This document shows positions 1 through 64,000 of a stretch of 64,000 bases of DNA, one piece after another. The notes below the pieces were generated by a model. The model searched no databases, was not told where the DNA came from, and worked only from the letters and a program-made list of their open reading frames with translations. The translations under genes and the position numbers were made by a program. The number at the start of each line of letters is the position of its first letter. Within the stretch, counting starts at the first letter, position 1. Origin of the DNA: Paenarthrobacter sp. AR 02 (GTDB lineage: Bacteria > Actinomycetota > Actinomycetes > Actinomycetales > Micrococcaceae); contig NZ_JAJUKH010000001.1 of assembly GCF_021538675.1 (NCBI RefSeq), forward strand, positions 1,085,462-1,149,461. The letters are read 5' to 3'.

Positions 1-70
1 GCGTGTCAGGCGTGGGAACAGTCTCCTCTTCGGGCTCTACTGCCAAGGTCTCTGCATTGTCGTTAGCCAC
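1..70 (-). CDS. gyrB: DNA gyrase subunit B, first 23 codons only
   Basis: Only the N-terminal 23 codons lie in the window; the gene runs off the left edge. On the minus strand a GTG at 70 opens a frame reading V-A-N-D-N-A-E-T-L-A-V-E-P-E-E-E, which resembles the acidic, poorly conserved leader of Arthrobacter GyrB. A GAGGAG-like Shine-Dalgarno sequence lies about 12 bases upstream. No catalytic motif is visible, so the call rests mainly on synteny: gyrB follows recF and the DUF721 gene in almost all actinobacterial origins. The product would be the ATPase subunit of the type II topoisomerase that introduces negative supercoils. Confidence 0.8.
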   Translation of the reverse strand, partial: MANDNAETLAVEPEEETVPTPDT

Positions 71-407
71 AGGCGCTTTCGACTCCTCTGTACTCGATGT
101 CGGCCGTTCCCGGTGCTGTCCACGGCGAACCGAGGCCGTCAACGGGCACGTGACTGATTGCGCCGACTACTCCGACGAAGGGGTCCCTGAGCCCACACGA
201 GTGGATTCAGGACCTGGACGACGTTTCACCGGCGCTCAGTGATCTACACCAATTCTATCGTGGATACGCGCGATTCCTTGCAAATACGGGGGCAGCCGAG
301 AGCTGAATATGCCCGTGAGAGGCCGTTGGCCCTATCTTCAATGGCCCTGTGGTGGTCCCGATGGGGGCCCATACGGCCCAGGGGCGTTGAATCGCCCTGC
401 ACGCCGT
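71..407. other. Intergenic region upstream of gyrB
   Basis: This 337-bp gap lies between the DUF721 stop and the gyrB start. Short frames exist on both strands but none has a ribosome-binding site or a recognisable product. It probably carries the gyrB promoter and 5' leader. I see no clear terminator or repeat. Confidence 0.5.
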
Positions 408-962
408 TCAGCCGTAAGTATCCCTGGGGCCGCGTCCGTTGACACTTCGTCCGCCTTTTCGCCAACTTGGAGCTGACGGACCCAAAACGTGAATGCTTGT
501 TACAACGCCTTCGCCGAGTTCATTCCGAAACAACTCGAGCAGGCTGGAACTGAGCAACCGCAGTTGGGTGGCCCATGCAGTGGAGTCGCAACGGACGTGG
601 AGCGTCGTGTCCGTGAAGCTCTCCGGGGTGCAGTGGGACGAGATATCCGGCCCAACCAAGGTTTCCCATTCAGCCATGACGGACCCCACAGCCACAGGCG
701 ACGTCCATCCGCGCTCAGCCACCAGGCGTCCAACAACTTTGCCCAAGCCCAAAGGATCCCGGCCACTGCCGTGGAACTGCGTGAAACCCCTGGTATTGCG
801 AAGGCCCTTGCGTTGGGGGGCCGATCCGGGGCGGGGTGCCCGCTGCCTGACTTCGCCCCGAGCGGCTGCAGCCTCGCGCATGCGGTTCAGGGCAGCCTGG
901 GCCGCGTCAATTTCATCGGGATCACGGCCGGGTTGGAGTCCGTCGCCGCTATCCTTCGCCAT
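408..962 (-). CDS. dciA: DUF721 / DciA-family replication protein
   Basis: This encodes a 184-aa DUF721 protein. The family is now linked to DciA, the helicase operator used by bacteria that lack DnaC; the mycobacterial homologue sits at the same place between recF and gyrB. The conserved core is in the C-terminal half, with a segment reading W-x-x-P-V-A-V-G-S-V-M-A-E-W-E-x-L-V-G and later the D-S-T-A-W-A-T-Q-L-R-L motif. The N-terminal half is basic and probably disordered. I chose ATG 962 because GGGAGG lies five bases upstream. An in-frame ATG at 980 has weaker support. The start overlaps the recF stop (949) by 14 bp, suggesting translational coupling. The function in this organism is inferred from the family. 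Confidence 0.85.
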   Translation of the reverse strand: MAKDSGDGLQPGRDPDEIDAAQAALNRMREAAAARGEVRQRAPRPGSAPQRKGLRNTRGFTQFHGSGRDPLGLGKVVGRLVAERGWTSPVAVGSVMAEWETLVGPDISSHCTPESFTDTTLHVRCDSTAWATQLRLLSSSLLELFRNELGEGVVTSIHVLGPSAPSWRKGGRSVNGRGPRDTYG

Positions 963-2142
963 CGATGCCTCCCGGAACAACGGTTACGCGCCGTCCGGCC
1001 AGCTCCTCAGGGATATCGGCGTCGACGGCGGCCGTCACCAGCACCTGCTCGGCGCCGGCAACTATTGCTGCCAGTTTACGCCGGCGTTGAACATCAAGTT
1101 CGGCAAAGACGTCGTCCAGGATAAGGATCGGCGCGGTCCCTCCCGTACGTGAGTCGTCCAGCATGACGTAGTAGGAAGCAAGCCGCAGCGAGAGGCACAT
1201 GGACCAGGTCTCACCATGGGAGGCGTACCCCTTCGCGGGTGCTTGTCCCAACACGAGTTCCAGCTCGTCCCGGTGCGGCCCAACCAGTGAGATACCGCGT
1301 TCCAGTTCCTTTTTCCGCGACGCCGCGAAGGCCTGGATATATCGTTCGGTGAGATCGTCCACGGACAGCACCCGGAGGTCCTCGGCCGACGACGACGGTT
1401 CCGTTGCGCGATCCGCCGGACCGCCGTCGTCGTCCAGGATGTTCTGGATAGTTGAACGGTAGACGGCACCGGCTTCCTTGGAACCATCGGTCAGCTGCGC
1501 GTAAGCACTGTTGAGGTGCGGACGCAGCCGCTCTACGAGCTCAAGGCGGGCGTGCAGGAGTTCAGCACCCGCCCGCGCCATGTGCTGGTCCCAAACATCC
1601 AGGGTTGCTTCATGGCCCGCAGTGAACTTTCCTGTCCTTGCCGACTTGAGGAGGGCGTTGCGCTGCTTAAGGACGCGATCGTAATCGCTGCGTGTGGCAG
1701 CATGCCGCGGAACGAGGCTCACCAGAAGCTCATCAAGGAACCGGCGACGGTTCGAAGGATCACCCTTCACCAACGCCAGGTCCTCCGGAGCGAAAAGGAC
1801 TGTCTGGCAGATGCCCAGGATGTCCCGTGCCCGCACTGGATTACTGCGGTTGATGCGGCCACGGTTCGCACGGCCGGCATTGATTTCCAGCTCAATGACC
1901 GTGGATTGCTCACCACGGACAAGCCGCGCCCGGACCATGGCGCGCTCGGTGCCAAAGCGGAGCAGCGGGCCGTCGGTGCTCACACGGTGCGAACTCAGCG
2001 TGGCAAGGTACCCGATGGCCTCCATCAGGTTGGTCTTGCCGATTCCATTGGAACCCACCAGCACTGTCACACCCGGGCCAAGCTTCAGGTCAACCTGTGC
2101 ATAACTGCGGAAATCCGTCAGTGAAAGATGTTCGAGGTACAC
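949..2142 (-). CDS. recF: DNA replication and repair protein RecF
   Basis: This 397-aa SMC-like ATPase belongs to the RecFOR pathway, which loads RecA at single-strand gaps and stalled forks. The N-terminus (M-Y-L-E-H-L-S-L-T-D-F-R-S-Y) is typical of RecF. The Walker A motif G-S-N-G-I-G-K-T-N-L is near residue 33, the signature region is in the last third, and the Walker B segment I-L-I-L-D-D-V-F-A-E-L-D is near residue 345. The length is normal. It lies 23 bp downstream of gnd and overlaps the DUF721 gene, within the leftward origin gene set. Confidence 0.97.
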   Translation of the reverse strand: MYLEHLSLTDFRSYAQVDLKLGPGVTVLVGSNGIGKTNLMEAIGYLATLSSHRVSTDGPLLRFGTERAMVRARLVRGEQSTVIELEINAGRANRGRINRSNPVRARDILGICQTVLFAPEDLALVKGDPSNRRRFLDELLVSLVPRHAATRSDYDRVLKQRNALLKSARTGKFTAGHEATLDVWDQHMARAGAELLHARLELVERLRPHLNSAYAQLTDGSKEAGAVYRSTIQNILDDDGGPADRATEPSSSAEDLRVLSVDDLTERYIQAFAASRKKELERGISLVGPHRDELELVLGQAPAKGYASHGETWSMCLSLRLASYYVMLDDSRTGGTAPILILDDVFAELDVQRRRKLAAIVAGAEQVLVTAAVDADIPEELAGRRVTVVPGGIDGEG

Positions 2143-2165
2143 GCCGTTCGCAGGACTCCTGCGGC

Positions 2166-3050
<885 letters not shown>

Positions 3051-3098
3051 AGTGTGAACTCTTTTCTGGAATGTGGGTTGATGTGTCCGTGGTGTCTG

Positions 3099-4223
3099 CT
3101 AATTGGGCAGGCGGACCGGCATCACGAGGTACCGGTAGTCATCCTGGTCTTCACCATCGGCTTCCGCCTGGGCAGTAATCATGGCCGGCTTGGGAGCCGT
3201 GGTGAACGAGAAGCGAACGTACTTGGTTTCGATAACGCTCAGGCCCTCAACCAGGTAGTGCGGGTTGAACGCAACGGTGATGTCCTCACCGGAAAGCTGG
3301 GCTTCGAGCTCTTCCGAGGCCTGCGCGTCTTCGCCTGTTCCGGCGTCGAGGTTGAGCAGTCCCTGGGTAAAGGCGAGCCTTACGGGGGTGTTCCGTTCTG
3401 CAACGAGGGACACACGGCGAACGGCCTCGACAAGTTCCTGGGTCTGGACAGTCGCGTGGATCGGAGTGGAATCCGGGAACAGCGAACGGATCTTGGGGTA
3501 GTCCCCATCGACCAGCAGCGAAGTGGTGGTGCGTCCTCCGCTTTCGAATCCGATGAGCCTGCTGTCGTCGTCCGAGAGGGCCAGGTTGATGTCGCCGCTG
3601 CCACCGAGTGTCTTCGCTACTTCGTTCAGCGTTTTGGACTTAACCAGGGCGCTGGTGGAAATGCCGGGAGTTACGGGTTTCCAAGGGACTTCGCGCATGG
3701 CGAGCCGGTAACGGTCCGTGGCGAGGAGGGTGATGAGGTCATCTTCGATCTCCATCCGCACACCGGTCAGGATGGGGAGGGTGTCGTCCTTGCTGGCCGC
3801 GATGATGACCTGCGAAACAGCCTGGGCAAAGGCGTCCCCGGGAAGGGTGCCGCTGATCGCCGGCAGCGCCGGAAGGGCCGGGTACTCCGACTCGGGCATG
3901 GTGGCCAGGTGGAAGCTGCTTCGGCGGCAGGTGAGGGTGACTTTGCTTCCGTCTGTTTCAACCTCTACGGGCGCTGAGGGAAGGCTGCGGCAAATGTCGG
4001 CGAGCAGGCGTCCGGACACCAGGATGGTGCCCTCAACCGCGATGTCGGCAGGGATTTCCAAGCGCGCGGACGTCTCGTAATCGAAGCTCGAGAGGCTGAC
4101 TGTTCCCGCCTCGGCTTTGAGGAGGAGGCCGGAAAGCACAGGTACGGGCGGCCGCGGAGACAACGATCGCGCGGTCCATGTAACGGCTTCTGCCAGGACG
4201 TCGCGGTCGACTCTGAACTTCAC
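3099..4223 (-). CDS. dnaN: DNA polymerase III beta subunit (sliding clamp)
   Basis: This 374-aa beta clamp forms a dimeric ring that tethers the replicative polymerase to DNA. It starts M-K-F-R-V-D-R-D-V-L-A-E-A-V-T-W and ends with the clamp C-terminus Y-L-V-M-P-V-R-L-P-N, which resembles the usual M-P-x-R-L. Three repeated clamp domains fit the length. It is transcribed leftward from the far side of the dnaA-dnaN spacer that contains oriC DnaA boxes, and is followed by gnd after 48 bp. Confidence 0.98.
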   Translation of the reverse strand: MKFRVDRDVLAEAVTWTARSLSPRPPVPVLSGLLLKAEAGTVSLSSFDYETSARLEIPADIAVEGTILVSGRLLADICRSLPSAPVEVETDGSKVTLTCRRSSFHLATMPESEYPALPALPAISGTLPGDAFAQAVSQVIIAASKDDTLPILTGVRMEIEDDLITLLATDRYRLAMREVPWKPVTPGISTSALVKSKTLNEVAKTLGGSGDINLALSDDDSRLIGFESGGRTTTSLLVDGDYPKIRSLFPDSTPIHATVQTQELVEAVRRVSLVAERNTPVRLAFTQGLLNLDAGTGEDAQASEELEAQLSGEDITVAFNPHYLVEGLSVIETKYVRFSFTTAPKPAMITAQAEADGEDQDDYRYLVMPVRLPN

Positions 4224-4786
4224 GGAAGGGTGCCGCCTTTCATTGCTGCTGCCATGTAGTAGCTGCGGATTCCTGCTTGGAAGCCGCTAAATCTCCGCAC
4301 TCCCGCATCGGAACCTGCATGGTTCGCACTGAGCGAACTACAAACAGACCCGAGGATGGGAGCGCTGCTGACAGCTTAGCCGGAAGATCCGCGATTAACC
4401 CATCCCCGATCGGCCGGACCCCTCGTATGTGGACAGCCGCAGGCTGGCCTCGGCCTGGCCGTTGGCCGGGCTCGGAGTGTGGCAGAACGAGATTGTTATT
4501 TGAGGGATTTCAATTTTTTGGGATTCGTAGTGTTAATAACTGCTGTGGAAACTGTGGATAACCCCATCTCGCCGCGCAGTTCCGCGGTTAAGCCCTGTTC
4601 ACGGAGTGTGCGTTAACTGGGTTTTAAACAGGGTGTGGATGGGGACAACTCCCAGGACCGTTTTTAACGATCCACAGGCGGCTTAAGGGTTTTAAGCCCA
4701 TTAAGCACGCTTGTCCCCTTAACTATCCACAGGCTTATCCACATGCACCTGTTAATAAGGTATGTAGTTGCGGTCGCGATGTGGAT
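4224..4786. promoter_or_regulatory. oriC: oriC, dnaA-dnaN spacer
   Basis: This 563-bp non-coding spacer has DnaA boxes matching TTATCCACA. Perfect matches are at 4553-4561 (minus) and 4735-4743 (plus). Near matches include 4668-4676 and 4723-4731 (CTATCCACA). An AT-rich run at about 4489-4545, with several T tracts, is the best candidate for the unwinding element. Further AT-rich stretches lie at 4658-4722. Box density, the AT-rich segment and the dnaA/dnaN flanks together support the replication origin. Individual near-match boxes are less certain. The dnaN promoter should also lie here. Confidence 0.9.
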
Positions 4787-6205
4787 TCAGGAGTCGCGCT
4801 GCTGCTGCTTGATGCGGTTGGTCAGTTCGGTGACTTGGTTGTAAATCACACGACGCTCAGCCATCAGCTCACGGATCTTGCGGTCCGCGTGGATCACTGT
4901 GGTGTGGTCGCGGCCGCCCAGCTCCTGGCCGATCTTGGGCAGGGACATGTCAGTCAGCTCCCGGCAGAGGTACATGGCGATCTGCCGGGCTGTCACCAGT
5001 GTCCGTGTACGGGACTTGCTGCAAAGCTCTTCCATGCTGAGCTTGAAATAGTCCGCTGTCTGGTCGAGGATCTGCTTCGCCGTGATTTCCTGGGCACCGT
5101 CATCCGTGATGAGGTCCTTGAGGACCATCTCGGCCAGGGCAACGTCCACCGGCTGGCGGTTGAGGCTCGCGAACGCAGTGACGCGGATGAGGGCGCCTTC
5201 AAGTTCGCGGATGTTGCTGGAAATCTTCGACGCGATGTACTCCAGTGCGTCATCCGGCGCTGACAGGCCCTCGCTGAGGCCCTTCTTGCGGAGGATGGCG
5301 ATACGGGTCTCAAGCTCCGGCGGCTGGATGTCCGTCAGCAGGCCCCACTCGAAACGGCTTGTCATGCGGTCTTCGAAGCCGGCCAGCATCTTGGGCGGCT
5401 GGTCGGAGGTGATAACCACCTGCTTGTTGGCGTTGTGCAGGGCGTTGAACGTGTGGAAGAACTCTTCCTGGGTACGGTCCTTGCCTGCCAGGAACTGGAT
5501 GTCGTCGATCAGCAGCACATCCACGTTGCGGTACGTGGTCTTGAAACTCGTGCCTTCGTCGTCGCGGATGGAGTTGATGAAGTCATTGGTGAACTCTTCG
5601 GAGTTCACGTAGCGGACGCGGATGCCACTGTAGAGACGGCGCGCATAGTGGCCGATTGCGTGCAACAGGTGGGTCTTGCCCAGTCCGGAGTCACCGTAGA
5701 TGAAGAGCGGGTTGTATGCCTTGGCCGGAGCTTCCGCGACGGCAACCGCGGCCGCATGGGCGAAGCGGTTGGAGGAGCCGATCACGAACGTGTCGAATAT
5801 GTATTTCGGGTTCAGGCGGCCGAACTCGTGCGATGTGCTCGGCGGAGTCGGCTGGGGCTTCGGCTCTGCAAAGTCCGGTACTGCGGAAAGCTCGACGGCG
5901 GGTTCCGGCTCTGCATGGACCGGCACCAGATCGGTGTCTACGTCGATTGCACAGCGGATGTCATCCGAAAAGACGCTCCGCAGGGCATCGTCGAGGGCAT
6001 CCTTGACTTGCGTTTGCAGGACTTCGCGGGTGAGCTCGTTGGGAACTGCCACCAGGAGGGTCGAACCTATGAGGCCTTGTGCCTGGGCCAGGATGACGAA
6101 ACCACGCTGACGGGGAGTGACCCGATCGTCCTGTTCCAGGAGGGTCAGCACCCTGCGCCAGGAACTTCCGACAGTGTTGGCGTGGTTGGCTTCGTCTACT
6201 GTCAT
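4787..6205 (-). CDS. dnaA: Chromosomal replication initiator protein DnaA
   Basis: This 472-aa AAA+ initiator binds DnaA boxes and melts oriC. Domain I covers roughly residues 1-90 and is followed by a short Pro/Glu-rich domain II. The AAA+ domain has Walker [10 protein letters not shown] near residue 172 and Walker [10 protein letters not shown] near 231. The C-terminal DNA-binding domain carries the DnaA signature [10 protein letters not shown]. An upstream in-frame TTG at 6208 gives one extra residue, but ATG 6205 has AGGA eight bases upstream and is preferred. DnaA boxes on both sides suggest autoregulation. Confidence 0.98.
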
Positions 6206-6208
6206 CAA

Positions 6209-6670
6209 TCAGTTCCTAAATACTTGCTTGCCGGCGTTGCTGGCAGCCGAAGTGTCTCCGGCGTTGCTTGTTCCGGGTGATAATCCACAGAGTTATGCAC
6301 AGCGGGTGGACAATGGGCTACTGAGCCACTCTAGGGGATGCAATCGCCAGAAGATAGCTGGGAAGTTGCCTGTGGATAATTACACCGTTGTGGTTCCTGA
6401 ATACGGCTTGTGAGCCACTTCATCCACAGGCTGCAAACAGGGTCTGGACACAGCTGTGGATACGTGTGCGGCAGGCTGCCGGTTTGACTGTGGGTCCCTT
6501 TTTGCCCTAACGTTGTGAAGTCCTTTGTGTCCGCTTTTGAGATCAGTTGTAACTCCGTACGTTCATCGTGCGGGAGGCAACGGCGGCGGCACATACAAAA
6601 CTTAGCGTCGGCCAGTTCTTCCCCTTTTTTGATCGGGTGGGCGCACCTTTGATCCACTGGAGTAACTAAC
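6209..6670. promoter_or_regulatory. dnaA-rpmH spacer with DnaA boxes
   Basis: This 462-bp divergent spacer separates dnaA from rpmH. It contains a perfect DnaA box at 6371-6379 (minus orientation) and the strong variant TTATGCACA at 6293-6301. One-mismatch boxes are at 6281-6289, 6420-6428 and 6455-6463. It should carry the dnaA promoter and the rpmH-rnpA promoter, and is either a second lobe of oriC or a DnaA autoregulatory zone. No gene is visible; short frames here are spurious. Confidence 0.85.
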
Positions 6671-6808
6671 GTGAGCAAGCGGACTTTTCAGCCGAATAAC
6701 CGCCGTCGGGCCAAGAAGCACGGCTTCCGCCTTCGTATGCGCACCCGTGCCGGCCGCGCCATCCTGGCTGCCCGTCGCGGCAAGGGCCGCGTCGAACTGT
6801 CGGCGTAA
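6671..6808 (+). CDS. rpmH: 50S ribosomal protein L34
   Basis: This 45-codon gene starts at GTG 6671 and stops at TAA 6806-6808. The product begins [20 protein letters not shown] and ends G-K-G-R-V-E-L-S-A, an unmistakable L34 sequence. L34 is a small, very basic protein of the large ribosomal subunit. It is the first gene on the rightward side of the origin and is followed by rnpA after 41 bp. Confidence 0.98.
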
Positions 6809-6849
6809 ATAACTGACTTGTCGGTCAGGGTCTTTTTGCGGATTCGACG

Positions 6850-7260
6850 GTGCTAGCCACCCCTAACCGTCTGCGGACGTCTACCGACTTTTCAACAACT
6901 GTACGTTCCGGCGTCCGCAATGGACGCCGGAACTTAGTGTTATATACGGCCTCTATCGGGGCCGGGGAGCCGAGTCGAATCGGCTTCATTGTCTCCAAAG
7001 CCGTCGGGAACGCCGTGACCAGGAACCTCGTTAAGAGGAGACTGAGAGAAGCAGGCGCACTTTCCTTGCACACGCATGGAACTGGCCTGGCGGTGGTGGT
7101 CCGGGCTCTGCCCGCAGCTGCATCTGCCAGCTGGGAGCAGTTGCTCTCCGACTACAACGCCGCATTGGCAGTGACGACGAAGCGACTGGGTGGCTCCAAT
7201 CCACGCAACGCTTCGCCGGACCGCAACGGCACCACTACGGAAGGGACACCGCGTGCATGA
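6850..7260 (+). CDS. rnpA: Ribonuclease P protein component
   Basis: This 136-aa basic protein assists the RNase P RNA in processing the 5' ends of tRNAs. It has the RnpA core: N-R-L-R-T-S-T-D-F near the start, and the RNR-type motif region G-F-I-V-S-K-A-V-G-N-A-V-T-R-N followed by K-R-R-L-R-E. The start is GTG 6850, whose Shine-Dalgarno sequence is weak. The stop overlaps the likely GTG start of yidD. The rpmH-rnpA-yidD-yidC order is nearly universal. Confidence 0.97.
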   Translation: MLATPNRLRTSTDFSTTVRSGVRNGRRNLVLYTASIGAGEPSRIGFIVSKAVGNAVTRNLVKRRLREAGALSLHTHGTGLAVVVRALPAAASASWEQLLSDYNAALAVTTKRLGGSNPRNASPDRNGTTTEGTPRA

Positions 7261-7663
7261 CATAAGCACCGCCGTCGTTCCTTCCTCAAGTGTGCCCTCC
7301 AACAGGACCCTGCCCGCAGCGGTGGGTATCTTCATGTGGGAGCTGCCGCGGAATATCCTCATCCTTTTGCTGAAGGCGTACCGCAAGGTCGTCTCGCCCC
7401 TGTACGGCCAGGTTTGCCGTTTCTTTCCCTCCTGCTCGGCTTACGCCTTGGAAGCAGTCACGGTGCACGGCGCTGTGAAGGGTAGCTGGCTCGCAGCCAA
7501 GAGGCTCGCCAAATGCCACCCGTGGAACGCCGGCGGAGTGGACCATGTCCCCGCCGGACATCGTCATTGGCCTGAAGGCCGGACGCCCACAATTGTTGTA
7601 CTGAACAACCCGGACCAGTTCCTGGCTGCTCAGGCTGATGAAGAAGGCCGCACGGCGGCCTAA
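7253..7663 (+). CDS. yidD: Membrane protein insertion efficiency factor YidD
   Basis: This small membrane-associated protein helps YidC insert membrane proteins. The family core is I-L-I-L-L-L-K-A-Y-R-K-V-V-S-P-L-Y-G followed by C-R-F-F-P-S-C-S-A-Y-A and the C-H-P-W-N-A-G-G-V-D-H-V-P motif. GTG 7253, with GGAAGGGA just upstream, overlaps the rnpA stop and is preferred (136 aa). ATG 7334 would give a shorter product closer to the usual family start. A C-terminal extension of about 45 residues beyond the core is common in actinobacteria. Confidence 0.92.
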   Translation: MHDISTAVVPSSSVPSNRTLPAAVGIFMWELPRNILILLLKAYRKVVSPLYGQVCRFFPSCSAYALEAVTVHGAVKGSWLAAKRLAKCHPWNAGGVDHVPAGHRHWPEGRTPTIVVLNNPDQFLAAQADEEGRTAA

Positions 7664-7679
7664 CGAATAGGGATAACTA

Positions 7680-8660
7680 ATGGATGACTTCTTTGGGACA
7701 ATCATGTTCCCGTTCAAGTGGCTGGTGTCGATCATCATGGTCGGCTTCCACGAGGGACTGAGCTTCATTGGCCTGCCCGCCGCAAATGGCTGGACCTGGA
7801 CTCTGTCCATCATTGGCCTCGTGCTGGTGATCCGTGCAGCCCTGATTCCTGTGTTCGTCAAGCAGATCAAGGCCCAGCGCGGCATGCAGCTCCTGCAGCC
7901 GGATCTGAAGAAGCTGCAGGCGAAGTACAAAGGCAAAACCGACCAACTCTCCCGCCAGGCCATGGCGCAGGAGCAGATGGCGATGTACAAGAAGCACGGG
8001 ACCAACCCGTTCTCGGCATGTTTGCCGATGCTGATCCAGATGCCGTTCTTCTTCGCCCTGTTCCAGGTGCTTTCCGGTATCTCCAACGCGAAGAATGCCG
8101 GCAACGGTATTGGGGCCATGAGTGCCCAGCAAGTCGTGGAGTTCGATGAGTCGAGCATCTTCGGTGCCCCGTTGTCCTCTGCGCTGCTTCACGGTGGCGC
8201 GGGAAACGTCTCCGTCGTGGTCCTGAGCGTCATCATGATCGTTGCCATGACGGCCTCGCAGTTCATCACCCAGAAGCAAATCATGGCCAAGAACATGTCC
8301 GAAGAGGCCATGGCCAGCCCGTTCATGCGTCAACAGAAGATGATGCTGTACATCCTGCCCCTCGTGTTCGGCATCGGTGGCATCAACTTCCCGATCGGTG
8401 TCCTTATCTACTGGACCACCACCAACCTCTGGACCATGGGCCAGCAGTTCTTCGTCATCCGCCGCATGCCTACGCCGGGTTCACCCGCTGCAAAGGCGCT
8501 GGAGGAGCGCCGTGCTGCGAAGGGCCTCCCGCCGCTGTTGGGTGGAAAGAAGACTTCAGCCGCTGATGCCGCTGCCGAGGCCGAAGCTGCGGCGGTTGCA
8601 GCTGCCGAAGCCCGTGCCCAGCGCGTCCAGCCACAACGTAAGAACAGGAAGAAGAAGTAA
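7680..8660 (+). CDS. yidC: Membrane protein insertase YidC (Oxa1 family)
   Basis: This 326-aa polytopic protein inserts and folds membrane proteins, alone or with SecYEG. It is the Gram-positive type, lacking the large periplasmic domain. A first hydrophobic segment near residue 8-30 precedes the conserved core with the arginine-bearing helix V-I-R-A-A-L-I-P-V-F-V-K-Q-I-K, the N-P-F-S-A-C-L-P-M-L-I-Q-M-P-F-F segment, and later helices. The Ala/Glu/Lys-rich C-terminal tail is basic, as expected for ribosome contact. Its stop overlaps the jag start by one base. Confidence 0.97.
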   Translation: MDDFFGTIMFPFKWLVSIIMVGFHEGLSFIGLPAANGWTWTLSIIGLVLVIRAALIPVFVKQIKAQRGMQLLQPDLKKLQAKYKGKTDQLSRQAMAQEQMAMYKKHGTNPFSACLPMLIQMPFFFALFQVLSGISNAKNAGNGIGAMSAQQVVEFDESSIFGAPLSSALLHGGAGNVSVVVLSVIMIVAMTASQFITQKQIMAKNMSEEAMASPFMRQQKMMLYILPLVFGIGGINFPIGVLIYWTTTNLWTMGQQFFVIRRMPTPGSPAAKALEERRAAKGLPPLLGGKKTSAADAAAEAEAAAVAAAEARAQRVQPQRKNRKKK

Positions 8661-9211
8661 TGTCTGCCGAGAGCACCGAAGAAGTTACCAGCGCCGTAAC
8701 TGAAGACCAGGACGACTCCAAGGAAGAAACCCAGTCCAAGACGGCCAGCCGCTTGGAAGAGGAAGGCGACATCGCTGCCGACTACCTCGAGGAGCTCCTG
8801 GACATCGCCGACATCGACGGCGACATCGACATTGAGGTACGCAACGGGCGCACCTACATCTCCATCGGTGCAGACGAGGAGTCCGCAGCCCTGGACAGCC
8901 TCGTAGGCCGCGACGGCGAGGTGCTGGAAGCATTGCAGGAGCTGGCACGCCTTTCGGTGCTGTCCGCTACCGAGAACCGGTCCCGCCTGGTGCTGGACAT
9001 CAACGGATACCGCAAGGAGCGCGCAGGCGTACTCCAGCAGATTGCCGAGGATGCCGTGGCCAAGGTCAAGGCGGATGGCGGAACGGTAGCCCTGGAACCC
9101 ATGAGCGCCTACGAACGCAAGATTGTCCACGACGTCGTCGCTGATCTCGGGCTGGTTTCAGAATCCGCGGGCGAAGGCGCCGGCCGCCACATCGTCGTCT
9201 CGGCTGACTAG
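8660..9211 (+). CDS. jag: Jag/KhpB family RNA-binding protein (KH-R3H)
   Basis: This 183-aa protein has an acidic N-terminal stretch (residues 1-35), a KH-like domain around 45-120 and an R3H domain at the end, with E-P-M-S-A-Y-E-R-K-I-V-H. It lacks the Jag_N domain found in Firmicutes. In other bacteria the protein binds many RNAs together with KhpA and affects cell division and wall synthesis. It is translationally coupled to yidC and ends six bases before the rsmG start. Confidence 0.93.
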   Translation: MSAESTEEVTSAVTEDQDDSKEETQSKTASRLEEEGDIAADYLEELLDIADIDGDIDIEVRNGRTYISIGADEESAALDSLVGRDGEVLEALQELARLSVLSATENRSRLVLDINGYRKERAGVLQQIAEDAVAKVKADGGTVALEPMSAYERKIVHDVVADLGLVSESAGEGAGRHIVVSAD

Positions 9212-9217
9212 AAGCTC

Positions 9218-9868
9218 ATGGTTGATATCACCGCAGCTGAACAGGAAGCGGCAGAGAAGATCTTTGGGGAGCGCTTGGATCTTGCCAAGCGCTATGTTGA
9301 ACACCTGGCTACGTCCGGTACTGAACGAGGATTGATCGGTCCGCGCGAGATCCCTCGCTTGTGGAGCCGTCACGTCCTGAACTGCGCGGTCATCGAATCG
9401 GCCATCGCCATGGACAGCCACGTTGCGGACGTAGGGTCCGGCGCGGGCCTTCCGGGCTTGTGCCTGGCAATCGCGCGGCCGGATCTTGAACTTACCTTGA
9501 TTGAGCCCTTGGAACGCCGCGTCATTTGGCTCCAGGAGGTCGTGGATGACCTTGGGCTGGACAACGTCACCGTCATGCGGACCCGGGCTGAACTGGCAGT
9601 GGGCCTGGTTGATGCCGACGTTGTAACGGCACGGGCAGTCTCGGCACTGACCAACCTTGCCGGGCTGACCATTCCACTCTTGAATGGCCGTGGTGAAGTG
9701 GTGGCCATTAAGGGCCGAAGCGCAGGCGAAGAGATTGAGAAGGCCAAGAAAGTTATCCGCAAGCTCGGGGGCGTGGAAACGTCCGTTGTGGTTTGTGGAC
9801 AGGAACTTTTGGAGGAACCCACCACCGTGGTGCGGATCATCGTCAACAAGCCGGGAAAGAGCGCGTAG
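9218..9868 (+). CDS. rsmG: 16S rRNA (guanine-527-N7)-methyltransferase
   Basis: This 216-aa class I methyltransferase uses S-adenosylmethionine to methylate G527 of 16S rRNA; in other bacteria its loss gives low-level streptomycin resistance. The SAM-binding motif V-A-D-V-G-S-G-A-G-L-P-G is near residue 70, preceded by the L-W-S-R-H-V-L-N-C motif typical of RsmG. It starts six bases after jag and precedes parA by 87 bp. Its place beside parAB is the usual one. Confidence 0.96.
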   Translation: MVDITAAEQEAAEKIFGERLDLAKRYVEHLATSGTERGLIGPREIPRLWSRHVLNCAVIESAIAMDSHVADVGSGAGLPGLCLAIARPDLELTLIEPLERRVIWLQEVVDDLGLDNVTVMRTRAELAVGLVDADVVTARAVSALTNLAGLTIPLLNGRGEVVAIKGRSAGEEIEKAKKVIRKLGGVETSVVVCGQELLEEPTTVVRIIVNKPGKSA

Positions 9869-9955
9869 CTACCGCCCTGTTTCCCGCGTGTCGGCGGCCG
9901 AGCGGTTAGGCTAGAGATCGGCAGCAAGCGCCAAATGAGAGTGAGAGTGTGACCA

Positions 9956-11008
9956 GTGGGCAGTAGTGAAACCTCCACGCAGCGGATCCCGCCGTTTATG
10001 TCTTTGGGTTCCGCGCGGGCAATGGCCACACCCTCTGCGTCCCTTCAATCCGCCATAGTGCGCCCTCATTCGGTTGAGAACGCCGTTTCACGTGAAACTG
10101 TCACAGATGGAGGGCGAAACGTCATGGATTCCATTGATGATTCCAGCCCCATTGCTCGCCAGCTGGCCAATGAAACGCGCCGGCGCGAGCGTCTTATTGG
10201 ACGCGAACTGCCTAAGCCCGAAGGAACCCGTATCTTCACGGTATCCAATCAAAAGGGTGGCGTTGGCAAGACCACAACCACAGTCAACATCGCAGCGGCC
10301 TTGGCCTCGGCAGGACTCAATGTCCTGGTCATCGATATCGACCCCCAGGGCAACGCCTCCACGGCGCTCGGCATTGAACACCATGCCGACGTCGACAGCA
10401 TCTATGACGTCCTGATCAACGACCTGCCCCTCAAGGATGTCGTGGCCCCGTGCCCGGACATCCCCAACCTCATCTGCGCCCCCGCCACAATTCACCTGGC
10501 CGGGGCCGAGATTGAGCTGGTCTCTTTGGTAGCTCGCGAGCAGCGCCTCCGCCGTGCCATCGATGTATACGCCAAGGAACGGGAAAAGAACGGTGAAGGT
10601 CGCCTCGACTTCATCTTTATCGACTGCCCTCCAAGCCTCGGCCTGCTGACAGTCAATGCATTCTGTGCTGCCAGTGAAGTGCTCATCCCGATCCAGTGCG
10701 AGTACTACGCCCTTGAGGGCTTGAGCCAGCTGCTCAAGAACATCGAAATGATCCAGAAGCACCTGAACGCCGACCTCGTCGTGTCCACCATCCTGTTGAC
10801 CATGTACGACGGACGCACCAACCTCGCCGCCCAGGTAGCTTCTGAGGTGCGACAGCACTTCCCCGAGCAAGTACTCAGTGCCGTGGTACCCCGGTCGGTC
10901 CGCATCTCCGAGGCTCCGAGTTATCAGCAGACAGTGATGACTTACGATCCTTCGTCGAGCGGCGCGTTGTCCTATATGGAAGCCGCCGCCGAAATCGCTG
11001 AACGCTAG
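9956..11008 (+). CDS. parA: Chromosome-partitioning ATPase ParA
   Basis: This 350-aa Walker-type ATPase binds DNA non-specifically and, with ParB, segregates the origin region. The deviant Walker A motif K-G-G-V-G-K-T-T is at residues 100-107, followed by D-I-D-P-Q-G-N-A-S and the F-I-D-C-P-P-S-L-G motif. The N-terminal 90 residues are an extension. It encodes V-S-R-E-T, which is the in-frame reading of a perfect parS site at 10085-10098. I use GTG 9956. ATG 10124, with GGAGGG ten bases upstream, would give a 294-aa protein and leave parS in the leader. Mycobacterial ParA also carries an S-R-E-T segment here, favouring the long form. Confidence 0.95.
   Translation: MGSSETSTQRIPPFMSLGSARAMATPSASLQSAIVRPHSVENAVSRETVTDGGRNVMDSIDDSSPIARQLANETRRRERLIGRELPKPEGTRIFTVSNQKGGVGKTTTTVNIAAALASAGLNVLVIDIDPQGNASTALGIEHHADVDSIYDVLINDLPLKDVVAPCPDIPNLICAPATIHLAGAEIELVSLVAREQRLRRAIDVYAKEREKNGEGRLDFIFIDCPPSLGLLTVNAFCAASEVLIPIQCEYYALEGLSQLLKNIEMIQKHLNADLVVSTILLTMYDGRTNLAAQVASEVRQHFPEQVLSAVVPRSVRISEAPSYQQTVMTYDPSSSGALSYMEAAAEIAER
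10085..10098. promoter_or_regulatory. parS: parS site inside parA
   Basis: A perfect 14-bp palindrome GTTTCACGTGAAAC, the ParB-binding core. It lies inside the N-terminal extension of parA, or in its leader if ATG 10124 is the true start. It could seed ParB loading and mediate autoregulation. Confidence 0.95.
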
Positions 11009-11074
11009 AATTCTTGAAACACTGCAACAGCCTGAGCCGGACCGTGCTTGGCTATCCATCGGAGGGATGAATCA

Positions 11075-12271
11075 ATGAGCGAAAAGCGAAGGGGCCTCGG
11101 CAGGGGTCTTGGGGCTCTCATTCCCAGCGCGCCTGGTGCCGCCCAGGGAAATGGTGCCGCAGCATCCCGTCCGGTGGACCTATTCTTTCCGGAGGCACGG
11201 AAGGCTGCAGAACCTGAGGCTGCCACCTCACACGCCGACGTACCCGTTGATGAGCCAAAAGCGTCCGGCGCCAGGTCTTCCGCCACAGCACGGACAAAGC
11301 CGGCTGCTAAGGCGACTTCGTCGTCAGCCAAGACTTCTCCCAGCAAGCCGGCTACGAAACGCGCAGCTGCTTCCGATGCCGAAGAGGTTGAAGAAAGCTC
11401 GACGGCGGACGCGCCGTCAGTTGCTGTCTCGTCGAACGTTGAGCTGGTAGAGGTTCCCGGTGCGCGTTTCGCCGAAATTCCGGTTGGCGACATTCATCCA
11501 AACCGCAAACAGCCCAGATCCGTCTTCGATGAGGACGACATGGCTGAGCTGGTTCACTCCGTCAAGGAAATAGGCGTCCTCCAGCCAATTGTCGTACGTA
11601 CTTCAACCGAAAAGGGTGGAGAACCGTATGAATTGGTTATGGGCGAGCGTCGTTGGCGTGCTGTGCAGGCCGCGGGACTCGAGACAATTCCTGCAATCGT
11701 TCGTGACACCACGGATGACGACCTTCTCCGCGATGCCCTACTCGAAAACCTGCACCGCAGCCAACTGAACCCGTTGGAAGAAGCGGCGGCCTACCAGCAA
11801 CTCCTTGAAGACTTCGGTACCACCCACGAACAGTTGGCAGATCGCATTGGCCGGTCCCGTCCCCAGGTCTCCAACACTCTCCGTCTGCTGAAGCTGCCCC
11901 CGCTTGTACAGCGTCGTGTTGCTGCCAGTGTTCTTTCTGCCGGCCACGCACGCGCCTTGCTGTCCCTTCCTGATGCAGCAGCAATGGAGCGCCTGGCGCA
12001 GAAGATCGTCGCGGAGGGAATGTCGGTACGTGCTACGGAAGAAGCCGTGGCGCTGTATCAGGACCCCGCCGCGCCAGCGAAGAATTCCATTCCCAAGCCA
12101 AATGCTCGCCACGAACGCTTGGATTACCTGGCTTCGTCGCTCTCGGATCGTTTGGACACGAACGTGAAGATTACTTTGGGTGCCCGCAAGGGTCGAGTCA
12201 GTATCGAATTTGCGAGTGTTGAAGATTTGAACCGAATTATGGATGTTCTGGGACCTGGATCTGAGGATTAG
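11075..12271 (+). CDS. parB: Chromosome-partitioning protein ParB
   Basis: This 398-aa CTP-dependent DNA clamp binds parS and spreads. It begins [17 protein letters not shown], the ParA-stimulating N-terminal motif. A long Ala/Lys/Ser linker (residues about 30-130) precedes the ParB/Srx domain, with P-N-R-K-Q-P-R and the CTP-binding G-E-R-R-W-R-A motif. The H-T-H domain includes [16 protein letters not shown], and the dimerisation domain is at the end. ATG 11075 is preferred over ATG 11048 because GGAGGG lies eight bases upstream and the family N-terminus starts there. Confidence 0.97.
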
Positions 12272-12291
12272 CACTGTGCCACCCAACTGAT

Positions 12292-12322
12292 GGGGTCTGC
12301 TCTTTGAGCAGGCCCCACTTTT
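12292..12322 (+). terminator. Terminator after parB
   Basis: GGGG-T-CTGCTC (12292-12302), loop TTT, then GAGCAG-G-CCCC (12306-12316), followed by ACTTTTG. It lies 20 bp past the parB stop, in the right place to end the parAB transcript. Confidence 0.85.
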
Positions 12323-12387
12323 GTTGAGTGCAGCTTGAGGCTCCGATTGCGTCTGCTGAGGGTCGCAGCAGGGCCTTGGAGGTTCTG

Positions 12388-12403
12388 TGTTTCACGTGAA
12401 ACA
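12388..12403. promoter_or_regulatory. parS: parS site
   Basis: Perfect 16-bp palindrome TGTTTCACGTGAAACA, about 120 bp past parB. Confidence 0.96.
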
Positions 12404-12719
12404 GGGGCCTTGAGAGCCTATTCACTGCGTCTGGGCCTCTGGCTAGCCATACATGTGGATGTGTCTTCGGGAGCTCGATATTGCCCGTGCCCAGTCTGAT
12501 TGGCTGGGATGGTATGTACTACAGCAGTCTCTGTCTTCCCCCCGCGGCCCTGCTTTTCGCAGCGGGACGCCGGTGGGCCACCTTTCGGTATTTTCACCTC
12601 TCTTTGGTCTCCGTTTTACTCGCTGATCGTTCGTACTCTTGACCTCAAACTACTCGCACCCTGCGTGGCCAGTATGTCCCCGGCGCTGGATAGTGAGTGG
12701 GAGTGCCAAATATCCGAGT

Positions 12720-12735
12720 TGTTTCACGTGAAACA
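12720..12735. promoter_or_regulatory. parS: parS site
   Basis: Perfect 16-bp palindrome TGTTTCACGTGAAACA, 332 bp from the previous site. Confidence 0.96.
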
Positions 12736-12958
12736 GGAAGATACACGCCCGTTGAAGCGGGGCTTCAACGAGCCCAACCATTGAACCAATGGCGCCCTCA
12801 AATCGAGCCGGCAGGTCTCCATATGTGGTCGGTCCCCCAGAGGGTAGGTAGGTGCCGAGGCAAGATGGCCATCGCAATGGCGGCTTCGCCCCTCCATCCG
12901 CGATAAAGACGGAGATGACCGTTCCGCCTGGAGCTGAGCCTGTGGAACTCATCGATGA

Positions 12959-12974
12959 TGTTTCACGTGAAACG
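12959..12974. promoter_or_regulatory. parS: parS site
   Basis: Perfect 14-bp core GTTTCACGTGAAAC at 12960-12973. The outermost pair is T/G rather than T/A. Confidence 0.95.
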
Positions 12975-13117
12975 GCCCTCTTCCAATTCGATTCTGGGTA
13001 AAGGGCCCGTTCGATATGCAGAAGCCCCTATATGGACCCAGCATTCCAGTATCGGCCCCCTATAACCTCGCTGCATTCCTTTTGGCGGCCATACGTTCTG
13101 CCGGGGCCGCTCGACAT

Positions 13118-13131
13118 GTTTCACGTCAAAC
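13118..13131. promoter_or_regulatory. Degenerate parS site
   Basis: GTTTCACGTCAAAC differs from the parS core at one position (G to C in the right half). It may bind ParB weakly or be a decayed site. Confidence 0.6.
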
Positions 13132-14369
13132 GCTGGCACTAGTCGACTATTTCGTGTTCGTTTAGGTCGTGTTTGTCCGAGTCGGCCTCGCTGCTGATAG
13201 GTCTTCAAGGAGAATCGGCCAGTCTCCAAGCCCGTCAAGGCTGCAGCGAATACGGTGCTCCAACGCTAGGTGGGCAGTCTTCGGCAATGTCCCCTAGGAG
13301 GGGTCAATCTGGCACGCAAGCCTTAGTGGGGCAAGCCGCTGCGTCTGTTCGCACCAGCTTCTCTTGTAAGGGTCACCAACACCACTGCATGTAGGGGCTT
13401 CCCGCTTTTGAGACCCGTGGGGGCGGACAGCACTGAGACCAAATGTGAGGGGCGCTCCGAAGGGACTATAGATGGGCAGAAGTGCACGGCCGGGAAGGCT
13501 GGGCATGATGTCCAAGAGTCGTCCAAGGGGCACCAGAGTCGCCGGGGGCTGCGTAGATGGAAGCAACGTAGACGACTCCGCGACGTGGCACTAAGGCATC
13601 AATCAAGGGCATTTCCGGTCTCGGCAGGTGAAAAAGATAGTTAGCTATTGAATCCCCACGCATCGGTGAAGTTCGAAGCTGAAAGCGGCTCGGTAGGACT
13701 GGCGCCGACGTAAAAGGCCCCAAGTTCGGGCGCTAGTCAGTGTAACGACTGTGGACTGCGTATGTGCCCGCATGAGGGGCACGCGGGGCCGGCGCCGTTC
13801 GAGGTCCGGGCAACTCAACGATTGAGCAACCGACTCTTCGGCCTTCGGATTAGAGTCGAGGGTGGGGATCTAAAGGGACTGAGGCGCCGTGGAGCCGATT
13901 GTGGTGCCCGTACCTGACAGATCTTGTTCGCCTCTCCAGCAGACCTCATGACTGCCTACCTATGAATGTGATACATCGCGGTTAGCCGCGTGTGCGTTTG
14001 ATCTGATGCTGGGGACGATGGCCTGCGAAGTGCAGCTTCTCGGTCCTGTGGGGCGTCGAGTAGCAATGACTCCCGTAGTGGAACCCTGAACGTGCCTGCT
14101 TATCCAGGCATGAGACCAAAATTCACCGTACCCCTGGCCGGACAGATCTGTCTGGCGAGGCCACTGCTCGTAGATTTCAAGCAACTAGCTGACGCTCCCC
14201 TGCCCTAGCCCACCGACCGATTGATCCGATGTTGGGTTCCGTTCCAGTCAGCATTCTTCTAACCGCACTGCCACCGTCAGGGGACCCTGAACCCACGGCC
14301 AGATGAGATGGCGTGCCCTAGAAGCTCAGTGCGGCAATCAAGTGCCCGGACCATGCTGGTCGACCGTCA

Positions 14370-14385
14370 TGTTTCACGTGAAACA
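14370..14385. promoter_or_regulatory. parS: parS site
   Basis: Perfect 16-bp palindrome TGTTTCACGTGAAACA, about 80 bp before the first ectopic DnaA-box cluster. Confidence 0.96.
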
Positions 14386-14443
14386 GTGGCTATGAGTGGT
14401 CGAAGTCTACGGCCAAAGAAGGTCAAACCGGGGAATACAGCTT

Positions 14444-14488
14444 GTGGAAAAGCCGGTGGATATCGCTGTGGATAACCATGGGGATAAC
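14444..14488. promoter_or_regulatory. Ectopic DnaA-box cluster 1
   Basis: A perfect reverse-strand DnaA box TGTGGATAA lies at 14467-14475. It is preceded by GTGGAAAAGCC (14444-14454) and a near-match GGTGGATAT, and followed by GGGGATAAC. The cluster is about 9.7 kb from the dnaA-dnaN spacer and is not next to any gene. It could titrate DnaA or be a fragment of an origin-like sequence; function is inferred only from the motifs. Confidence 0.6.
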
Positions 14489-14787
14489 TTACTCATTCAA
14501 GTGCAGCACTAGCAGCCCAGGAGCCTGGGCTCCGGGCGTTGACGTTAAACTCGCAGTGCGATTAGACCCGTACACTCGCGAGAACCGCGAAGTGCCCTTT
14601 TGCTGGACCAGTTGTTTCCCTACAGCGGTTCAAAATGTCCCAATTCCTATTGAATCTGCGGAATTCTGACTGAGACTCAGCCCCGCGACGGCGGCAGCGG
14701 AGGGTCGTCTGCTTCTCCTGGTACGAGGCGCTTTCCGCCAACGTCCAGCATGCGTTTCCTAGCATTCTGTGGGCAATCTCATGGGCG

Positions 14788-14819
14788 GTGGAAAAGCCTG
14801 TGGATAACCTTGTGAACAA
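14788..14819. promoter_or_regulatory. Ectopic DnaA-box cluster 2
   Basis: A second perfect DnaA box TGTGGATAA is at 14799-14807, followed by the near-match TGTGAACAA. It is preceded by the same GTGGAAAAGCC found in cluster 1, 344 bp away. The shared flank suggests that one cluster is a copy of the other or that both derive from a common element. Confidence 0.6.
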
Positions 14820-15465
14820 CTTCACCCTTGACGCAAACCTGCGAGGCCCCCGGTGCAGCTCCATAGCCTTTGAGAGAGCATAAGGCGAACGGACGTTCCG
14901 TTTCGAAGGCCCCGGCGCCTGGCTGCTTGAGAGACACTGTGCGCGACAAGGGGCTCACGTGAGACCGGATGTTAGTTCTCGCAATTGGTGCAAACGTTCC
15001 AGGTGCATCAATTCTCCACCTTCGAGGACGGATCCTTTGGGCCAAGATCGGAGCCTATTGATCGGATGTCTTGAGGGGTACAGAATTTGCCTTGAGTTCC
15101 TGCTCCAGGCCCCGGTGGCGGGCAGCGTATTTGGCTTCTGGCCGGTAGCACTGAAATCAGTCAGTAGCGAGGTGCGTGAACCGCTAACCGGTTTGCGTGG
15201 ACCTGATAGGGCGTTGTCCGTCGGTATGCGTTAGGGCGCAGCGCAGGTCCTGCAGGGCTCATGGCATGACTTTGCGGCAAGCCCCTATATGGAGAGGGAC
15301 CTCCTAAGCGGCCACGGTGTGAAGACAGATGCTCTAGAGTGGTGGTGCTCGGCGGAAGGTCTTACGCGGCCCGACCAAAGGAACCTTGCTCGGGGCCTAG
15401 CTCGGTAGCGGAGCAGCTGCCGGCTCTTCCTAGGCTGCACGTGCCATGCGCACTTGGGCTGTTCC

Positions 15466-15479
15466 GTTTCACGTGAAAC
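15466..15479. promoter_or_regulatory. parS: parS site
   Basis: Perfect 14-bp core GTTTCACGTGAAAC, about 1.1 kb from the previous site. Confidence 0.95.
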
Positions 15480-16467
15480 AGTCACATTATCGTCGCGTTC
15501 ATCACCTGACGGGAAGCCGTCTTGAGAGAAACAACGGGCATTTTCTGACCGGAAGACCTACGTTGGTCGACTGTAACTGGACTGCCTGGTGGACGGATCA
15601 CCAAGAACGAGCCATCGTGACTATTGTTCCCGGATGGCATGCCTGAGGGACCGACTTGCCGTCTAGGCTGGGAGGGCGTCCCGTGTGGTACCTGACCGGC
15701 CCCCATGGCTGCTGTGCATACCTGCTGAGAGCTGGCGTGACTGATTTTGGTAAGAAGGACGAATCGTGGAAGGACACGATGTTGATCTCCGAGCGCATGT
15801 TCGAAGGTGTTTAGTGGCTTCGAATTGGCGGTGATGCCAAAGAGTTGGTGGAGGATCGATGCGTCCGCTGCAATCCTTCCGGACCGTACCGACCGGAGCA
15901 GATCCGCTGATCCAACTTTCTCCCCTATATCTATTGTTGTGGACCTTCCGCCGCTGAGTACGTACCGCAGCTCTCCAGTCATGGGCACGGAGCCCGAAGC
16001 CGAGGGTCAAGGGCAAGAGGGCACACGACGCAGGGGTCTGCCTCCTGTGGCGGCATTCCGACGGTGCCCAAATCCGATGAGGCTTGCGAGTCAAGTGCAC
16101 TGGGGCCGTGTATGCCACGCCGGTGGTCCAGGAGCTGGAACTGTCGCGCAAGGCTCGACATCGCATCAGAAACTGCGAGAGCCGGCTGTAGTGGAGTCGG
16201 GCTCGGCCGCGGGAGCCGGCTATCAATGGAACGTCGGAGAACTGTGGCTACCGGCAAGGCCCGATGCAGCCGATGTACCGGAAAGGGGCTCACCTGAGTA
16301 CGGAACGACAACAGCTCCCTTCCCCCAGAGCTCCTTGTAGGTGACATGCACGATGCGTACCTTTGGGAGCTTTCCTGTTGCGCAAATGAGCTTTCGATAC
16401 ACGCAGGAGTACGGGGAGATCACCGTAGCTGCTCTGCGGAAGGCCCGCTGAAGCTTCACCAAGGGTC

Positions 16468-16483
16468 TGTTTCACGTGAAACA
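16468..16483. promoter_or_regulatory. parS: parS site
   Basis: Perfect 16-bp palindrome TGTTTCACGTGAAACA, about 1 kb from the previous site. Confidence 0.96.
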
Positions 16484-17173
16484 TGGATGTTTTACGGTGT
16501 TTTGTTCTTGGACGCCCGCCTGGAACGGAAGTGCTGATGCTCTGCGATGGTCTGTGAAGGGTGGGGAGGGCCAGGCAGCAGGTAAGTGCTGCGAGGGGTC
16601 AACAACCATCCAGGAGTAGGTTCACGGGCCAGCACTGTTTAGTGGGCGGCCTTGAGGTCAGGGCACATCCTGCCCATGTCTGCGGTAGGTGTGGTGTCTC
16701 GTGGGTGGGGGGTCCCTGGAGCCTTGCGGTTGCAGACCGAACAGTCTAAAAGAGTCACGTTGTACCGGAGGCGTGTAGGTCGTCGGATTCCCCTTCCGGT
16801 GTCTGACTCGTTCTGCGTGTCTCAACGCCTAGGCAGTGCTGAAGGAACACAAACGCCGAGAGTTGACCGAAGCCTCGCTGAGGCACTTGGTGATAGCAGA
16901 GTGACTCCACTGTCAGGGTGTTGTTGTTTCGAAGCAACGAGCGCGGATGCAGGGTTCCCAAATGCAGGAACCGGGCACTACTTCCTAGCTACCAACCACA
17001 AGACGCTGCTTAGTATGCTTGCCAGCGCGCTGGTCACCCTCTTCGCTGGTTCTTGGGTCACGTCGGCGGTATCCAGTCGACTCGAGTCGAATGCTTGAAA
17101 CAGGGTCTCGGGAGCACCGCCGGCGAGATCTGGCCCCGACGGGTTTTGCCCCGAGCCACGGATGGATGGATCG

Positions 17174-17187
17174 GTTTCACGTGAAAC
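17174..17187. promoter_or_regulatory. parS: parS site
   Basis: Perfect 14-bp core GTTTCACGTGAAAC, the last of the array and about 230 bp before the tandem repeats. Confidence 0.95.
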
Positions 17188-17403
17188 ATCCTTCGATGCC
17201 GAGGCCAACGGGCCGACGATCGCGAGATTGCCAGACTCGTATCGTTCTGCCACCAGCACTCTCAGCAATCCCCCACACGACCTACGCTAACCCTTGGTTG
17301 TGCCCACATCGGGTGCGTCAAACAGCAGAGAAGCGGAAGCAGAAGAAGTTGCCTCTGGGTCCACAGCGGTCATCACCCTCCAGTGGCGGCATCGCATCCT
17401 TGG

Positions 17404-17627
17404 GGGCCGGGATGTGAGCGAGCGCCAGGTTGAAGGGGCCGGGATGTGAGTGAGCGTCAGGTTGAAGGGGCCGGGATGTGAGCGAGCGTCGGGCTGAAGG
17501 GGCGGGGACGTGAGTGAGGGTTGGCGGGAAGGGGCGGGGATGTGAGCGAGCGTCGGGCTGAAGGGGCCGGGATGTGAGTGAGGGTTGGGTTGAAGGGGCT
17601 GGGATGTGAGTGAGGGTTGAGTTGCCC
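17404..17627. repeat. Seven 32-bp tandem repeats
   Basis: Seven consecutive 32-bp units begin at 17404, 17436, 17468, 17500, 17532, 17564 and 17596. Each starts with a variant of GGGCCGGGATGTGAGCGAGC and ends GTTGAAG-like. The last unit diverges at its end. Units vary at a few positions and have no spacers, so this is a minisatellite-type array and not CRISPR. A related array with the same unit length lies at 42782-42862. Confidence 0.95.
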
Positions 17628-17737
17628 CTACCCCAGTGAGCGGGAAGCCGCATTACCGTTCAGGAGCGCACCGGACGTCCCCACACGCACATAAGCCACC
17701 AATGCATCCTTGGAAGGTTCATTTCCAAGAAAAGAAC

Positions 17738-17782
17738 AAAAAGCCGGCGGCTCCCGCTCCGTGAGGAGCAGAAACCGCCGGC
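17738..17782 (-). terminator. Terminator of trxB-trxA
   Basis: Arms GCCGGCGG (17743-17750) and CCGCCGGC (17775-17782) enclose a further GCTCC/GGAGC pairing. On the minus strand the stem is followed by TTTTT. It lies 21 bp past the trxA stop. Confidence 0.9.
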
Positions 17783-17802
17783 CTTAGACCTTGAGCGGAA
17801 GG

Positions 17803-18129
17803 TTAGGACAGTACGTCCGAGAATTCCTTTTCGAAGAACTGCTTCGGCTTGGCACCGATGACGGTGTTCTTCACTTCTCCCCCGCTGAACAGGTAGACGG
17901 CAGGGATGGAAGTGATGCCGTACTCAGCTGCGATGGCAGGGTTGTCGTCAACGTTGAGTTTCACGACCTCAACCTTGTCGCTGTACTCGACCGAGATCTC
18001 GTCGAGGATGGGGCCGAGCTTGCGGCAGGGGCCACACCACTCTGCCCAGAAGTCCACGATGACCGGCTTCTCGGAAGCCAGGACATCCGTGCTGAAGCTT
18101 GCGTCAGTTACGTCTTTTGCGTTGCTCAT
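17803..18129 (-). CDS. trxA: Thioredoxin
   Basis: This 108-aa cytoplasmic thiol-disulfide reductant is of standard thioredoxin length. The active site W-A-E-W-C-G-P-C-R-K is near residues 29-38, and the cis-proline motif T-S-I-P-A-V is near residue 75. It lies 23 bp downstream of trxB and ends just before a strong terminator, so the two form a trxB-trxA operon. Thioredoxin reductase next door recycles it. Confidence 0.98.
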   Translation of the reverse strand: MSNAKDVTDASFSTDVLASEKPVIVDFWAEWCGPCRKLGPILDEISVEYSDKVEVVKLNVDDNPAIAAEYGITSIPAVYLFSGGEVKNTVIGAKPKQFFEKEFSDVLS

Positions 18130-18152
18130 AACTTTTCCCTTCGTATGGTTGC

Positions 18153-19109
18153 TTAGGAGTTCAGGTCCGCGAGGTAGTGCTCTACGTCAAGAGCAGCTAC
18201 ACAGCCGGAGCCCGAAGCCGTGATGGCTTGGCGGTAGGTGGGGTCGATAACGTCGCCTGCGGCGAAGACACCCTTGATGTTCGTCTTGGAGCTGCGGCCC
18301 TCGACGGCGATGGTTCCTTCGGGGGTAAGTTCCACCTTGCCCTTGACGAGGTCTGTGCGGGGATCGTTGCCAATGGCCACGAACACACCGGTGACAGCGA
18401 GCTCGGACTCAGTGCCGTCCACCAGGTTCTTCAACTTCAGGCCCGTGACCTTGTCCTCGCCGAGGACGTCTTCAACGGCCGTGTTCCAGACAAACTTGAT
18501 CTTTTCGTGTGCCTGGGCGCGGTCGCCCATGATCTTCGATGCCTTGAGGGTGTCGCGGCGGTGGACGACCGTGACGGACTTGGCGAACTTGGTGAGGAAG
18601 AGTGCTTCTTCCATTGCAGAGTCGCCGCCGCCGATAACAGCGATGTCCTGGTCCTTGAAGAAGAAACCGTCGCAGGTTGCACACCAGCTAACGCCGTGGC
18701 CTGAGAGCCGCTTTTCGTTAGCCAAACCGAGCTCGCGGTATGCCGATCCCGTGGACAGAATGATGGCCTTCGCCTGGAAGGTCTCCCCCGTACCGATGGT
18801 GACCGTCTTGATGTCGTCGTCGAGGTCCAGTTCGGTGACGTCCTCGAACTGGATCTCAGTGCCGAATCGGGCGGCCTGCTTTTCGAAGTTCTCCATCAGG
18901 TCCGGACCCATGATGCCTTCCGGGAATCCCGGGTAGTTCTCAACGTCCGTGGTGTTCATCAATTCGCCACCAGCGGTGACAGAACCGGCAATGAGCAGAG
19001 GATTCATGTTGGCACGGGCGGTGTAAACAGCGGCTGTGTAGCCAGCGGGGCCTGAACCTACGATGATGACGTCGCGCACCTGCGATGCGCCGTTTTCTGC
19101 AATGCTCAC
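18153..19109 (-). CDS. trxB: Thioredoxin-disulfide reductase
   Basis: This 318-aa homodimeric flavoprotein transfers electrons from NADPH to thioredoxin. The FAD-binding motif G-S-G-P-A-G-Y-T-A-A is at residues 17-26, the redox-active C-A-T-C-D-G is near residue 142, and the NADPH-binding G-G-G-D-S-A-M-E-E is near 160. The C-terminal FAD motif includes G-V-F-A-A-G-D-V. The length is normal. It is the first gene of the leftward operon with trxA. Confidence 0.98.
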   Translation of the reverse strand: MSIAENGASQVRDVIIVGSGPAGYTAAVYTARANMNPLLIAGSVTAGGELMNTTDVENYPGFPEGIMGPDLMENFEKQAARFGTEIQFEDVTELDLDDDIKTVTIGTGETFQAKAIILSTGSAYRELGLANEKRLSGHGVSWCATCDGFFFKDQDIAVIGGGDSAMEEALFLTKFAKSVTVVHRRDTLKASKIMGDRAQAHEKIKFVWNTAVEDVLGEDKVTGLKLKNLVDGTESELAVTGVFVAIGNDPRTDLVKGKVELTPEGTIAVEGRSSKTNIKGVFAAGDVIDPTYRQAITASGSGCVAALDVEHYLADLNS

Positions 19110-19285
19110 GTGGCGTGAACCTCTTCCTTAGTCGATGCTGCGGCTTTCGGGGCAGCCACCTGACTCAACCCCAGTTAAGCCCCAAATATTCCGTTGGAGT
19201 TTGTCGGCCCTAAAAGCCACCAACATTCAGGGTACCTTCTGGACGCGGGCCACATCGAAGTGGTGACGCCCGCGCAGATAACAGT

Positions 19286-19317
19286 AGGGGCCGCCCTGAC
19301 AAGTCAGAACGGCCCCT
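19286..19317 (-). terminator. Hairpin after the pseudokinase gene
   Basis: AGGGGCCG (19286-19293) pairs with CGGCCCCT (19310-19317), and TGAC/GTCA pair inside. It lies 20 bp past the stop at 19338. The T-run is poor, so termination efficiency is uncertain. Confidence 0.6.
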
Positions 19318-19337
19318 GCTCTCATGGCTGGTGCGGA

Positions 19338-21020
19338 CTACTGGACCCCAACCTCGGCCAAGCGCAGACCGAAACCGAACCGCGTCTTCGGGGCGGCCAG
19401 CTTGGGGAGCGTCTTGATATCCACAATGATGTACTGAGTCTGCGTCGGCGCTGCCAGGGGCAGGGTCAATTCAGGCGAGGTAAAGCTGTTGGTACCAACG
19501 AGCTTCGCTCCGTCCATGGCAGGACGGTCGTTGGTGTAGACGCTGATGCTGCCACCCGATCCACCCAGCTGGTTCAGCACAATGGACTTGACCTCGGTCT
19601 TTTCCTTGAGCTTGATGACCAGCGGCATGTTCGTGACCAGGCCACCCCAGTCTGCGGTCGCAAATTCCATGTCTGACCAGTAACTTGCAGCGTTGCCATC
19701 GAAGGCTCGTGCAAGGTCCTTGTCGTAGGTGGCTGCGAAGGGGAAATCTCCCAGCCGCGTGATGCTGTCGATCGCCGGCGGCGTGGCGGGCGGCGGAGCC
19801 TGCGTGGGGGCCGGTTCTTCAGTTTTGGTTTCGGTGGACGGGGGGGCCGGCGTGCTCTGGCTTGCCGCGGGCGCGCTGCTCGGGAAGAGGCTGCCAAGGT
19901 TGGTAACAGCCAGGACCAGGCCTACCACCAGGACCACAGCCAGCAGGCCACCAACCAGCCAGCGAAGCGAGCGGGGCTCCTTCTCGGGAGCCTCGTCTTC
20001 GTATACCTCGTCGTCCTCGTAGTTTTCCTGGACTGCGGCCGACGCCGGGAAGCTGGTGGGGGCGCGGTCGTAACCAGTGTCTGAGGTACTGCCCGCAGCG
20101 GCAGCTCCCCCGGCAGCGGCGCCGGCTCCTGCAAAGCCGTAATCTTCTTCGGACCAGAGCGAGACCTTGGGTTCAGTGGACTCGGCGGGTTTGGCCGGTT
20201 CGCTGACGGGTGCTGGCTGGGAGTTCACGGCCTGGGTAGGCGGTTGCGTCGGAGCAGCGGGCCGGGCCGGCGGCGGAGTCGGTTGGGAAGTAACAGCCTG
20301 GGTGGGCGGCTGGGCGGATGCCGCAGGCGACGCTCCCCCGGAAGCAGCAGGGGCGGCAGCGTCGGCGTCGTGATTCCTTGAACCCTGGTTCTTCAGCGCT
20401 GCAGCGGCAGCGAGACCCGCTGCTCCGGCCCCGGCAGCAGCCGCAGCCAGTTTGCCGGCGATTCCACTTTTGGCGGATGAGGGGTTCGAGGCAGGCTTCG
20501 GAGGTACGTTCCCCGCCTCGGAACCAGCGGTTGTCTGCTCGGTATCAGCCTCGGACGGAATGGGGTATCCGTTTTCGTCATATTGGATGTACTCGGCGTC
20601 GTGCTCGTCATCCTCGTAGAGGCCGTCGTAGGTTTCGGGCTCGTACGTGCGCGGCTGCCCAAAGATCTCGCTGCCGAGCGTCTCCGTGAAGAACGGCTCG
20701 ATATACGGCGGGTTGGTGGCCACAACGAGGTCCAGCAGGTCCGGTGCGGAGCTGTGGTTGGTGATGAGGTACGTGGTGTTATCGCTGATGCCCAGGTCCA
20801 GGATCTGGACGTGGCCGGGGCGCTCCCCCGTGGCCACTTCGCGGGCGCTCTGCGCAACCTGCTCGGCATTTCCGGGTCCAGCGACAAGGATGCTCACAGG
20901 ACGGTTGAGGACCTGGTCCACGCCGTCGAGCACCTGATCTTGGTCATGCGAGGTCAACACATTGGCCGTGACCTTGTAGCGGCCGCCAAGTACTGATCCG
21001 ACGTCGATCGGGTGGGACAC
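19338..21020 (-). CDS. Membrane-anchored degenerate protein kinase with extracellular discoidin-like domain
   Basis: This 560-aa protein appears to be the separate counterpart of the C-terminal half of mycobacterial MviN. Residues about 8-110 resemble a kinase N-lobe (V-L-G-G-R-Y-K-V), but the ATP-binding lysine is replaced (S-I-L-V-A-G-P) and I see no HRD or DFG motif, so it should be inactive. A long Ala/Pro/Gln/Thr linker follows, then one transmembrane helix (W-L-V-G-G-L-L-A-V-V-L-V-V-G-L-V-L-A-V, near residue 360). The outer part is Pro/Thr-rich and ends in a beta-rich domain like F5/8 type C carbohydrate-binding modules. It lies directly downstream of murJ, suggesting that it links wall-glycan sensing to lipid II flipping; that role is inferred from the mycobacterial protein. 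Confidence 0.8.
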   Translation of the reverse strand: MSHPIDVGSVLGGRYKVTANVLTSHDQDQVLDGVDQVLNRPVSILVAGPGNAEQVAQSAREVATGERPGHVQILDLGISDNTTYLITNHSSAPDLLDLVVATNPPYIEPFFTETLGSEIFGQPRTYEPETYDGLYEDDEHDAEYIQYDENGYPIPSEADTEQTTAGSEAGNVPPKPASNPSSAKSGIAGKLAAAAAGAGAAGLAAAAALKNQGSRNHDADAAAPAASGGASPAASAQPPTQAVTSQPTPPPARPAAPTQPPTQAVNSQPAPVSEPAKPAESTEPKVSLWSEEDYGFAGAGAAAGGAAAAGSTSDTGYDRAPTSFPASAAVQENYEDDEVYEDEAPEKEPRSLRWLVGGLLAVVLVVGLVLAVTNLGSLFPSSAPAASQSTPAPPSTETKTEEPAPTQAPPPATPPAIDSITRLGDFPFAATYDKDLARAFDGNAASYWSDMEFATADWGGLVTNMPLVIKLKEKTEVKSIVLNQLGGSGGSISVYTNDRPAMDGAKLVGTNSFTSPELTLPLAAPTQTQYIIVDIKTLPKLAAPKTRFGFGLRLAEVGVQ

Positions 21021-21160
21021 GTGTTCCTCCTAGGCTGTCCGGGAGTTGCGGGTCCTGCAAACGGCTGGCCCGGCGAGCCGGATTAACCGCTTTTGCAACT
21101 ACCTATATTCGTTTCTAGCCTAGCCGATTGGTGCCCGCCGCCCGCGTTGGCGGCACCGGC

Positions 21161-23167
21161 TTACTTCTTGTTTTGCCTGCTGGGGAAGTATGGATTGCGA
21201 CCCGCGTCGCCTTGGTAAGTGCGCCGGCCCGGCAACGGGACCTGCGGACGGAACCTGCCACCCAAGGCTGTGCTGGGCACGTCTTCGTCGGGCAGGTAGG
21301 ACTTTGGAGCGTCCGTGGCGGGCGCTGGAGCGGTGCGCTGGGCCCCGACTGCCGGGCCGGCCCTGAACGAGGCGGCGTCGAACTCGCCCGAGATGCGGGG
21401 GATCAAACCGGTGTCGTCCGAGACTGTGGCGCGTTCCGGCGTCGTGGTTTCTGAGGTTCCTTCGACGACCGGTTCCGGCGCCCCGCGGCCCAAGCGGCCC
21501 ATGAGCGGGCGGAGGAGATCGCGAAGTTCGGTGACGTGGAAGACGCGCAACAGGACCAGGTAGGCGAGCAACATGACGGGCCCGACGACGACCACCGTCA
21601 CCAGGGCGGCCGGGCGGCTGCTCCATGCGAAGCCGTCGGCGCGGTAGCTCCCCAACAGCCAAAGGGCCGCGGCTCCGGCCAGTGCGGAGCCGAGACCGGC
21701 GTAGCCCATGCGGATGTACGAGTTCGCGATCCGTGGTCCGTCGAGGTGGCCCAGCAAGCGACGCAGGAAGATCACGCTGATCACCACGGAGAGGATATTG
21801 CCCAGCGTGTAGAGGATCGCGATGGCGTAAATGATCTGGCCGACGGGGAGGAACTGGATGAAGAACGCGCCCACCACGTAGATCACCGCCAGCCACAGCT
21901 GCACATACAGGGGCGTGCGTGCGTCCTCGTTGGCGTAGAACACGCGGGACATCATGAAGTTGGCGCTCAGGAACGGGGTGCTCAAAGCCAGGATGGTGAG
22001 CGTCTGTGCGAGCATGACGCCGTCCTGCGAGTTGCCGCCCGAGAAGAACATGCCCAGCGGGCCGGCCAAGGCAAACAGCGCCAAGGCACCGAAGACCGTT
22101 GCAACAGCCATGGTCCGGAGACCATGGGAGAGGGCATCGCGAAGCTCGGCTTTGTTGCCGTCCTGCGACGCGCGCGTCATGCGGTTAAAGAGGACGGTTG
22201 CCAAGGACAAAGCAATAATCGAGTGCGGCAGCAGGTACAGCTGGCTGGCGACTTCCAGGACGGCGTTACCGGGCAGGACAGCAGCAGCGGCCGTGTCCCC
22301 CGCATTGTTCAGCCGGAGCCGCTCGGCGCCGGGAATCGTGGCGATCCTCATGATGTAGAGGAAGGCCAACTGCCCGACGGCGGCAGTCGCCAGGGTCCAT
22401 ACGCTCAGCTTGGCAGCCTGGCCAAGTCCGACACCGCGCCACCCGAAACGGGGACGGAGGCCAAGGCGCAGCCGGAAGACGGGAACCAACAGGATGGCTG
22501 TCTGCGCAACGACGCCAAAGGTTGAGAACCCTGCGATCAGCAACGTCTGGGTGGGACCCCAATTGTCCAGGGTGTGGGGGTTGCTGAGATTCTCTCCAAG
22601 GATCCAAATGAACATCCCCAGGCCGGCGATGGCTACCAGGTTGTTCAAGATGGGGGCCCACATGGCGGGGCCAAACGCTCCGTGGGCGTTCAACACCTGG
22701 GTCAGAAGGGCGTAGAGCCCGTAGAAGAAGATCTGTGGGAGGCACCAGAAGGCAAAGGTGACCGCCAGGGCCTTTTGTTGCTCGGAATACCCCTGTGTGG
22801 TGAGGTCGATGACCAGTGGTGCAGCAAGGGTTACCAACGCGGTCAGGGCAAGGAGCACCAACACCGCAAGGGTCAGCAGCCGACTGAGGTAGTCAGCTCC
22901 ACGGTCCGGGGCTTTACTCGCCTTGATGATCTGCGGCACCAGTACGGCGTTGAACACGCCACCGGCCACCAGCAGGAAGATCAGGTTCGGCAGGTTGTTG
23001 GCATTAATGAAGGTGTCATTAATGGTCGAACCAAGCCCGAGGGCTGTACCGAGCATCCACGTTTTGGCGAAGCCAAGGAACCGGGAAACGAGCGTCCCTG
23101 CGGCCATGATGGCGCTGGAACGTGCTTCTCCGGATTGAACGGACTGGGTTGTTTTGGCTTCAGACAT
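21161..23167 (-). CDS. murJ: Lipid II flippase MurJ (MviN)
   Basis: This 668-aa MOP-superfamily protein flips lipid II across the membrane for peptidoglycan synthesis. The family N-terminus is M-A-A-G-T-L-V-S-R-F-L-G-F-A-K-T-W, followed by the N-x-L-P-N-L-I-F-x-L segment and about 14 hydrophobic helices to residue 530. A cytoplasmic tail of about 130 residues, rich in Pro, Arg and Thr, ends the protein. Unlike mycobacterial MviN it has no fused pseudokinase, which is encoded by the next gene downstream (140-bp gap). The start ATG 23167 is 26 bp after the NUDIX stop, so the two genes could be co-transcribed. Confidence 0.95.
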   Translation of the reverse strand: MSEAKTTQSVQSGEARSSAIMAAGTLVSRFLGFAKTWMLGTALGLGSTINDTFINANNLPNLIFLLVAGGVFNAVLVPQIIKASKAPDRGADYLSRLLTLAVLVLLALTALVTLAAPLVIDLTTQGYSEQQKALAVTFAFWCLPQIFFYGLYALLTQVLNAHGAFGPAMWAPILNNLVAIAGLGMFIWILGENLSNPHTLDNWGPTQTLLIAGFSTFGVVAQTAILLVPVFRLRLGLRPRFGWRGVGLGQAAKLSVWTLATAAVGQLAFLYIMRIATIPGAERLRLNNAGDTAAAAVLPGNAVLEVASQLYLLPHSIIALSLATVLFNRMTRASQDGNKAELRDALSHGLRTMAVATVFGALALFALAGPLGMFFSGGNSQDGVMLAQTLTILALSTPFLSANFMMSRVFYANEDARTPLYVQLWLAVIYVVGAFFIQFLPVGQIIYAIAILYTLGNILSVVISVIFLRRLLGHLDGPRIANSYIRMGYAGLGSALAGAAALWLLGSYRADGFAWSSRPAALVTVVVVGPVMLLAYLVLLRVFHVTELRDLLRPLMGRLGRGAPEPVVEGTSETTTPERATVSDDTGLIPRISGEFDAASFRAGPAVGAQRTAPAPATDAPKSYLPDEDVPSTALGGRFRPQVPLPGRRTYQGDAGRNPYFPSRQNKK

Positions 23168-23193
23168 CGCCTTTATCGTCCCATGTACCCGGG

Positions 23194-23745
23194 TCAGAGG
23201 TGTTCGGGCAGCACTTCCCGTGCCAGATCGGCGATGCGGCGTTCATTCGGGAAGGACAGTTTGCGGGCCAGTTCCTGGATGGGAACCCACGCGGCATCCA
23301 CGGCCTCCTGGTCAGGATCGTTTTCGATGGTCAGCTCACCGCCCGTTGCCCGGAGCAGGAAGTGGTGGACGGTTTTGTGGACGCGGTGGCCGCTCACTGT
23401 GAACCAGTAGTCAATGCTGCCCAGGGGTGCCAGGATGCGGCCTTCGATGCCGGTTTCCTCGGCGATCTCGCGGACGGCCGCTTCCTCGTTGTTTTCGCGG
23501 CCCTCGGGATGGCCCTTGGGCAGGCACCACTCGAGCCGGCCACCCCTATTAAGGCGGGCGATAATCGCAACCCTGAGTTCGCCGTCGGACGTGTCTACAA
23601 CAACGCCGCCGGCTGACACTTCCTCAACAGTGGGAAGTGAGGCCTGTACCGGGTGCTGCGGGGCAGGCGCGACGTGGGCACCGATTGCCGACGGCAACGG
23701 TGCGTTTGTCCTCCTGCCAGGAGCGCTCGGGATCGGGTTGGCCAT
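23194..23745 (-). CDS. NUDIX hydrolase (MutT family)
   Basis: This 183-aa protein has a complete NUDIX box, G-H-P-E-G-R-E-N-N-E-E-A-A-V-R-E-I-A-E-E followed by T-G, near residue 80-103. Family members hydrolyse nucleoside diphosphates linked to other groups; the substrate here is unknown. The N-terminal 40 residues are Pro/Ala-rich and probably disordered. ATG 23745 is used; an in-frame GTG at 23754 gives three more residues. The place between murJ and pcnA matches MutT4 of mycobacteria, so this is the positional counterpart. Confidence 0.93.
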   Translation of the reverse strand: MANPIPSAPGRRTNAPLPSAIGAHVAPAPQHPVQASLPTVEEVSAGGVVVDTSDGELRVAIIARLNRGGRLEWCLPKGHPEGRENNEEAAVREIAEETGIEGRILAPLGSIDYWFTVSGHRVHKTVHHFLLRATGGELTIENDPDQEAVDAAWVPIQELARKLSFPNERRIADLAREVLPEHL

Positions 23746-23893
23746 GAGGTCCACTCTAACGACTCTTGCCCTCGAGTGATGACCGGGACATGGCTACAAG
23801 ATGGACTGCAGGAGACGGTCCGCGGACGCATGCCTGATATTGCATGGAACAGTGGCCCACTCCGGGGTAAAAATCTGCCAAGCTTAAGGGACT

Positions 23894-25363
23894 ATGGCGC
23901 ACGTATTGGACAGCTCTTCTGTTAACTTCACCATCGATCCGGTGGTGCTCGACCTCGGGCAGCGCTTTGTCGACGCCGGCTACGAGCTGTCTTTGGTGGG
24001 TGGACCTGTCCGCGACCTCTTCCTTGGGAGGACCTCCCCGGACCTCGACTTCACCACGGACGCCACGCCGGACCAGACGATCGCTGTCATCAGGAAGTGG
24101 GCTGACAACTTCTGGGAAATCGGCCGGGCTTTCGGCACCATCGGGATGCGTAAGAGTGGCTTCCAGATCGAAATCACCACGTACCGAGCCGAGGCGTACG
24201 ACCCCGATTCGCGAAAGCCAGTGGTGGCCTTCGGGAACTCCTTGACGGATGACCTGCTCCGCCGCGACTTCACCATCAACGCCATGGCCCTCCGGCTGCC
24301 CAGCCTTGAACTCGTGGACCCTTTCGGCGGCGTCCGCGACCTCCACGCCTCCGAACTGGCAACACCCGGCGCCCCCGAGGCGTCATTCTCGGATGACCCC
24401 CTGCGCATGATGCGTGCGGCCCGGTTCGCGTCGCAGCTCGGCGTGTCGGTTCACGACGACGTCCGGCGCGCCATGACCCAAATGGCCGACCGGATCAAAA
24501 TCATTTCCGCCGAGCGCGTCCGCGAAGAGCTGGTCAAACTCATTAACGGAGCCCACCCGCGAGTGGGCATCGACCTCCTGGTGGATACAGGACTGGCCGA
24601 GTTCGTGCTCCCCGAGGTCTCCGCGTTGCGCCTGGAAGCCGACGAACACCACCGTCACAAGGATGTGTACCAGCATTCCCTCCAGGTGCTGGAGCAGGCC
24701 GCCGCACTCGAATCGGGTCCCGATGGCCCCGTGCCCGGGCCGGACTTCGTGCTGAGGTTCGCTGCGTTGATGCACGACGTCGGCAAGCCGGCTACGCGCC
24801 GTTTTGAACCGGGCGGCGCAGTAAGCTTCCGCCACCATGACGTGGTGGGCGCCAAGCTGGTGGCCAAGCGCATGAAAGCCCTGCGCTTCGACAACGACTC
24901 GATCAAGGCCGTTGCCCGATTGGTGGAACTCCACATGCGCTTCTACGGCTACGGCGATGCTGGCTGGAGCGACTCGGCTGTCCGCCGGTACGTTACCGAC
25001 GCCGGTCCCCTGCTGGAACGCCTGCATCGGCTCACCCGCTCCGATGTCACCACGCGTAACCAGCGCAAGGCTGACCGCTTGTCCTTCGCCTACGATGACC
25101 TTGAGCACCGCATCGCGGCGCTCTTGGAGCAGGAATCGCTGGCTGCCGTCCGGCCTGACCTCGATGGAGCGCAGATCATGGCCCTTCTGGGACTCAAGCC
25201 CGGACCGGTGGTGGGCAAGGCCTACAAGTTCCTCCTGGAAGAGCGTATGGAACACGGACCGCTGTCCCCGGAGGAAGCCGAGCAGAAGCTGTTGGCATGG
25301 TGGGCCACGCAACCCGAGTCCGCCGTCGTCGAGCCTTTGACTGAAACTGAGGAGCCCTCATGA
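23894..25363 (+). CDS. pcnA: CCA tRNA nucleotidyltransferase
   Basis: This 489-aa enzyme adds or repairs the 3' CCA of tRNA. The nucleotidyltransferase head has L-V-G-G-P-V-R-D-L-F-L-G followed by D-L-D-F-T-T-D (metal-binding D-x-D) near residue 50. The R-R-D-F-T-I-N-A-M-A motif is near 120. The second half carries an HD phosphohydrolase domain (M-H-D-V-G-K-P and H-H-D-V-V-G), as in actinobacterial enzymes. ATG 23894 follows AAGGGA. The stop overlaps the next start (ATGA), so the phosphatase downstream is translationally coupled. Confidence 0.95.
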   Translation: MAHVLDSSSVNFTIDPVVLDLGQRFVDAGYELSLVGGPVRDLFLGRTSPDLDFTTDATPDQTIAVIRKWADNFWEIGRAFGTIGMRKSGFQIEITTYRAEAYDPDSRKPVVAFGNSLTDDLLRRDFTINAMALRLPSLELVDPFGGVRDLHASELATPGAPEASFSDDPLRMMRAARFASQLGVSVHDDVRRAMTQMADRIKIISAERVREELVKLINGAHPRVGIDLLVDTGLAEFVLPEVSALRLEADEHHRHKDVYQHSLQVLEQAAALESGPDGPVPGPDFVLRFAALMHDVGKPATRRFEPGGAVSFRHHDVVGAKLVAKRMKALRFDNDSIKAVARLVELHMRFYGYGDAGWSDSAVRRYVTDAGPLLERLHRLTRSDVTTRNQRKADRLSFAYDDLEHRIAALLEQESLAAVRPDLDGAQIMALLGLKPGPVVGKAYKFLLEERMEHGPLSPEEAEQKLLAWWATQPESAVVEPLTETEEPS

Positions 25364-25941
25364 ATGCAGCGACTTCCCCGCGCCCGCAACTCTGGATCCT
25401 TCGCCACGGCGAGACGGAGTGGTCCAAGAGCGGCCAGTACACGGGTCTGACTGATCTGCCCCTCACTGTTGAGGGTGAGCAGCAGGCTGTTGAGGCACGA
25501 AAGGTCCTGGAGGGCATCGAATTCGACCTGGTGCTGACCTCACCGCTGCGACGTGCCCGCCGTACAGCTGAACTGGCCGGCTACCCGGAAGCGGTGCACG
25601 AGCCGCTGGCCGTCGAATGGAACTATGGCGACTACGAGGGCATCAGCTCGGACCTGATCCGTAAGGACAACCCGGATTACCTCATCTGGACGGATGGTGT
25701 TCCCAACGGGGAGACCCTGGATGAGGTGGCTGCCCGTGCCGACAAGATCATTGGGCGCGTCCTGGAATCCGGAATGGACAACGTCCTGGTGGTGGCACAC
25801 GGGCATTTCTCCCGAATCCTCACCGCACGTTGGCTGGAAATGGACGCCCGGGAAGGCCGGCATTTCGTCCTCGGAACAGCTAAAGTCTGCACGCTCGGAT
25901 GGGATAAGCGCACGCCCGCAATTGTGCGCTGGGGTCTCTAG
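25360..25941 (+). CDS. Histidine phosphatase family protein
   Basis: This 193-aa branch-1 histidine phosphatase (phosphoglycerate mutase-like fold) has the catalytic L-R-H-G-E-T-E-W motif at residues 14-21, the arginine in S-P-L-R-R-A-R near residue 61, and the second histidine in V-V-A-H-G-H-F near 146. The substrate cannot be read from sequence; similar proteins include acid phosphatases and sugar-phosphate phosphatases. Its four-base overlap with pcnA shows it belongs to the same operon. Confidence 0.92.
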   Translation: MNAATSPRPQLWILRHGETEWSKSGQYTGLTDLPLTVEGEQQAVEARKVLEGIEFDLVLTSPLRRARRTAELAGYPEAVHEPLAVEWNYGDYEGISSDLIRKDNPDYLIWTDGVPNGETLDEVAARADKIIGRVLESGMDNVLVVAHGHFSRILTARWLEMDAREGRHFVLGTAKVCTLGWDKRTPAIVRWGL

Positions 25942-26550
25942 AAACATTCATTAAGAAAAAGTTTTGGCGAAACAGTGAATTGTGCTGGCCAAACTCCCTG
26001 TTCATGGGGTAGCTTATATCTTGTTCCCAGAGCGATCGGCCGGGAACAAGGCGCGCATTCTTCCGATTAGTCACCCGGGTGAATGCCACAGCAGGCTGTA
26101 AAGGCCGGAAGGAGGTTGGGAAAAATGATTACTTTGACTAGCGGACGGAAGTTGACCGTCAATGCTGCCCCGGCCTCTGCTGATGATCGACGCCATTTTT
26201 GCTCTCTGACCCACTCCTGATCCACCGGACCGGCCTGTTGCCGGCGGTGTTCATGACAAGCCTTCATTTCCTTGGATGGCTGAGTAGTCAGTTGTAGGCG
26301 CGGACCCACGCAGCATGCCGCGGGTGCGCAGTTTTCCCAAAGTTCGGAACCAGCTTCTTGTTGGGTCGACTGCCGGAAGCCCGCACAATGATGCAATGAC
26401 GTTTCAGGAATTCCTGATTCGGTCCGCTAATTACCCTTAAACCAGCTCGGTTTTTCGCACCCTTTTTGGCCCTTTGAATTCTTTGCCTTCAAATGGTCCT
26501 AATTGTTGCGCCTAAATTCCCGGCATAATCCCCCTGAAAGGAGGTGAACC
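25942..26550. other. 609-bp spacer with a hairpin leader and a candidate small ORF
   Basis: No ordinary gene is present. At 26020-26050 CTTGTTCCC and GGGAACAAG form a 9-bp stem with a 13-base loop, just after a possible promoter (TAGCTT around 26011). A 31-codon frame with GGAGG follows at 26125. Farther on, TTGTTG (26503-26508) and CATAAT (26524-26529) could serve the small gene at 26551. The rest shows nothing I can name. Confidence 0.5.
26125..26220 (+). CDS. Candidate 31-aa peptide
   Basis: ATG 26125 is preceded by GGAGG nine bases upstream and the frame runs to TGA 26218-26220. The peptide starts M-I-T-L-T-S-G-R-K-L-T-V and matches nothing I recognise. It could be a leader peptide or a chance frame behind a good ribosome-binding site. 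Confidence 0.3.
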   Translation: MITLTSGRKLTVNAAPASADDRRHFCSLTHS

Positions 26551-26691
26551 ATGCGAAAGCGCCCCGAAGACATGCGTTTCTTCAAGAGCGTCACAGCTCC
26601 CAAGGACCGCACCCTGTTCAACGGCCAGCTGCTGGACCAACGCCGTGAAGACGTTTACGTTGCCCTGCACCAGATGGGACTGATCCGCTGA
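26551..26691 (+). CDS. Small protein of 46 aa, function unknown
   Basis: ATG 26551 sits six bases after a near-perfect AAAGGAGGT Shine-Dalgarno sequence. The frame encodes 46 residues, starting M-R-K-R-P-E-D-M-R-F-F-K and ending H-Q-M-G-L-I-R. It is basic with a hydrophilic centre (L-D-Q-R-R-E-D-V-Y) and has no signal peptide, membrane helix or cysteine. A strong terminator 57 bp downstream and a possible promoter just upstream make this a self-contained unit. I do not recognise the family. Confidence 0.7.
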   Translation: MRKRPEDMRFFKSVTAPKDRTLFNGQLLDQRREDVYVALHQMGLIR

Positions 26692-26747
26692 TGTCCTTCA
26701 GCCTGTCCGAAGGAGACACGGATGCCACACGACTTTGTTGAACCTCC

Positions 26748-26784
26748 GGAAGCCCGCGCGGCTACGCGTGGGCTTCCGCCTTTT
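26748..26784 (+). terminator. Terminator of the small-protein gene
   Basis: A stem of about 13 pairs (including one G-U): GGAAGCCCGCGCG (26748-26760), loop GCTA, then CGCGTGGGCTTCC, followed by GCCTTTT. Typical Rho-independent terminator. Confidence 0.9.
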
Positions 26785-26860
26785 AAGCGCATTGGTTCAT
26801 CCAAGGGAGTCGGGGCGGAACCTGATGCCCTGTTCCAAGTGGTGACTGTAAGCTCGAGCC

Positions 26861-28366
26861 ATGCAGGAGACGAAGCCGCACCGGCCTCAGAAACGTGCCC
26901 GCGTGGTGGTTCCCAGCCGCAGTGACAGCCTGCTCCGGAACTTCACAGAGCTCATAGGCGGTCCGCTGGGCAGGCACTCATCGCCAGGCGAAGCTTCTTC
27001 CGGCCCGTTCACTGTGGAACGGGTCCTGATCCTCCTCACCGTGCTGGCGGCGCTGCTGGCCGTGCTCGCCAAGGACTACTGCCGGGTCAACGGTTGGGAA
27101 ACTCCCGGGCAGTTCTACTCCACCTGCTACTCCGACTTCCCCGAACTTTTTAAGAACCGTGGACTCGGCGACGGAGTCATCCCCCTGTTCACCCAAGGCA
27201 GCCAGTTTGAATACCCCGTGCTGATGGGGATCATCGCTGGGATCACTGCCCTGCTGGTGCCCGGCCAGGCGGTCAACAATGATCGGGTTCTGGGCTATTT
27301 CGATGTGAACGCCACGTTGATTGTGGCCATGTGGATTGTCACCGTCCTCCTCACCGCCAGAATCAACAAGCGTCGCCCTTGGGATGCCGCCATGGTGGCC
27401 TTGGCACCCGGGATTGTCTTGGCCGGCCTGATCAACTGGGACATGTGGGCGGTGGCTCTGCTCGCCTTGGGAATGTACTTCTTCTCCAGGGACAAACTAC
27501 TCTTTGCCGGAGTATGCATCGGGCTGGGCACTGCCACCAAGCTCTACCCGGTCCTGTTCCTCGGTGCCGTGCTACTGCTGGCCCTTCGGACCGGAAAGTT
27601 CCGGCCGTTCCTTGTCACCGCAGGAGCTGCCCTGGTGTCCTGGCTGGTAGTCAACCTTCCATTCGCGGCCCTGAACCCTACCGGCTGGCAGTACTTCTTC
27701 GAGTTCACCCAGGACCGGCCCGCCGGCTACAGCTCGCCGTGGTTTTCCTACAACCTGGTAGCGGACCGGCTCCACTGGATGCAGATGGATGCGGCCAGCA
27801 TCAACGTGGTTGCGTTGGCCCTGTTTGTCCTGGCGTCCATCCTCATTGCCGTGGTGGCCCTGTGTGCGCCGCGGCGGCCACGGATCGCCCAGCTCGTCTT
27901 CCTGATTGTCGCCGCGTTCATCCTGACCAACAAGGTCTACTCGCCCCAATTCGTTCTCTGGCTGATCCCGCTCCTTGCCCTGGCGCGGCCCCGCTGGCGC
28001 GACTTCCTCCTGTGGCAGGCTGCCGAAGGCCTGCATTGGGCGGCTATTTGGATGTACCTTGGCCAGGCGACCAGTGGCGGACCCGTGCAGCACAACATCG
28101 ATATGTCCTATTACGTGATGGCGGTGGTCCTGCACATGGCCGCCACGGCCTACCTGATGGCGAGGGTTGTTATGGATATCTGGGATCCGGTCCAGGACCC
28201 CGTGCGCCTCCACGGCGACGATGACCCACATGGCGGTCCCTTCGACGGCGCCACGGACTGGCTCAGGATCGACCTCTTCCACCGGGCCGGGTCGGTCCTG
28301 CCCGGAGGGCATCGGGTAGCCGAAGCTCAAGCAGCCCGCGCGGTGGAGGGAGGCAGCAATGGGTGA
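26861..28366 (+). CDS. GT87-family membrane glycosyltransferase (DUF2029)
   Basis: This 501-aa polytopic protein has about ten hydrophobic helices beginning near residue 53. The family is the polyprenyl-phosphate-sugar-dependent GT-C type, which includes mycobacterial mannosyl- and arabinosyltransferases. The first outer loop contains C-Y-S-D-F-P-E-L-F, and I-N-W-D-M-W-A-V near residue 190 resembles the conserved loop of GT87 enzymes. The acceptor is unknown; cell-envelope glycans are likely. The Shine-Dalgarno sequence at ATG 26861 is weak. The stop overlaps the next start by eight bases, so the oxidoreductase is coupled to it. Confidence 0.85.
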   Translation: MQETKPHRPQKRARVVVPSRSDSLLRNFTELIGGPLGRHSSPGEASSGPFTVERVLILLTVLAALLAVLAKDYCRVNGWETPGQFYSTCYSDFPELFKNRGLGDGVIPLFTQGSQFEYPVLMGIIAGITALLVPGQAVNNDRVLGYFDVNATLIVAMWIVTVLLTARINKRRPWDAAMVALAPGIVLAGLINWDMWAVALLALGMYFFSRDKLLFAGVCIGLGTATKLYPVLFLGAVLLLALRTGKFRPFLVTAGAALVSWLVVNLPFAALNPTGWQYFFEFTQDRPAGYSSPWFSYNLVADRLHWMQMDAASINVVALALFVLASILIAVVALCAPRRPRIAQLVFLIVAAFILTNKVYSPQFVLWLIPLLALARPRWRDFLLWQAAEGLHWAAIWMYLGQATSGGPVQHNIDMSYYVMAVVLHMAATAYLMARVVMDIWDPVQDPVRLHGDDDPHGGPFDGATDWLRIDLFHRAGSVLPGGHRVAEAQAARAVEGGSNG

Positions 28367-29798
28367 TGTCGCCGTCGTCGGCGCGGGCCCCAATGGTCTG
28401 GCGGCAGCAGTGGTCATGGCCCGTGCGGGCCTGAAGGTACACGTTTACGAGGCCGCGAACGCCATTGGCGGAGGTTCGCGCACCAGTGAGCTGATGGAAC
28501 CCGGGCATTTCTACGACATCTGCTCCGCGGTACACCCCATGGCATTGGCGTCGCCGTTCTTCCGTGCCTTCGAGCTGTCCAAACGAATTGAACTGCGGGT
28601 CCCGGAAGTTCAGCACGGAACACCCCTGGACGTGGGCGGTGCCGCGTTGGCTTACCAGTCGCTGGACAGGACTGTCCAGGGCTTGGGCGTGGATGGACCG
28701 GCATACCGCCGGCTCATGGAACCCCTGCTGGAGCGGGTCTCCGGGGTGGTGGAATTTACGTCCAACCAGCTGCTGCGCATACCCAAAGACCCGTTGGCCG
28801 CCATGGGCTTTGGTCTTGCCACGCTGGATCAGGGCACGCCCATGTGGGGCCGCCGCTTCCGGGAGGAGGCAGCGCCCGCGCTCCTGACCGGGGTGATGTC
28901 GCACGCGCTGGGTTCGCAACCGTCCCTGAGCTCAACCGGCGCCGGGCTCCTGCTCGGGGTCCTTGCCCATGCCGGCGGTTGGCCGATTCCCGTAGGGGGC
29001 TCAATGTCCATTGCCCAGGCGATGGCGGATGACGTGACCGCCCACGGAGGAACCATCCACGTAGGTGAACGAGTGGACTCCCTGGACCAGGTTCGGCCCT
29101 CGGACGCCATCCTGTTGGATGTTGCTCCCCCGACCCTGGCCCGGATCGGCGGCGCGGAAGTACCCGACCGCTACCGCCGGGCACTGGAAGCATTCCGATT
29201 CGGGAATGCAGCATGCAAAGTGGACTTTATTCTCTCCGGGCCTGTGCCTTGGTTGGATCCAGGCCTGGCCAAGGCAGGCACGGTCCATGTGGGAGGTTCA
29301 CGGCTTGCCATGGCCGAATCCGAGAATCTGGTAGCGATGGGCAAGTATCCACCGCAGCCCTACGTCCTGGTTTCCCAGCCGTCCCTGCTGGACCCGACCC
29401 GCGCACCTGAAGGCCGCCACATCCTGTGGTCCTACTGCCACGTCCCTGCCAACTCCACCGTGGATATGGCGGAGGCGGTAACGGCCCGCATCGAGCGATA
29501 TGCGCCCGGCTTCAGGGACGTCGTGGTGGCGTCAAAGACCACGACGGCGGCAGAACTGGCTGCGTACAACGAAAACTATGTGGGTGGCGACTTCAGCGCA
29601 GGCATCCTGGATCTCCGTGGGCTGGTGCAGCGGCCCGTGGTGTCCAATGTGCCTTGGCGGACGCCGATGCCGGGTGTCTATCTGTGTTCGTCCTCAACGC
29701 CGCCAGGTCCCGGAGTGACAGGAATGCCCGGGTACCACGCGGCTAAACATGCCCTTAAGGACATATTCAAATTGCGGGTACCCGGGCTGGGCGTTTAG
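28359..29798 (+). CDS. FAD-dependent oxidoreductase, CrtI/PYROXD2-like
   Basis: This 479-aa flavoprotein opens with the dinucleotide-binding motif V-V-G-A-G-P-N-G-L-A-A-A and a following E-A at the ribose-binding position. It ends with the family's FAD-binding C-terminus (Y-L-C-S-S-S-T-P-P-G-P-G-V-T-G-M-P-G-Y), as in phytoene-desaturase-like oxidoreductases. The length fits. There are no carotenoid genes nearby, so desaturation of a carotenoid is doubtful and the substrate is unknown. Good Shine-Dalgarno GGAGG upstream of ATG 28359; overlaps the GT87 stop. Confidence 0.85.
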   Translation: MGDVAVVGAGPNGLAAAVVMARAGLKVHVYEAANAIGGGSRTSELMEPGHFYDICSAVHPMALASPFFRAFELSKRIELRVPEVQHGTPLDVGGAALAYQSLDRTVQGLGVDGPAYRRLMEPLLERVSGVVEFTSNQLLRIPKDPLAAMGFGLATLDQGTPMWGRRFREEAAPALLTGVMSHALGSQPSLSSTGAGLLLGVLAHAGGWPIPVGGSMSIAQAMADDVTAHGGTIHVGERVDSLDQVRPSDAILLDVAPPTLARIGGAEVPDRYRRALEAFRFGNAACKVDFILSGPVPWLDPGLAKAGTVHVGGSRLAMAESENLVAMGKYPPQPYVLVSQPSLLDPTRAPEGRHILWSYCHVPANSTVDMAEAVTARIERYAPGFRDVVVASKTTTAAELAAYNENYVGGDFSAGILDLRGLVQRPVVSNVPWRTPMPGVYLCSSSTPPGPGVTGMPGYHAAKHALKDIFKLRVPGLGV

Positions 29799-29807
29799 CC
29801 CGCCGTC

Positions 29808-30413
29808 CTAGTTGGCGGCGGTAAAGCGTGCGCGGCGGTGGGCCGGGCTTTCGATCTCGTCCAGCATGGCTACGGCGTAGTCCTGCGTGGAGATGGTGTT
29901 GCCCGCCGGTGAGTCCTTTGCCACGGAGTACTCGCCAGTGCGCTCACCGGGCTGGATAACCGGCGCGGGGGCCAGGACGGTCCAGTCGAGGGACTCGGGG
30001 GCCTGCTTGACGGCTTCCAGGGCCTTGGCGGCGGTGGTGGCCTCGGCCTTGTAGGCCTCAGGGAAGTCCGGGGAGTCGAGCAGGCGGACACCGTCGATTT
30101 CCAGTGTCCCGGCGCCGCCGACAATCATCAGCCGGGTTCCTTCTGCGTTGCTGTAAGCGGTAGACATGGCTTCGAGCCACTCGGAGTGGTCGCCGCCGGT
30201 GCGGCTGGGGCCCGTAGCCAGCACAACGACGTCGTGGTCCTTGGCAACGGACGCAAAGGTCTGCGCGTCAGCCTGGTCCGCAGCCTGAGAGGCTGCGCCG
30301 GGAACTTCAGCGCCCTTGCGGGAGATGGCCGTGACCTGGTGGCCGCGGGTGATGGATTCGTTGACGATCTGGCTGCCGACCATGCCTGTTGCGCCGTAGA
30401 CTGCGATTTTCAT
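29808..30413 (-). CDS. NAD(P)-binding NmrA-like protein
   Basis: This 201-aa atypical short-chain dehydrogenase has the N-terminal motif M-K-I-A-V-Y-G-A-T-G-M-V-G-S. The family binds NAD(P) and acts as quinone or redox-linked reductases or sensors. ATG 30413 is chosen because GGAG lies just upstream; the open frame extends 22 codons further without support. It is divergent from an HxlR regulator, a common arrangement in which the regulator controls the reductase in response to electrophiles such as quinones or aldehydes. Confidence 0.88.
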   Translation of the reverse strand: MKIAVYGATGMVGSQIVNESITRGHQVTAISRKGAEVPGAASQAADQADAQTFASVAKDHDVVVLATGPSRTGGDHSEWLEAMSTAYSNAEGTRLMIVGGAGTLEIDGVRLLDSPDFPEAYKAEATTAAKALEAVKQAPESLDWTVLAPAPVIQPGERTGEYSVAKDSPAGNTISTQDYAVAMLDEIESPAHRRARFTAAN

Positions 30414-30452
30414 TGCTCTCCTTAGGGTTGCTATCCTTGCAATACGACAAAG

Positions 30453-30467
30453 GTATCCATTGGATAC
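30453..30467. promoter_or_regulatory. Likely HxlR operator
   Basis: GTATCCA-T-TGGATAC is a perfect dyad with 7-bp arms in the 83-bp space between the divergent NmrA-like and HxlR genes. Its place and symmetry suit binding of a winged-helix dimer controlling both genes. Confidence 0.65.
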
Positions 30468-30496
30468 TGATAGCTTCAAAGGAACCTAGTTACCTG

Positions 30497-30892
30497 ATGG
30501 AAACCAACAGCCTCCCCGCGAACATTCTGGACCCCAACTGTCCCTCCCGCGTGATCTTCCAACGAATCGGCGACAAATGGGCCTCGCTGGTCATCCAGGT
30601 GTTGGGCGCCGGTCCGGTGCGGTTCTCCGAGTTGCGGAAGATGGTCAACGTCGTGACGCCCAAAGTCCTGACCCAGACGCTGAGGGCGCTGGAGCGTGAC
30701 GGCCTGATCACGCGGACTGTCCATGCCCAGGTCCCCCCACGCGTGGACTATGAACTGACGGCGATGGGCGAATCCCTGTTGCAGCCGCTGTCCCTGCTCC
30801 GTGAATGGGCCGAAAGCCACGTGCCCACCATTCTGGAAGCCCGCGAAGCCTACGACGACGCGCAGGACTCCGCGATACTCTCAGCTACCTAG
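30497..30892 (+). CDS. HxlR-family transcriptional regulator
   Basis: This 131-aa winged-helix protein has the HxlR core: C-P-S-R near residue 13, G-D-K-W-A-S-L-V-I-Q-V-L, R-F-S-E-L-R-K-M-V-N-V-V-T-P-K-V-L-T-Q-T-L-R-A-L and a Y-E-L-T wing. A cysteine at residue 12 is at the position used for redox or electrophile sensing in related regulators. ATG 30497 is used; the frame extends upstream without a good site. The divergent reductase gene and the dyad between them suggest autoregulation. Confidence 0.92.
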   Translation: METNSLPANILDPNCPSRVIFQRIGDKWASLVIQVLGAGPVRFSELRKMVNVVTPKVLTQTLRALERDGLITRTVHAQVPPRVDYELTAMGESLLQPLSLLREWAESHVPTILEAREAYDDAQDSAILSAT

Positions 30893-31587
30893 GGTTGCGG
30901 CGACGGGATGAGGGCGCGGCTGATTCGCCCGTCCCGCATGGTCGCGACGGCATCCGTCAGGGGCAGGAACTCGGTATCGTGCGTGACCATGACGGTGGCC
31001 GTGTTGAACTCGTCCGTCACCCGACGGAGCAGCCGGACCACGGATTCGCTGCGTTCGTGGTCAAGCGCCGCTGTGGGCTCGTCCACCAGCAGCACCGAAG
31101 GGCTGCCCATCAATGCCCTCGCTATGTTCACCCGCTGGCGCTGGCCGCCGGAGAGCTGGTGCGGCCGCTTGTGTTCGGCACCGGACAAACCAACTACGTC
31201 CAGCAGCTCGACGGCTTTCCGGCGGGCTTCCTTCAGCGGGTTGCCACGCAGGTGCTCACGAATCACCAACTGCTCGACGGCGGTCAACGCCGGCAGCAGG
31301 TTGGGTTGCTGGAAGATGATGCCCACGCTGTCCCGGCGCAGCGCAGTTCGTTCGGCTTCCGGAAGTGCGGCGACATCCTGCCCGTTGATGACCACTACGC
31401 CGGATGTTGGCCGGATGAGGGTGGCCGCCACGGCGAGCAGTGACGACTTCCCTGAGCCTGACGGGCCTACCAGGGAGAGGAATTCCCCTCTGCTGACCGC
31501 GAGGTTCACGGAGTCCAGGGCCTTCAGGGTGGAGCCACCATCGGGATATTCGAGCGAGACGTTGACGAGGTTGAGTGCAGTAGTCAC
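30889..31587 (-). CDS. ABC transporter ATP-binding protein (MacB/LolD type)
   Basis: This 232-aa ATPase has Walker A G-P-S-G-S-G-K-S-S near residue 37, the signature L-S-G-G-Q-R-Q-R near 141 and Walker B V-L-L-V-D-E-P-T. The open frame runs 200 codons farther upstream, but that part is the antisense of the permease. GTG 31587, with AAAGG eight bases before, is the start. It follows the FtsX-like permease by 29 bp. Its end overlaps the HxlR stop by four bases on the opposite strand. With the permease it should form an exporter or lipid/peptide-release system. Confidence 0.92.
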   Translation of the reverse strand: MTTALNLVNVSLEYPDGGSTLKALDSVNLAVSRGEFLSLVGPSGSGKSSLLAVAATLIRPTSGVVVINGQDVAALPEAERTALRRDSVGIIFQQPNLLPALTAVEQLVIREHLRGNPLKEARRKAVELLDVVGLSGAEHKRPHQLSGGQRQRVNIARALMGSPSVLLVDEPTAALDHERSESVVRLLRRVTDEFNTATVMVTHDTEFLPLTDAVATMRDGRISRALIPSPQP

Positions 31588-31616
31588 GGTGTATGCCTTT
31601 CGAAGAATGTACGGAA

Positions 31617-32696
31617 TCAGTTGCCGCCGAGGGCCAGCAAGGGGCCCACTGTGGTGACTTTGCGGACGGCAAGCACCGCACCGGCGAGCCCGAGCAGGAC
31701 AATTCCAGCCACTGGGAGCAGCGTGGTCAGGGGAGTGATCAAGAAGGGTGCAGCCTGGGCTGCGAAGGCTCCCCCGGCAAGGCCCAGCAAACCGCCCACC
31801 GCGGCTCCGGACACCAGCACCAAGGCCGCTTGGGCGAGGGCATCGCGCAGGACGTAACCGGAGGAAGCACCAAGTGCTTTGAGTACCGCGATATCGCGCG
31901 TCCGCTGTACCGTCCACACGGTCAGGAATGCGACGATCACCAATGCGGAGATGCCGTAGAGGAACGCCTGCATGAGCATGAGGGAGCCGTTTTCGCTCTT
32001 GTACGAGGCCAAGGCCTGGAACGAACCCACGGGATCCGTGCTGACTGTGCCAGCCGATGCGTTGGCGGCGTCGACGTCCAAGGAGGTTCCGGCGTCGTAC
32101 TGTACGGCGAGGACGGTGGCCGTGCCGGGGGCCGCGTGGGCGATGGACCGCCAGGTGTCCAGGGTGGTCCAAACGACGCCCGTGTGGGAGTACCACTGGT
32201 CCCCCACAACGGACGAGACAGTGAGGTCGGTGCCGCCTACGCTCACCCGGCTACCGGGGGTCAGGGACAGGTCCTTCGCCAAGGTTTCGCCGACAACCAC
32301 CGCCCCGTCCTCCACGGCTTGGGGAGCGACGGATCCGCCAAAGACGGCGACGTTCGCTGTACCACTCGGAGTGCCACCAGCACCCAGTGACTGGAAACGC
32401 GACTGGCTGATTCCCACTGCCTGCGCAGAACTGACCCCCGGCTGCTCGCGCCACGTCTGGAGCTGGGCCGAGGAAACCTCAGACTCGGTGTAGGACGCTT
32501 TGGCGTCACTTCCCGCGGGAGCCCCAAAGACGACCTGCTGCGCCGGCAATGCGGCAATGGCCGACGTCGACTGGTTTCCCAGTCCGGCTGTCAGCCCGGA
32601 CAACATCACGAGCAGCAAGGTGATCAAGGCGACGACACTGCCCATGAGCGCAAAACGGCCCTTGGCGAAGCGGATGTCGCGGATGGCGAGAAACAT
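31617..32696 (-). CDS. FtsX-like ABC transporter permease
   Basis: This 359-aa permease has one N-terminal helix (residues about 18-40), a large outer domain of about 200 residues, and three C-terminal helices starting at L-Y-G-I-S-A-L-V-I-V-A-F near residue 240. This is the FtsX/MacB topology. The loop R-T-R-D-I-A-V-L-K-A-L-G-A-S is the characteristic coupling motif. A GAAGGAA site precedes ATG 32696. It is divergent from a two-component system at 32890-34823 that probably controls it. Confidence 0.9.
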   Translation of the reverse strand: MFLAIRDIRFAKGRFALMGSVVALITLLLVMLSGLTAGLGNQSTSAIAALPAQQVVFGAPAGSDAKASYTESEVSSAQLQTWREQPGVSSAQAVGISQSRFQSLGAGGTPSGTANVAVFGGSVAPQAVEDGAVVVGETLAKDLSLTPGSRVSVGGTDLTVSSVVGDQWYSHTGVVWTTLDTWRSIAHAAPGTATVLAVQYDAGTSLDVDAANASAGTVSTDPVGSFQALASYKSENGSLMLMQAFLYGISALVIVAFLTVWTVQRTRDIAVLKALGASSGYVLRDALAQAALVLVSGAAVGGLLGLAGGAFAAQAAPFLITPLTTLLPVAGIVLLGLAGAVLAVRKVTTVGPLLALGGN

Positions 32697-32889
32697 CGGA
32701 TTCCTTCGGTAGGTGCGGGCTTGTTCCCGGCACTACCAACTCTTCCGGCGAAGGCCCTCCCGGACATCGGGAGGTGGATGGATTGGCGGACTCCGTGGGG
32801 TTGAGCGGCCAGTCATCCAAATGGTTGATTCCGGCTGTGCGGCGCGGAATACGGCGGAATGCGGCAGGGCCGGAGATACGCTGGAAAGC

Positions 32890-34170
32890 ATGCAATCCCC
32901 CACCGGAGCCGTCACGATCCTCCGCGTCCTGCGCGTGAGTTTGCACGTCGGTTTCGCCGTGCTGCTGCTGGTCGCCGTCATTCGCCTGCTGACCGGAGTC
33001 GGCACTTCCGGATCACCGTCATCCACGGCGTTGGCTGCCGGTTTGGGCCTGTCTGCCCTCCTGGCGATGGTGTACCTGGCGGGAACCATCCTGGAAAAAC
33101 GGCACGCAAGCGACCCTTCCCGTTTCAACCCCACGCGCTACGCAGCGTGGTGGCTGGGTGCAGTGATGTTCCTGTGGCTGCTGCTCCTTCTGGTCAGCGG
33201 CGATTTCGCCTGGGTGGCCTTCCCCCTCTTCTTCCTGCAGCTTCACCTGCTTCCCCGGCGCCTGGCGTTGCCTTTGATTGCGTTGAGCACGGTCCTGCTG
33301 ATCGGTGCGCTGTGGTTCCATAGCCGCGGCACGTCCGACGGCGGCCTGCAGCTCGCGATGGTCCTGGGCCCGGTGTTTGGGGCCGGTTTCGCCGTGGTCA
33401 CCGGGCTGGCCTACCAGGCCTTGTTCCTTGAGGCCGAAAACCAGCGGGTGGTGGCCGAGGACCTGCGTCGGACGCGGGCTGAACTGGCCAAAACACAGCA
33501 CGACGCCGGGATCACGGCCGAGCGCGAACGGCTCGCCCGGGAAATCCACGACACCCTGGCACAGGGCTTCTCCAGCATCGTCCTGATGGGGCGGTCAGCC
33601 GAGAAAGCCCTGGATGACGGGGATACAGGGGCTGCAAGGGAGCGACTGCGGATCGTCCAGGAAACAGCTTCGGCGAACCTGGCCGAAGCCCGTAGCTTTG
33701 TTCGTGGCCTCCGTTCCCCTGACCTGGAACAAGCCGGCCTGGTGGATACGTTGCGCCGCCTCTGTGAGAAAACCGAGACTGAAGCCGCCGCCCGTGGAAC
33801 CGCGCTGCGCTGCCGTTTCGAGTTGGTGGGTTCCCCCGTTGAGCTGCCCAATACCTACCAGACCACCCTGCTCCGGGCCGCCCAGGCCTCCCTCGCGAAC
33901 GTGTGGGCACACGCAAAGGCGCGGGCCGCCGTCGTGACCCTGTCCTTCCTCGGGTCCGAGGTGACGTTGGACGTTTTCGACGACGGTATTGGTTTTGAGC
34001 CGTCGACGGCGGTGGCCACCGTGCGCGGTGACGGCACCGGCGTCGGGCTGCTGAGTTTGCGCGAACGGCTGGCCGCGCTGGATGGCAGCCTGGAGATCGA
34101 GTCGGCTCCGGGCGAGGGAACGGTGGTTGCCATCCGGGTGCCCTTGCCCGTGGGAGAAGATGAGGCATGA
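32890..34170 (+). CDS. Sensor histidine kinase, NarL-partner type
   Basis: This 426-aa kinase has about five N-terminal helices (residues 15-165) without an obvious sensor domain, then a HisKA_3 dimerisation domain with the phosphorylated histidine in R-L-A-R-E-I-H-D-T-L near residue 218. The ATPase domain includes D-D-G-I-G-F and G-T-G-V-G-L. ATG 32890 was chosen because the first helix begins shortly after; upstream in-frame ATG 32713 has no good context. The stop overlaps the regulator's start (ATGA). It is divergent from the ABC exporter. Confidence 0.92.
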   Translation: MQSPTGAVTILRVLRVSLHVGFAVLLLVAVIRLLTGVGTSGSPSSTALAAGLGLSALLAMVYLAGTILEKRHASDPSRFNPTRYAAWWLGAVMFLWLLLLLVSGDFAWVAFPLFFLQLHLLPRRLALPLIALSTVLLIGALWFHSRGTSDGGLQLAMVLGPVFGAGFAVVTGLAYQALFLEAENQRVVAEDLRRTRAELAKTQHDAGITAERERLAREIHDTLAQGFSSIVLMGRSAEKALDDGDTGAARERLRIVQETASANLAEARSFVRGLRSPDLEQAGLVDTLRRLCEKTETEAAARGTALRCRFELVGSPVELPNTYQTTLLRAAQASLANVWAHAKARAAVVTLSFLGSEVTLDVFDDGIGFEPSTAVATVRGDGTGVGLLSLRERLAALDGSLEIESAPGEGTVVAIRVPLPVGEDEA

Positions 34171-34823
34171 GCGATATCCGCATTCTGTTGGTGGATGACC
34201 ACCCGGTGGTCAGGGCAGGCCTGCGCGCCATGTTGGCGGACTTCCCGGGTGTCACAGTGGTGGCCGAGGCGGCGGATGGTGATGCCGCGTTGGCCGAGCT
34301 GCGCAGGCTGCACACGCTCGGCGAGCCGGTGGACCTGGTCCTCATGGACCTGCAGATGGGGGCCGGCATGGATGGGGTGACGGCTACGGGAAAGATCAAG
34401 GCGGGCGAGGCCGGGAGCCCCCCGCCCCCGGTTCTGATCCTCACCACCTACGACACCGACGCCGATATCCTCGCTGCCGTTGAAGCCGGTGCCAGCGGTT
34501 ACATGCTGAAAGACGCCCCGCCCGAGCAAATCCGGCAAGCTGTCCTTTCCGCGGCTGCAGGGCAGACCGCGCTGGCACCGGAGGTTGCGGCGCGGCTTAT
34601 GGGACGGATCCGAAACCCGTCGCCCGCGTTGAGCGCCAGGGAGGTGGAGCTGCTGGAGTTGCTGGCTACTGGCATGAGCAACCGCGCCATGGCCAAGCAG
34701 CTCTTCATTTCGGAGGCCACGGTAAAGACGCATCTGGTGCACATTTACTCGAAGTTGGGGGTCGACAACCGGACGGCGGCGATTGCTGCGGCGACCCAGC
34801 GACGAATCATTCGAGGCCGCTGA
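34167..34823 (+). CDS. NarL/LuxR-family response regulator
   Basis: This 218-aa regulator has a receiver domain (I-L-L-V-D-D-H-P-V-V at 6-15, phospho-acceptor in V-L-M-D-L-Q-M near residue 58, Lys in M-L-K-D-A-P) and a C-terminal LuxR helix-turn-helix (L-S-A-R-E-V-E-L-L-E-L-L-A-T-G-M-S-N). It pairs with the kinase immediately upstream by overlapping start and stop. The divergent ABC exporter is the likely target. Confidence 0.95.
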   Translation: MSDIRILLVDDHPVVRAGLRAMLADFPGVTVVAEAADGDAALAELRRLHTLGEPVDLVLMDLQMGAGMDGVTATGKIKAGEAGSPPPPVLILTTYDTDADILAAVEAGASGYMLKDAPPEQIRQAVLSAAAGQTALAPEVAARLMGRIRNPSPALSAREVELLELLATGMSNRAMAKQLFISEATVKTHLVHIYSKLGVDNRTAAIAAATQRRIIRGR

Positions 34824-35004
34824 ACCTCGCGGATCAGGCCCACAGCAAACGTCGCGCTGGACCCTTTTTGGGCGGACGGGTGAGGCTCACTTTGCTTGTT
34901 AATTTTGGTTAAACGGTTGACCTTTGGCCTGCCAGCAGTGACGATTAGTGCACGTTTCGCTATGAGTTAGATCACAAAAAGTCACTCGTCGAAAGTTGGC
35001 CCCC

Positions 35005-38000
35005 ATGTCCGCACCCTCCTTGGGCCTGTCCGGCGCTGCTCCCCACAGCCCCGGACGAGCCACAAAGATAGCCAGGAAGGCCGCATCCATCGGCCTAGCC
35101 TCGCTCCTCCTCGCAGGGACCATCCCCGCACTGACCTTCGCATCGGCGGCATCGGCCGCGAATTCCGCGCCCGGCGACCCGGCCCCCGTCAAAGCCGTCA
35201 CCCCCGAGGTACCTGTCGACGCCGCGGGAGTACCCCTCGGCGCGGTGACCGGATACACCCAGTCCGGCAACGTCGTCGGCCTTTCCACCGCTAAAGGCGC
35301 AGCCCGGGTTACGTTCCTGGATGGCGGCACCTTCCGCCTCGAAGCCGATCCAAGCGGCACCTTCACGGATCCCGCCAACACCGACCAAGGCGACCCGGCC
35401 AGGACCGCCAACATCGTGGTGGGCAAAGACAAATTTCCCGGCACCACACCCACCATCGTCGACGGCGACTGGCTTACGCTGAAAACGGACAAGATCAGCG
35501 TCGCGATCAACAAGACCACTACCCAACTCCGCGTGACCCGGGCCGACGGATCACTGGTGCTGGAGGAGTCGGCACCCATTACGTTCGGCTCCAACTCGGC
35601 CACGCAGCACCTTGCCCATCAGGACGGCGAGCAGTTCATCGGCGGCGGCATGCAAAACGGGCGCTCCGTGCACACCGGCGCGCTGATCAACATCGCCAAG
35701 AACTTCGACTGGGACGACGACGGCTACCCCAACGCCGTGCCGTACTACATGTCATCCAGGGGCTACGGAGTCCTCCGCGACACGTTCGCCCGCGGCTCCT
35801 ACGACTTCAAGGACCAGCCCACCACCACGCATGAGGAAAAGCGGTTCGACGCCTACTACTTCGTGGGCGACTACAAACAGTCCCTTGGGGCGTACACCAC
35901 GCTGACCGGAAAGCCGATCATGCCCCCGGTCTACGCCCTGGAATACGGCGACGCGGACTGCTACAACCGTTCCAACCCGGGCTATTCCTCCTCCGGCTAT
36001 GGCGACCCCGACGGCGCGAAGCAGCGCACGCCGGACGCCATCAAAACCGCACGGAAGTTCGTTGAAAACGACATGCCGGCCGGCTGGATGCTGGTCAACG
36101 ACGGTTACGGCTGCGAATACCAGCAACTCCCGGAAACCGTGAGCAACATCGAGAAAGAAACCGACCTCAAAGTTGGCCTGTGGACCCAGCGCTCCCTGAC
36201 CAACCAGGCATACGAAGTAGGCGAGGCCGGAGTCCGGCTCCGCAAGCTCGACGTTGCCTGGGTTGGGCAGGGCTACCGGCAGGCACTCACCGGTTGCGAG
36301 GCCGCACACGGCGGCATCGAGCAGTACTCGAACGCGCGGGGCACCTCGCTGATGGTGGAAGGGTGGGCCGGCGCCCAGCGTTGCGGCATGCAGTGGACCG
36401 GTGACCACTCCGGAAACCTCGACGCCGTTCGCTGGCAGGTCTCGGCCCTCACCGGTGCGGGCAACTCGGGTTTGGCGTTCACAACCGGCGATGTTGACGG
36501 GATCTTCGGCGGCTCGGCCGAATCGTATGTCCGCGACCTCCAGTGGAAGGCCTTCGCCCCGGCGCTGTACTCCATGTCCGGCTGGGCCGCGACGGACAAG
36601 CGCCCGTGGCTCTACGGCGACCAAGCTACAGCCATCAACCGCCAGTACCTGCAGCTTAGGCAGCAACTCATGCCCTTCATCTACACGCTCGCCCAGGAAT
36701 CTTCCACCAGCGGTGTTTCGATGATGCGATCCATGGCCCTGGAGTTCCCTGACCAGCAGTGGTCCTACGGTGCCGAGGCCAACAACCAGTTCATGCTCGG
36801 CTCCGACTTTCTGGTGGCACCGGTCTTCACCCAGACAGATGTCCGAAACGGCATATTTCTTCCCGCGGGCCAGCAGTGGGTGGATTATTGGACCGGCAAG
36901 CTCTATCAGGGCGGCCAGATCCTCAACGGTTACAACGCACCCCTGGACAAACTGCCGGTATTCGTTCGTGCCGGTGCGGTGATCCCGCAAGGCATCGTGG
37001 CCCGCAACGCCTCCTTGGTACCCGAAGATTCCATGATCACCCTGGACGTCTATGCCCAAGGCCAGGACACCTTCACGCTCTATGAGGACGACAAGGTCAC
37101 CCGTGAATTCAAGGATGGAAAGTCCTCCAGCCAGATCTTCGCAGTGGATGCGCCCGGCAAGGGCAACAGCAGCGTCAAGGTATCCATCGGTGAGCGGAAG
37201 GGCGAGTACACCGGCAAGGCCGCTGCCCGACCCTACGAGCTGAAAGTCCACGCCGGCGCGGCCCCCAAGGACGTGAAAATCGGCGGCACCAAGCTCACCC
37301 AACAACCAACCCAGGCCGCCTATGCCGCTGCAACCACGGGGTGGTTCTTCGATGAGGCCAACAACGGCACCGTCTGGGTCAAGACGGGATCCATCGCCTC
37401 CAACCAGTCAGCCACGGTTCAGCTCCAGCAGGCAGGTCCGCTGGGCGGGAAAAGCCAGGAAGACACCGCCGCCGAAGTCCGCGTGACCACCGGCCAACAG
37501 GTCTTCCAGGACCAGGAAACAACAGTCACCGCTGCTTTCGTGAACACCGGTACCAAGGCCAAGACCAACGTGGTCCTCACTCCCGTCCTACCGGAGGGGT
37601 GGACCGTGGTTTCGTCCTCCGGCGCAACCGCAGCCAAGGTGGACGGTGGAGCGAGCGCCACTGCCACCTTCGTCATCAAACCCGGCTCCAGCGCGAAGGC
37701 GGGCCAACAGACGGTGCGGGTGTCGGCGTCGTACGCTGCTTCCGGCTCCAACCAGTCGGTGACCGGCGGCAACCAGATCTACGTCGCCTACGGTTCGCTG
37801 GCTGCGGCCTACAACACCGTTTCGGTCACCACCGTGGCCGGCAAGGCGCTCGGAAACTTCGACGGCGGCGGGGCCACCTTCGCTGCCGAGCAGCTGGCTG
37901 CCGCCACGGTTCCGGCCGGCGGTGTCCGGCCAGGCAGCACGGTGACGGTCGATGCCGGGAAGCCTACACAGGTGGATTACACGTGGCCGGCCGTGGGACC

Positions 38001-38856
38001 TGATGTCCCCAACTCCGTGGCGTTGTCCGCACAAACCATCTCGGTCAAGGGCAAGGGCACGCATCTTGCGGTCCTCGGATCTGCCGCTGTGGGTAATGGA
38101 ACCAGCCCGACGCTGACCTTGACCTACGCGGACGGTTCCGCGGAGCAGCAGTCCATCTTCTTCCCCAACTGGCTGCAGCCCTCGGTCCTCAACGGAGCCG
38201 TGCTGGCGGTTTCGGAACAGGGCCGCAATAACGCCTCAGGCCCGTCCCCCGAGTACACGCAGTACAAGTACCAGGCGTTCTCCAACACGGTGCGGCTCAA
38301 CCCCACCAAGGAGCTGGCATCCGTCACGCTGCCCACGGATACACGGGTAAAGTTCTTCGACTGGAAGGTGACCTCGCAGCCACTGCCGGCTGTGCCCGTG
38401 GGCTCCGTGTATGCCTCTGAAACCCCGTGGGTCCAGGCGCTGAACGGCTACGGTGTGATCGGCAAGAACGTGGCCAACAAAGATTCGGCGTCCTCCCCGG
38501 ACAAGCCGTTGGCCATCAACTACACGGATCCCGCCACAGGGAAGGAGCCCGTGTTCAGTAAGGGCCTCGGCGTGCACGCAGCGTCAAAAATCACCTACTA
38601 CCTGGGTGGAAAGTGTTCAAAGTTCAGCTCTCAGGTGGGCCTTGAGAGCGGCTTCGGCGGCAACATTATCTTCAAGGTCAACGCCGACGGCGTGAACAAG
38701 TACCAGTCGCGCACGTACACGCCGGGGTTCGCTCCCGAATCCGTGACGGTTGACCTCACCGGAGCGGCCTACGTGGAGTTGGTGGTGGATCCCTCCGGAT
38801 CCATCAACGGTGCCCACGGGGTGTGGGGTGACGCCAAGTTCACCTGCGCTCCGTAG
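35005..38856 (+). CDS. Secreted GH31 family glycosidase with NEW3 and NPCBM domains
   Basis: This 1283-aa exported enzyme starts with a signal peptide (basic region, then S-I-G-L-A-S-L-L-L-A-G, with likely cleavage after A-S-A). The GH31 beta-barrel occupies roughly residues 230-700. The likely nucleophile is D416 in R-K-L-D-V-A-W-V-G, and the likely acid/base is D467 in Q-W-T-G-D-H-S-G. Downstream are a NEW3-type beta-sandwich (about 820-920), another beta-rich module and a C-terminal NPCBM domain (about 1135-1283, G-L-G-V-H-A-A-S-K-I). GH31 enzymes cleave alpha-glycosides (glucose, galactose, xylose, GalNAc); the subfamily cannot be fixed here. An in-frame TTG at 34996 adds three residues. 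Confidence 0.88.
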   Translation: MSAPSLGLSGAAPHSPGRATKIARKAASIGLASLLLAGTIPALTFASAASAANSAPGDPAPVKAVTPEVPVDAAGVPLGAVTGYTQSGNVVGLSTAKGAARVTFLDGGTFRLEADPSGTFTDPANTDQGDPARTANIVVGKDKFPGTTPTIVDGDWLTLKTDKISVAINKTTTQLRVTRADGSLVLEESAPITFGSNSATQHLAHQDGEQFIGGGMQNGRSVHTGALINIAKNFDWDDDGYPNAVPYYMSSRGYGVLRDTFARGSYDFKDQPTTTHEEKRFDAYYFVGDYKQSLGAYTTLTGKPIMPPVYALEYGDADCYNRSNPGYSSSGYGDPDGAKQRTPDAIKTARKFVENDMPAGWMLVNDGYGCEYQQLPETVSNIEKETDLKVGLWTQRSLTNQAYEVGEAGVRLRKLDVAWVGQGYRQALTGCEAAHGGIEQYSNARGTSLMVEGWAGAQRCGMQWTGDHSGNLDAVRWQVSALTGAGNSGLAFTTGDVDGIFGGSAESYVRDLQWKAFAPALYSMSGWAATDKRPWLYGDQATAINRQYLQLRQQLMPFIYTLAQESSTSGVSMMRSMALEFPDQQWSYGAEANNQFMLGSDFLVAPVFTQTDVRNGIFLPAGQQWVDYWTGKLYQGGQILNGYNAPLDKLPVFVRAGAVIPQGIVARNASLVPEDSMITLDVYAQGQDTFTLYEDDKVTREFKDGKSSSQIFAVDAPGKGNSSVKVSIGERKGEYTGKAAARPYELKVHAGAAPKDVKIGGTKLTQQPTQAAYAAATTGWFFDEANNGTVWVKTGSIASNQSATVQLQQAGPLGGKSQEDTAAEVRVTTGQQVFQDQETTVTAAFVNTGTKAKTNVVLTPVLPEGWTVVSSSGATAAKVDGGASATATFVIKPGSSAKAGQQTVRVSASYAASGSNQSVTGGNQIYVAYGSLAAAYNTVSVTTVAGKALGNFDGGGATFAAEQLAAATVPAGGVRPGSTVTVDAGKPTQVDYTWPAVGPDVPNSVALSAQTISVKGKGTHLAVLGSAAVGNGTSPTLTLTYADGSAEQQSIFFPNWLQPSVLNGAVLAVSEQGRNNASGPSPEYTQYKYQAFSNTVRLNPTKELASVTLPTDTRVKFFDWKVTSQPLPAVPVGSVYASETPWVQALNGYGVIGKNVANKDSASSPDKPLAINYTDPATGKEPVFSKGLGVHAASKITYYLGGKCSKFSSQVGLESGFGGNIIFKVNADGVNKYQSRTYTPGFAPESVTVDLTGAAYVELVVDPSGSINGAHGVWGDAKFTCAP

Positions 38857-38961
38857 CGCCAATGTCCTGACGGCCGCCGTTTGCCGCCTCTCCCCGGGGT
38901 GGCAGGCGGCGGCTGTCCGCTGACCGGGCACAACAAGAAACTGTCGGTGGAACGGGGCATA

Positions 38962-40953
38962 ATGTCGCAAATGGGGAAACTGAAAAAGAAGCAGGGTTTT
39001 GTCGTTGGACTCGTCAGTTTAGTGATGGCTGGCTCGCTGGCCGCCTGTGATGATGGCCGGTCCGGCGCGGAAGGTGCCGCAAAGCAGCTGGCGTCTTCCT
39101 TGGAAGCGCTCGACGTCGGGTCGCTCGCCGTCGAGGGCAAGGACGCTGCCGCGGCCAACGATGAACTCAAGGCTGTTTTCGAAGGCCTCGGCGCCAAACC
39201 CTCGGTGCAGTCCGGCGACGTGAAGCTCGACGGCGATACCGCCACGTTCCCCCTGAACTACAGCTGGAACGTCGGCTCTGCCAAGTGGGAGTACACCTCG
39301 GATGCCACGCTGAAGAAGTCCTCCGGAAAATGGGCGGTTCAGTGGAGCCCTGCCCTCCTGGCACCACAGCTCTCCGATGGCGAGACCCTCTCCGTTAAGA
39401 CAGTCCCTGCCCAACGCGGCCAGATCCTGGGTGCCGGCGACGCCCCGATCGTTGAAGACAGGCCCGTGTTCCGGGTTGGCATCGACAAGACCAAGGTTCC
39501 CGCAGAGCAAGCCGACGCCTCGGCCCGGGCCATGGCGGCCCTGCTGGGGCTGGACGTCGAGGAGTACGCCAAGCAGGTTGCTGCATCCGGCCCGCAGGCG
39601 TTTGTGGAGGGACTCGTCCTCCGCGCCTACACAGCCGACATCAACGAAGCCAAGATCAACGCCATCCCGGGTGGTGTGAGCATCCTGGACTCCATGGCCC
39701 TGGCTCCCACCAGGACGTTCGCCCGTGCCCTGTTGGGCAGCGTTGGACAAGCCAGCGCAGAACAGATCGAAAAGTCCAACGGCGCGCTGCGTGCCGGGGA
39801 CACCACGGGAACGGGTGGCCTGCAGCAGAAATACGACTCCCTTCTGCGCGGCAAGGACGGCGTGGAAGTCATTGCCAGCGCCAAGTCCCAGGGTGAAACC
39901 CCCGGTACCAAAGTCTTCTTCTCGTCCCTCCCCGCACCGGGCACCACCCTCAAGACCACGCTTGACCTGAAACTCCAGCAATTGGCGGAGGATACGCTGG
40001 CTAAAGTGGGGCCGGCCTCGGCTATCGTGGCGCTGAAACCCTCAACCGGTGCCGTTCTCGCCGCCGCCTCAGGACCGGGCAGCAACGGGTACAACACCGC
40101 CATGTTGGGACAGTACGCGCCGGGCTCAACGTTCAAGATCGTAGATTCGCTGGCGATGTTCCGGAACGGTGCCACGCCCGATTCCAAGGTGGAGTGCACT
40201 CCGACGGTCACCGTTGATGGGCGCACATTCAAGAACGCCGAAGGGTACCCGGCCGGTTCGCTGGGCACCGTTGCCTTGCGGGAGGCCTTCGCGCACTCGT
40301 GCAACACAGCCTTCATCAATGCCCGCGATACCGTCAGCCAGGACCAACTCGAGTCGGCTGCCCAGGCCCTCGGAGTCGCCGTGGAAGCCCCCAAGCTTGG
40401 CGCCGACGCTTTTCTGGGATCGGTTCCCGGTGCTGCTGAAGGCACTGAGCACGCCGCCTCCATGATCGGCCAGGGCAAGGTACTTTTCTCGCCGCTCTCA
40501 GCCGCTGTCATGGCGGCTTCCGTGGCCAACGGGGCTCCCGTGTCACCCCAACTGGTCCTCAACGCTGATGCTGCTCAGAACCCCAGTGCCACTGCTTCCC
40601 CGACCGAAAGTGGCAGCGCATCGCCGTCGCCGGATTCCACCACGGCCAGTGCACTCCCTGCGTCTCCGGCATCCACCAAACCGATTACCAAGGAAGAAGC
40701 CGCTTCGTTGGCGGACATGATGCGTGCCGTGGTGACCTCCGGGCACGCCGGCTTCCTGGCACAGGTGCCCGGCCTCCCGGTCGGGGCCAAGACCGGCACG
40801 GCGGAGTTCGGCAACGAGGATCCGCCCAAGACGCACGCGTGGATCGTGGCTACTCACGGAGACCTGGCCGTCGCCGTGTTCGTCGAGGACGGTGGGCTTG
40901 GTGCGACCACCAGCGGCCCACTCTTGAAGTCCTTCCTCACCGCAGCAGGCTGA
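38962..40953 (+). CDS. Lipoprotein penicillin-binding protein (transpeptidase, MecA-N type)
   Basis: This 663-aa class B PBP starts with a lipoprotein signal: basic residues, hydrophobic core and lipobox S-L-A-A-C near residue 29. Next come an NTF2-like MecA_N domain (about 35-140), a PBP dimerisation domain, and the transpeptidase domain. The catalytic motifs are intact: S389-T-F-K392, S446-C-N448 and K610-T-G612. A Ser/Thr/Ala/Pro-rich insert occupies about 537-573 inside the transpeptidase domain. It cross-links peptidoglycan outside the membrane and is probably not the essential divisome PBP. ATG 38971 is an alternative start. Confidence 0.9.
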   Translation: MSQMGKLKKKQGFVVGLVSLVMAGSLAACDDGRSGAEGAAKQLASSLEALDVGSLAVEGKDAAAANDELKAVFEGLGAKPSVQSGDVKLDGDTATFPLNYSWNVGSAKWEYTSDATLKKSSGKWAVQWSPALLAPQLSDGETLSVKTVPAQRGQILGAGDAPIVEDRPVFRVGIDKTKVPAEQADASARAMAALLGLDVEEYAKQVAASGPQAFVEGLVLRAYTADINEAKINAIPGGVSILDSMALAPTRTFARALLGSVGQASAEQIEKSNGALRAGDTTGTGGLQQKYDSLLRGKDGVEVIASAKSQGETPGTKVFFSSLPAPGTTLKTTLDLKLQQLAEDTLAKVGPASAIVALKPSTGAVLAAASGPGSNGYNTAMLGQYAPGSTFKIVDSLAMFRNGATPDSKVECTPTVTVDGRTFKNAEGYPAGSLGTVALREAFAHSCNTAFINARDTVSQDQLESAAQALGVAVEAPKLGADAFLGSVPGAAEGTEHAASMIGQGKVLFSPLSAAVMAASVANGAPVSPQLVLNADAAQNPSATASPTESGSASPSPDSTTASALPASPASTKPITKEEAASLADMMRAVVTSGHAGFLAQVPGLPVGAKTGTAEFGNEDPPKTHAWIVATHGDLAVAVFVEDGGLGATTSGPLLKSFLTAAG

Positions 40954-40961
40954 GACGGCAG

Positions 40962-40993
40962 ACGCTCGACGGCGGCAGGCCGCCGTCGAGCGT
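40962..40993 (+). terminator. Terminator after the PBP gene
   Basis: Perfect 15-bp arms ACGCTCGACGGCGGC (40962-40976) and its complement (40979-40993) with a two-base centre. It lies between the PBP stop and the ABC-F gene; the T-run is weak (TTAAT). Confidence 0.75.
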
Positions 40994-41021
40994 TAATACC
41001 GTGCCATGGGAGGATTGAAAC

Positions 41022-42704
41022 GTGGCCCATATTGACGTTTCAGGCATTGACTACTTCCTCTCCGACGGCACCCAATTGCTTAACGGGGTGACGTTCAAGG
41101 TGCCCGACGGCACCAAGACTGCGTTGATCGGACCCAACGGAACGGGCAAGACCACGCTGTTTAAGATCATCTCCGGCGATCTCACGCCGGATGAGGGAGC
41201 CGTGGGCCGGTCCGGGAACATGGGCATCATGCGCCAGTTCGTGGGCCAGGTTCGCGATGAATCCACTGTCCGCGATCTCCTGGTCTCTACCGCACAAGCA
41301 GGCCTCGCGGCCGCGGCCAAGGCCGTGGAGGAAGCCGAGCTCGCCATGATGGAACACGACGACGAGCCCACCCAAATGAAGTACGCCCAAGCGATCGTCG
41401 ACTGGGGCGACGCGGGCGGATACGACGTGGAGACCGTCTGGGACGAAGTCTGCATGGCCGCCCTGGGGATTTCATTCGACAAAGCCCAGTTCCGGCGAGC
41501 TTCCACCCTGTCCGGCGGCGAGCAGAAGCGCCTTGTCCTCGAAGCACTGTTTGCCGGGCCTGATGAATTGCTGCTCCTCGATGAGCCTGACAACTACCTG
41601 GACGTGCCCGGCAAGCGCTGGTTGGAAAGCAAGCTCAACGAGTCCAAGAAGACCGTGCTGTTCATCAGCCACGACCGCGAGCTGCTCAACAACGCCGCCG
41701 GGCGCATCGTCACGCTCGAACCGGGCATCAACGGTGCGGGTGCCTGGATCCACGGCGGAGGTTTCGGCTCCTATGTCGAGGCCCGGGCAGACCGCAATGC
41801 GCGTTTCGAGGAACTGCGGAAGCGTTGGGACGAGGAGCACATCAAGCTCAAGGAACTCGTCAATATGTACAAGAACAAGGCTGCGTTCCGCTCTGACATG
41901 GCCAACAGGTACCAGGCAGCGCAGACCCGCCTGGCTAAGTTCCTTGAGGCTGGGCCGCCCGAAGCCCTGCCGATTGAGCAGAACGTCAAGATGCGACTCA
42001 AGGGTGGGCGTACCGCCAAGCGCGCAGTCGTGGCCGAGAAGCTTGAGCTGACCGGACTGATGAAGCCGTTCTCAACGGAGATCTGGTTCGGAGACCGTGT
42101 GGGTGTCCTGGGCTCCAATGGTTCGGGCAAGAGCCACTTCCTCCGCCTGCTCGCCACCGGGGGCACGGATCCGGAGCGGGAACACCTGCCGGTGTCCGAC
42201 GTCGTCATCGCTGAGGTCCCGCACGAGGGCGTGGTGAAACTTGGCGCCCGGATCCGCCCGGGTTTCTTCGCGCAGACACATGTCCGGCCTGACCTCCTGG
42301 GCCGGACCTTGCTGGAGATCCTGCACCGCGGCGATGAGCACCGGAGCGGACTTCCACGTGAGGCAGCTGCCGGAGCTTTGGACTCCTACGGATTAGCCGG
42401 CCAGTCCGAGCAGAAGTACGAGTCACTCTCCGGTGGCCAGCAAGCACGTTTCCAGATCCTGCTCCTGCAGCTCTCCGGTGCCACGCTCCTGCTGCTCGAC
42501 GAGCCTACGGACAACCTGGACCTGCATTCCGGGGAAGCTTTGGAACGGGCCATCGATGCTTTCGAGGGAACGGTCCTCGCCGTGACGCACGACCGCTGGT
42601 TCGCCAAGTCCTTCGACCGCTTCCTCATTTTTGGTTCCGACGGCAAGGTCTACGAGTCCGAGGAACCCGTGTGGGACGAGAAGCGCGTAGAGCGGGCCCG
42701 CTGA
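41022..42704 (+). CDS. ABC-F family ATP-binding protein
   Basis: This 560-aa protein has two ATP-binding cassettes and no membrane helices. Walker A motifs are G-P-N-G-T-G-K-T-T (near residue 39) and G-S-N-G-S-G-K-S-H (near 366); signatures are L-S-G-G-E-Q-K-R and L-S-G-G-Q-Q-A-R; Walker B motifs are L-L-L-L-D-E-P-D and L-L-L-L-D-E-P-T. The linker between cassettes is about 60-90 residues and basic, as in ribosome-associated ABC-F factors. It could be a translation factor or an antibiotic-protection protein; the subfamily is not clear. GTG 41022 follows GGGAGG. Confidence 0.93.
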   Translation: MAHIDVSGIDYFLSDGTQLLNGVTFKVPDGTKTALIGPNGTGKTTLFKIISGDLTPDEGAVGRSGNMGIMRQFVGQVRDESTVRDLLVSTAQAGLAAAAKAVEEAELAMMEHDDEPTQMKYAQAIVDWGDAGGYDVETVWDEVCMAALGISFDKAQFRRASTLSGGEQKRLVLEALFAGPDELLLLDEPDNYLDVPGKRWLESKLNESKKTVLFISHDRELLNNAAGRIVTLEPGINGAGAWIHGGGFGSYVEARADRNARFEELRKRWDEEHIKLKELVNMYKNKAAFRSDMANRYQAAQTRLAKFLEAGPPEALPIEQNVKMRLKGGRTAKRAVVAEKLELTGLMKPFSTEIWFGDRVGVLGSNGSGKSHFLRLLATGGTDPEREHLPVSDVVIAEVPHEGVVKLGARIRPGFFAQTHVRPDLLGRTLLEILHRGDEHRSGLPREAAAGALDSYGLAGQSEQKYESLSGGQQARFQILLLQLSGATLLLLDEPTDNLDLHSGEALERAIDAFEGTVLAVTHDRWFAKSFDRFLIFGSDGKVYESEEPVWDEKRVERAR

Positions 42705-42738
42705 CCCCGGACGCTCTCTCACATCCCGCCCCCTTCAC

Positions 42739-42778
42739 CCGAACGCTCCTGCAGCAGCTGCAGGAGCGTTCGGGTTTT
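42739..42778. terminator. 17-bp palindrome, terminator of the ABC-F gene
   Basis: CCGAACGCTCCTGCAGC (42739-42755), one A, then its perfect complement (42757-42773), followed by GTTTTA. It is the inner part of a longer inverted repeat that also includes outward-facing copies of the 32-bp repeat. Confidence 0.85.
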
Positions 42779-42781
42779 ATC

Positions 42782-42862
42782 GGGTGGGATGTGAGAGAGC
42801 GTTGGGGTTTAAGGGGTGGGATGTGAGAGAGCGTTGGGGTTTAAGGGGTGGGATGTGAGAGA
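42782..42862. repeat. Second array of the 32-bp repeat family
   Basis: Two full 32-bp units (42782-42813, 42814-42845) and a 17-bp partial unit start GGGTGGGATGTGAGAGAGCG and continue TTGGGGTTTAAG. Unit length and core GGGATGTGAG match the array at 17404-17627. An inverted partial copy is at about 42710-42732, on the other side of the palindrome. Confidence 0.92.
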
Positions 42863-42876
42863 CGGCTTGTGTTCAA

Positions 42877-42897
42877 ATGATCACTCCGGGTGATTAA
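42877..42897. promoter_or_regulatory. Possible DeoR operator
   Basis: ATCAC-TCCGG-GTGAT (42880-42894), a dyad with 5-bp arms in an AT-rich context, lies about 30 bp before the DeoR start. Plausible autoregulatory site. Confidence 0.45.
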
Positions 42898-42924
42898 ATG
42901 CGCACACCTTGGTACGGTTGATCA

Positions 42925-43692
42925 ATGGGAACTGCCGACCGCCACCGCCTCATCGGTGAACTGCTGCGCACACGCGAAGAAGCCACAGTCGATGAGCTCG
43001 TGGAGGCCACAGGGGCGTCGGGCGCCACGATCCGCCGCGACCTGGAGATCCTCGCAGCCAACGGTGTCCTAAAGCGCGTCCACGGCGGAGCCCGCAGCTT
43101 GCTGGCGCGCGGAGACAACCCCGGTTACGGGCAACGCGAACTGGAAGACCACGACGCCAAAATCCGCATCGCTGCAGCAGTGGACGCACTCCTGAAGGAC
43201 AGGGAGCACGTGTGGCTGGACAGCGGCTCGACAGCCACGGAGATCGCACGCAGCCTCAGCACGCGCGAGCTCACTGTCATGCCCATGTCCCTTCACGGCG
43301 TTGATGCCCTGACCAGCGTCAAGGGTGGGCGCTCACCCGGGCTCATCCTCCCCGGCGGCAGCCTCGTCCCGGGTGAGCAATCCTTCCGTGGACCCATGAC
43401 GGAAGCCAACATCCGCTCGCTGAGGTTCGACACCGCCGTCGTAACCCCGTGTGCCCTCAACCTCAAGGACGGGCTCCTGGCCCACGACCTTGACGATGCG
43501 GCCGTGAAGCGTGCCGGCCTGGAGTCGGCGGCGCGTGTGATCGTGGCATCAGCCGGCAGCAAATGGAATGCCAGCGCCGTGGCCTTGGTTGCCGCCATGG
43601 ACACCGTGGACGTCATCGTCACAGACCTTGCACCATCCCCCGAAGATCTTGCCCGGCTCAACAAACTCTCCGTGGAAGTTGTGATTGCATGA
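42925..43692 (+). CDS. DeoR/GlpR-family transcriptional regulator
   Basis: This 255-aa regulator has an N-terminal helix-turn-helix (E-A-T-V-D-E-L-V-E-A-T-G-A-S-G-A-T-I-R-R, then D-L) and a C-terminal DeoRC effector domain with D-S-G-S-T-A-T-E-I-A-R near residue 97. The family usually senses sugar phosphates and represses sugar use genes. Its stop overlaps the start of an MFS transporter (ATGA), so the transporter is the probable target. The sugar is unknown. Confidence 0.93.
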   Translation: MGTADRHRLIGELLRTREEATVDELVEATGASGATIRRDLEILAANGVLKRVHGGARSLLARGDNPGYGQRELEDHDAKIRIAAAVDALLKDREHVWLDSGSTATEIARSLSTRELTVMPMSLHGVDALTSVKGGRSPGLILPGGSLVPGEQSFRGPMTEANIRSLRFDTAVVTPCALNLKDGLLAHDLDDAAVKRAGLESAARVIVASAGSKWNASAVALVAAMDTVDVIVTDLAPSPEDLARLNKLSVEVVIA

Positions 43693-44876
43693 CCACCAGC
43701 ATCAAAAGCTCCAAAAGCGTCAACGCCGCCGCGGTGGCGACGTTCCTGATCTTCGGCATGAACGGCCTGGTCTTTGCCAGTTGGGCCGCCCGCATTCCGG
43801 CCGTTACCGAAGCCCTCAGCCTCACATCGGGTCAAATGGGCACCTTGCTGCTCTGCACCGCCGTCGGATCTTTGCTTGCGCTGCCCTCCGCGGGCTGGGT
43901 GGTTGGCAGGATCGGGACAGCGAACACGGTCCGGGTGGCCGGCATCGTGGCTGGCGCCGCGGGAGCAGCCATTGCTTTCTCGCTGATGGCCGCCTCAGTC
44001 CCGGCAACCGCCATTGCGCTGTTCTTCTTCGGAATTGGAATCGGCCTGTGGGATGTCGCCCAGAACATCGAGGGCGCAGATGTCGAGCACAGGCTCAAGC
44101 GCACCATCATGCCCCAGTTCCATGCCGCCTTCAGCGGCGGTGCGTTCGTGGGGGCGTTGATTGGGGCAGGTTTGTCGAAGCTGGGTGTCGGGCTTCCGGA
44201 ACATCTGCTGGTTATCGCGGCCATCGCCGTCGCCCTCGCGCTGACGGTCCCCAAGTTCTTCCTGCCGCACGAGGTCGCGGAAACGCACGACGACGGCGCT
44301 CCCCTTGAGAAGGGACCCTCGGCTTGGCGGGATGGCAGGACGCTGCTCATAGGAATCGTGGTCCTGGGTGCGACGCTGACCGAAGGCGCCGGCAACGACT
44401 GGATCGCCAAGGCAACCGTGGACGGTCTGGGAGCTACCGAATCAACCGGAGCACTCCTCTTCGCCCTCTTCGTGGCGGCAATGACACTGATGCGGTTCCT
44501 CGGCGGGAAAGCGATCGACAAATTCGGCCGGGTTGCTGTCCTTCGTGCAAGCATGGCTGCAGCCGCAGCAGGCCTGGCGTTGTTTGTTTTCGCGGACAAC
44601 GTGTTCCTCGCAGGCGTCGGGGCGGCGTTGTGGGGTGTCGGTGCGGCACTGGCCTTCCCCATGGGAATGTCCGCGGCAGCTGACGACCCCAAGCATGCCG
44701 CCGCCCGTGTTTCCGTGGTGTCCACCATCGGGTACGTCGCATTCCTCGCCGGACCACCGCTCCTTGGTTACCTCGGCGACCATACGGGAATCCATCTGGC
44801 CCTCCTGGCCATCGGAGCACCTATTCTGCTTGCCCTGCTCCTGGCTGGCGTCGCAAAGCCCCTGCGGACCAAATAG
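43689..44876 (+). CDS. MFS transporter
   Basis: This 395-aa transporter has about 12 hydrophobic helices in two halves. The first loop contains G-W-V-V-G-R-I-G-T, the cytoplasmic 2-3 loop of the family. The middle loop near residue 205-215 is short and charged. Together with the DeoR regulator upstream it looks like a sugar or sugar-derivative permease resembling the fucose permease group, but the substrate is inferred. Its 3' end overlaps the convergent PAP2 gene by 56 bp. Confidence 0.88.
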   Translation: MTTSIKSSKSVNAAAVATFLIFGMNGLVFASWAARIPAVTEALSLTSGQMGTLLLCTAVGSLLALPSAGWVVGRIGTANTVRVAGIVAGAAGAAIAFSLMAASVPATAIALFFFGIGIGLWDVAQNIEGADVEHRLKRTIMPQFHAAFSGGAFVGALIGAGLSKLGVGLPEHLLVIAAIAVALALTVPKFFLPHEVAETHDDGAPLEKGPSAWRDGRTLLIGIVVLGATLTEGAGNDWIAKATVDGLGATESTGALLFALFVAAMTLMRFLGGKAIDKFGRVAVLRASMAAAAAGLALFVFADNVFLAGVGAALWGVGAALAFPMGMSAAADDPKHAAARVSVVSTIGYVAFLAGPPLLGYLGDHTGIHLALLAIGAPILLALLLAGVAKPLRTK

Positions 44877-45525
44877 CTTTCCCGTCCGCTCCTGCATTCT
44901 CCGCAATGCATGAACGGCCGAACCGCCACCAGAGGAGGAGCACTACCCCAGAGGCCAGGCAGGCTGCACCAAGCACATCACTGAGCCAGTGGGCGGAGAG
45001 GTAGGTCCGGCTGATCATCATGGCGATCACCCCGACCATGGCCAGCAGGGTAACCCACCAGCGTCCGAGCAGGATCAACACAACCACCAGGAACGCGGTG
45101 GTTGCCGATACATGCCCGGAAGGATATGAACCCGTATCCGTCAGGACTTTGGCACCCTCCGGACGCTGCCTGCCCACAAGGACCTTGGCCAGTTGGGTGA
45201 GTGCCAGCGCAGCCACTCCTGAGGTCAGGGCGAAAGTGGCCGTCAGCGGCCGGCGCCATACCAGGAGTGCTGCGGCCAACAGCGCGTGGAGCACCAACAT
45301 GCCTACATACCCGATGCTGTTGAGGAAGGCGTTGAGTCCGTCCCAAAACGGCGAGTGAAGCGTCGAGACGAAGGCCTGCCACCAGACGTCCACGGGTTTA
45401 AAAATGGGCTCAGCGTGCCCAACCATGAGCATAATCCCAAGGACAGTGAAGGCGCTGAAGAGAAGGGCGCCAGTGAGGGCCGGTTGCCAGCCCGGCCGCT
45501 CGCTTGGGTGAAGGACACGAATCAT
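44821..45525 (-). CDS. PAP2-family membrane phosphatase
   Basis: This 234-aa protein has about six helices and the three PAP2 motifs: K-V-L-V-G-R-Q-R-P, Y-P-S-G-H and S-R-T-Y-L-S-A-H-W-L-S-D. Such enzymes dephosphorylate lipid phosphates such as phosphatidate or undecaprenyl diphosphate at the outer membrane face. The C-terminus is hydrophilic and overlaps the end of the MFS gene on the other strand. It is divergent from a second PAP2 gene 60 bp away. Confidence 0.93.
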   Translation of the reverse strand: MIRVLHPSERPGWQPALTGALLFSAFTVLGIMLMVGHAEPIFKPVDVWWQAFVSTLHSPFWDGLNAFLNSIGYVGMLVLHALLAAALLVWRRPLTATFALTSGVAALALTQLAKVLVGRQRPEGAKVLTDTGSYPSGHVSATTAFLVVVLILLGRWWVTLLAMVGVIAMMISRTYLSAHWLSDVLGAACLASGVVLLLWWRFGRSCIAENAGADGKAIWSAGALRRQPGAGQAE

Positions 45526-45585
45526 GCCTAATGGTAGTCATCGCGCCGTTCCCCTTTCGGGTGGATCGGGCGTTAGTGTGTTGGG

Positions 45586-47088
45586 ATGCGAGGCTTCGTG
45601 GGCAAAGGCCCCAAAAAGGTGGCACTGTTGGACCGCTTCCTGGTGGGGGCTGTGTCCCGGCAACCCCAAGGCGATCACGACGTCTTCTTCCGGCGGCTCT
45701 CAGCGGCGGCAACCAAGGGCAAGCTGTGGTTTGGCATTGCGGGAGTCATGGCCGCGTTTCCCGGTAAACCACGCAGGGCAGCCCTTCATGGCGTGCTTGC
45801 CTTGGGCGTTGCTTCCGGCGTCACCAACGTGATCTTCAAGCGGCTACTCCCCCGGAGGCGCCCGCTTCCTGAGCACCTGCCGCTCTTCCGTTTTGTGAAC
45901 CCGCAGCCGACCAGTTCATCGATGCCGTCCGGCCACTCTGCGTCCGCGGTAGCCTTCGCTGTCGGTGCCGGCATTGTGTCTCCTGCCATTGGACTTGGCT
46001 TGGCCCCGATCGCAGCAGGGGTGGCGTACTCCCGCGTTCACACAGGTGCCCACTGGCCCTCCGATGTGGTGCTGGGTTCCGCCTTGGGGGCAGGCGCCGC
46101 ATGGGCAACCCGCAAATGGTGGCCGGCGCGGCCTGCCGAACCGACCCCCCACCGCACGCCGGTTGAGGCCCCCGCAATCAGCGACGGCGAAGGGCTCAGC
46201 ATCGGGGTCAACGTCATGGGCGGTTCGTACACCCCTGAAACGGGAGAACTCCTAAGGGAAATATTCCCCAAAGCTTATATACAGGAAATTTCCGAAGGTG
46301 AGGACATAGCTGCCGAGATGGAAGCCGCGGCCACCCGGCCCGGCACCGTAGCGCTGGGTGTCTGGGGCGGAGACGGAACGGTGGGCACTGCGGCCGCTGT
46401 CGCCGTCGAGCATTCACTCCCACTCCTGGTACTCCCGGGCGGAACCCTGAACCACTTCGCCAGGGACCTCGGAACCAGCTCGATCGATGACGCCCTTGAA
46501 GCCGTGACCAAAGGGCAGGCAGCGGCCGTCGACCTGGGGCACGTGGTGGTCCAGCGCGGCTTGCCCGACACGCCGGAGACCTCCGAGGTGGCCATGCTGA
46601 ACACCGCCAGCGTAGGCGTCTATCCCAACCTTGTGCGTCGCAGGGAGCGGCTCGAACCGGCCATGGGAAAGCCCTTGGCCGGTGTTGTGGCGTCACTGCG
46701 CACGTTCGGCGTGAACTCGCCAACCACCCTCACTGTGGATGGCGTGAAACACAAACTCTGGATTCTCTACATGGGCCGGGGAAGGTTCTACCCCAGGGAC
46801 CATGCACCACTTCGCAGGCCGGTTCTGGATGACGGGGTATTCGATCTGCGGATGATCACAGCGGACGAGCCCTTCGCCCGGGCGCGGCTGCTGTGGGCGG
46901 TCGTGACCGGCACAGTCTCCGCCTCAAAGGTCACCCACCTCACCGAAGCCACCGAGGTCACCGTGGAAGCAATTGGACAGCCGCTGGTCCTGGCGGTCGA
47001 CGGCGAACCCAAACCGGGCGTTCGCAGCGCCACGTTCAGCGTCAAGCAGCGGGAACTCCGGGTGTACTCACCGCTGCCTGCAGAGTAG
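45586..47088 (+). CDS. PAP2 phosphatase-diacylglycerol kinase fusion
   Basis: This 500-aa protein joins two lipid enzymes. Residues about 1-185 are PAP2, with K-R-L-L-P-R-R-R-P, M-P-S-G-H-S-A-S and S-R-V-H-T-G-A-H-W-P-S-D. Residues about 205-500 are a DAGK/LCB5 lipid-kinase domain, with V-W-G-G-D-G-T-V-G-T near 264 and L-P-G-G-T-L-N-H-F-A near 286. A kinase and a phosphatase in one chain could cycle a lipid between phosphorylated and free forms, for example undecaprenol or diacylglycerol. The substrate is not known. The fusion is known in actinobacteria. Confidence 0.9.
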   Translation: MRGFVGKGPKKVALLDRFLVGAVSRQPQGDHDVFFRRLSAAATKGKLWFGIAGVMAAFPGKPRRAALHGVLALGVASGVTNVIFKRLLPRRRPLPEHLPLFRFVNPQPTSSSMPSGHSASAVAFAVGAGIVSPAIGLGLAPIAAGVAYSRVHTGAHWPSDVVLGSALGAGAAWATRKWWPARPAEPTPHRTPVEAPAISDGEGLSIGVNVMGGSYTPETGELLREIFPKAYIQEISEGEDIAAEMEAAATRPGTVALGVWGGDGTVGTAAAVAVEHSLPLLVLPGGTLNHFARDLGTSSIDDALEAVTKGQAAAVDLGHVVVQRGLPDTPETSEVAMLNTASVGVYPNLVRRRERLEPAMGKPLAGVVASLRTFGVNSPTTLTVDGVKHKLWILYMGRGRFYPRDHAPLRRPVLDDGVFDLRMITADEPFARARLLWAVVTGTVSASKVTHLTEATEVTVEAIGQPLVLAVDGEPKPGVRSATFSVKQRELRVYSPLPAE

Positions 47089-47239
47089 CGCTGTCAGGAG
47101 TCATCCGGGAGGACTACCCTGACTGGACCCTGAATCATCCCTGAGACAGGCGATTTGCGCTCCCTTCGTGAGTAGCGTGGTGAGTACATTCAAAACTCAT
47201 CTGCACGCAAGTGTTGTGCTCCGAGGAGGGAACGCTTCC

Positions 47240-48184
47240 ATGATCGAAGCAAAAGGCCTGACCAAGGTCTACGGCGAGAAGACCGCCGTCGGCGGTGTCA
47301 GTTTCACTGTCCAGGCCGGACGTGTGACGGGCTTCCTGGGCCCGAACGGTGCCGGCAAGTCCACCACCATGCGCATGATCATGGGACTGGATGCTCCGAC
47401 GTCGGGTTCCGTGACGGTGAACGGTGAGCCGTTCGTACAGCACAAGGCACCATTGCGCGAGATCGGTGCCCTCCTGGACGCCAAGGCAGTCCACACCAGC
47501 CGCACCGCCTACAACCACCTGCTTGCCATGGCCGCGACGCACAGCATTCCGAAAAGCCGGGTGCGCGAAGTCATCGAAATGACCGGTTTGGGTGACGTTG
47601 CCAAGAAGAAGGTCAAAGGCTTCTCGCTCGGAATGGGTCAGCGCCTCGGGATCGCCGCCGCGCTGCTGGGCGATCCGCAGACCATCATTCTGGATGAGCC
47701 GGTGAATGGCCTCGATCCTGAAGGTGTGGTCTGGGTCCGCAATCTGGTCAAGTACCTGGCCTCGGAAGGCCGCACAGTCTTCCTGTCCAGCCACCTCATG
47801 AGTGAAATGGCGCTCACGGCAGACCACCTGATCGTCATCGGCCGCGGCAAAATCATTGCCGACGCCCCCATCGCAGACATCATCTCGGGCAAGGGCCAGG
47901 TACGGACACGTGTCCGCACCGACCAGCCGGAACGGCTCATGCAGCTGCTCGCCGGAACCGGAGTCTCCGTGGAAGTCCACGAACGCGAGCTCCTGGAAGT
48001 TTCCGGCCTGGATCCCCGTGGGATCGCCCGGGCGGCCCTGGACAACCAGGTCATGGTCTATGAGCTGACCCCGCTCCAGGCGAGCCTGGAAGAGGCTTAC
48101 ATGGAACTGACCAAGGACGAGGTCGAATACCACTCGCACATCACCACCGGGGCCTCGGTTCCCGCTCAGGCCGGAGGGAAATAG
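47240..48184 (+). CDS. ABC transporter ATP-binding protein
   Basis: This 314-aa ATPase has Walker A G-P-N-G-A-G-K-S-T near residue 36, the modified signature F-S-L-G-M-G-Q-R near 133 and Walker B I-I-L-D-E-P-V-N-G-L-D-P-E. The S-L-G-M-G signature and the C-terminal extension are typical of BcrA/DrrA-type exporters, often linked to peptide antibiotics. ATG 47240 follows GGAGGG nine bases upstream; upstream in-frame starts are unsupported. It begins a four-gene run: ATPase, permease (2 bp), kinase (9 bp), regulator (overlap). Confidence 0.93.
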   Translation: MIEAKGLTKVYGEKTAVGGVSFTVQAGRVTGFLGPNGAGKSTTMRMIMGLDAPTSGSVTVNGEPFVQHKAPLREIGALLDAKAVHTSRTAYNHLLAMAATHSIPKSRVREVIEMTGLGDVAKKKVKGFSLGMGQRLGIAAALLGDPQTIILDEPVNGLDPEGVVWVRNLVKYLASEGRTVFLSSHLMSEMALTADHLIVIGRGKIIADAPIADIISGKGQVRTRVRTDQPERLMQLLAGTGVSVEVHERELLEVSGLDPRGIARAALDNQVMVYELTPLQASLEEAYMELTKDEVEYHSHITTGASVPAQAGGK

Positions 48185-48186
48185 AC

Positions 48187-49038
48187 ATGAGCACCACCAC
48201 TTTGGACCGTAAGTCCATCCGCAACTCCGTGGGTCCGGGACCGGCCTTCCACCGCGTCCTCAACTCGGAATTCATCAAGTTCCGCACTTTGATGTCCACG
48301 CTGATCCTGCTGGCTTCCACCGCAGTGGTGATGGTGGGCTTCTCCGCCCTTGGCGCGTGGGGAACCGGCCAAATCACCAAGCAGGCGGCGGAGGATCCCC
48401 AGGCCGCAGCAGCGATCGCCGCACAGGGTGGGGACCTGGCTGTCACGGTACCTACGTCCGGCATCGTGTTTGCCCAGTTGATTCTTGGTTCCCTGGGCGT
48501 GCTCCTCATGAGCTCCGAATTCACCACGGGGATGGCCCGCTCCACCTTCGCAGCCGTACCCCGGCGGCTGTCCCCGTTCCTGGCAAAGCTCGTTGTGGTG
48601 ATGGTGAGCGCTTTCGTCCTCACCGCAGTGGCGACCTACGTTGCCGGACTTGTGGCGCTGCCCATCCTGAACAACTACGATCTCAAACTTGACCTCGGCA
48701 GCTCACAATCGGTCAAGCTCCTGCTGGTCAACAGCATCTACGTGGCGGCCGTGGCAGCCATCGGCATGGCCCTTGGCACCCTGGTCCGGAACTCCGCCGG
48801 CGGCATCATGAGCCTGGTGGGACTGTTCTTCGTGGCGCCCATCGCCTTCCAGCTGATCCCCGGCGATTTCTTCAAAGAGGCCAGCAAGTACCTTCCCGGC
48901 AACACCATCAGCCCGCTGACCGCCGTCGAGCACGTCCCGGACACGCTTGAGGCGTGGCAGGCCGGACTGGTCCTGGGCGCTTGGGTAGTGGTGCCGGTGG
49001 CCCTGGCCATGATCCTGCTGAAGAAGCGGGACGTCTAG
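48187..49038 (+). CDS. ABC transporter permease (ABC-2 type)
   Basis: This 283-aa protein has about six helices: one after E-F-I-K-F-R-T-L-M-S-T near residue 28, then five between about 95 and 280. The N-terminal S-E-F-I-K-F-R-T motif is typical of permeases paired with BcrA-type ATPases. It lies two bases after the ATPase and nine bases before the kinase. Confidence 0.9.
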   Translation: MSTTTLDRKSIRNSVGPGPAFHRVLNSEFIKFRTLMSTLILLASTAVVMVGFSALGAWGTGQITKQAAEDPQAAAAIAAQGGDLAVTVPTSGIVFAQLILGSLGVLLMSSEFTTGMARSTFAAVPRRLSPFLAKLVVVMVSAFVLTAVATYVAGLVALPILNNYDLKLDLGSSQSVKLLLVNSIYVAAVAAIGMALGTLVRNSAGGIMSLVGLFFVAPIAFQLIPGDFFKEASKYLPGNTISPLTAVEHVPDTLEAWQAGLVLGAWVVVPVALAMILLKKRDV

Positions 49039-49047
49039 GCTCGATCC

Positions 49048-50337
49048 ATGACTGAAGCTCTGCAGGCGAAGGACGCGTCGGCCACCCTGGCTGACGCGTC
49101 CTTCGCTGAAATCGCCCAGCGCCGCAGGGGCAGGCTCCGCCGGTACTTCTACAAGCACCCACTGGCGATGGATGCCGTGGTGGTGCTCTGCTACGTGTTG
49201 CTTGCCCTCCCCACCATCATCACCTCGGTCATCGACTCCAAATGGTTCGTGGTGGCGCTGCTGCTGATGATCGCCGTGGCCTTGGTCTTCAGGCGCCGTT
49301 ACCCCGTGCCGGTGGTAGCCGCCGTCGCGCTCCTGGAGGTTGCGGCAGCCATCGTGAACCCGTGGGGTTCGAACGTCTCGGTGGGGCTATGGTTCGCCCT
49401 TTATGCGCTGGCATCGCTCAAGCGCCGGGCGGTTGCGCTGGTGGTTTTTGCCGTTGCCAGCCTGCCGCTCAGCTTGCTCTACCTGTTCATGTGGACAAGT
49501 CCGAGCCAGATGAACACGCTGCAGGAAGTGCCCGAGAACTTCCACCTGATCAACAATATTGCCACGGCAATAACCATCATGCTCTCCAACCTCCTGGCTA
49601 CCGGGATCGGCATTTCAGTGCGCCAACGAAGGGAACATGAGGGCGAGATTGCCGCTTGGGCTGCAAGGACCACCCAGTTGGGCAAGGTTACTGAACGAAA
49701 CCGGATAGCGCGCGAGATGCACGACGTCGTGGCCCACTCCCTGACGGTGATGATCAGCCTGTCCGACGGCGCAGCCGTAGTGGTCAAGAAAGACCCGGAA
49801 CGGGCGGGCGAAGTCCTGAACGAACTGTCGCGGACCGGTCGGGCGGCCCTGGCTGACATGCGTCGCGTGTTGGGTGTACTGCGTGACGATTCGGGACGGC
49901 CGGCGCCCCTCGCGCCACTGGAGTCGGGTCATAACCTGGCCAACCTCCTGGAGGGATTCCGGACCGCCGGGCTCCCGCTGCATTACGCGCACACGGGTCC
50001 GGGATTGCCGTCCGATCCGGCGTTCCAGATCACCGTCTACAGGATCGTGCAGGAGTCGCTCACCAACGTCTTGCGATACGGCCGCTCGCTCAGCCGGGTT
50101 GACGTGCAGGTGGCGCGCGACGGCGATTTGGTCACCATCGACGTCAACGACGACGGCCGCGGAACCCGCGACGGCGGCAGCGAACCCGCGGGCAGCCTGG
50201 GCACTGGGCAAGGAATCGCCGGAATGAATGAACGCGCCGGAATCTATGCTGGAATCGTTACTGCCGGTCCAGGAAAAAGGGGTGGCTGGGCGGTCCACGC
50301 CGAGCTCCGCTGGAACGGCGACAAGGGGGAATCATGA
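49048..50337 (+). CDS. Sensor histidine kinase
   Basis: This 429-aa kinase has about five N-terminal helices between residues 35 and 190, with hydrophobic loops and no large sensor domain. The HisKA_3 motif R-I-A-R-E-M-H-D-V-V-A-H is near residue 217, and the ATPase domain has V-N-D-D-G-R-G and G-I-A-G-M-N-E-R. It is of the intramembrane-sensing type often linked to ABC exporters that respond to envelope stress. The stop overlaps the regulator's start. Confidence 0.93.
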   Translation: MTEALQAKDASATLADASFAEIAQRRRGRLRRYFYKHPLAMDAVVVLCYVLLALPTIITSVIDSKWFVVALLLMIAVALVFRRRYPVPVVAAVALLEVAAAIVNPWGSNVSVGLWFALYALASLKRRAVALVVFAVASLPLSLLYLFMWTSPSQMNTLQEVPENFHLINNIATAITIMLSNLLATGIGISVRQRREHEGEIAAWAARTTQLGKVTERNRIAREMHDVVAHSLTVMISLSDGAAVVVKKDPERAGEVLNELSRTGRAALADMRRVLGVLRDDSGRPAPLAPLESGHNLANLLEGFRTAGLPLHYAHTGPGLPSDPAFQITVYRIVQESLTNVLRYGRSLSRVDVQVARDGDLVTIDVNDDGRGTRDGGSEPAGSLGTGQGIAGMNERAGIYAGIVTAGPGKRGGWAVHAELRWNGDKGES

Positions 50338-51026
50338 CAGGTGACATCATCAAAGTGCTGCTGGTGGACGATCAGCCGCTGCTGCGGATGGGCTTCCGGC
50401 TCATCCTGGAAGGCGAAGCCGACTTCACGGTAGTGGGCGAGGCTTCGGATGGCCTGGAGGCCGTCCGGCAGGTTGAGGCGCTTCAGCCCGACGTTGTGCT
50501 GATGGATGTCCGCATGCCCGCCATGGACGGGATTGAGGCGACACGTCGCATCTCCAGTTCGGGGTCGGATGCACGGGTCATCATCCTCACCACTTTCGAT
50601 CTCGACGAATACGCCTTCAGCGGCCTGCAGGCCGGGGCATCGGCATTCCTGCTCAAAGACGTGGCCCCGGCTGAGCTGGTTCACGCTGTGCGCCTCGTAG
50701 CCAGCGGCGATGCCGTAGTGGCCCCGCGGGTGACCCAGAGACTCCTGGAAACGTACGTCCGTGGAGGAGCCCTGCCCGGCCATTCAGCCAGCCCGCACCG
50801 TGATCCGCTCCTGGACGAGCTCACCCCGCGCGAAACCGAGATCCTCACTACCATCGCCGAGGGCCTGTCCAACGCGGAGATCGCCCATAAGTTCTTCCTC
50901 TCCGAGGCCACGGTCAAAACCCACGTCCGCCGGATCCTGAGCAAGCTGCAACTGCGGGATCGGGTCCAGGTCGTGGTCTATGCCTACGAAACCGGCCTGG
51001 TGGTACCGAGCAACCCGGACTACTGA
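50334..51026 (+). CDS. NarL/LuxR-family response regulator
   Basis: This 230-aa regulator has a receiver domain (L-L-V-D-D-Q-P-L-L-R, acceptor Asp in V-V-L-M-D-V-R-M-P near residue 58, Lys in L-L-K-D-V-A) and a LuxR helix-turn-helix (L-T-P-R-E-T-E-I-L-T-T-I-A-E-G-L-S-N-A-E). It completes the ABC/two-component operon. The 3' end overlaps the broken HAD gene on the opposite strand by seven bases. Confidence 0.95.
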   Translation: MTGDIIKVLLVDDQPLLRMGFRLILEGEADFTVVGEASDGLEAVRQVEALQPDVVLMDVRMPAMDGIEATRRISSSGSDARVIILTTFDLDEYAFSGLQAGASAFLLKDVAPAELVHAVRLVASGDAVVAPRVTQRLLETYVRGGALPGHSASPHRDPLLDELTPRETEILTTIAEGLSNAEIAHKFFLSEATVKTHVRRILSKLQLRDRVQVVVYAYETGLVVPSNPDY

Positions 51027-51567
51027 CCCGTCGTCGAATGCTGCATGGTTCCTTGGAGCAACGGTAAGAGCCCGCTGGGAGACGAAGCTGCAGCAATGGC
51101 GTTCGCGGATTCGTGTGGCTCACCGTAGCCCCAGAGCGCAAAAACGGTTGGCATCCCGAGTGTGGCCGCTCCCTCGACGTCGTATATGCGGTCGCCCACC
51201 ATGACGGGCCGCGAGGTGTCGACGCCGCGTGAGCGGAGCCTCCGCAGCGACTCCGCGATCACAGCGTCCTTCCGACACCGCCCCAAGGCATCCGAGGCGC
51301 CGCAGACATCCGTAAAGTAATGGTCCACACCGAAATGCCGGGTGAGCCGGATGGCTTGATCTTCCACTTTTGACGTAGCCACGGCCATCGGCATGCCCAG
51401 TGAGTGCGCAACTGGTCCGGACCCGGGACGGTTGCTCCTACGGACGTCAGCGCTTCCGCCGCACTTGCCGTGACGCCCCTGGCCGAGTCCACCAGTGTTC
51501 CATCCATGTCGAACAAGACGCATGAGTAGCGTTCCGGGAGTGGTTTGTGGTGCTCGGGACGTATCAT
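51020..51567 (-). pseudogene. HAD-family phosphatase, broken by an internal deletion
   Basis: Two frames together resemble a phosphoglycolate-phosphatase-like HAD enzyme. The first (from ATG 51567) has V-L-F-D-M-D-G-T-L-V-D-S and runs in a sensible way to P-G-P-D-Q-L-R-T. After about 51410 the coherent sequence continues in another frame as S-L-G-M-P-M-A-V-A-T-S-K, then P-V-M-V-G-D-R-I-Y-D-V-E-G-A to the stop at 51020. The cap domain (about 60 residues in relatives) is missing at the junction. A deletion with frameshift explains both the jump and the short length. Unless expressed through an unusual mechanism it is inactive. Confidence 0.8.
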
Positions 51568-51639
51568 CTTCTTCGTGGCCTTTCGGTCAAAAGACAGGAG
51601 CCTCGGGGCTCCTGGCGGGTTATTTCTTGGAAGGGATTC

Positions 51640-52089
51640 ATGGAGCGAGCGGGCCTCGACGGCATCGATCAGAGGATCCTTTCAGAACTCACCAGGAACG
51701 CCCGCGTACCGCACGCGGAGCTGGCAGGGAAGGTCCTGCTTTCCAGGAACGCTGTCCGTCAGCGGATCGAGCGCATGGAGCGGCAGGGTTACATCCAGGG
51801 CTATACCATCGTCGCCGGAGCCGAGACCCAGGATCTTGTGTCCGCCTTCCTGATGGTTTACCGCAAGGACCGCATGCGCGGGGCCGATGTCCTGAGTGAG
51901 CTCAGGGCGATCCCCGAAGTCGTTCTCTGTGATGTCCTCAGCGGTGACTTTGATTTGATGGTTCGCGTCGAAGCCCGCTCCCACGGCAGGGTGCAGGAAA
52001 TTTGGGAACAGATTTCTTCCCTCCCCGGTGTCACGGACACCGTCACGGCCATGACGTTATCGAATGTGATCCGGCGGGTGTCGCAGTAA
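51640..52089 (+). CDS. Lrp/AsnC-family transcriptional regulator
   Basis: This 149-aa regulator has an N-terminal helix-turn-helix (L-D-G-I-D-Q-R-I-L-S-E-L, then L-L-S-R-N-A-V-R-Q-R-I-E-R-M) and a C-terminal RAM ligand-binding domain (residues about 65-145). Lrp/AsnC proteins sense amino acids. ATG 51640 follows GGAAGGG; upstream in-frame starts are unsupported. It ends two bases before the convergent aspartase and probably controls the adjoining amino-acid genes. Confidence 0.93.
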   Translation: MERAGLDGIDQRILSELTRNARVPHAELAGKVLLSRNAVRQRIERMERQGYIQGYTIVAGAETQDLVSAFLMVYRKDRMRGADVLSELRAIPEVVLCDVLSGDFDLMVRVEARSHGRVQEIWEQISSLPGVTDTVTAMTLSNVIRRVSQ

Positions 52090-52090
52090 C

Positions 52091-53479
52091 TCAGCGTGCA
52101 CGCGTGGAAGCTCCCTCCAGAATCAGTGCGGCAGCGTCCCGTTCCATGAGTCCCATCGACGTGACGGCGTCGATCACCGTTACGCGTCCCTTCAGTGCCC
52201 TGTTGGCCACCTCCGCCGCGGCGGCGTAGCCCAGGGCGGGTATCAGCGCGGTGGCCAGACCCGCCGAGCCCGCGGCCCGCCCGCCAAGCAGTTCCTCGTT
52301 TGCCGTGATGCCTTGAATGCAGTGGGTCCTGAGGATCCGCGCGCCGTTGGTGAGCCAGGAAAAGCCCTGCAGCAACGCATGAGCCATGACGGGTTCAAAG
52401 GCGTTCAGTTGCAATTGGCCGTTGTCCGCGGCCATGGTGACGGTGGTGTCCGCACCCGCGACAGCAAAGGCGATCTGGTTCAGGGTCTCGGGAATAACCG
52501 GATTTACCTTGCCGGGCATGATCGATGATCCAGCCTGGCGGGGTGGCAGTTGGATCTCCCCGAAGCCATTTTGCGGTCCGCTGGACAGCAATCTTAGGTC
52601 GCTGCTGATCTTGGAGATCTTGATGGCGGAGCGCTTCAGCATCCCGGACACATGCATGAAAACCCCGACGTCGGATGTCGCCTCGAGCAGGTCGGCCGCC
52701 GGTACCAGGGGCAGCCCGGTAATTTCGGCGAGGGCTTCAATAGCCCGCTCCCGGTAACCGGGCTCGGCAGTAATCCCTGTGCCGATCGCGGTGGCTCCCA
52801 GACTGCATTCGAGCATGAGCGCCGCGGACTCCCGCAACCTGCATCTGTCTTCTTCAATCGTGGCGGCGAAGGCCCCAAACTCTTGACCCAACGTCATGGG
52901 GACGGCGTCCTGCAGTTGGGTGCGCCCTATTTTGGCCACGTGGGCGAATGCTGCTCCCTTCTCCCGCATGGACGCCGTCAAGTGGCCGAGTTCGTGGTCG
53001 AGCTCCTGGACGGCGGTGATCAGTGCGAGCTTGATGGCCGTGGGGTAGACATCGTTGGTTGACTGGCATTTGTTCACGTGGTCGACGGGATGCAGATACT
53101 GGTAGCTGCCACGGGGGTGCCCCATGGTTTCCAACGCCAGGTTTGCGATCACCTCGTTGGCGTTCATATTGGTGCTGGTCCCGGCGCCGCCCTGGATCAT
53201 GTCCACGCAGAAGTGCTGGTGGTGCTGCCCTTCTTCGATGTCCTGGCAGGCTAGGCCGATCGCGTCGGCCACGGCGGGTTCCAACACCCCGAGGCTGGAG
53301 TTGGCGCGTGCCGCTGCCCGTTTTACCTGCGCCAGGGCCACTACCAGCCCGGAATACCGTGAGACAGGGGTCCCGCTGATGGGGAAATTGTCCAGGGCCC
53401 GGGCAGTGTGCACTCCCCACAGGGCGTCGGCGGGTATGCGCATGGACCCAAGGGAATCTGATTCGATTCGATACGTCAT
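52091..53479 (-). CDS. aspA: Aspartate ammonia-lyase
   Basis: This 462-aa fumarase/aspartase-superfamily enzyme converts L-aspartate to fumarate and ammonia. Diagnostic segments are [13 protein letters not shown] near residue 100, S-T-N-D-V-Y-P-T near 140 and the signature [12 protein letters not shown] near 318. The S-T-N-M-N form favours aspartase over fumarase. The start overlaps the aldehyde dehydrogenase stop by four bases. It is the last gene of the hom-aldh-aspA operon, where it would send aspartate into the TCA cycle. Confidence 0.92.
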
Positions 53480-54906
53480 AGCCGGGCCGTGCTGTTCTTG
53501 ATGCAGATGACCTTGGGCTGGGTCATTTCCTCGTAGGCGAAGTGAACGCCTTCACGGCCCAGGCTTCCGTACTTGAACCCGCCAAAGGGCATGCCGTCGA
53601 AGCGGTAGTCCGACGAGTCGTTGATCATGACACCACCGGCCTGGATCTCCTTGGCTGCCTTCATCGCGTCCCCAAGGGATGCAGTGAAGATTCCGGCATG
53701 GAGACTGAACTCGATTGAGTTGGCGATCCCGATCGCTTCCTCGAGGCTGTCCACAGGGCGGAGCATCACCAGAGGGCCGAATACTTCCTCAGACCACAAC
53801 CGGCTGTCTTCCGGCACCTCCTCAAGAACCGTGGGGTGGAGGATGTTCCCGGTAGCCACGTTGCCTGTCAGGACAACGGCGCCGTGCTCCACTGCCTCGT
53901 GGACTTTCACCTGGACATCCTGCAGGGGCCGTGGGGTGATCATGGGCCCTACGTCCGTCCGTTCATCGGACGGGTCGCCAACCACCAGTTCCTTGGTCGC
54001 GGCGATGAAGAGCTCCCGGAATTCGGCGTAGACGAGCTTGTCTACCAGGATCCTCTGGACACCGACGCAGTTCTGGCCGGCGGCCCAGAACGCACCGGAA
54101 ACGCAGGATGCCACCGCTTCCTGGAGGTCTGCGTCCGCCATGATGATGACCGGCGCATTGCCGCCCAGGTCCATGGAGAGCTTCTTGAGTCCGGCTGTCG
54201 AGGCGATGGCCTCTCCGGTGGAGAAGCCGCCGGTGAATGACACCATGCGCACGTCCCGGGCAGTGATGATCTTCTGGGCAATGTCGCGGTCCCCATGAAC
54301 AACTGTGAGGACTTCCTGCGGGAGTCCGGCCTCCAGGAGTGCCTCGGTCAGCAGCTGTGCCGAAAGGGGCGTGAGGGCCGAGGGCTTGAGGATGACGGCG
54401 TTTCCGCCCGCGATGGCGGGTCCGATCTTGTGGGCTACGAGGTTGAGGGGGTCGTTGAAGGGCGTGATTGCAAGGATGATGCCCAGCGGCTCGCGCGAGA
54501 ACCAACCAAGTCGGTCCTCTGATCCTTCATAGGCGTCAAAAGGAACGACTTCACCGGCATTGCGGCGCGTTTCTGCCGCCGACAGCCGCAGTGTGTTGAC
54601 TGCGCGCAGAACCTCCTTGCGGGCCTGCCTTATGGTCTTGCCGGCCTCAGCGACGATGGTTTCGGCAAAGAGTTCGCCACGGTCTTCCACCAGGTTGGCA
54701 GCCCGATCGAGTATTTTTCCGCGCGCGTCGCGGGACAGGCCCGCTGCCACTTTGGCGCCCGCGCGGGCAGCGTCCAGGACACTGTCGACGGCGGTGGCAT
54801 CGGTCAGCGGAACGGCGCCAACAACGCGCTGGTCGTAGGGGCTGGTGACATTCTGGAACATCGGCAGGGCTGATGCCTCAACGGTGCTGGGTGCGGACTT
54901 AGGCAT
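53476..54906 (-). CDS. NAD(P)-dependent aldehyde dehydrogenase
   Basis: This 476-aa ALDH-superfamily enzyme has the catalytic cysteine in G-Q-N-C-V-G-V-Q-R near residue 285, the glutamate region M-D-L-G-G-N-A-P near 250, and E-V-F-G-P-L-V near 388. It resembles succinate-semialdehyde and non-phosphorylating glyceraldehyde-phosphate dehydrogenases. Placed between homoserine dehydrogenase and aspartase, with overlaps on both sides, the likely substrate is aspartate semialdehyde, giving aspartate; this is inference from context. Confidence 0.92.
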
Positions 54907-55945
54907 GGGAGAGAACCTCCGAGGTGTGGTGCATGGCGATGATGTCAGAGAGCAAGGCGTAGGCAGTTTCGACGCGTCCGGCCCCGGGCCCGGAAACCAT
55001 CACAGGGCCCAAAAGATCGGTGTTGAACGAAACCGCGTTGGTGGCGCCGGAGATTCCGGCAAGTTCATGGGCCAAGGGCACAGCTACGGCCTTCACGCCG
55101 GCTGTCACTGCCCCGTTCGCGGACCTCTTCGCGGAGCCGATGAGCTTCCAGCGGAGTCCTTGGCTGGCAGCATGCTCAATGTCATCGCGGCTAAGGGAGG
55201 AGATGCCCTCGCAGGAGACGTCCTGCAAGGTGATGTCTGCCCCGAGCAGTTGGTTGGCCAGGATGAGCACTTTGAGCCGGACATCGTAGCCCTCGATGTC
55301 TGCCGCAGGGTTGGCTTCTGCGTACCCCAGGTCCTGGGCTTCCCGAATAGCGGCGTCCAGGTCGAGGCCTGATTCCATGCGACCGAGCACGTAGTTGCTG
55401 GTTCCGTTCAGGATTCCTTCGAAGCCGTCGATCTTCAGGCCGGCAAACATCTTCTTGGCGAGGCGGATGACCGGGGTGCCACTCATGACTGCGCCTTCGA
55501 ATTCGAAGTGGACCCCATTGCTGGCGGCCAGCGCAGCAAGTTCAGGGCCTCGGAGTGCGACGGGTCCCTTGTTGGTTGTGCAGACGCTTTTGCCTGATTC
55601 CAGGGCCCAGCGGACGTGCGAGACGGCAGGTTCGCCGTCGTCGGGATTTGTGAAGGTGGCTTCGCAGACGATATCTGCCGTGCAGGAACGGATCACGGCT
55701 TCGTTGTTGGTATCCCGGGAGCCGCCGTGGTCTGCAAACGTTTCGTTGGCGCCAAGGTTGAGTGCCATCTCAATGTCGATGCCTTCGGCCTGGACCAGGG
55801 AGCCGAGCCTGAGATCGGTGATGGCCACAACCCTGAGGCCGAATCCCAATTCCGAGCGGAGGGCATCTCCGCGGGTGGCGATGATTTCGGCGAGTGTCCG
55901 GTTGACGCCGCCAAAGCCGATCAGCGCGAGGTCGTAGGTTTTCAT
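54899..55945 (-). CDS. Homoserine dehydrogenase, short form without ACT domain
   Basis: This 348-aa enzyme interconverts homoserine and aspartate semialdehyde with NAD(P). The Rossmann motif is L-I-G-F-G-G-V-N near residue 7, the catalytic loop is T-N-K-G-P-V-A-L near 116, the substrate-binding segment is [10 protein letters not shown] near 177, and A-A-D-I-E-G-Y-D-V follows. There is no C-terminal ACT domain, so feedback control by threonine is not expected, which suits a catabolic role. ATG 55945 follows TGAGGAG; an upstream in-frame ATG at 55981 is less likely. First gene of the operon with ALDH and aspartase, overlapping ALDH by eight bases. Confidence 0.92.
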
Positions 55946-56098
55946 GGTGCTCCTCAGGTTGGTGGAGGGGTGATGCTTCAATCCTGCGGGCCCCTGATGT
56001 CCGTCCAGCCATGCTGAATCGCCCTAAAGAATGGGCAATCTGACCATTTGACTGCCGATCTGACTGCGACCTCGGGCGGGATCTATGTGCGCTATACG

Positions 56099-56119
56099 CA
56101 TTAACAAATGTTTTTAATG
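56099..56119. promoter_or_regulatory. Candidate operator between hom and the permease
   Basis: CATTAA-N9-TTAATG forms a dyad in an AT-rich part of the 287-bp divergent spacer between the hom operon and the amino-acid permease. One of the nearby IclR or Lrp regulators might bind here. Confidence 0.45.
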
Positions 56120-56232
56120 ACCACTCAGCGGGATTCTGTGTTACCTTCATCACTACAAACGCCATCCTGGCACCCCGACCCCGGACTTCAAGGCGTACCG
56201 TTCGCATCCGACTCATATCCCGGAGACACCAC

Positions 56233-57675
56233 ATGGAATCTTCAGCACCCGTGCAACTTGACCATCAACCTGAGGCGGTCGACGCTCCGGCCGAAACCGG
56301 ACTGCGCCGATCGATGGGGCCACGACACCTCATCATGATCGCGATGGGAGGTGTCATTGGATCCGGTTTGTTCCTGAGCTCCGGCTACACGATCTCCCAG
56401 GCCGGTCCCCTCGGGGCTGTCATCGCCTACTTGGTGGGTGCATTCGTGGTCTACCTCGTGATGGCATGCCTTGGCGAGTTGGCCATCGCCTACCCCGTCT
56501 CAGGTGCCTTCCACATCTACGCATCCCGATCCATCGGCCCAGCCACCGGCTTTGCCACGGCTTGGCTCTACTGGCTCTGCTGGGCAGTGGCCATCGGCTC
56601 GGAATTCACGGCATCAGGGCTCCTCATGCAGCGCTGGTTTCCGGACGTCGAGGTGTGGGTGTGGTGCCTCGTCTTCGCAGCCATGCTGTTCGGATTCAAT
56701 GCCGTATCTTCCAAGTTCTTCGGGGAATCCGAGTTCTGGTTCGCCATCATCAAAGTGGGCGCGATCATTGCCCTGATCGTGTTGGGTGGCGCAGCCCTTT
56801 TTGGATTCCATCCCCTCTCCGATTCCGGCAACCATCCCTTCCTGCTTGAGAACTTCAACACCTCCGGGGGATTGTTCCCCAACGGCTTTACCGGAGTCCT
56901 GGTGACAGCCCTGGCGGTCTTCTACGCCTTCTCCGGATCTGAACTCATTGGCGTGGCGGCCGGGGAGACAACTGATCCCGCGCGGAACATTCCCAAGGCC
57001 ATGCGCAGCACAGTCATCCGGCTGCTGATCTTCTTTGTTGGTGCCATCGCGGTCATTGCCGCAACCGTCCCGTTTGACCAGGTGGGACTGGACGAGAGCC
57101 CCTTCGTGACAGTGTTCTCGTCCGTTGGAATTCCCTATGCCGCTGACATCATGAACTTCGTCATCATCACGGCCCTGCTGTCGGCCGGGAACAGCGGATT
57201 GTTCTCCTGTGCCCGGATGCTCTACTCCTTGGCAGACGAGGGGCATGCGCCGAAGGCTTTGAAAAGGCTCACTCGACGCGGAATACCGCTGGTGGCTCTC
57301 TCGGTCAGCATGGTTGGCGGCATTGCATCGCTGATCAGCAGCGTGGTTGCACCGGAAACCGTGTACCTCGCCTTGGTCTCCGTGGCCGGTTTCGCGGTCG
57401 TCGGTGTGTGGATGTCCATCACTGCGTCCCACTTCTTCCACCGCCGGGCCTTTGTGCGCAACGGCGGAAGCGTGAAGGACCTTGCTTACAAAGCGCCCCT
57501 CTTCCCATTGGTCCCGATCCTGGCCTTCGCGCTCTGCTTGTTTTCGCTGGTGGGCATTGCGTTTGACCCACAGCAGGTCGCCGCCTTGTACTTTGGTGTT
57601 CCTTTTGTCGGGGCTTGCTACGCCTACTTCCACTTCAGGTACCGCCGCCCCGCGAAGTCCAGTCCGGCGTCGTGA
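56233..57675 (+). CDS. Amino-acid permease (APC superfamily, AAT family)
   Basis: This 480-aa permease has about 12 helices. The N-terminal motif G-P-R-H-L-I-M-I-A-M-G-G-V-I-G-S-G-L-F is the substrate-binding region of the AAT family. The third helix region has G-E-L-A-I-A-Y-P-V-S-G-A-F. Relatives import various amino acids with protons. It is divergent from the hom operon and 71 bp before the racemase gene, so its substrate may be homoserine or a related amino acid; this is inference. Confidence 0.92.
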   Translation: MESSAPVQLDHQPEAVDAPAETGLRRSMGPRHLIMIAMGGVIGSGLFLSSGYTISQAGPLGAVIAYLVGAFVVYLVMACLGELAIAYPVSGAFHIYASRSIGPATGFATAWLYWLCWAVAIGSEFTASGLLMQRWFPDVEVWVWCLVFAAMLFGFNAVSSKFFGESEFWFAIIKVGAIIALIVLGGAALFGFHPLSDSGNHPFLLENFNTSGGLFPNGFTGVLVTALAVFYAFSGSELIGVAAGETTDPARNIPKAMRSTVIRLLIFFVGAIAVIAATVPFDQVGLDESPFVTVFSSVGIPYAADIMNFVIITALLSAGNSGLFSCARMLYSLADEGHAPKALKRLTRRGIPLVALSVSMVGGIASLISSVVAPETVYLALVSVAGFAVVGVWMSITASHFFHRRAFVRNGGSVKDLAYKAPLFPLVPILAFALCLFSLVGIAFDPQQVAALYFGVPFVGACYAYFHFRYRRPAKSSPAS

Positions 57676-57746
57676 ATCCACATCCACTGAGCCTCGCGGC
57701 CGGGTCCTTGACCCGGCCGCAAGGTGCTGATTCGGGGGAATTGAAG

Positions 57747-58898
57747 ATGCAGGTCGTGAACCACCAGCCAAGGATCGAAAACCTTGCCAGCTGGCTCGAA
57801 ATCAACGGCAACGCCTTCGAGTCCAATGTCCGGACGGTGCTGGGAATGCTGCAGGACCGGGCCATGCTCTGCGCCGTGGTCAAGTCCGACGCGTACGGCC
57901 ACGGGGCCGGCCTCCTGATTCCTTTCCTGGTGCGCCTGGGCGTGCCGTACATCGGTGTGGGCTCGAATTCCGAAGCAGAGGCGGCTCGCGCCAATGGCTA
58001 CACAGGGAGGTTGTTGCGGGTCCGCGCTGCTGCGCCCCAGGAAATAGCCGCGGCCATGGCCCATGATGTGGAAGAACTTGTGGCGGATCCTCAGAGTGCT
58101 TGGGAAATGAGCCGGATTGCCGCCGAGACCGGACGGAAGATCAGGATCCACCTGGACATCAACTCCTCCGGCATGAGCAGGCACAGCCTGGACGTATCGT
58201 CGCCGCTGGGCCGGGCCAGTGCCGTGGCAGTAGTTGGCCATCCGCAGTTGGAGCTCGCTGGGATCATGACCCATTTCCCCTTGGACGATGTTGAACACAT
58301 TGAGCAAGGGCTGTCGCGCTTCAAGGCCGAGTCCATGGCCGTTTTGCGATTGGCAAAGGTGCCCCGCAGCCAGGTTCTGCTCCATACAGCAAATTCGTTT
58401 GCCACGCTGAATGCGCCGGCAACCTGGCTGGACATGGTGCGGACAGGGGCCGTTCTATACGGCGATTCGGACCCAAGCCACCCGGGGTTCCGGCGCTGCC
58501 TGGCCTTCAAGGCGCGGATCGGATCCGTGAACCATTATCCGGCGGGAAGCAGGGTGGGCTACGGCCACACTCATACCCTGCAATCGGATTCAAAGCTGGC
58601 CACCGTCACGGCGGGGTACGGCGACGGATACCGGCGTGCACTTGGCGTGGGCGGATCCGTTGTGGTGCGTGGCCAGCGGGTGCCGGTTGTTGATGCAATC
58701 TCCATGAATTCCATGGTGATCGACGTCTCCGCAGTGCTGGAGGCGCGGCCAGGTGACGAAGTGGTGCTGTTCGGCAGCCAGAATGGCGCGGAAATTTCCG
58801 TAGGGGAACTGGAGTCGGCAAATCGCGGGATACTCGCGGACCTGTACACGGTGTGGGCGAAGGACTCCCGAGTCCTTGTGGCAGACACGCCCATGTGA
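57747..58898 (+). CDS. Alanine racemase-like PLP enzyme
   Basis: This 383-aa fold-type III PLP enzyme has the lysine motif A-V-V-K-S-D-A-Y-G-H-G near residue 47 and the C-terminal barrel with G-Y-G-D-G-Y-R-R-A near 295, which provides the catalytic-tyrosine region. It could be a normal alanine racemase or a broader amino-acid racemase. Its place downstream of the permease suggests a catabolic substrate, for example D-homoserine. ATG 57747 follows GGGGGAA; the frame extends 44 codons upstream into the permease gene without support. Confidence 0.85.
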   Translation: MQVVNHQPRIENLASWLEINGNAFESNVRTVLGMLQDRAMLCAVVKSDAYGHGAGLLIPFLVRLGVPYIGVGSNSEAEAARANGYTGRLLRVRAAAPQEIAAAMAHDVEELVADPQSAWEMSRIAAETGRKIRIHLDINSSGMSRHSLDVSSPLGRASAVAVVGHPQLELAGIMTHFPLDDVEHIEQGLSRFKAESMAVLRLAKVPRSQVLLHTANSFATLNAPATWLDMVRTGAVLYGDSDPSHPGFRRCLAFKARIGSVNHYPAGSRVGYGHTHTLQSDSKLATVTAGYGDGYRRALGVGGSVVVRGQRVPVVDAISMNSMVIDVSAVLEARPGDEVVLFGSQNGAEISVGELESANRGILADLYTVWAKDSRVLVADTPM

Positions 58899-58933
58899 GA
58901 ATGGCGTGAGCGCGTGGTGGAAGGAGTGGATTT

Positions 58934-59704
58934 GTGGATACATCACCCGAAGCGTCCTCTTTGGCCCAAGGCCTTCGCCTCGTTCGCCTGATCACGGACC
59001 GCGAAAAGCAGGGCCGTCAGCTCCTGGGCGTCTCTCAACTGGCCGCCGAATTGGATATGGAGCAAAGCAGGGTTTCCCGCTTGGCCCAGGAGTTGTGTGA
59101 TCTTGGCTTGCTGGAACGGGTGGACAGGGGCCCGTTCCGCGCGGGCTCGGGCTTCCTGGGCCTGGCAGCTTCGCTCAACAGCGGCTGGGTGCAGAAGTCA
59201 CGGGCAAAGCTGGAGGAGCTGGTCTCCGCCTTTGGCTTGCGATCGCGGCTCTCCGTCCGCGACGGAGTCAGGGTCCTCCTCTTGCGTGCATCCACGAACA
59301 ACTCATTCCCGGGCGGCTACGCAAAGCCGGGTATGGTGACGCCCGTCTGGTGCACCGGAGCGGGCAGGGCCTTGCTGTGGGATCACTCGCCCAATGAGCT
59401 GGAATCCCTTCTCCGCGACGTGAATTTCATCGGTGTGGGCGGTCCCGCGGCGGCACATTCCGCGCCGGAAGTCCGTGACCTCATGGACCGTGACAAGTCC
59501 CGCGGATTTGTTGTCGCCGCCGAGGAATTCGAGCATGACGTGTGGGAATTGGCCGTACCGGTCCGGGCCGACGGCGGGAACATCGTCGCCGCCCTTAGCG
59601 TCCTGGGCAACCGTTCCAGTATCGAGAAGGCGGCGCCGGAAATCGCCGGAGTGCTCCATGAAACATCCCAAGGACTTGGTGCCCACGGCACGGTACTGAC
59701 TTAG
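58934..59704 (+). CDS. IclR-family transcriptional regulator
   Basis: This 256-aa regulator has a winged helix (L-L-G-V-S-Q-L-A-A-E-L, then S-R-V-S-R-L-A-Q-E-L) at residues 30-65 and an IclR effector domain with T-P-V-W-C-T-G-A-G-R-A near residue 140. GTG 58934 is the start. It lies 35 bp after the racemase and is probably in the same transcript as the permease and racemase. Its stop overlaps that of the convergent second IclR gene by three bases. Confidence 0.92.
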   Translation: MDTSPEASSLAQGLRLVRLITDREKQGRQLLGVSQLAAELDMEQSRVSRLAQELCDLGLLERVDRGPFRAGSGFLGLAASLNSGWVQKSRAKLEELVSAFGLRSRLSVRDGVRVLLLRASTNNSFPGGYAKPGMVTPVWCTGAGRALLWDHSPNELESLLRDVNFIGVGGPAAAHSAPEVRDLMDRDKSRGFVVAAEEFEHDVWELAVPVRADGGNIVAALSVLGNRSSIEKAAPEIAGVLHETSQGLGAHGTVLT

Positions 59705-60480
59705 GGCCGGTGTGGAGACGCGGCCGGGCCACCCACCATTGCTTCCAGCCACTCGCACCATGAGCGGAGTGCCATGGCGTGGCTTTCACGTTGCGGCTCA
59801 ACCCGCGTCCTGGGGCCAACGATCTGGAGCGCGGCAACGATCTCATTTTTGAAATCGCGGACTGGCGCGGCCAGTGAATAGAGTCCGGGTTCGGCTTCTT
59901 CATCAACGATCGAGTACCCGCGTGCCCGGGCTTGGTTGAGCCGGTCCAGGAAGTCGTCCACGGAAGAGGGCGTGTTGGGTCCGTGCTTGACGAATTCCAC
60001 GGTCTTGAAAAGCGTCCGGACTTCATCATCCGGCGCATCCCAGAGGAGCGCCTGGCCGGCGTCACTGCAGTAGGCCGGATAGGGCCGGCCCAGCCAGGAA
60101 CCCACCAGGTTGGCGCTGGCAGGTACCTGCTCGCCAATGGTGACCGTACTGTTTCCGCTCAGCACGCCCAGGAAGCAAGCTTCGTTGGTTTCGGCGGCCA
60201 ATCCTTCCAGCGCGGAGAGTCCGTCGGTCTTCAGTCGTTGCTCGGTGACCAGCTGGGCGTCTGCCAGGACTGACCAGTCCAAGCGGTACTCCCTGTTGTC
60301 GGTGCGGGCAAGGAAGCCCTCCTGCAAAGCCCCCTTGAGGCTTCGGGAAACCTGGCTGCGGTCCTTCTCCAGGTGGGCAGCGACGTCGGCAACCGTACCG
60401 CCGTCGTGCCCTTGCGCGTGGCGCGCCCCCACCGCAAGGATGGCCATCATCCCGCGGCCCATGCTGGAGGTCTTTGACAT
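59701..60480 (-). CDS. IclR-family transcriptional regulator
   Basis: This 259-aa regulator has a winged helix (V-A-D-V-A-A-H-L, then S-Q-V-S-R-S-L-K-G-A-L) in the first 60 residues and an effector domain with Y-P-A-Y-C-S-D-A-G-Q-A near residue 140. It resembles the neighbouring IclR gene in layout but is clearly diverged. It follows the cyclase gene by 25 bp and should belong to the leftward yqfO-like/cyclase/iclR operon. Confidence 0.92.
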   Translation of the reverse strand: MSKTSSMGRGMMAILAVGARHAQGHDGGTVADVAAHLEKDRSQVSRSLKGALQEGFLARTDNREYRLDWSVLADAQLVTEQRLKTDGLSALEGLAAETNEACFLGVLSGNSTVTIGEQVPASANLVGSWLGRPYPAYCSDAGQALLWDAPDDEVRTLFKTVEFVKHGPNTPSSVDDFLDRLNQARARGYSIVDEEAEPGLYSLAAPVRDFKNEIVAALQIVGPRTRVEPQRESHAMALRSWCEWLEAMVGGPAASPHRP

Positions 60481-60505
60481 GGAACGAGTCTAGCGACTCG
60501 CAGCC

Positions 60506-61246
60506 CTAGTGAATGGCGAAGACCCTTGCCGGGAAGCCGCTCCCGTCCAGGGGTTTGGCCCAGCTTGCCACCAGGACGCCACCGGATTCCGGCAGGCCGT
60601 CAAGATGCGCCAGGAGTTCGATCTGCCATTTGTCCTGTGCAAGGACGTAGGTTTCCAGGCTGAAGTCCTGCCGGGACGTGGCCATGCCAGGGTCCGTGTC
60701 GGTCTGTTCGTGTCCAACCGCAGCCACTCCCCGCTCTTCGATCAGGCACTGGAGGACCTCTTGCGACCACCCGGGAGTATGGCTCGTTCCGGATTCGTCC
60801 TTGTTGGCCATGGCCTCAGGGTCGGGCCACCGTTGGCTCCATCCTGTGCGGAGGGCGACGAACGAACCAGCGGGAATGGTGCCGCATCGTGATTCCCAAT
60901 CCTTGATGTCGCCCAGTGTGGGCGTGGCATCAGGGTCCCTGCGCACGCGGTGGCTGATGTCCAAGACAACCAGCGGAAGCACCATCTGGTCCACGGGTAT
61001 CTGGTCCAGGGTCCGGCCACCACGCACAAAATGCGATGGCGGATCCACGTGGGTACCCCATTGGCCCACTATTGAGTAGCGGTGGGCCGTGAAGCCGTCG
61101 CCCTTCTCCATATCGAAGAGCGCCTCGCGGGATTCATCCGGGAAAGCAGCAAACCGGGGCTGGCCGGGATGGAACGCGTGGGTGAGGTCCGTGAACGTTC
61201 GGTCGCGGAGCAGCGGCGCGAGTTCCTGCCAGAGTCCTGTGGTCAT
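60506..61246 (-). CDS. Cyclase-family metal-dependent hydrolase
   Basis: This 246-aa protein belongs to the cyclase/kynurenine-formamidase family, whose members hydrolyse N-formyl, amide or lactam bonds with a metal centre. The family motif H-x-G-T-H-x-D-x-P-x-H appears as Q-W-G-T-H-V-D-P-P-S-H near residue 69, with glutamine at the first histidine, a metal ligand in characterised members. Other family residues (G-H-E-Q-T-D near 180) are present. ATG 61246 overlaps the stop of the upstream gene (ATGA). The substrate is unknown. Confidence 0.85.
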   Translation of the reverse strand: MTTGLWQELAPLLRDRTFTDLTHAFHPGQPRFAAFPDESREALFDMEKGDGFTAHRYSIVGQWGTHVDPPSHFVRGGRTLDQIPVDQMVLPLVVLDISHRVRRDPDATPTLGDIKDWESRCGTIPAGSFVALRTGWSQRWPDPEAMANKDESGTSHTPGWSQEVLQCLIEERGVAAVGHEQTDTDPGMATSRQDFSLETYVLAQDKWQIELLAHLDGLPESGGVLVASWAKPLDGSGFPARVFAIH

Positions 61247-61692
61247 GACGCCACCCGGCTTTCGCCTACGGGGGTCAGCACGCTGCTGGAGACGTTCAGG
61301 GGACCGGACACTTCGATCACCGGGACCTCCCAAGGGTGGATGTCCACAATCCGCTGGACCAGGCGGTGAACGGCGTCTTCATCCAGGCAGTCATCAAAGT
61401 AGGAGGTGAAGACGAAGGTCGGCGAGATGGTCCGTTGCCCCACGCTTCCCAGCGTGGGGTTTGCCCCTTCAGCAACGGTGAAACCCTCGTAACCCACGGA
61501 GGACTCGAAGACGTGGTGGTAGTTTCCGAACCCGCCCAGCTCGGGGCACTCCGTAAGCTCCTGCAGAAGGGATGAGATGCCGCTGTCCGCTTCCAAGGCG
61601 GCGAGGTTGCCTCCGGCCAGTTGGGTCATGGTTTCGACCCGGATGGGCCAGTGGATGCGGAGCTTTCGCACCGGTTTCAATTGGATCTTCAT
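61243..61692 (-). CDS. Standalone NIF3/YqfO C-domain-like protein
   Basis: This 149-aa protein matches the PII/CutA-like domain found inserted in NIF3/YqfO proteins: G-F-G-N-Y-H-H-V-F-E-S-S, then A-E-G-A-N-P-T-L-G-S-V-G and near the end D-I-H-P-W-E-V-P, corresponding to the H-P-Y-E-E-P of the family. The surrounding NIF3 metal-binding domain is absent. Function of the isolated domain is unknown. ATG 61692 follows GGAAGG. It is the first gene of the leftward operon with the cyclase and an IclR regulator. Confidence 0.65.
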   Translation of the reverse strand: MKIQLKPVRKLRIHWPIRVETMTQLAGGNLAALEADSGISSLLQELTECPELGGFGNYHHVFESSVGYEGFTVAEGANPTLGSVGQRTISPTFVFTSYFDDCLDEDAVHRLVQRIVDIHPWEVPVIEVSGPLNVSSSVLTPVGESRVAS

Positions 61693-61755
61693 GGGAGGAG
61701 CCTTCCGTGGGTGTGCCTTCTGAGAGCCATAGTGGCACAAGGTGACGTTCATTAC

Positions 61756-61773
61756 AAGCATATGTATTTGCTT
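61756..61773. promoter_or_regulatory. Candidate operator between the yqfO-like operon and the aminopeptidase
   Basis: AAGCA-N8-TGCTT dyad in an AT-rich stretch within the 177-bp divergent spacer. The IclR regulator of the leftward operon could bind here. Confidence 0.4.
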
Positions 61774-61869
61774 ATATTGCACACGGCTGGGATTTGCGGC
61801 TCAAGGACGGGGTCACTTCCCCTGTACAGCCGCCCGGCCGCCGTCCCGAGCGGGGCTAGACTCGGGGGC

Positions 61870-63177
61870 ATGCCTTCGAATGCCTCAGCCGCAGTTGACC
61901 ACATCAAGGACCTTGGCGCTTACGTTTCGGCGTCTCCCTCGAGCTTCCACGCCGTGCACGAGGCCGCGCGGCGGCTGGACGATGCCGGCTTTACTTCCCT
62001 GGACGAACTGCAACCGTGGGAGGGGGGCGCTGGCAGGTTCTATGTGATCCGGGATGGTGCACTCATCGCGTGGGTGACCCCCGAAAACGCAGGCCCCACC
62101 ACCGGATTCAACATCCTGGGTGCACACACCGACTCGCCTTCCTTCAAGCTCAAGCCCAAGCCCACTACGGGAAAATACGGATGGCTCCAGGCCGGCGTCG
62201 AGGTTTATGGCGGACCGCTCCTGAACTCCTGGCTGGACCGCGAACTGGAGCTCGCGGGGCGTTTGGTACTGCACGATGGCACGCAGCACCTGACCGCCAC
62301 GGGACCCCTTCTGCGCTTCCCGCAATTGGCCATTCACCTGGACCGTGGGGTCAACGACAACGGCCTGCACCTGTCCAAGCAGCAACACATGAATCCCGTC
62401 TTTGGACAAGGAGACCCTGCAGGCGAGGATCTCCTGGCACTGCTGGCCGAACGCGTCGAGGGCGCCACTGTTGATGCCGCGGACATCGGCGGATACGACG
62501 TCGTGGTTGCAGACACGCAGGCCCCCGCGGTTTTCGGGGCCAAGAGTGAGTTCTTTGCGTCTGGGCGGATGGACAACCTTTCCTCCACACACGCTGGCCT
62601 GGTGGCCTTGATGGGGCATGCTGCAGCCGCCCCGAGTGACGGCCCGATTGCCGTCCTTGCAGCCTTTGACCATGAAGAGATCGGGTCCAACTCCCGCTCA
62701 GGTGCCTGCGGGCCGTTGCTGGAGGACATCCTGGTGCGCATCTCTGACGGTCTCGGCGCTTCGGTGAGCCAGCGGCGACAGGCGCTGGCGGCGTCGTTCT
62801 GCGTTTCCGCGGATGCTGGCCACGCCGTCCACCCGAACTACGCGGAAAAGCACGATCCCGCCAACAAGCCGGTGCTCAACGGCGGCCCCTTGCTGAAGAT
62901 CAACGCCAACCAGCGTTACGCCACGGATGCCACCGGCGCCGCCCTGTGGGCGCGTCTGTGCAAGGAATCCAACGTGCCGTACCAGGAATACGTGTCAAAC
63001 AACGACCTGCCCTGCGGTTCCACCATCGGTCCGCTGACCGCCACCCGCCTCGGCATCAGGACTGTGGACGTGGGCATTCCGCTGCTGTCCATGCACTCGG
63101 CGCGGGAGCTCTGCGGCGTGGAAGATCCCAAGAGCCTCGCGACAGTTTCGCAATTGTTCTTTGGGAGCACCCTCTAA
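61870..63177 (+). CDS. M18 family aminopeptidase
   Basis: This 435-aa zinc aminopeptidase has the M18 motifs: L-G-A-H-T-D-S-P-S-F near residue 80 (zinc-binding His and bridging Asp region), D-N-G-L-H-L-S, A-F-D-H-E-E-I-G-S (catalytic Glu pair) near 265, and C-terminal S-M-H-S-A-R-E-L (zinc-binding His). Such enzymes remove N-terminal residues, often acidic or aspartyl ones. ATG 61870 is used; the long frame upstream has no support. It is divergent from the yqfO-like operon. Confidence 0.95.
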   Translation: MPSNASAAVDHIKDLGAYVSASPSSFHAVHEAARRLDDAGFTSLDELQPWEGGAGRFYVIRDGALIAWVTPENAGPTTGFNILGAHTDSPSFKLKPKPTTGKYGWLQAGVEVYGGPLLNSWLDRELELAGRLVLHDGTQHLTATGPLLRFPQLAIHLDRGVNDNGLHLSKQQHMNPVFGQGDPAGEDLLALLAERVEGATVDAADIGGYDVVVADTQAPAVFGAKSEFFASGRMDNLSSTHAGLVALMGHAAAAPSDGPIAVLAAFDHEEIGSNSRSGACGPLLEDILVRISDGLGASVSQRRQALAASFCVSADAGHAVHPNYAEKHDPANKPVLNGGPLLKINANQRYATDATGAALWARLCKESNVPYQEYVSNNDLPCGSTIGPLTATRLGIRTVDVGIPLLSMHSARELCGVEDPKSLATVSQLFFGSTL

Positions 63178-63251
63178 GCCAAAGCCTCAAGCACTCATTT
63201 CAAGGGTGTTGCGGAAGTTCCCCTGAGGAAACTTTGGATGCCTAAAGGTTT

Positions 63252-63292
63252 ACATTTTGTGCGTCTCTCTGTTTTCGGGAAGCACAAAATGT
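63252..63292. promoter_or_regulatory. 11-bp inverted repeat upstream of the second permease
   Basis: ACATTTTGTGC (63252-63262) and its exact complement GCACAAAATGT (63282-63292) with a 19-base spacer, 109 bp before the permease start. Not followed by a T-run, so more likely an operator than a terminator. Confidence 0.55.
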
Positions 63293-63401
63293 TCGGTTGC
63301 ACAGGAAAGTCGTCGGTGTAGCAGGTTAACGTGATTGAGTCATGTGGCCCGTGGCACACCACAGTGGCCAACCTCCAAGACCTGAAGGACGGCGCCGATC
63401 C

Positions 63402-64000
63402 ATGCACGCTGACCAACAACTATCGAAGTCCCTGAAGCCCCGACACCTCTCCATGATCGCCATCGCCGGCGTCATCGGAGCCGGCTTGTTCGTCGGCTCC
63501 GGCGCTGCCATCCAGCAGGCCGGTCCGGGCATCCTCGTGGCATACCTGGCCGCAGGCCTGGTAGTCATCCTCGTCATGCGCATGCTCGGTGAAATGGCTG
63601 CGGCGAACCCGGAAACAGGCTCGTTTTCCACATACGCAGACAAGGCCCTCGGCCGCTGGGCGGGCTTTAGTATTGGCTGGCTCTATGCATGGTTCTGGAT
63701 CATTGTGCTCGGTATCGAAGCGACGGCCGGTGCCGCCATCATGCACCGCTGGGTTCCCGGCGTCGATCAGTGGGTCTGGGCGTTGGTCCTCATGGTCCTG
63801 CTGACACTGACCAACCTCGGTTCGGTGAAGTCCTACGGTGAGTTCGAATTCTGGTTCGCTTCCATCAAGGTCGCAGCCATTGTCATCTTCCTTCTGGCGG
63901 GCATCGCCGCGATCCTTGGTCTGATGCCGGGCGTGTCCGCTCCGGGCGTCAGCAACCTCCTGGACCAGGGTGGATTCATGCCCAACGGCCCCGGAGCCGT
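63402..64000 (+). CDS. Amino-acid permease, 5' part (runs off the window)
   Basis: The first 199 codons of an AAT-family (APC superfamily) permease, beginning M-H-A-D-Q-Q-L-S-K-S-L-K-P-R-H-L-S. The motif I-A-G-V-I-G-A-G-L-F-V-G-S-G near residue 20 and the G-E-M-A-A-A-N-P-E-T-G-S-F segment near 60 are typical. It resembles GABA, proline and asparagine permeases; the substrate cannot be read here. The frame is open to the end of the window. The Shine-Dalgarno sequence (AAGGA) is somewhat far from ATG 63402. Confidence 0.92.
   Translation, partial: MHADQQLSKSLKPRHLSMIAIAGVIGAGLFVGSGAAIQQAGPGILVAYLAAGLVVILVMRMLGEMAAANPETGSFSTYADKALGRWAGFSIGWLYAWFWIIVLGIEATAGAAIMHRWVPGVDQWVWALVLMVLLTLTNLGSVKSYGEFEFWFASIKVAAIVIFLLAGIAAILGLMPGVSAPGVSNLLDQGGFMPNGPGA

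Follow-up and report, generated by a model that had tools for sequence, protein, structure and literature searches.

The parB-trxA interval

The window, a stretch of 64,000 nucleotides from Paenarthrobacter sp. AR 02, harbours a non-coding interval (12272..17802) between parB and trxA, proposed here to be a regional centromere. The parB gene (11048..12271, forward strand; its exact start is uncertain, with the ATG at 11075 likelier by eye) is convergent with trxA (17803..18129, reverse strand; identified by reading and synteny), which forms the right border. The parB gene was present in all genomes of three searched sets (61/61, 197/197 and 193/193). A hairpin scan revealed terminator-like hairpins 3' of parB (12291..12317, forward strand) and 3' of trxA (17740..17785, reverse strand), the latter with about 20 pairs in a stretch with a folding z of -6.9. 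A genus-wide check found such hairpins at the parB end of 60 and the trxA end of 59 of 92 gaps, compared to 4 of 92 random stretches.

The interval is the largest stretch of the window without a scoring open reading frame (ORF); the second largest measures 1258 bp. For comparison 95 genomes of the same genus were fetched, the window included, of which 92 were measurable; L071, L159 and L170 were dropped, trxA not being in reach. All 92 have a counterpart of the interval, 3.9-9.4 kb in length (median 5.9 kb). No sigma-70 promoters were found between 12000 and 18000, with 1.9 expected in shuffles, by a scan that may miss actinobacterial promoters. The interval is probably untranscribed.

parS sites

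A motif scan located seven perfect parS sites (GTTTCACGTGAAAC) in the interval, at 12389..12402, 12721..12734, 12960..12973, 14371..14384, 15466..15479, 16469..16482 and 17174..17187, and one site with a single mismatch at 13118..13131. These are the same seven perfect sites and one near-match listed by an earlier sequence-only reading of this DNA, which had placed their starts 0-1 base lower. The whole window contains nine parS matches at no more than two mismatches (0.21 expected from shuffles), among which an extra perfect site at 10085, close to where parA has its 5' end. The interval holds seven of the nine perfect parS sites of the whole 4.4-Mb genome; another one lies about 235 kb away (G000:C11:860128). 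Each of the 92 gaps carries 6-11 perfect parS sites, and 5-14 were found in 197 of the 198 same-genus genomes searched, the exception without parS being a genome that is 63% complete. The locus thus has parS near parAB and oriC in numbers above chance, as in a ParABS centromere.

The sequence-only reading regarded the interval as a dedicated non-coding ParB platform and, as a conjecture, a place of condensin loading. The platform view is strongly supported by its recurrence in 92 of 92 genomes, with most of the sequence apparently free of visible constraint; a lack of the gap and the parS array in relatives was looked for, and all 92 have both. The label of a point-array centromere is not apt, because the sites are spread over kilobases and their number and positions differ between species. 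Indeed, a point centromere would be short with a fixed number and order of sites, while here 6-11 perfect sites extend over 3.9-9.4 kb at variable positions. The platform reading was also incomplete in that it missed the feature that is most unusual, two arrays of DnaA boxes at a near-fixed distance beside one of the parS sites.

Coding potential

The training set for codon log-odds consisted of 37 ORFs from the window with 200 or more amino acids, 33 of which score at least 0.2 (lowest -0.0). The gap has 32 ORFs with 60 or more amino acids, which score 0.05 at most (median -0.23); in a control, 179 spurious ORFs within the training genes gave a median of -0.32, a 95th percentile of 0.18 and a maximum of 0.36. 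With 187 amino acids, the longest ORF of the gap was matched in length by 107 of 200 dinucleotide shuffles. Pfam searches with ten of the longer gap ORFs gave no family above the cut-off and one weak match, to HTH_Tnp_Tc5 (E 0.1, 13 bits versus 22.2), and no Rfam family reached the gathering threshold in window positions 1-30000. Among 9452 reading frames from the 92 gaps, similarity to a frame of a diverged species was seen for 405. The DnaA arrays account for 313 of these, the final 420 bp ahead of trxA for 75 and parS for eight; nine lie elsewhere, the longest of these nine being transposase-like inserts. Long ORFs in L065, which has the 9.4-kb gap, and in L143 are transposases by eye, and a frame of L124 resembles a frame of L065 at 24%.

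Codon scores, shuffles, Pfam and cross-species frames thus show nothing that requires a gene, and the earlier statement that the 5.5 kb contain no plausible one holds; codon-level selection, which would speak against it, was looked for and not found. A hidden gene, RNA or set of decayed genes is hardly credible: several long ORFs are present, as arise by chance, but the codon signal, the ORF lengths, the Pfam and Rfam results and an unconstrained divergence all argue against it, and cross-species likeness of frames is almost wholly confined to known sites and the trxA end.

The non-site sequence of the gap diverges more than fourfold-degenerate sites of parB and trxB in 13 of the 14 closest species pairs, which overlap and are not independent; the pair L114/L116 is slower (0.185 versus 0.207 and 0.224). 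Evolution faster than synonymous is suggested only tentatively, because codon usage may constrain the fourfold sites and the gap alignments, with identities near 50-60%, are loose.

Two DnaA-box arrays

An unbiased k-mer search in 34 same-genus gaps with parS masked returned DnaA boxes as top motifs, in 33 of the 34. These boxes are putative, being inferred from the canonical motif that also occurs beside dnaA in the same genome. In the window, array A (14443..14487, reverse strand) consists of boxes at 14443, 14455, 14467 (perfect, TTATCCACA) and 14479, all in one orientation with a 12-bp pitch. Array B (14787..14819, reverse strand) has boxes at 14787, 14799 (perfect) and 14811; in register, its distance to array A is 332 bp. 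Array A contains the only perfect match to GTGGATA-N4-TGTGGATAA in the genome, the perfect box pair being unique genome-wide. The perfect parS at 14371..14384 lies 84 bp before array A.

Two same-strand arrays with a 12-bp pitch were found in all 92 gaps. The best box triple scores 19-26 of 27, whereas neither the 276 dinucleotide shuffles nor the opposite strand exceed 18, and the second array scores 18-25, compared to at most 16 in controls; array B is the weaker of the two. The arrays are 319-404 bp apart in 91 of the 92 gaps, the choice of 12-bp register making small spacing steps ambiguous. In a search that allowed 200-2200 bp, spacings of 300-410 bp occurred in 91 of 92 gaps, in 8% of shuffles and in 13% of opposite strands. 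A stricter paired-array rule was satisfied in 90 of 92 gaps (L109 and L143 fail) and in none of 276 shuffles. One orientation is shared by 484 of 490 array boxes, and box density is 19 per kb within the arrays versus 0.07 elsewhere. Clustered putative boxes are therefore present in non-coding DNA outside oriC at a conserved position, as in datA-like clusters in the broad sense.

The arrays are located at 0.32-0.61 of the gap length (median 0.43). A parS site accompanies array A in 91 of 92 gaps versus 12.8 expected, with offset windows that were set after seeing the data. Within one clade this site has shifted place yet stayed near. In most species the two arrays enclose the central parS, which in 22 genomes, the window included, is found only outside them. 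No clear helical phasing of the arrays to parS was seen (R 0.71 for A and 0.65 for B at period 12; 0.60 and 0.23 at 10.5); because coherence is higher at period 12, the array-parS grid is that of the box pitch. Judged by sequence only, parS lies within spreading distance of a putative initiator site in 91 of 92 genomes, an arrangement of the rctA/parS2 type.

The spacer between the arrays

The spacer (14488..14786) diverges like the rest of the gap, with few indels. Between 65 related pairs of genomes, selected for matching numbers of parS sites in a similar order, the array spacing differs by a median of 2 bp (0.6%), compared to 48 bp (13%) for 186 inter-parS intervals of 200-600 bp. Indel columns are rarer in the spacer than outside it in 11 of 11 pairs (the 12 closest minus L139/L143, which has an insert), amounting to 0-1.1% in ten and 4.3% in one, versus 1.6-38% outside.

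It would be wrong to say that only distance is kept between the arrays, since a phased A/T block was found at the midpoint. Genus-wide, the power of A/T tracts at 10.25-10.5 bp is sevenfold that found in other windows, with its maximum at offset 0 from the midpoint. With parS masked, midpoint periodicity exceeds 95% of windows from the same gap in 67 of 91 genomes. Furthermore, 39 of 91 midpoints rank above 95% of sequences shuffled from their own 120 bp, compared to 8 of 182 random windows; the other 52 do not, and part of the periodicity signal is therefore A/T richness. The block between the arrays is slightly richer in A/T (0.47 A+T versus 0.40 elsewhere). In the window the densest 60 bp of A/T tracts (14595..14654) lie near the spacer midpoint at 14637; the phasing is clear genus-wide and non-significant in the window alone (rank 0.17-0.18 against windows of its own gap, 0.52 against shuffles). 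Weakly conserved T columns occur 132-144 bp before array B, and no parS was found at them. The phased midpoint tracts could bend DNA. Common substitutions, rare indels and phased tracts midway are together unusually direct evidence of selection on DNA geometry.

Proposed function

The interval is proposed to be a regional ParB centromere in which an array-bend-array DnaA element is embedded and couples initiation to segregation, a reading drawn from the sequence to which we give roughly even chances. The interval, flanked by hairpins and kept gene-free, would allow ParB to load at 6-12 parS sites and to occupy the DNA between them; ParB occupancy of the interval is thus expected. The control element would comprise two head-to-tail arrays, separated by about 332 bp and by no more than about 404 bp, with steps of about 12 bp in this distance and one parS adjacent. 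DnaA would most likely assemble on both arrays A and B, and the central A/T tracts would bend the DNA such that the two assemblies meet. The joined assemblies would function as a single unit for sequestering or inactivating DnaA close to oriC, in the manner of datA, whose bender is IHF. Since the element lies inside the ParB zone, loading and sliding of ParB would alter the amount of DnaA held, and the state of the centromere would be linked to initiation at the presumed oriC, which lies next to dnaA at a distance of about 10 kb. Coupling, with its direction and effect, is what this arrangement would predict.

A more specific version, put forward tentatively and thought rather less probable, is a DnaA hairpin in which two filaments at a near-fixed distance of about 332 bp are joined over an intrinsically curved apex and switched by the sliding of ParB, so that the centromere licenses the next round of replication. 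In such a centromere, the conserved information might consist of protein sites, distances and a bend, with some 5 kb of otherwise free DNA as space for ParB; this too is doubtful. The tie between initiation and segregation in bacteria is an open question outside a few models, and the element makes it testable by small edits to harmless soil strains. A compact element appears to interlock initiator and centromere sites in every measurable genome of this large soil genus, of which some 90 species form a natural experiment on which bases and distances matter.

Other functions for the arrays can be envisaged. By analogy with Caulobacter, array-bound DnaA might release the ParB complex or start its movement, with no role in initiation control. 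DnaA at the Caulobacter parS, with its reported role in parS movement (PMC6399470), and the close association of array and parS in 91 of 92 gaps speak for such a trigger, but alone it leaves the near-fixed spacing of two arrays and the phased central block unexplained, and it is considered unlikely. The few indels and the phased midpoint tracts are accommodated if two DnaA assemblies over a central bend form a loop or roadblocks that shape ParB sliding or SMC loading, initiation not being the target. The mid-centromere position of the arrays agrees with this, and initiator-binding sites are described, in the available part of a study on V. cholerae, as natural roadblocks to ParB2 spreading (PMC3688505). 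The 22 genomes with the central parS solely outside the arrays argue against such an architectural role, which we judge quite unlikely.

Far less probable is a plain ParB platform, as in the earlier reading, with DnaA boxes that matter little. Gaps rich in parS but lacking arrays at the cut-off do occur elsewhere in the family, in genera represented by L276 (nine parS in 3.8 kb) and L104 (ten parS in 2.5 kb) among others, but in this genus the arrays persist in 92 of 92 gaps at near-fixed spacing while the surrounding sequence is lost. A cryptic or second replication origin is very improbable. DnaA boxes clustered in the same orientation and the A/T-richer block between the arrays would suit it, whereas an oriC combines boxes with a strongly AT-rich unwinding element and here no strongly AT-rich stretch is found: the highest A+T in 50 bp is 0.62 in the window gap versus 0.72 in the dnaA-dnaN region, and around the element in 92 genomes it has a median of 0.60 and reaches 0.68 at most. 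Genes moreover diverge at dnaA and not at the gap, and the GC-skew minimum within the window lies at 3.0 kb, not 14.5 kb.

Relation to known systems

In the accessible parts of the literature on E. coli datA, this locus requires DnaA boxes on both sides of a bend made by IHF, their spacing matters, and high transcription at its location inhibits it (PMC4585315, PMC10950094). Like datA and the DnaA-box clusters near oriC of B. subtilis and S. coelicolor, the element is a non-coding cluster of putative DnaA boxes outside oriC; as in datA, the boxes flank a bend, here a candidate one. It differs in that datA is bent by IHF at its own site, the candidate here being a phased A/T block. In the excerpts available, datA and the near-oriC clusters of B. 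subtilis and S. coelicolor are not described as embedded in a parS array. According to a review available in part, DnaA of Caulobacter crescentus binds parS with a role in parS movement (Mera et al. 2014, via PMC6399470). Putative DnaA boxes at a centromere are thus shared, whereas two multi-box arrays with 12-bp pitch at a near-fixed distance in a long gene-free region, known from their sequence alone, set the present element apart.

On chromosome II of V. cholerae ParB2 spreads into an initiator-binding control site and modulates it (PMC3688505, in excerpt). There, as putatively here, a centromere site (rctA/parS2-B) adjoins an initiator-binding control site near the origin; the initiator is however RctB acting at 39-mers, rctA lies beside the origin, and the excerpt describes no paired DnaA arrays. 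The partial text on C. glutamicum reports ten parS sites within 35 kb, nine of them intergenic, 73 kb from oriC on one side, and SMC loading by ParB at this cluster (PMC7083940). Nine of these ten sites being intergenic, the earlier generalization of parS scattered among genes in most bacteria is only partly apt. Both systems have about ten parS sites near oriC, nearly all intergenic; here, unlike in C. glutamicum, 6-11 perfect sites share one gene-free stretch that adjoins parB and contains DnaA arrays. Among open-licence papers, mostly represented by titles and abstract openings, no report of a paired-array centromere element was found.

Exceptional genomes and other groups

A composite pattern (TGTGGATAA 88-118 bp before the parS core) matched 4 of 346 genomes of the order, but is insensitive, a near-identical form finding 49 of 92 in the genus and the window's own layout being impossible to match. 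Three of these four are among the nine genomes sampled from the genus, and the fourth, G589, belongs to another family. In the groups g7 and g19 (15 loci) two arrays were found at the cut-off in 11 loci, one array in three and none in one (L261). Their spacing is wider, about 356-456 bp, and 5 of 11 attain the 5% level for periodicity at the centre. Within the genus, the insert of L143 sets its arrays 1851 bp apart, and exact spacing is therefore not absolutely needed there, and the nearby parS of L062 is a two-mismatch site only. Of the three dropped genomes, L071 shows long ORFs but no box in the 12 kb that follow parB; L159 and L170 still carry paired arrays.

A gene-free parS region between parB and trxA

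The interval between the convergent genes parB (+) and trxA (-), at 12272-17802 in the window, contains seven perfect parS sites and one with a single mismatch, as the sequence-only reading had reported, and seven of the nine perfect parS of the whole genome fall in it. The claim that these 5.5 kb hold no plausible gene was borne out by coding-potential scoring. None of the 32 ORFs of at least 60 aa had a codon score above 0.05, while 33 of the 37 training ORFs used as reference scored at least 0.2 and spurious ORFs within genes had a median of -0.32, reaching up to 0.36. ORF lengths matched those in shuffles, and the second-longest stretch of the window without a scoring ORF was 1.26 kb. Pfam returned no family above the cut-off for ten of the longer ORFs and an Rfam search over window 1-30000 found no family at threshold. 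Terminator-like hairpins are present at both ends, with a folding z of -6.9 for the stretch on the trxA side. A simple hairpin rule detected them in 60 of 92 genomes at the parB end and in 59 at the trxA end; among 92 random stretches of gap it detected 4. Close to the trxA terminator lies a tandem repeat (17403-17614; 6.6 copies of a 32-nt, or 64-nt, unit) with matches in two relatives, L060 and L062. The word AAGCCCCTATATGGA occurs in two exact copies (13022-13036 and 15279-15293).

The parB-trxA stretch was also taken from 94 further genomes of the same genus, 95 with the window, and trxA was in reach in 92 of these (the genus set). In each of the 92 the gap is long, with a median of 5942 bp (range 3917-9357, 5th-95th percentile 4220-7277), and contains 6-11 perfect parS. 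The gene-free, parS-rich region next to parB was rightly observed, and recurs in every measurable genome. It is probably a genus-wide gene-free centromere, with a putative DnaA array-bend-array as its conserved core, which makes it more interesting than first described. Named loci assign the long-gap type to Arthrobacter and Pseudarthrobacter. The gap of a locus labelled Paenarthrobacter (L197, ParB identity 83%) measures 3.2 kb and contains 6 parS and no array. The interval in the rest of the family can be as short as 60 bp or exceed 9 kb; in some cases it contains long ORFs, in others it is rich in parS. In one same-genus locus (L071, genome G046) three parS come after parB, long ORFs follow them, and neither trxA nor a DnaA box occurs within 12 kb of parB; a large insertion or rearrangement is possible. 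A variant parS word, GTTCCACGTGAA, is enriched in same-genus gaps, occurring in 9 of 34 genomes. Two Actinomyces loci of another family (L232 and L244) carry at least 12 parS in a parB-trxA interval of 7.6-8 kb.

Paired DnaA-box arrays

The inventory of the gap in the sequence-only reading stood for parS; it had overlooked paired DnaA-box arrays, found by a word search with parS masked. DnaA boxes (TTATCCACA and neighbouring words) headed the over-represented words of 34 gaps and were present in 33 of them. They form two single-strand arrays of ~3-4 boxes each at 12-bp pitch, which in the window lie on the minus strand at 14443-14487 (array A) and 14787-14819 (array B). In all 92 gaps the best box triple (score 19-26 of 27) and the second-best (18-25) lay above the respective maxima of 18 and 16 reached in 276 dinucleotide shuffles. 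Box direction within arrays was alike for 484 of 490. Among 16 named Arthrobacter and Pseudarthrobacter loci (ParB identity at least 89%), several of them the same records as fetched genomes, 15 had both arrays and L184 had one at the cut-off used. The box pair GTGGATA-N4-TGTGGATAA has a single perfect occurrence in the window's genome, within array A; with up to two mismatches there are seven matches, of which four belong to arrays A and B, two are next to dnaA and the last is elsewhere.

The in-register distance between the arrays was 319-404 bp in 91 of 92 genomes (mean 349, sd 22, commonest 332-333). In the remaining locus, L143, the arrays lie 1851 bp apart and an insert is present: a long ORF between them (gap positions 2255-3457) is transposase-like by eye, suggesting an insertion sequence. 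Similar long ORFs, transposase-like by eye, lie between the first two parS of L065 (400-1638 and 2093-3184), and L124 has a long ORF (5560-6777) resembling one of these. The inserts in the three loci represent natural spacing mutants.

Midway between the arrays a bend is predicted, and the spacer sequence there shows some constraint. T tracts 190-90 bp before array B repeat at lags of 10-11, 20-22 and 30-32 bp, with 56 TTT pairs at lag 10 against 1.4 in controls. Phased A/T tracts are a classic cause of intrinsic DNA curvature. Spectral power peaked at 10.25-10.5 bp, ~7x the level in windows elsewhere in these gaps, and was highest at the midpoint (0.56), falling to ~0.10 at 120 bp either side and 0.04-0.06 beyond 400 bp. 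After masking of parS, the central power exceeded that of 95% of own-gap windows in 67 of 91 genomes; against dinucleotide shuffles of the same 120 bp, the 95% mark was passed by 39 of 91 genomes and by 8 of 182 random windows. A search within about -50 to +50 of the inter-array midpoint placed the densest A/T window a median of 1 bp from it (quartiles -10 and +9). The central tracts of the window itself (14595-14654) are a weak case, their periodicity not being significant.

In 91 of 92 genomes a parS with no more than one mismatch sits near the start of array A (12.8 expected from random anchors), judged by offset windows chosen post hoc (60-110 bp ahead of that start, 110-155 bp beyond it); in the sole exception, L062, the nearby parS has two mismatches. 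The site is after the start in 64 genomes, before it in 22, on both sides in 5 and on neither in 1, and on a quick ParB-gene tree five changes suffice. The 'before' and 'both' genomes are confined to one 45-row clade, which includes 17 'after' genomes and the window. The parS at array A shifts place yet remains near.

In the 14 closest species pairs, identity was 97-100% for parS letters, 85-100% for DnaA boxes and 50-91% for the remainder of the gap. Compared with fourfold sites, whether of parB or of trxB, this remainder was the more diverged in every pair but L114/L116 (13 of 14), though a faster-than-neutral rate is unsure: those genes may be slowed by codon usage, and distances are inflated where alignments are loose. 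With 55-93% identity, the inter-array spacer resembles the remainder in this respect. Indel columns were fewer in the spacer than outside in 11 of 11 pairs: they made up 0-1.1% of its columns in ten pairs and 4.3% in the other, while outside they made up 1.6-38%, the maximum stemming from an insert. Between related species array distance changed by a median of 2 bp, against 48 bp for inter-parS intervals of similar length; the pairs overlap, making the p-value of this comparison indicative only.

Relation to known DnaA control sites

A replication origin at the arrays is disfavoured, there being no strongly AT-rich stretch; oriC is placed beside dnaA because gene direction and window skew point there. 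By analogy, the array-bend-array arrangement would be that of a DnaA control site. The accounts consulted describe datA as DnaA boxes around a required IHF bend, with spacing that matters and inhibition by high transcription (PMC4585315, PMC10950094). The gap here is gene-free with terminator-like hairpins at both ends. DnaA-box clusters near oriC of B. subtilis and S. coelicolor are described as repressing untimely initiation (PMC4585315). According to the Thermotoga account, DnaA oligomerises best on same-direction boxes 2 bp apart (PMC10316083), whereas boxes are separated by 3 bp here.

Two known kinds of element are joined in this region, a ParABS centromere and a DnaA-box control cluster, and a new category is not claimed. 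New relative to known DnaA control sites is the position inside a predicted ParB zone. The nearest precedents are DnaA at parS in Caulobacter (PMC6399470) and, in V. cholerae, spreading of ParB2 into an initiator-binding inhibitory site (PMC3688505). We infer that ParB would control the DnaA element, not the reverse. No report of a centromere with a DnaA array-bend-array core was found in the accessible text of the open-licence literature searched.

Arrays beyond the genus

Within the family, groups g7 and g19 have two arrays in 11 of 15 loci (~356-456 bp apart) and one in 3, with none in L261 at the cut-off. A Sinomonas locus (L194) has a weak array pair. The other genera examined had no arrays at the same cut-off, parS-rich gaps included. 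When 346 genomes of the order were searched for a composite of box motif and nearby parS, the only match outside the genus was in G589. Two loci of this genome from another family (L280 and L284) carry TGTGGATAA boxes ~100 bp from a parS.
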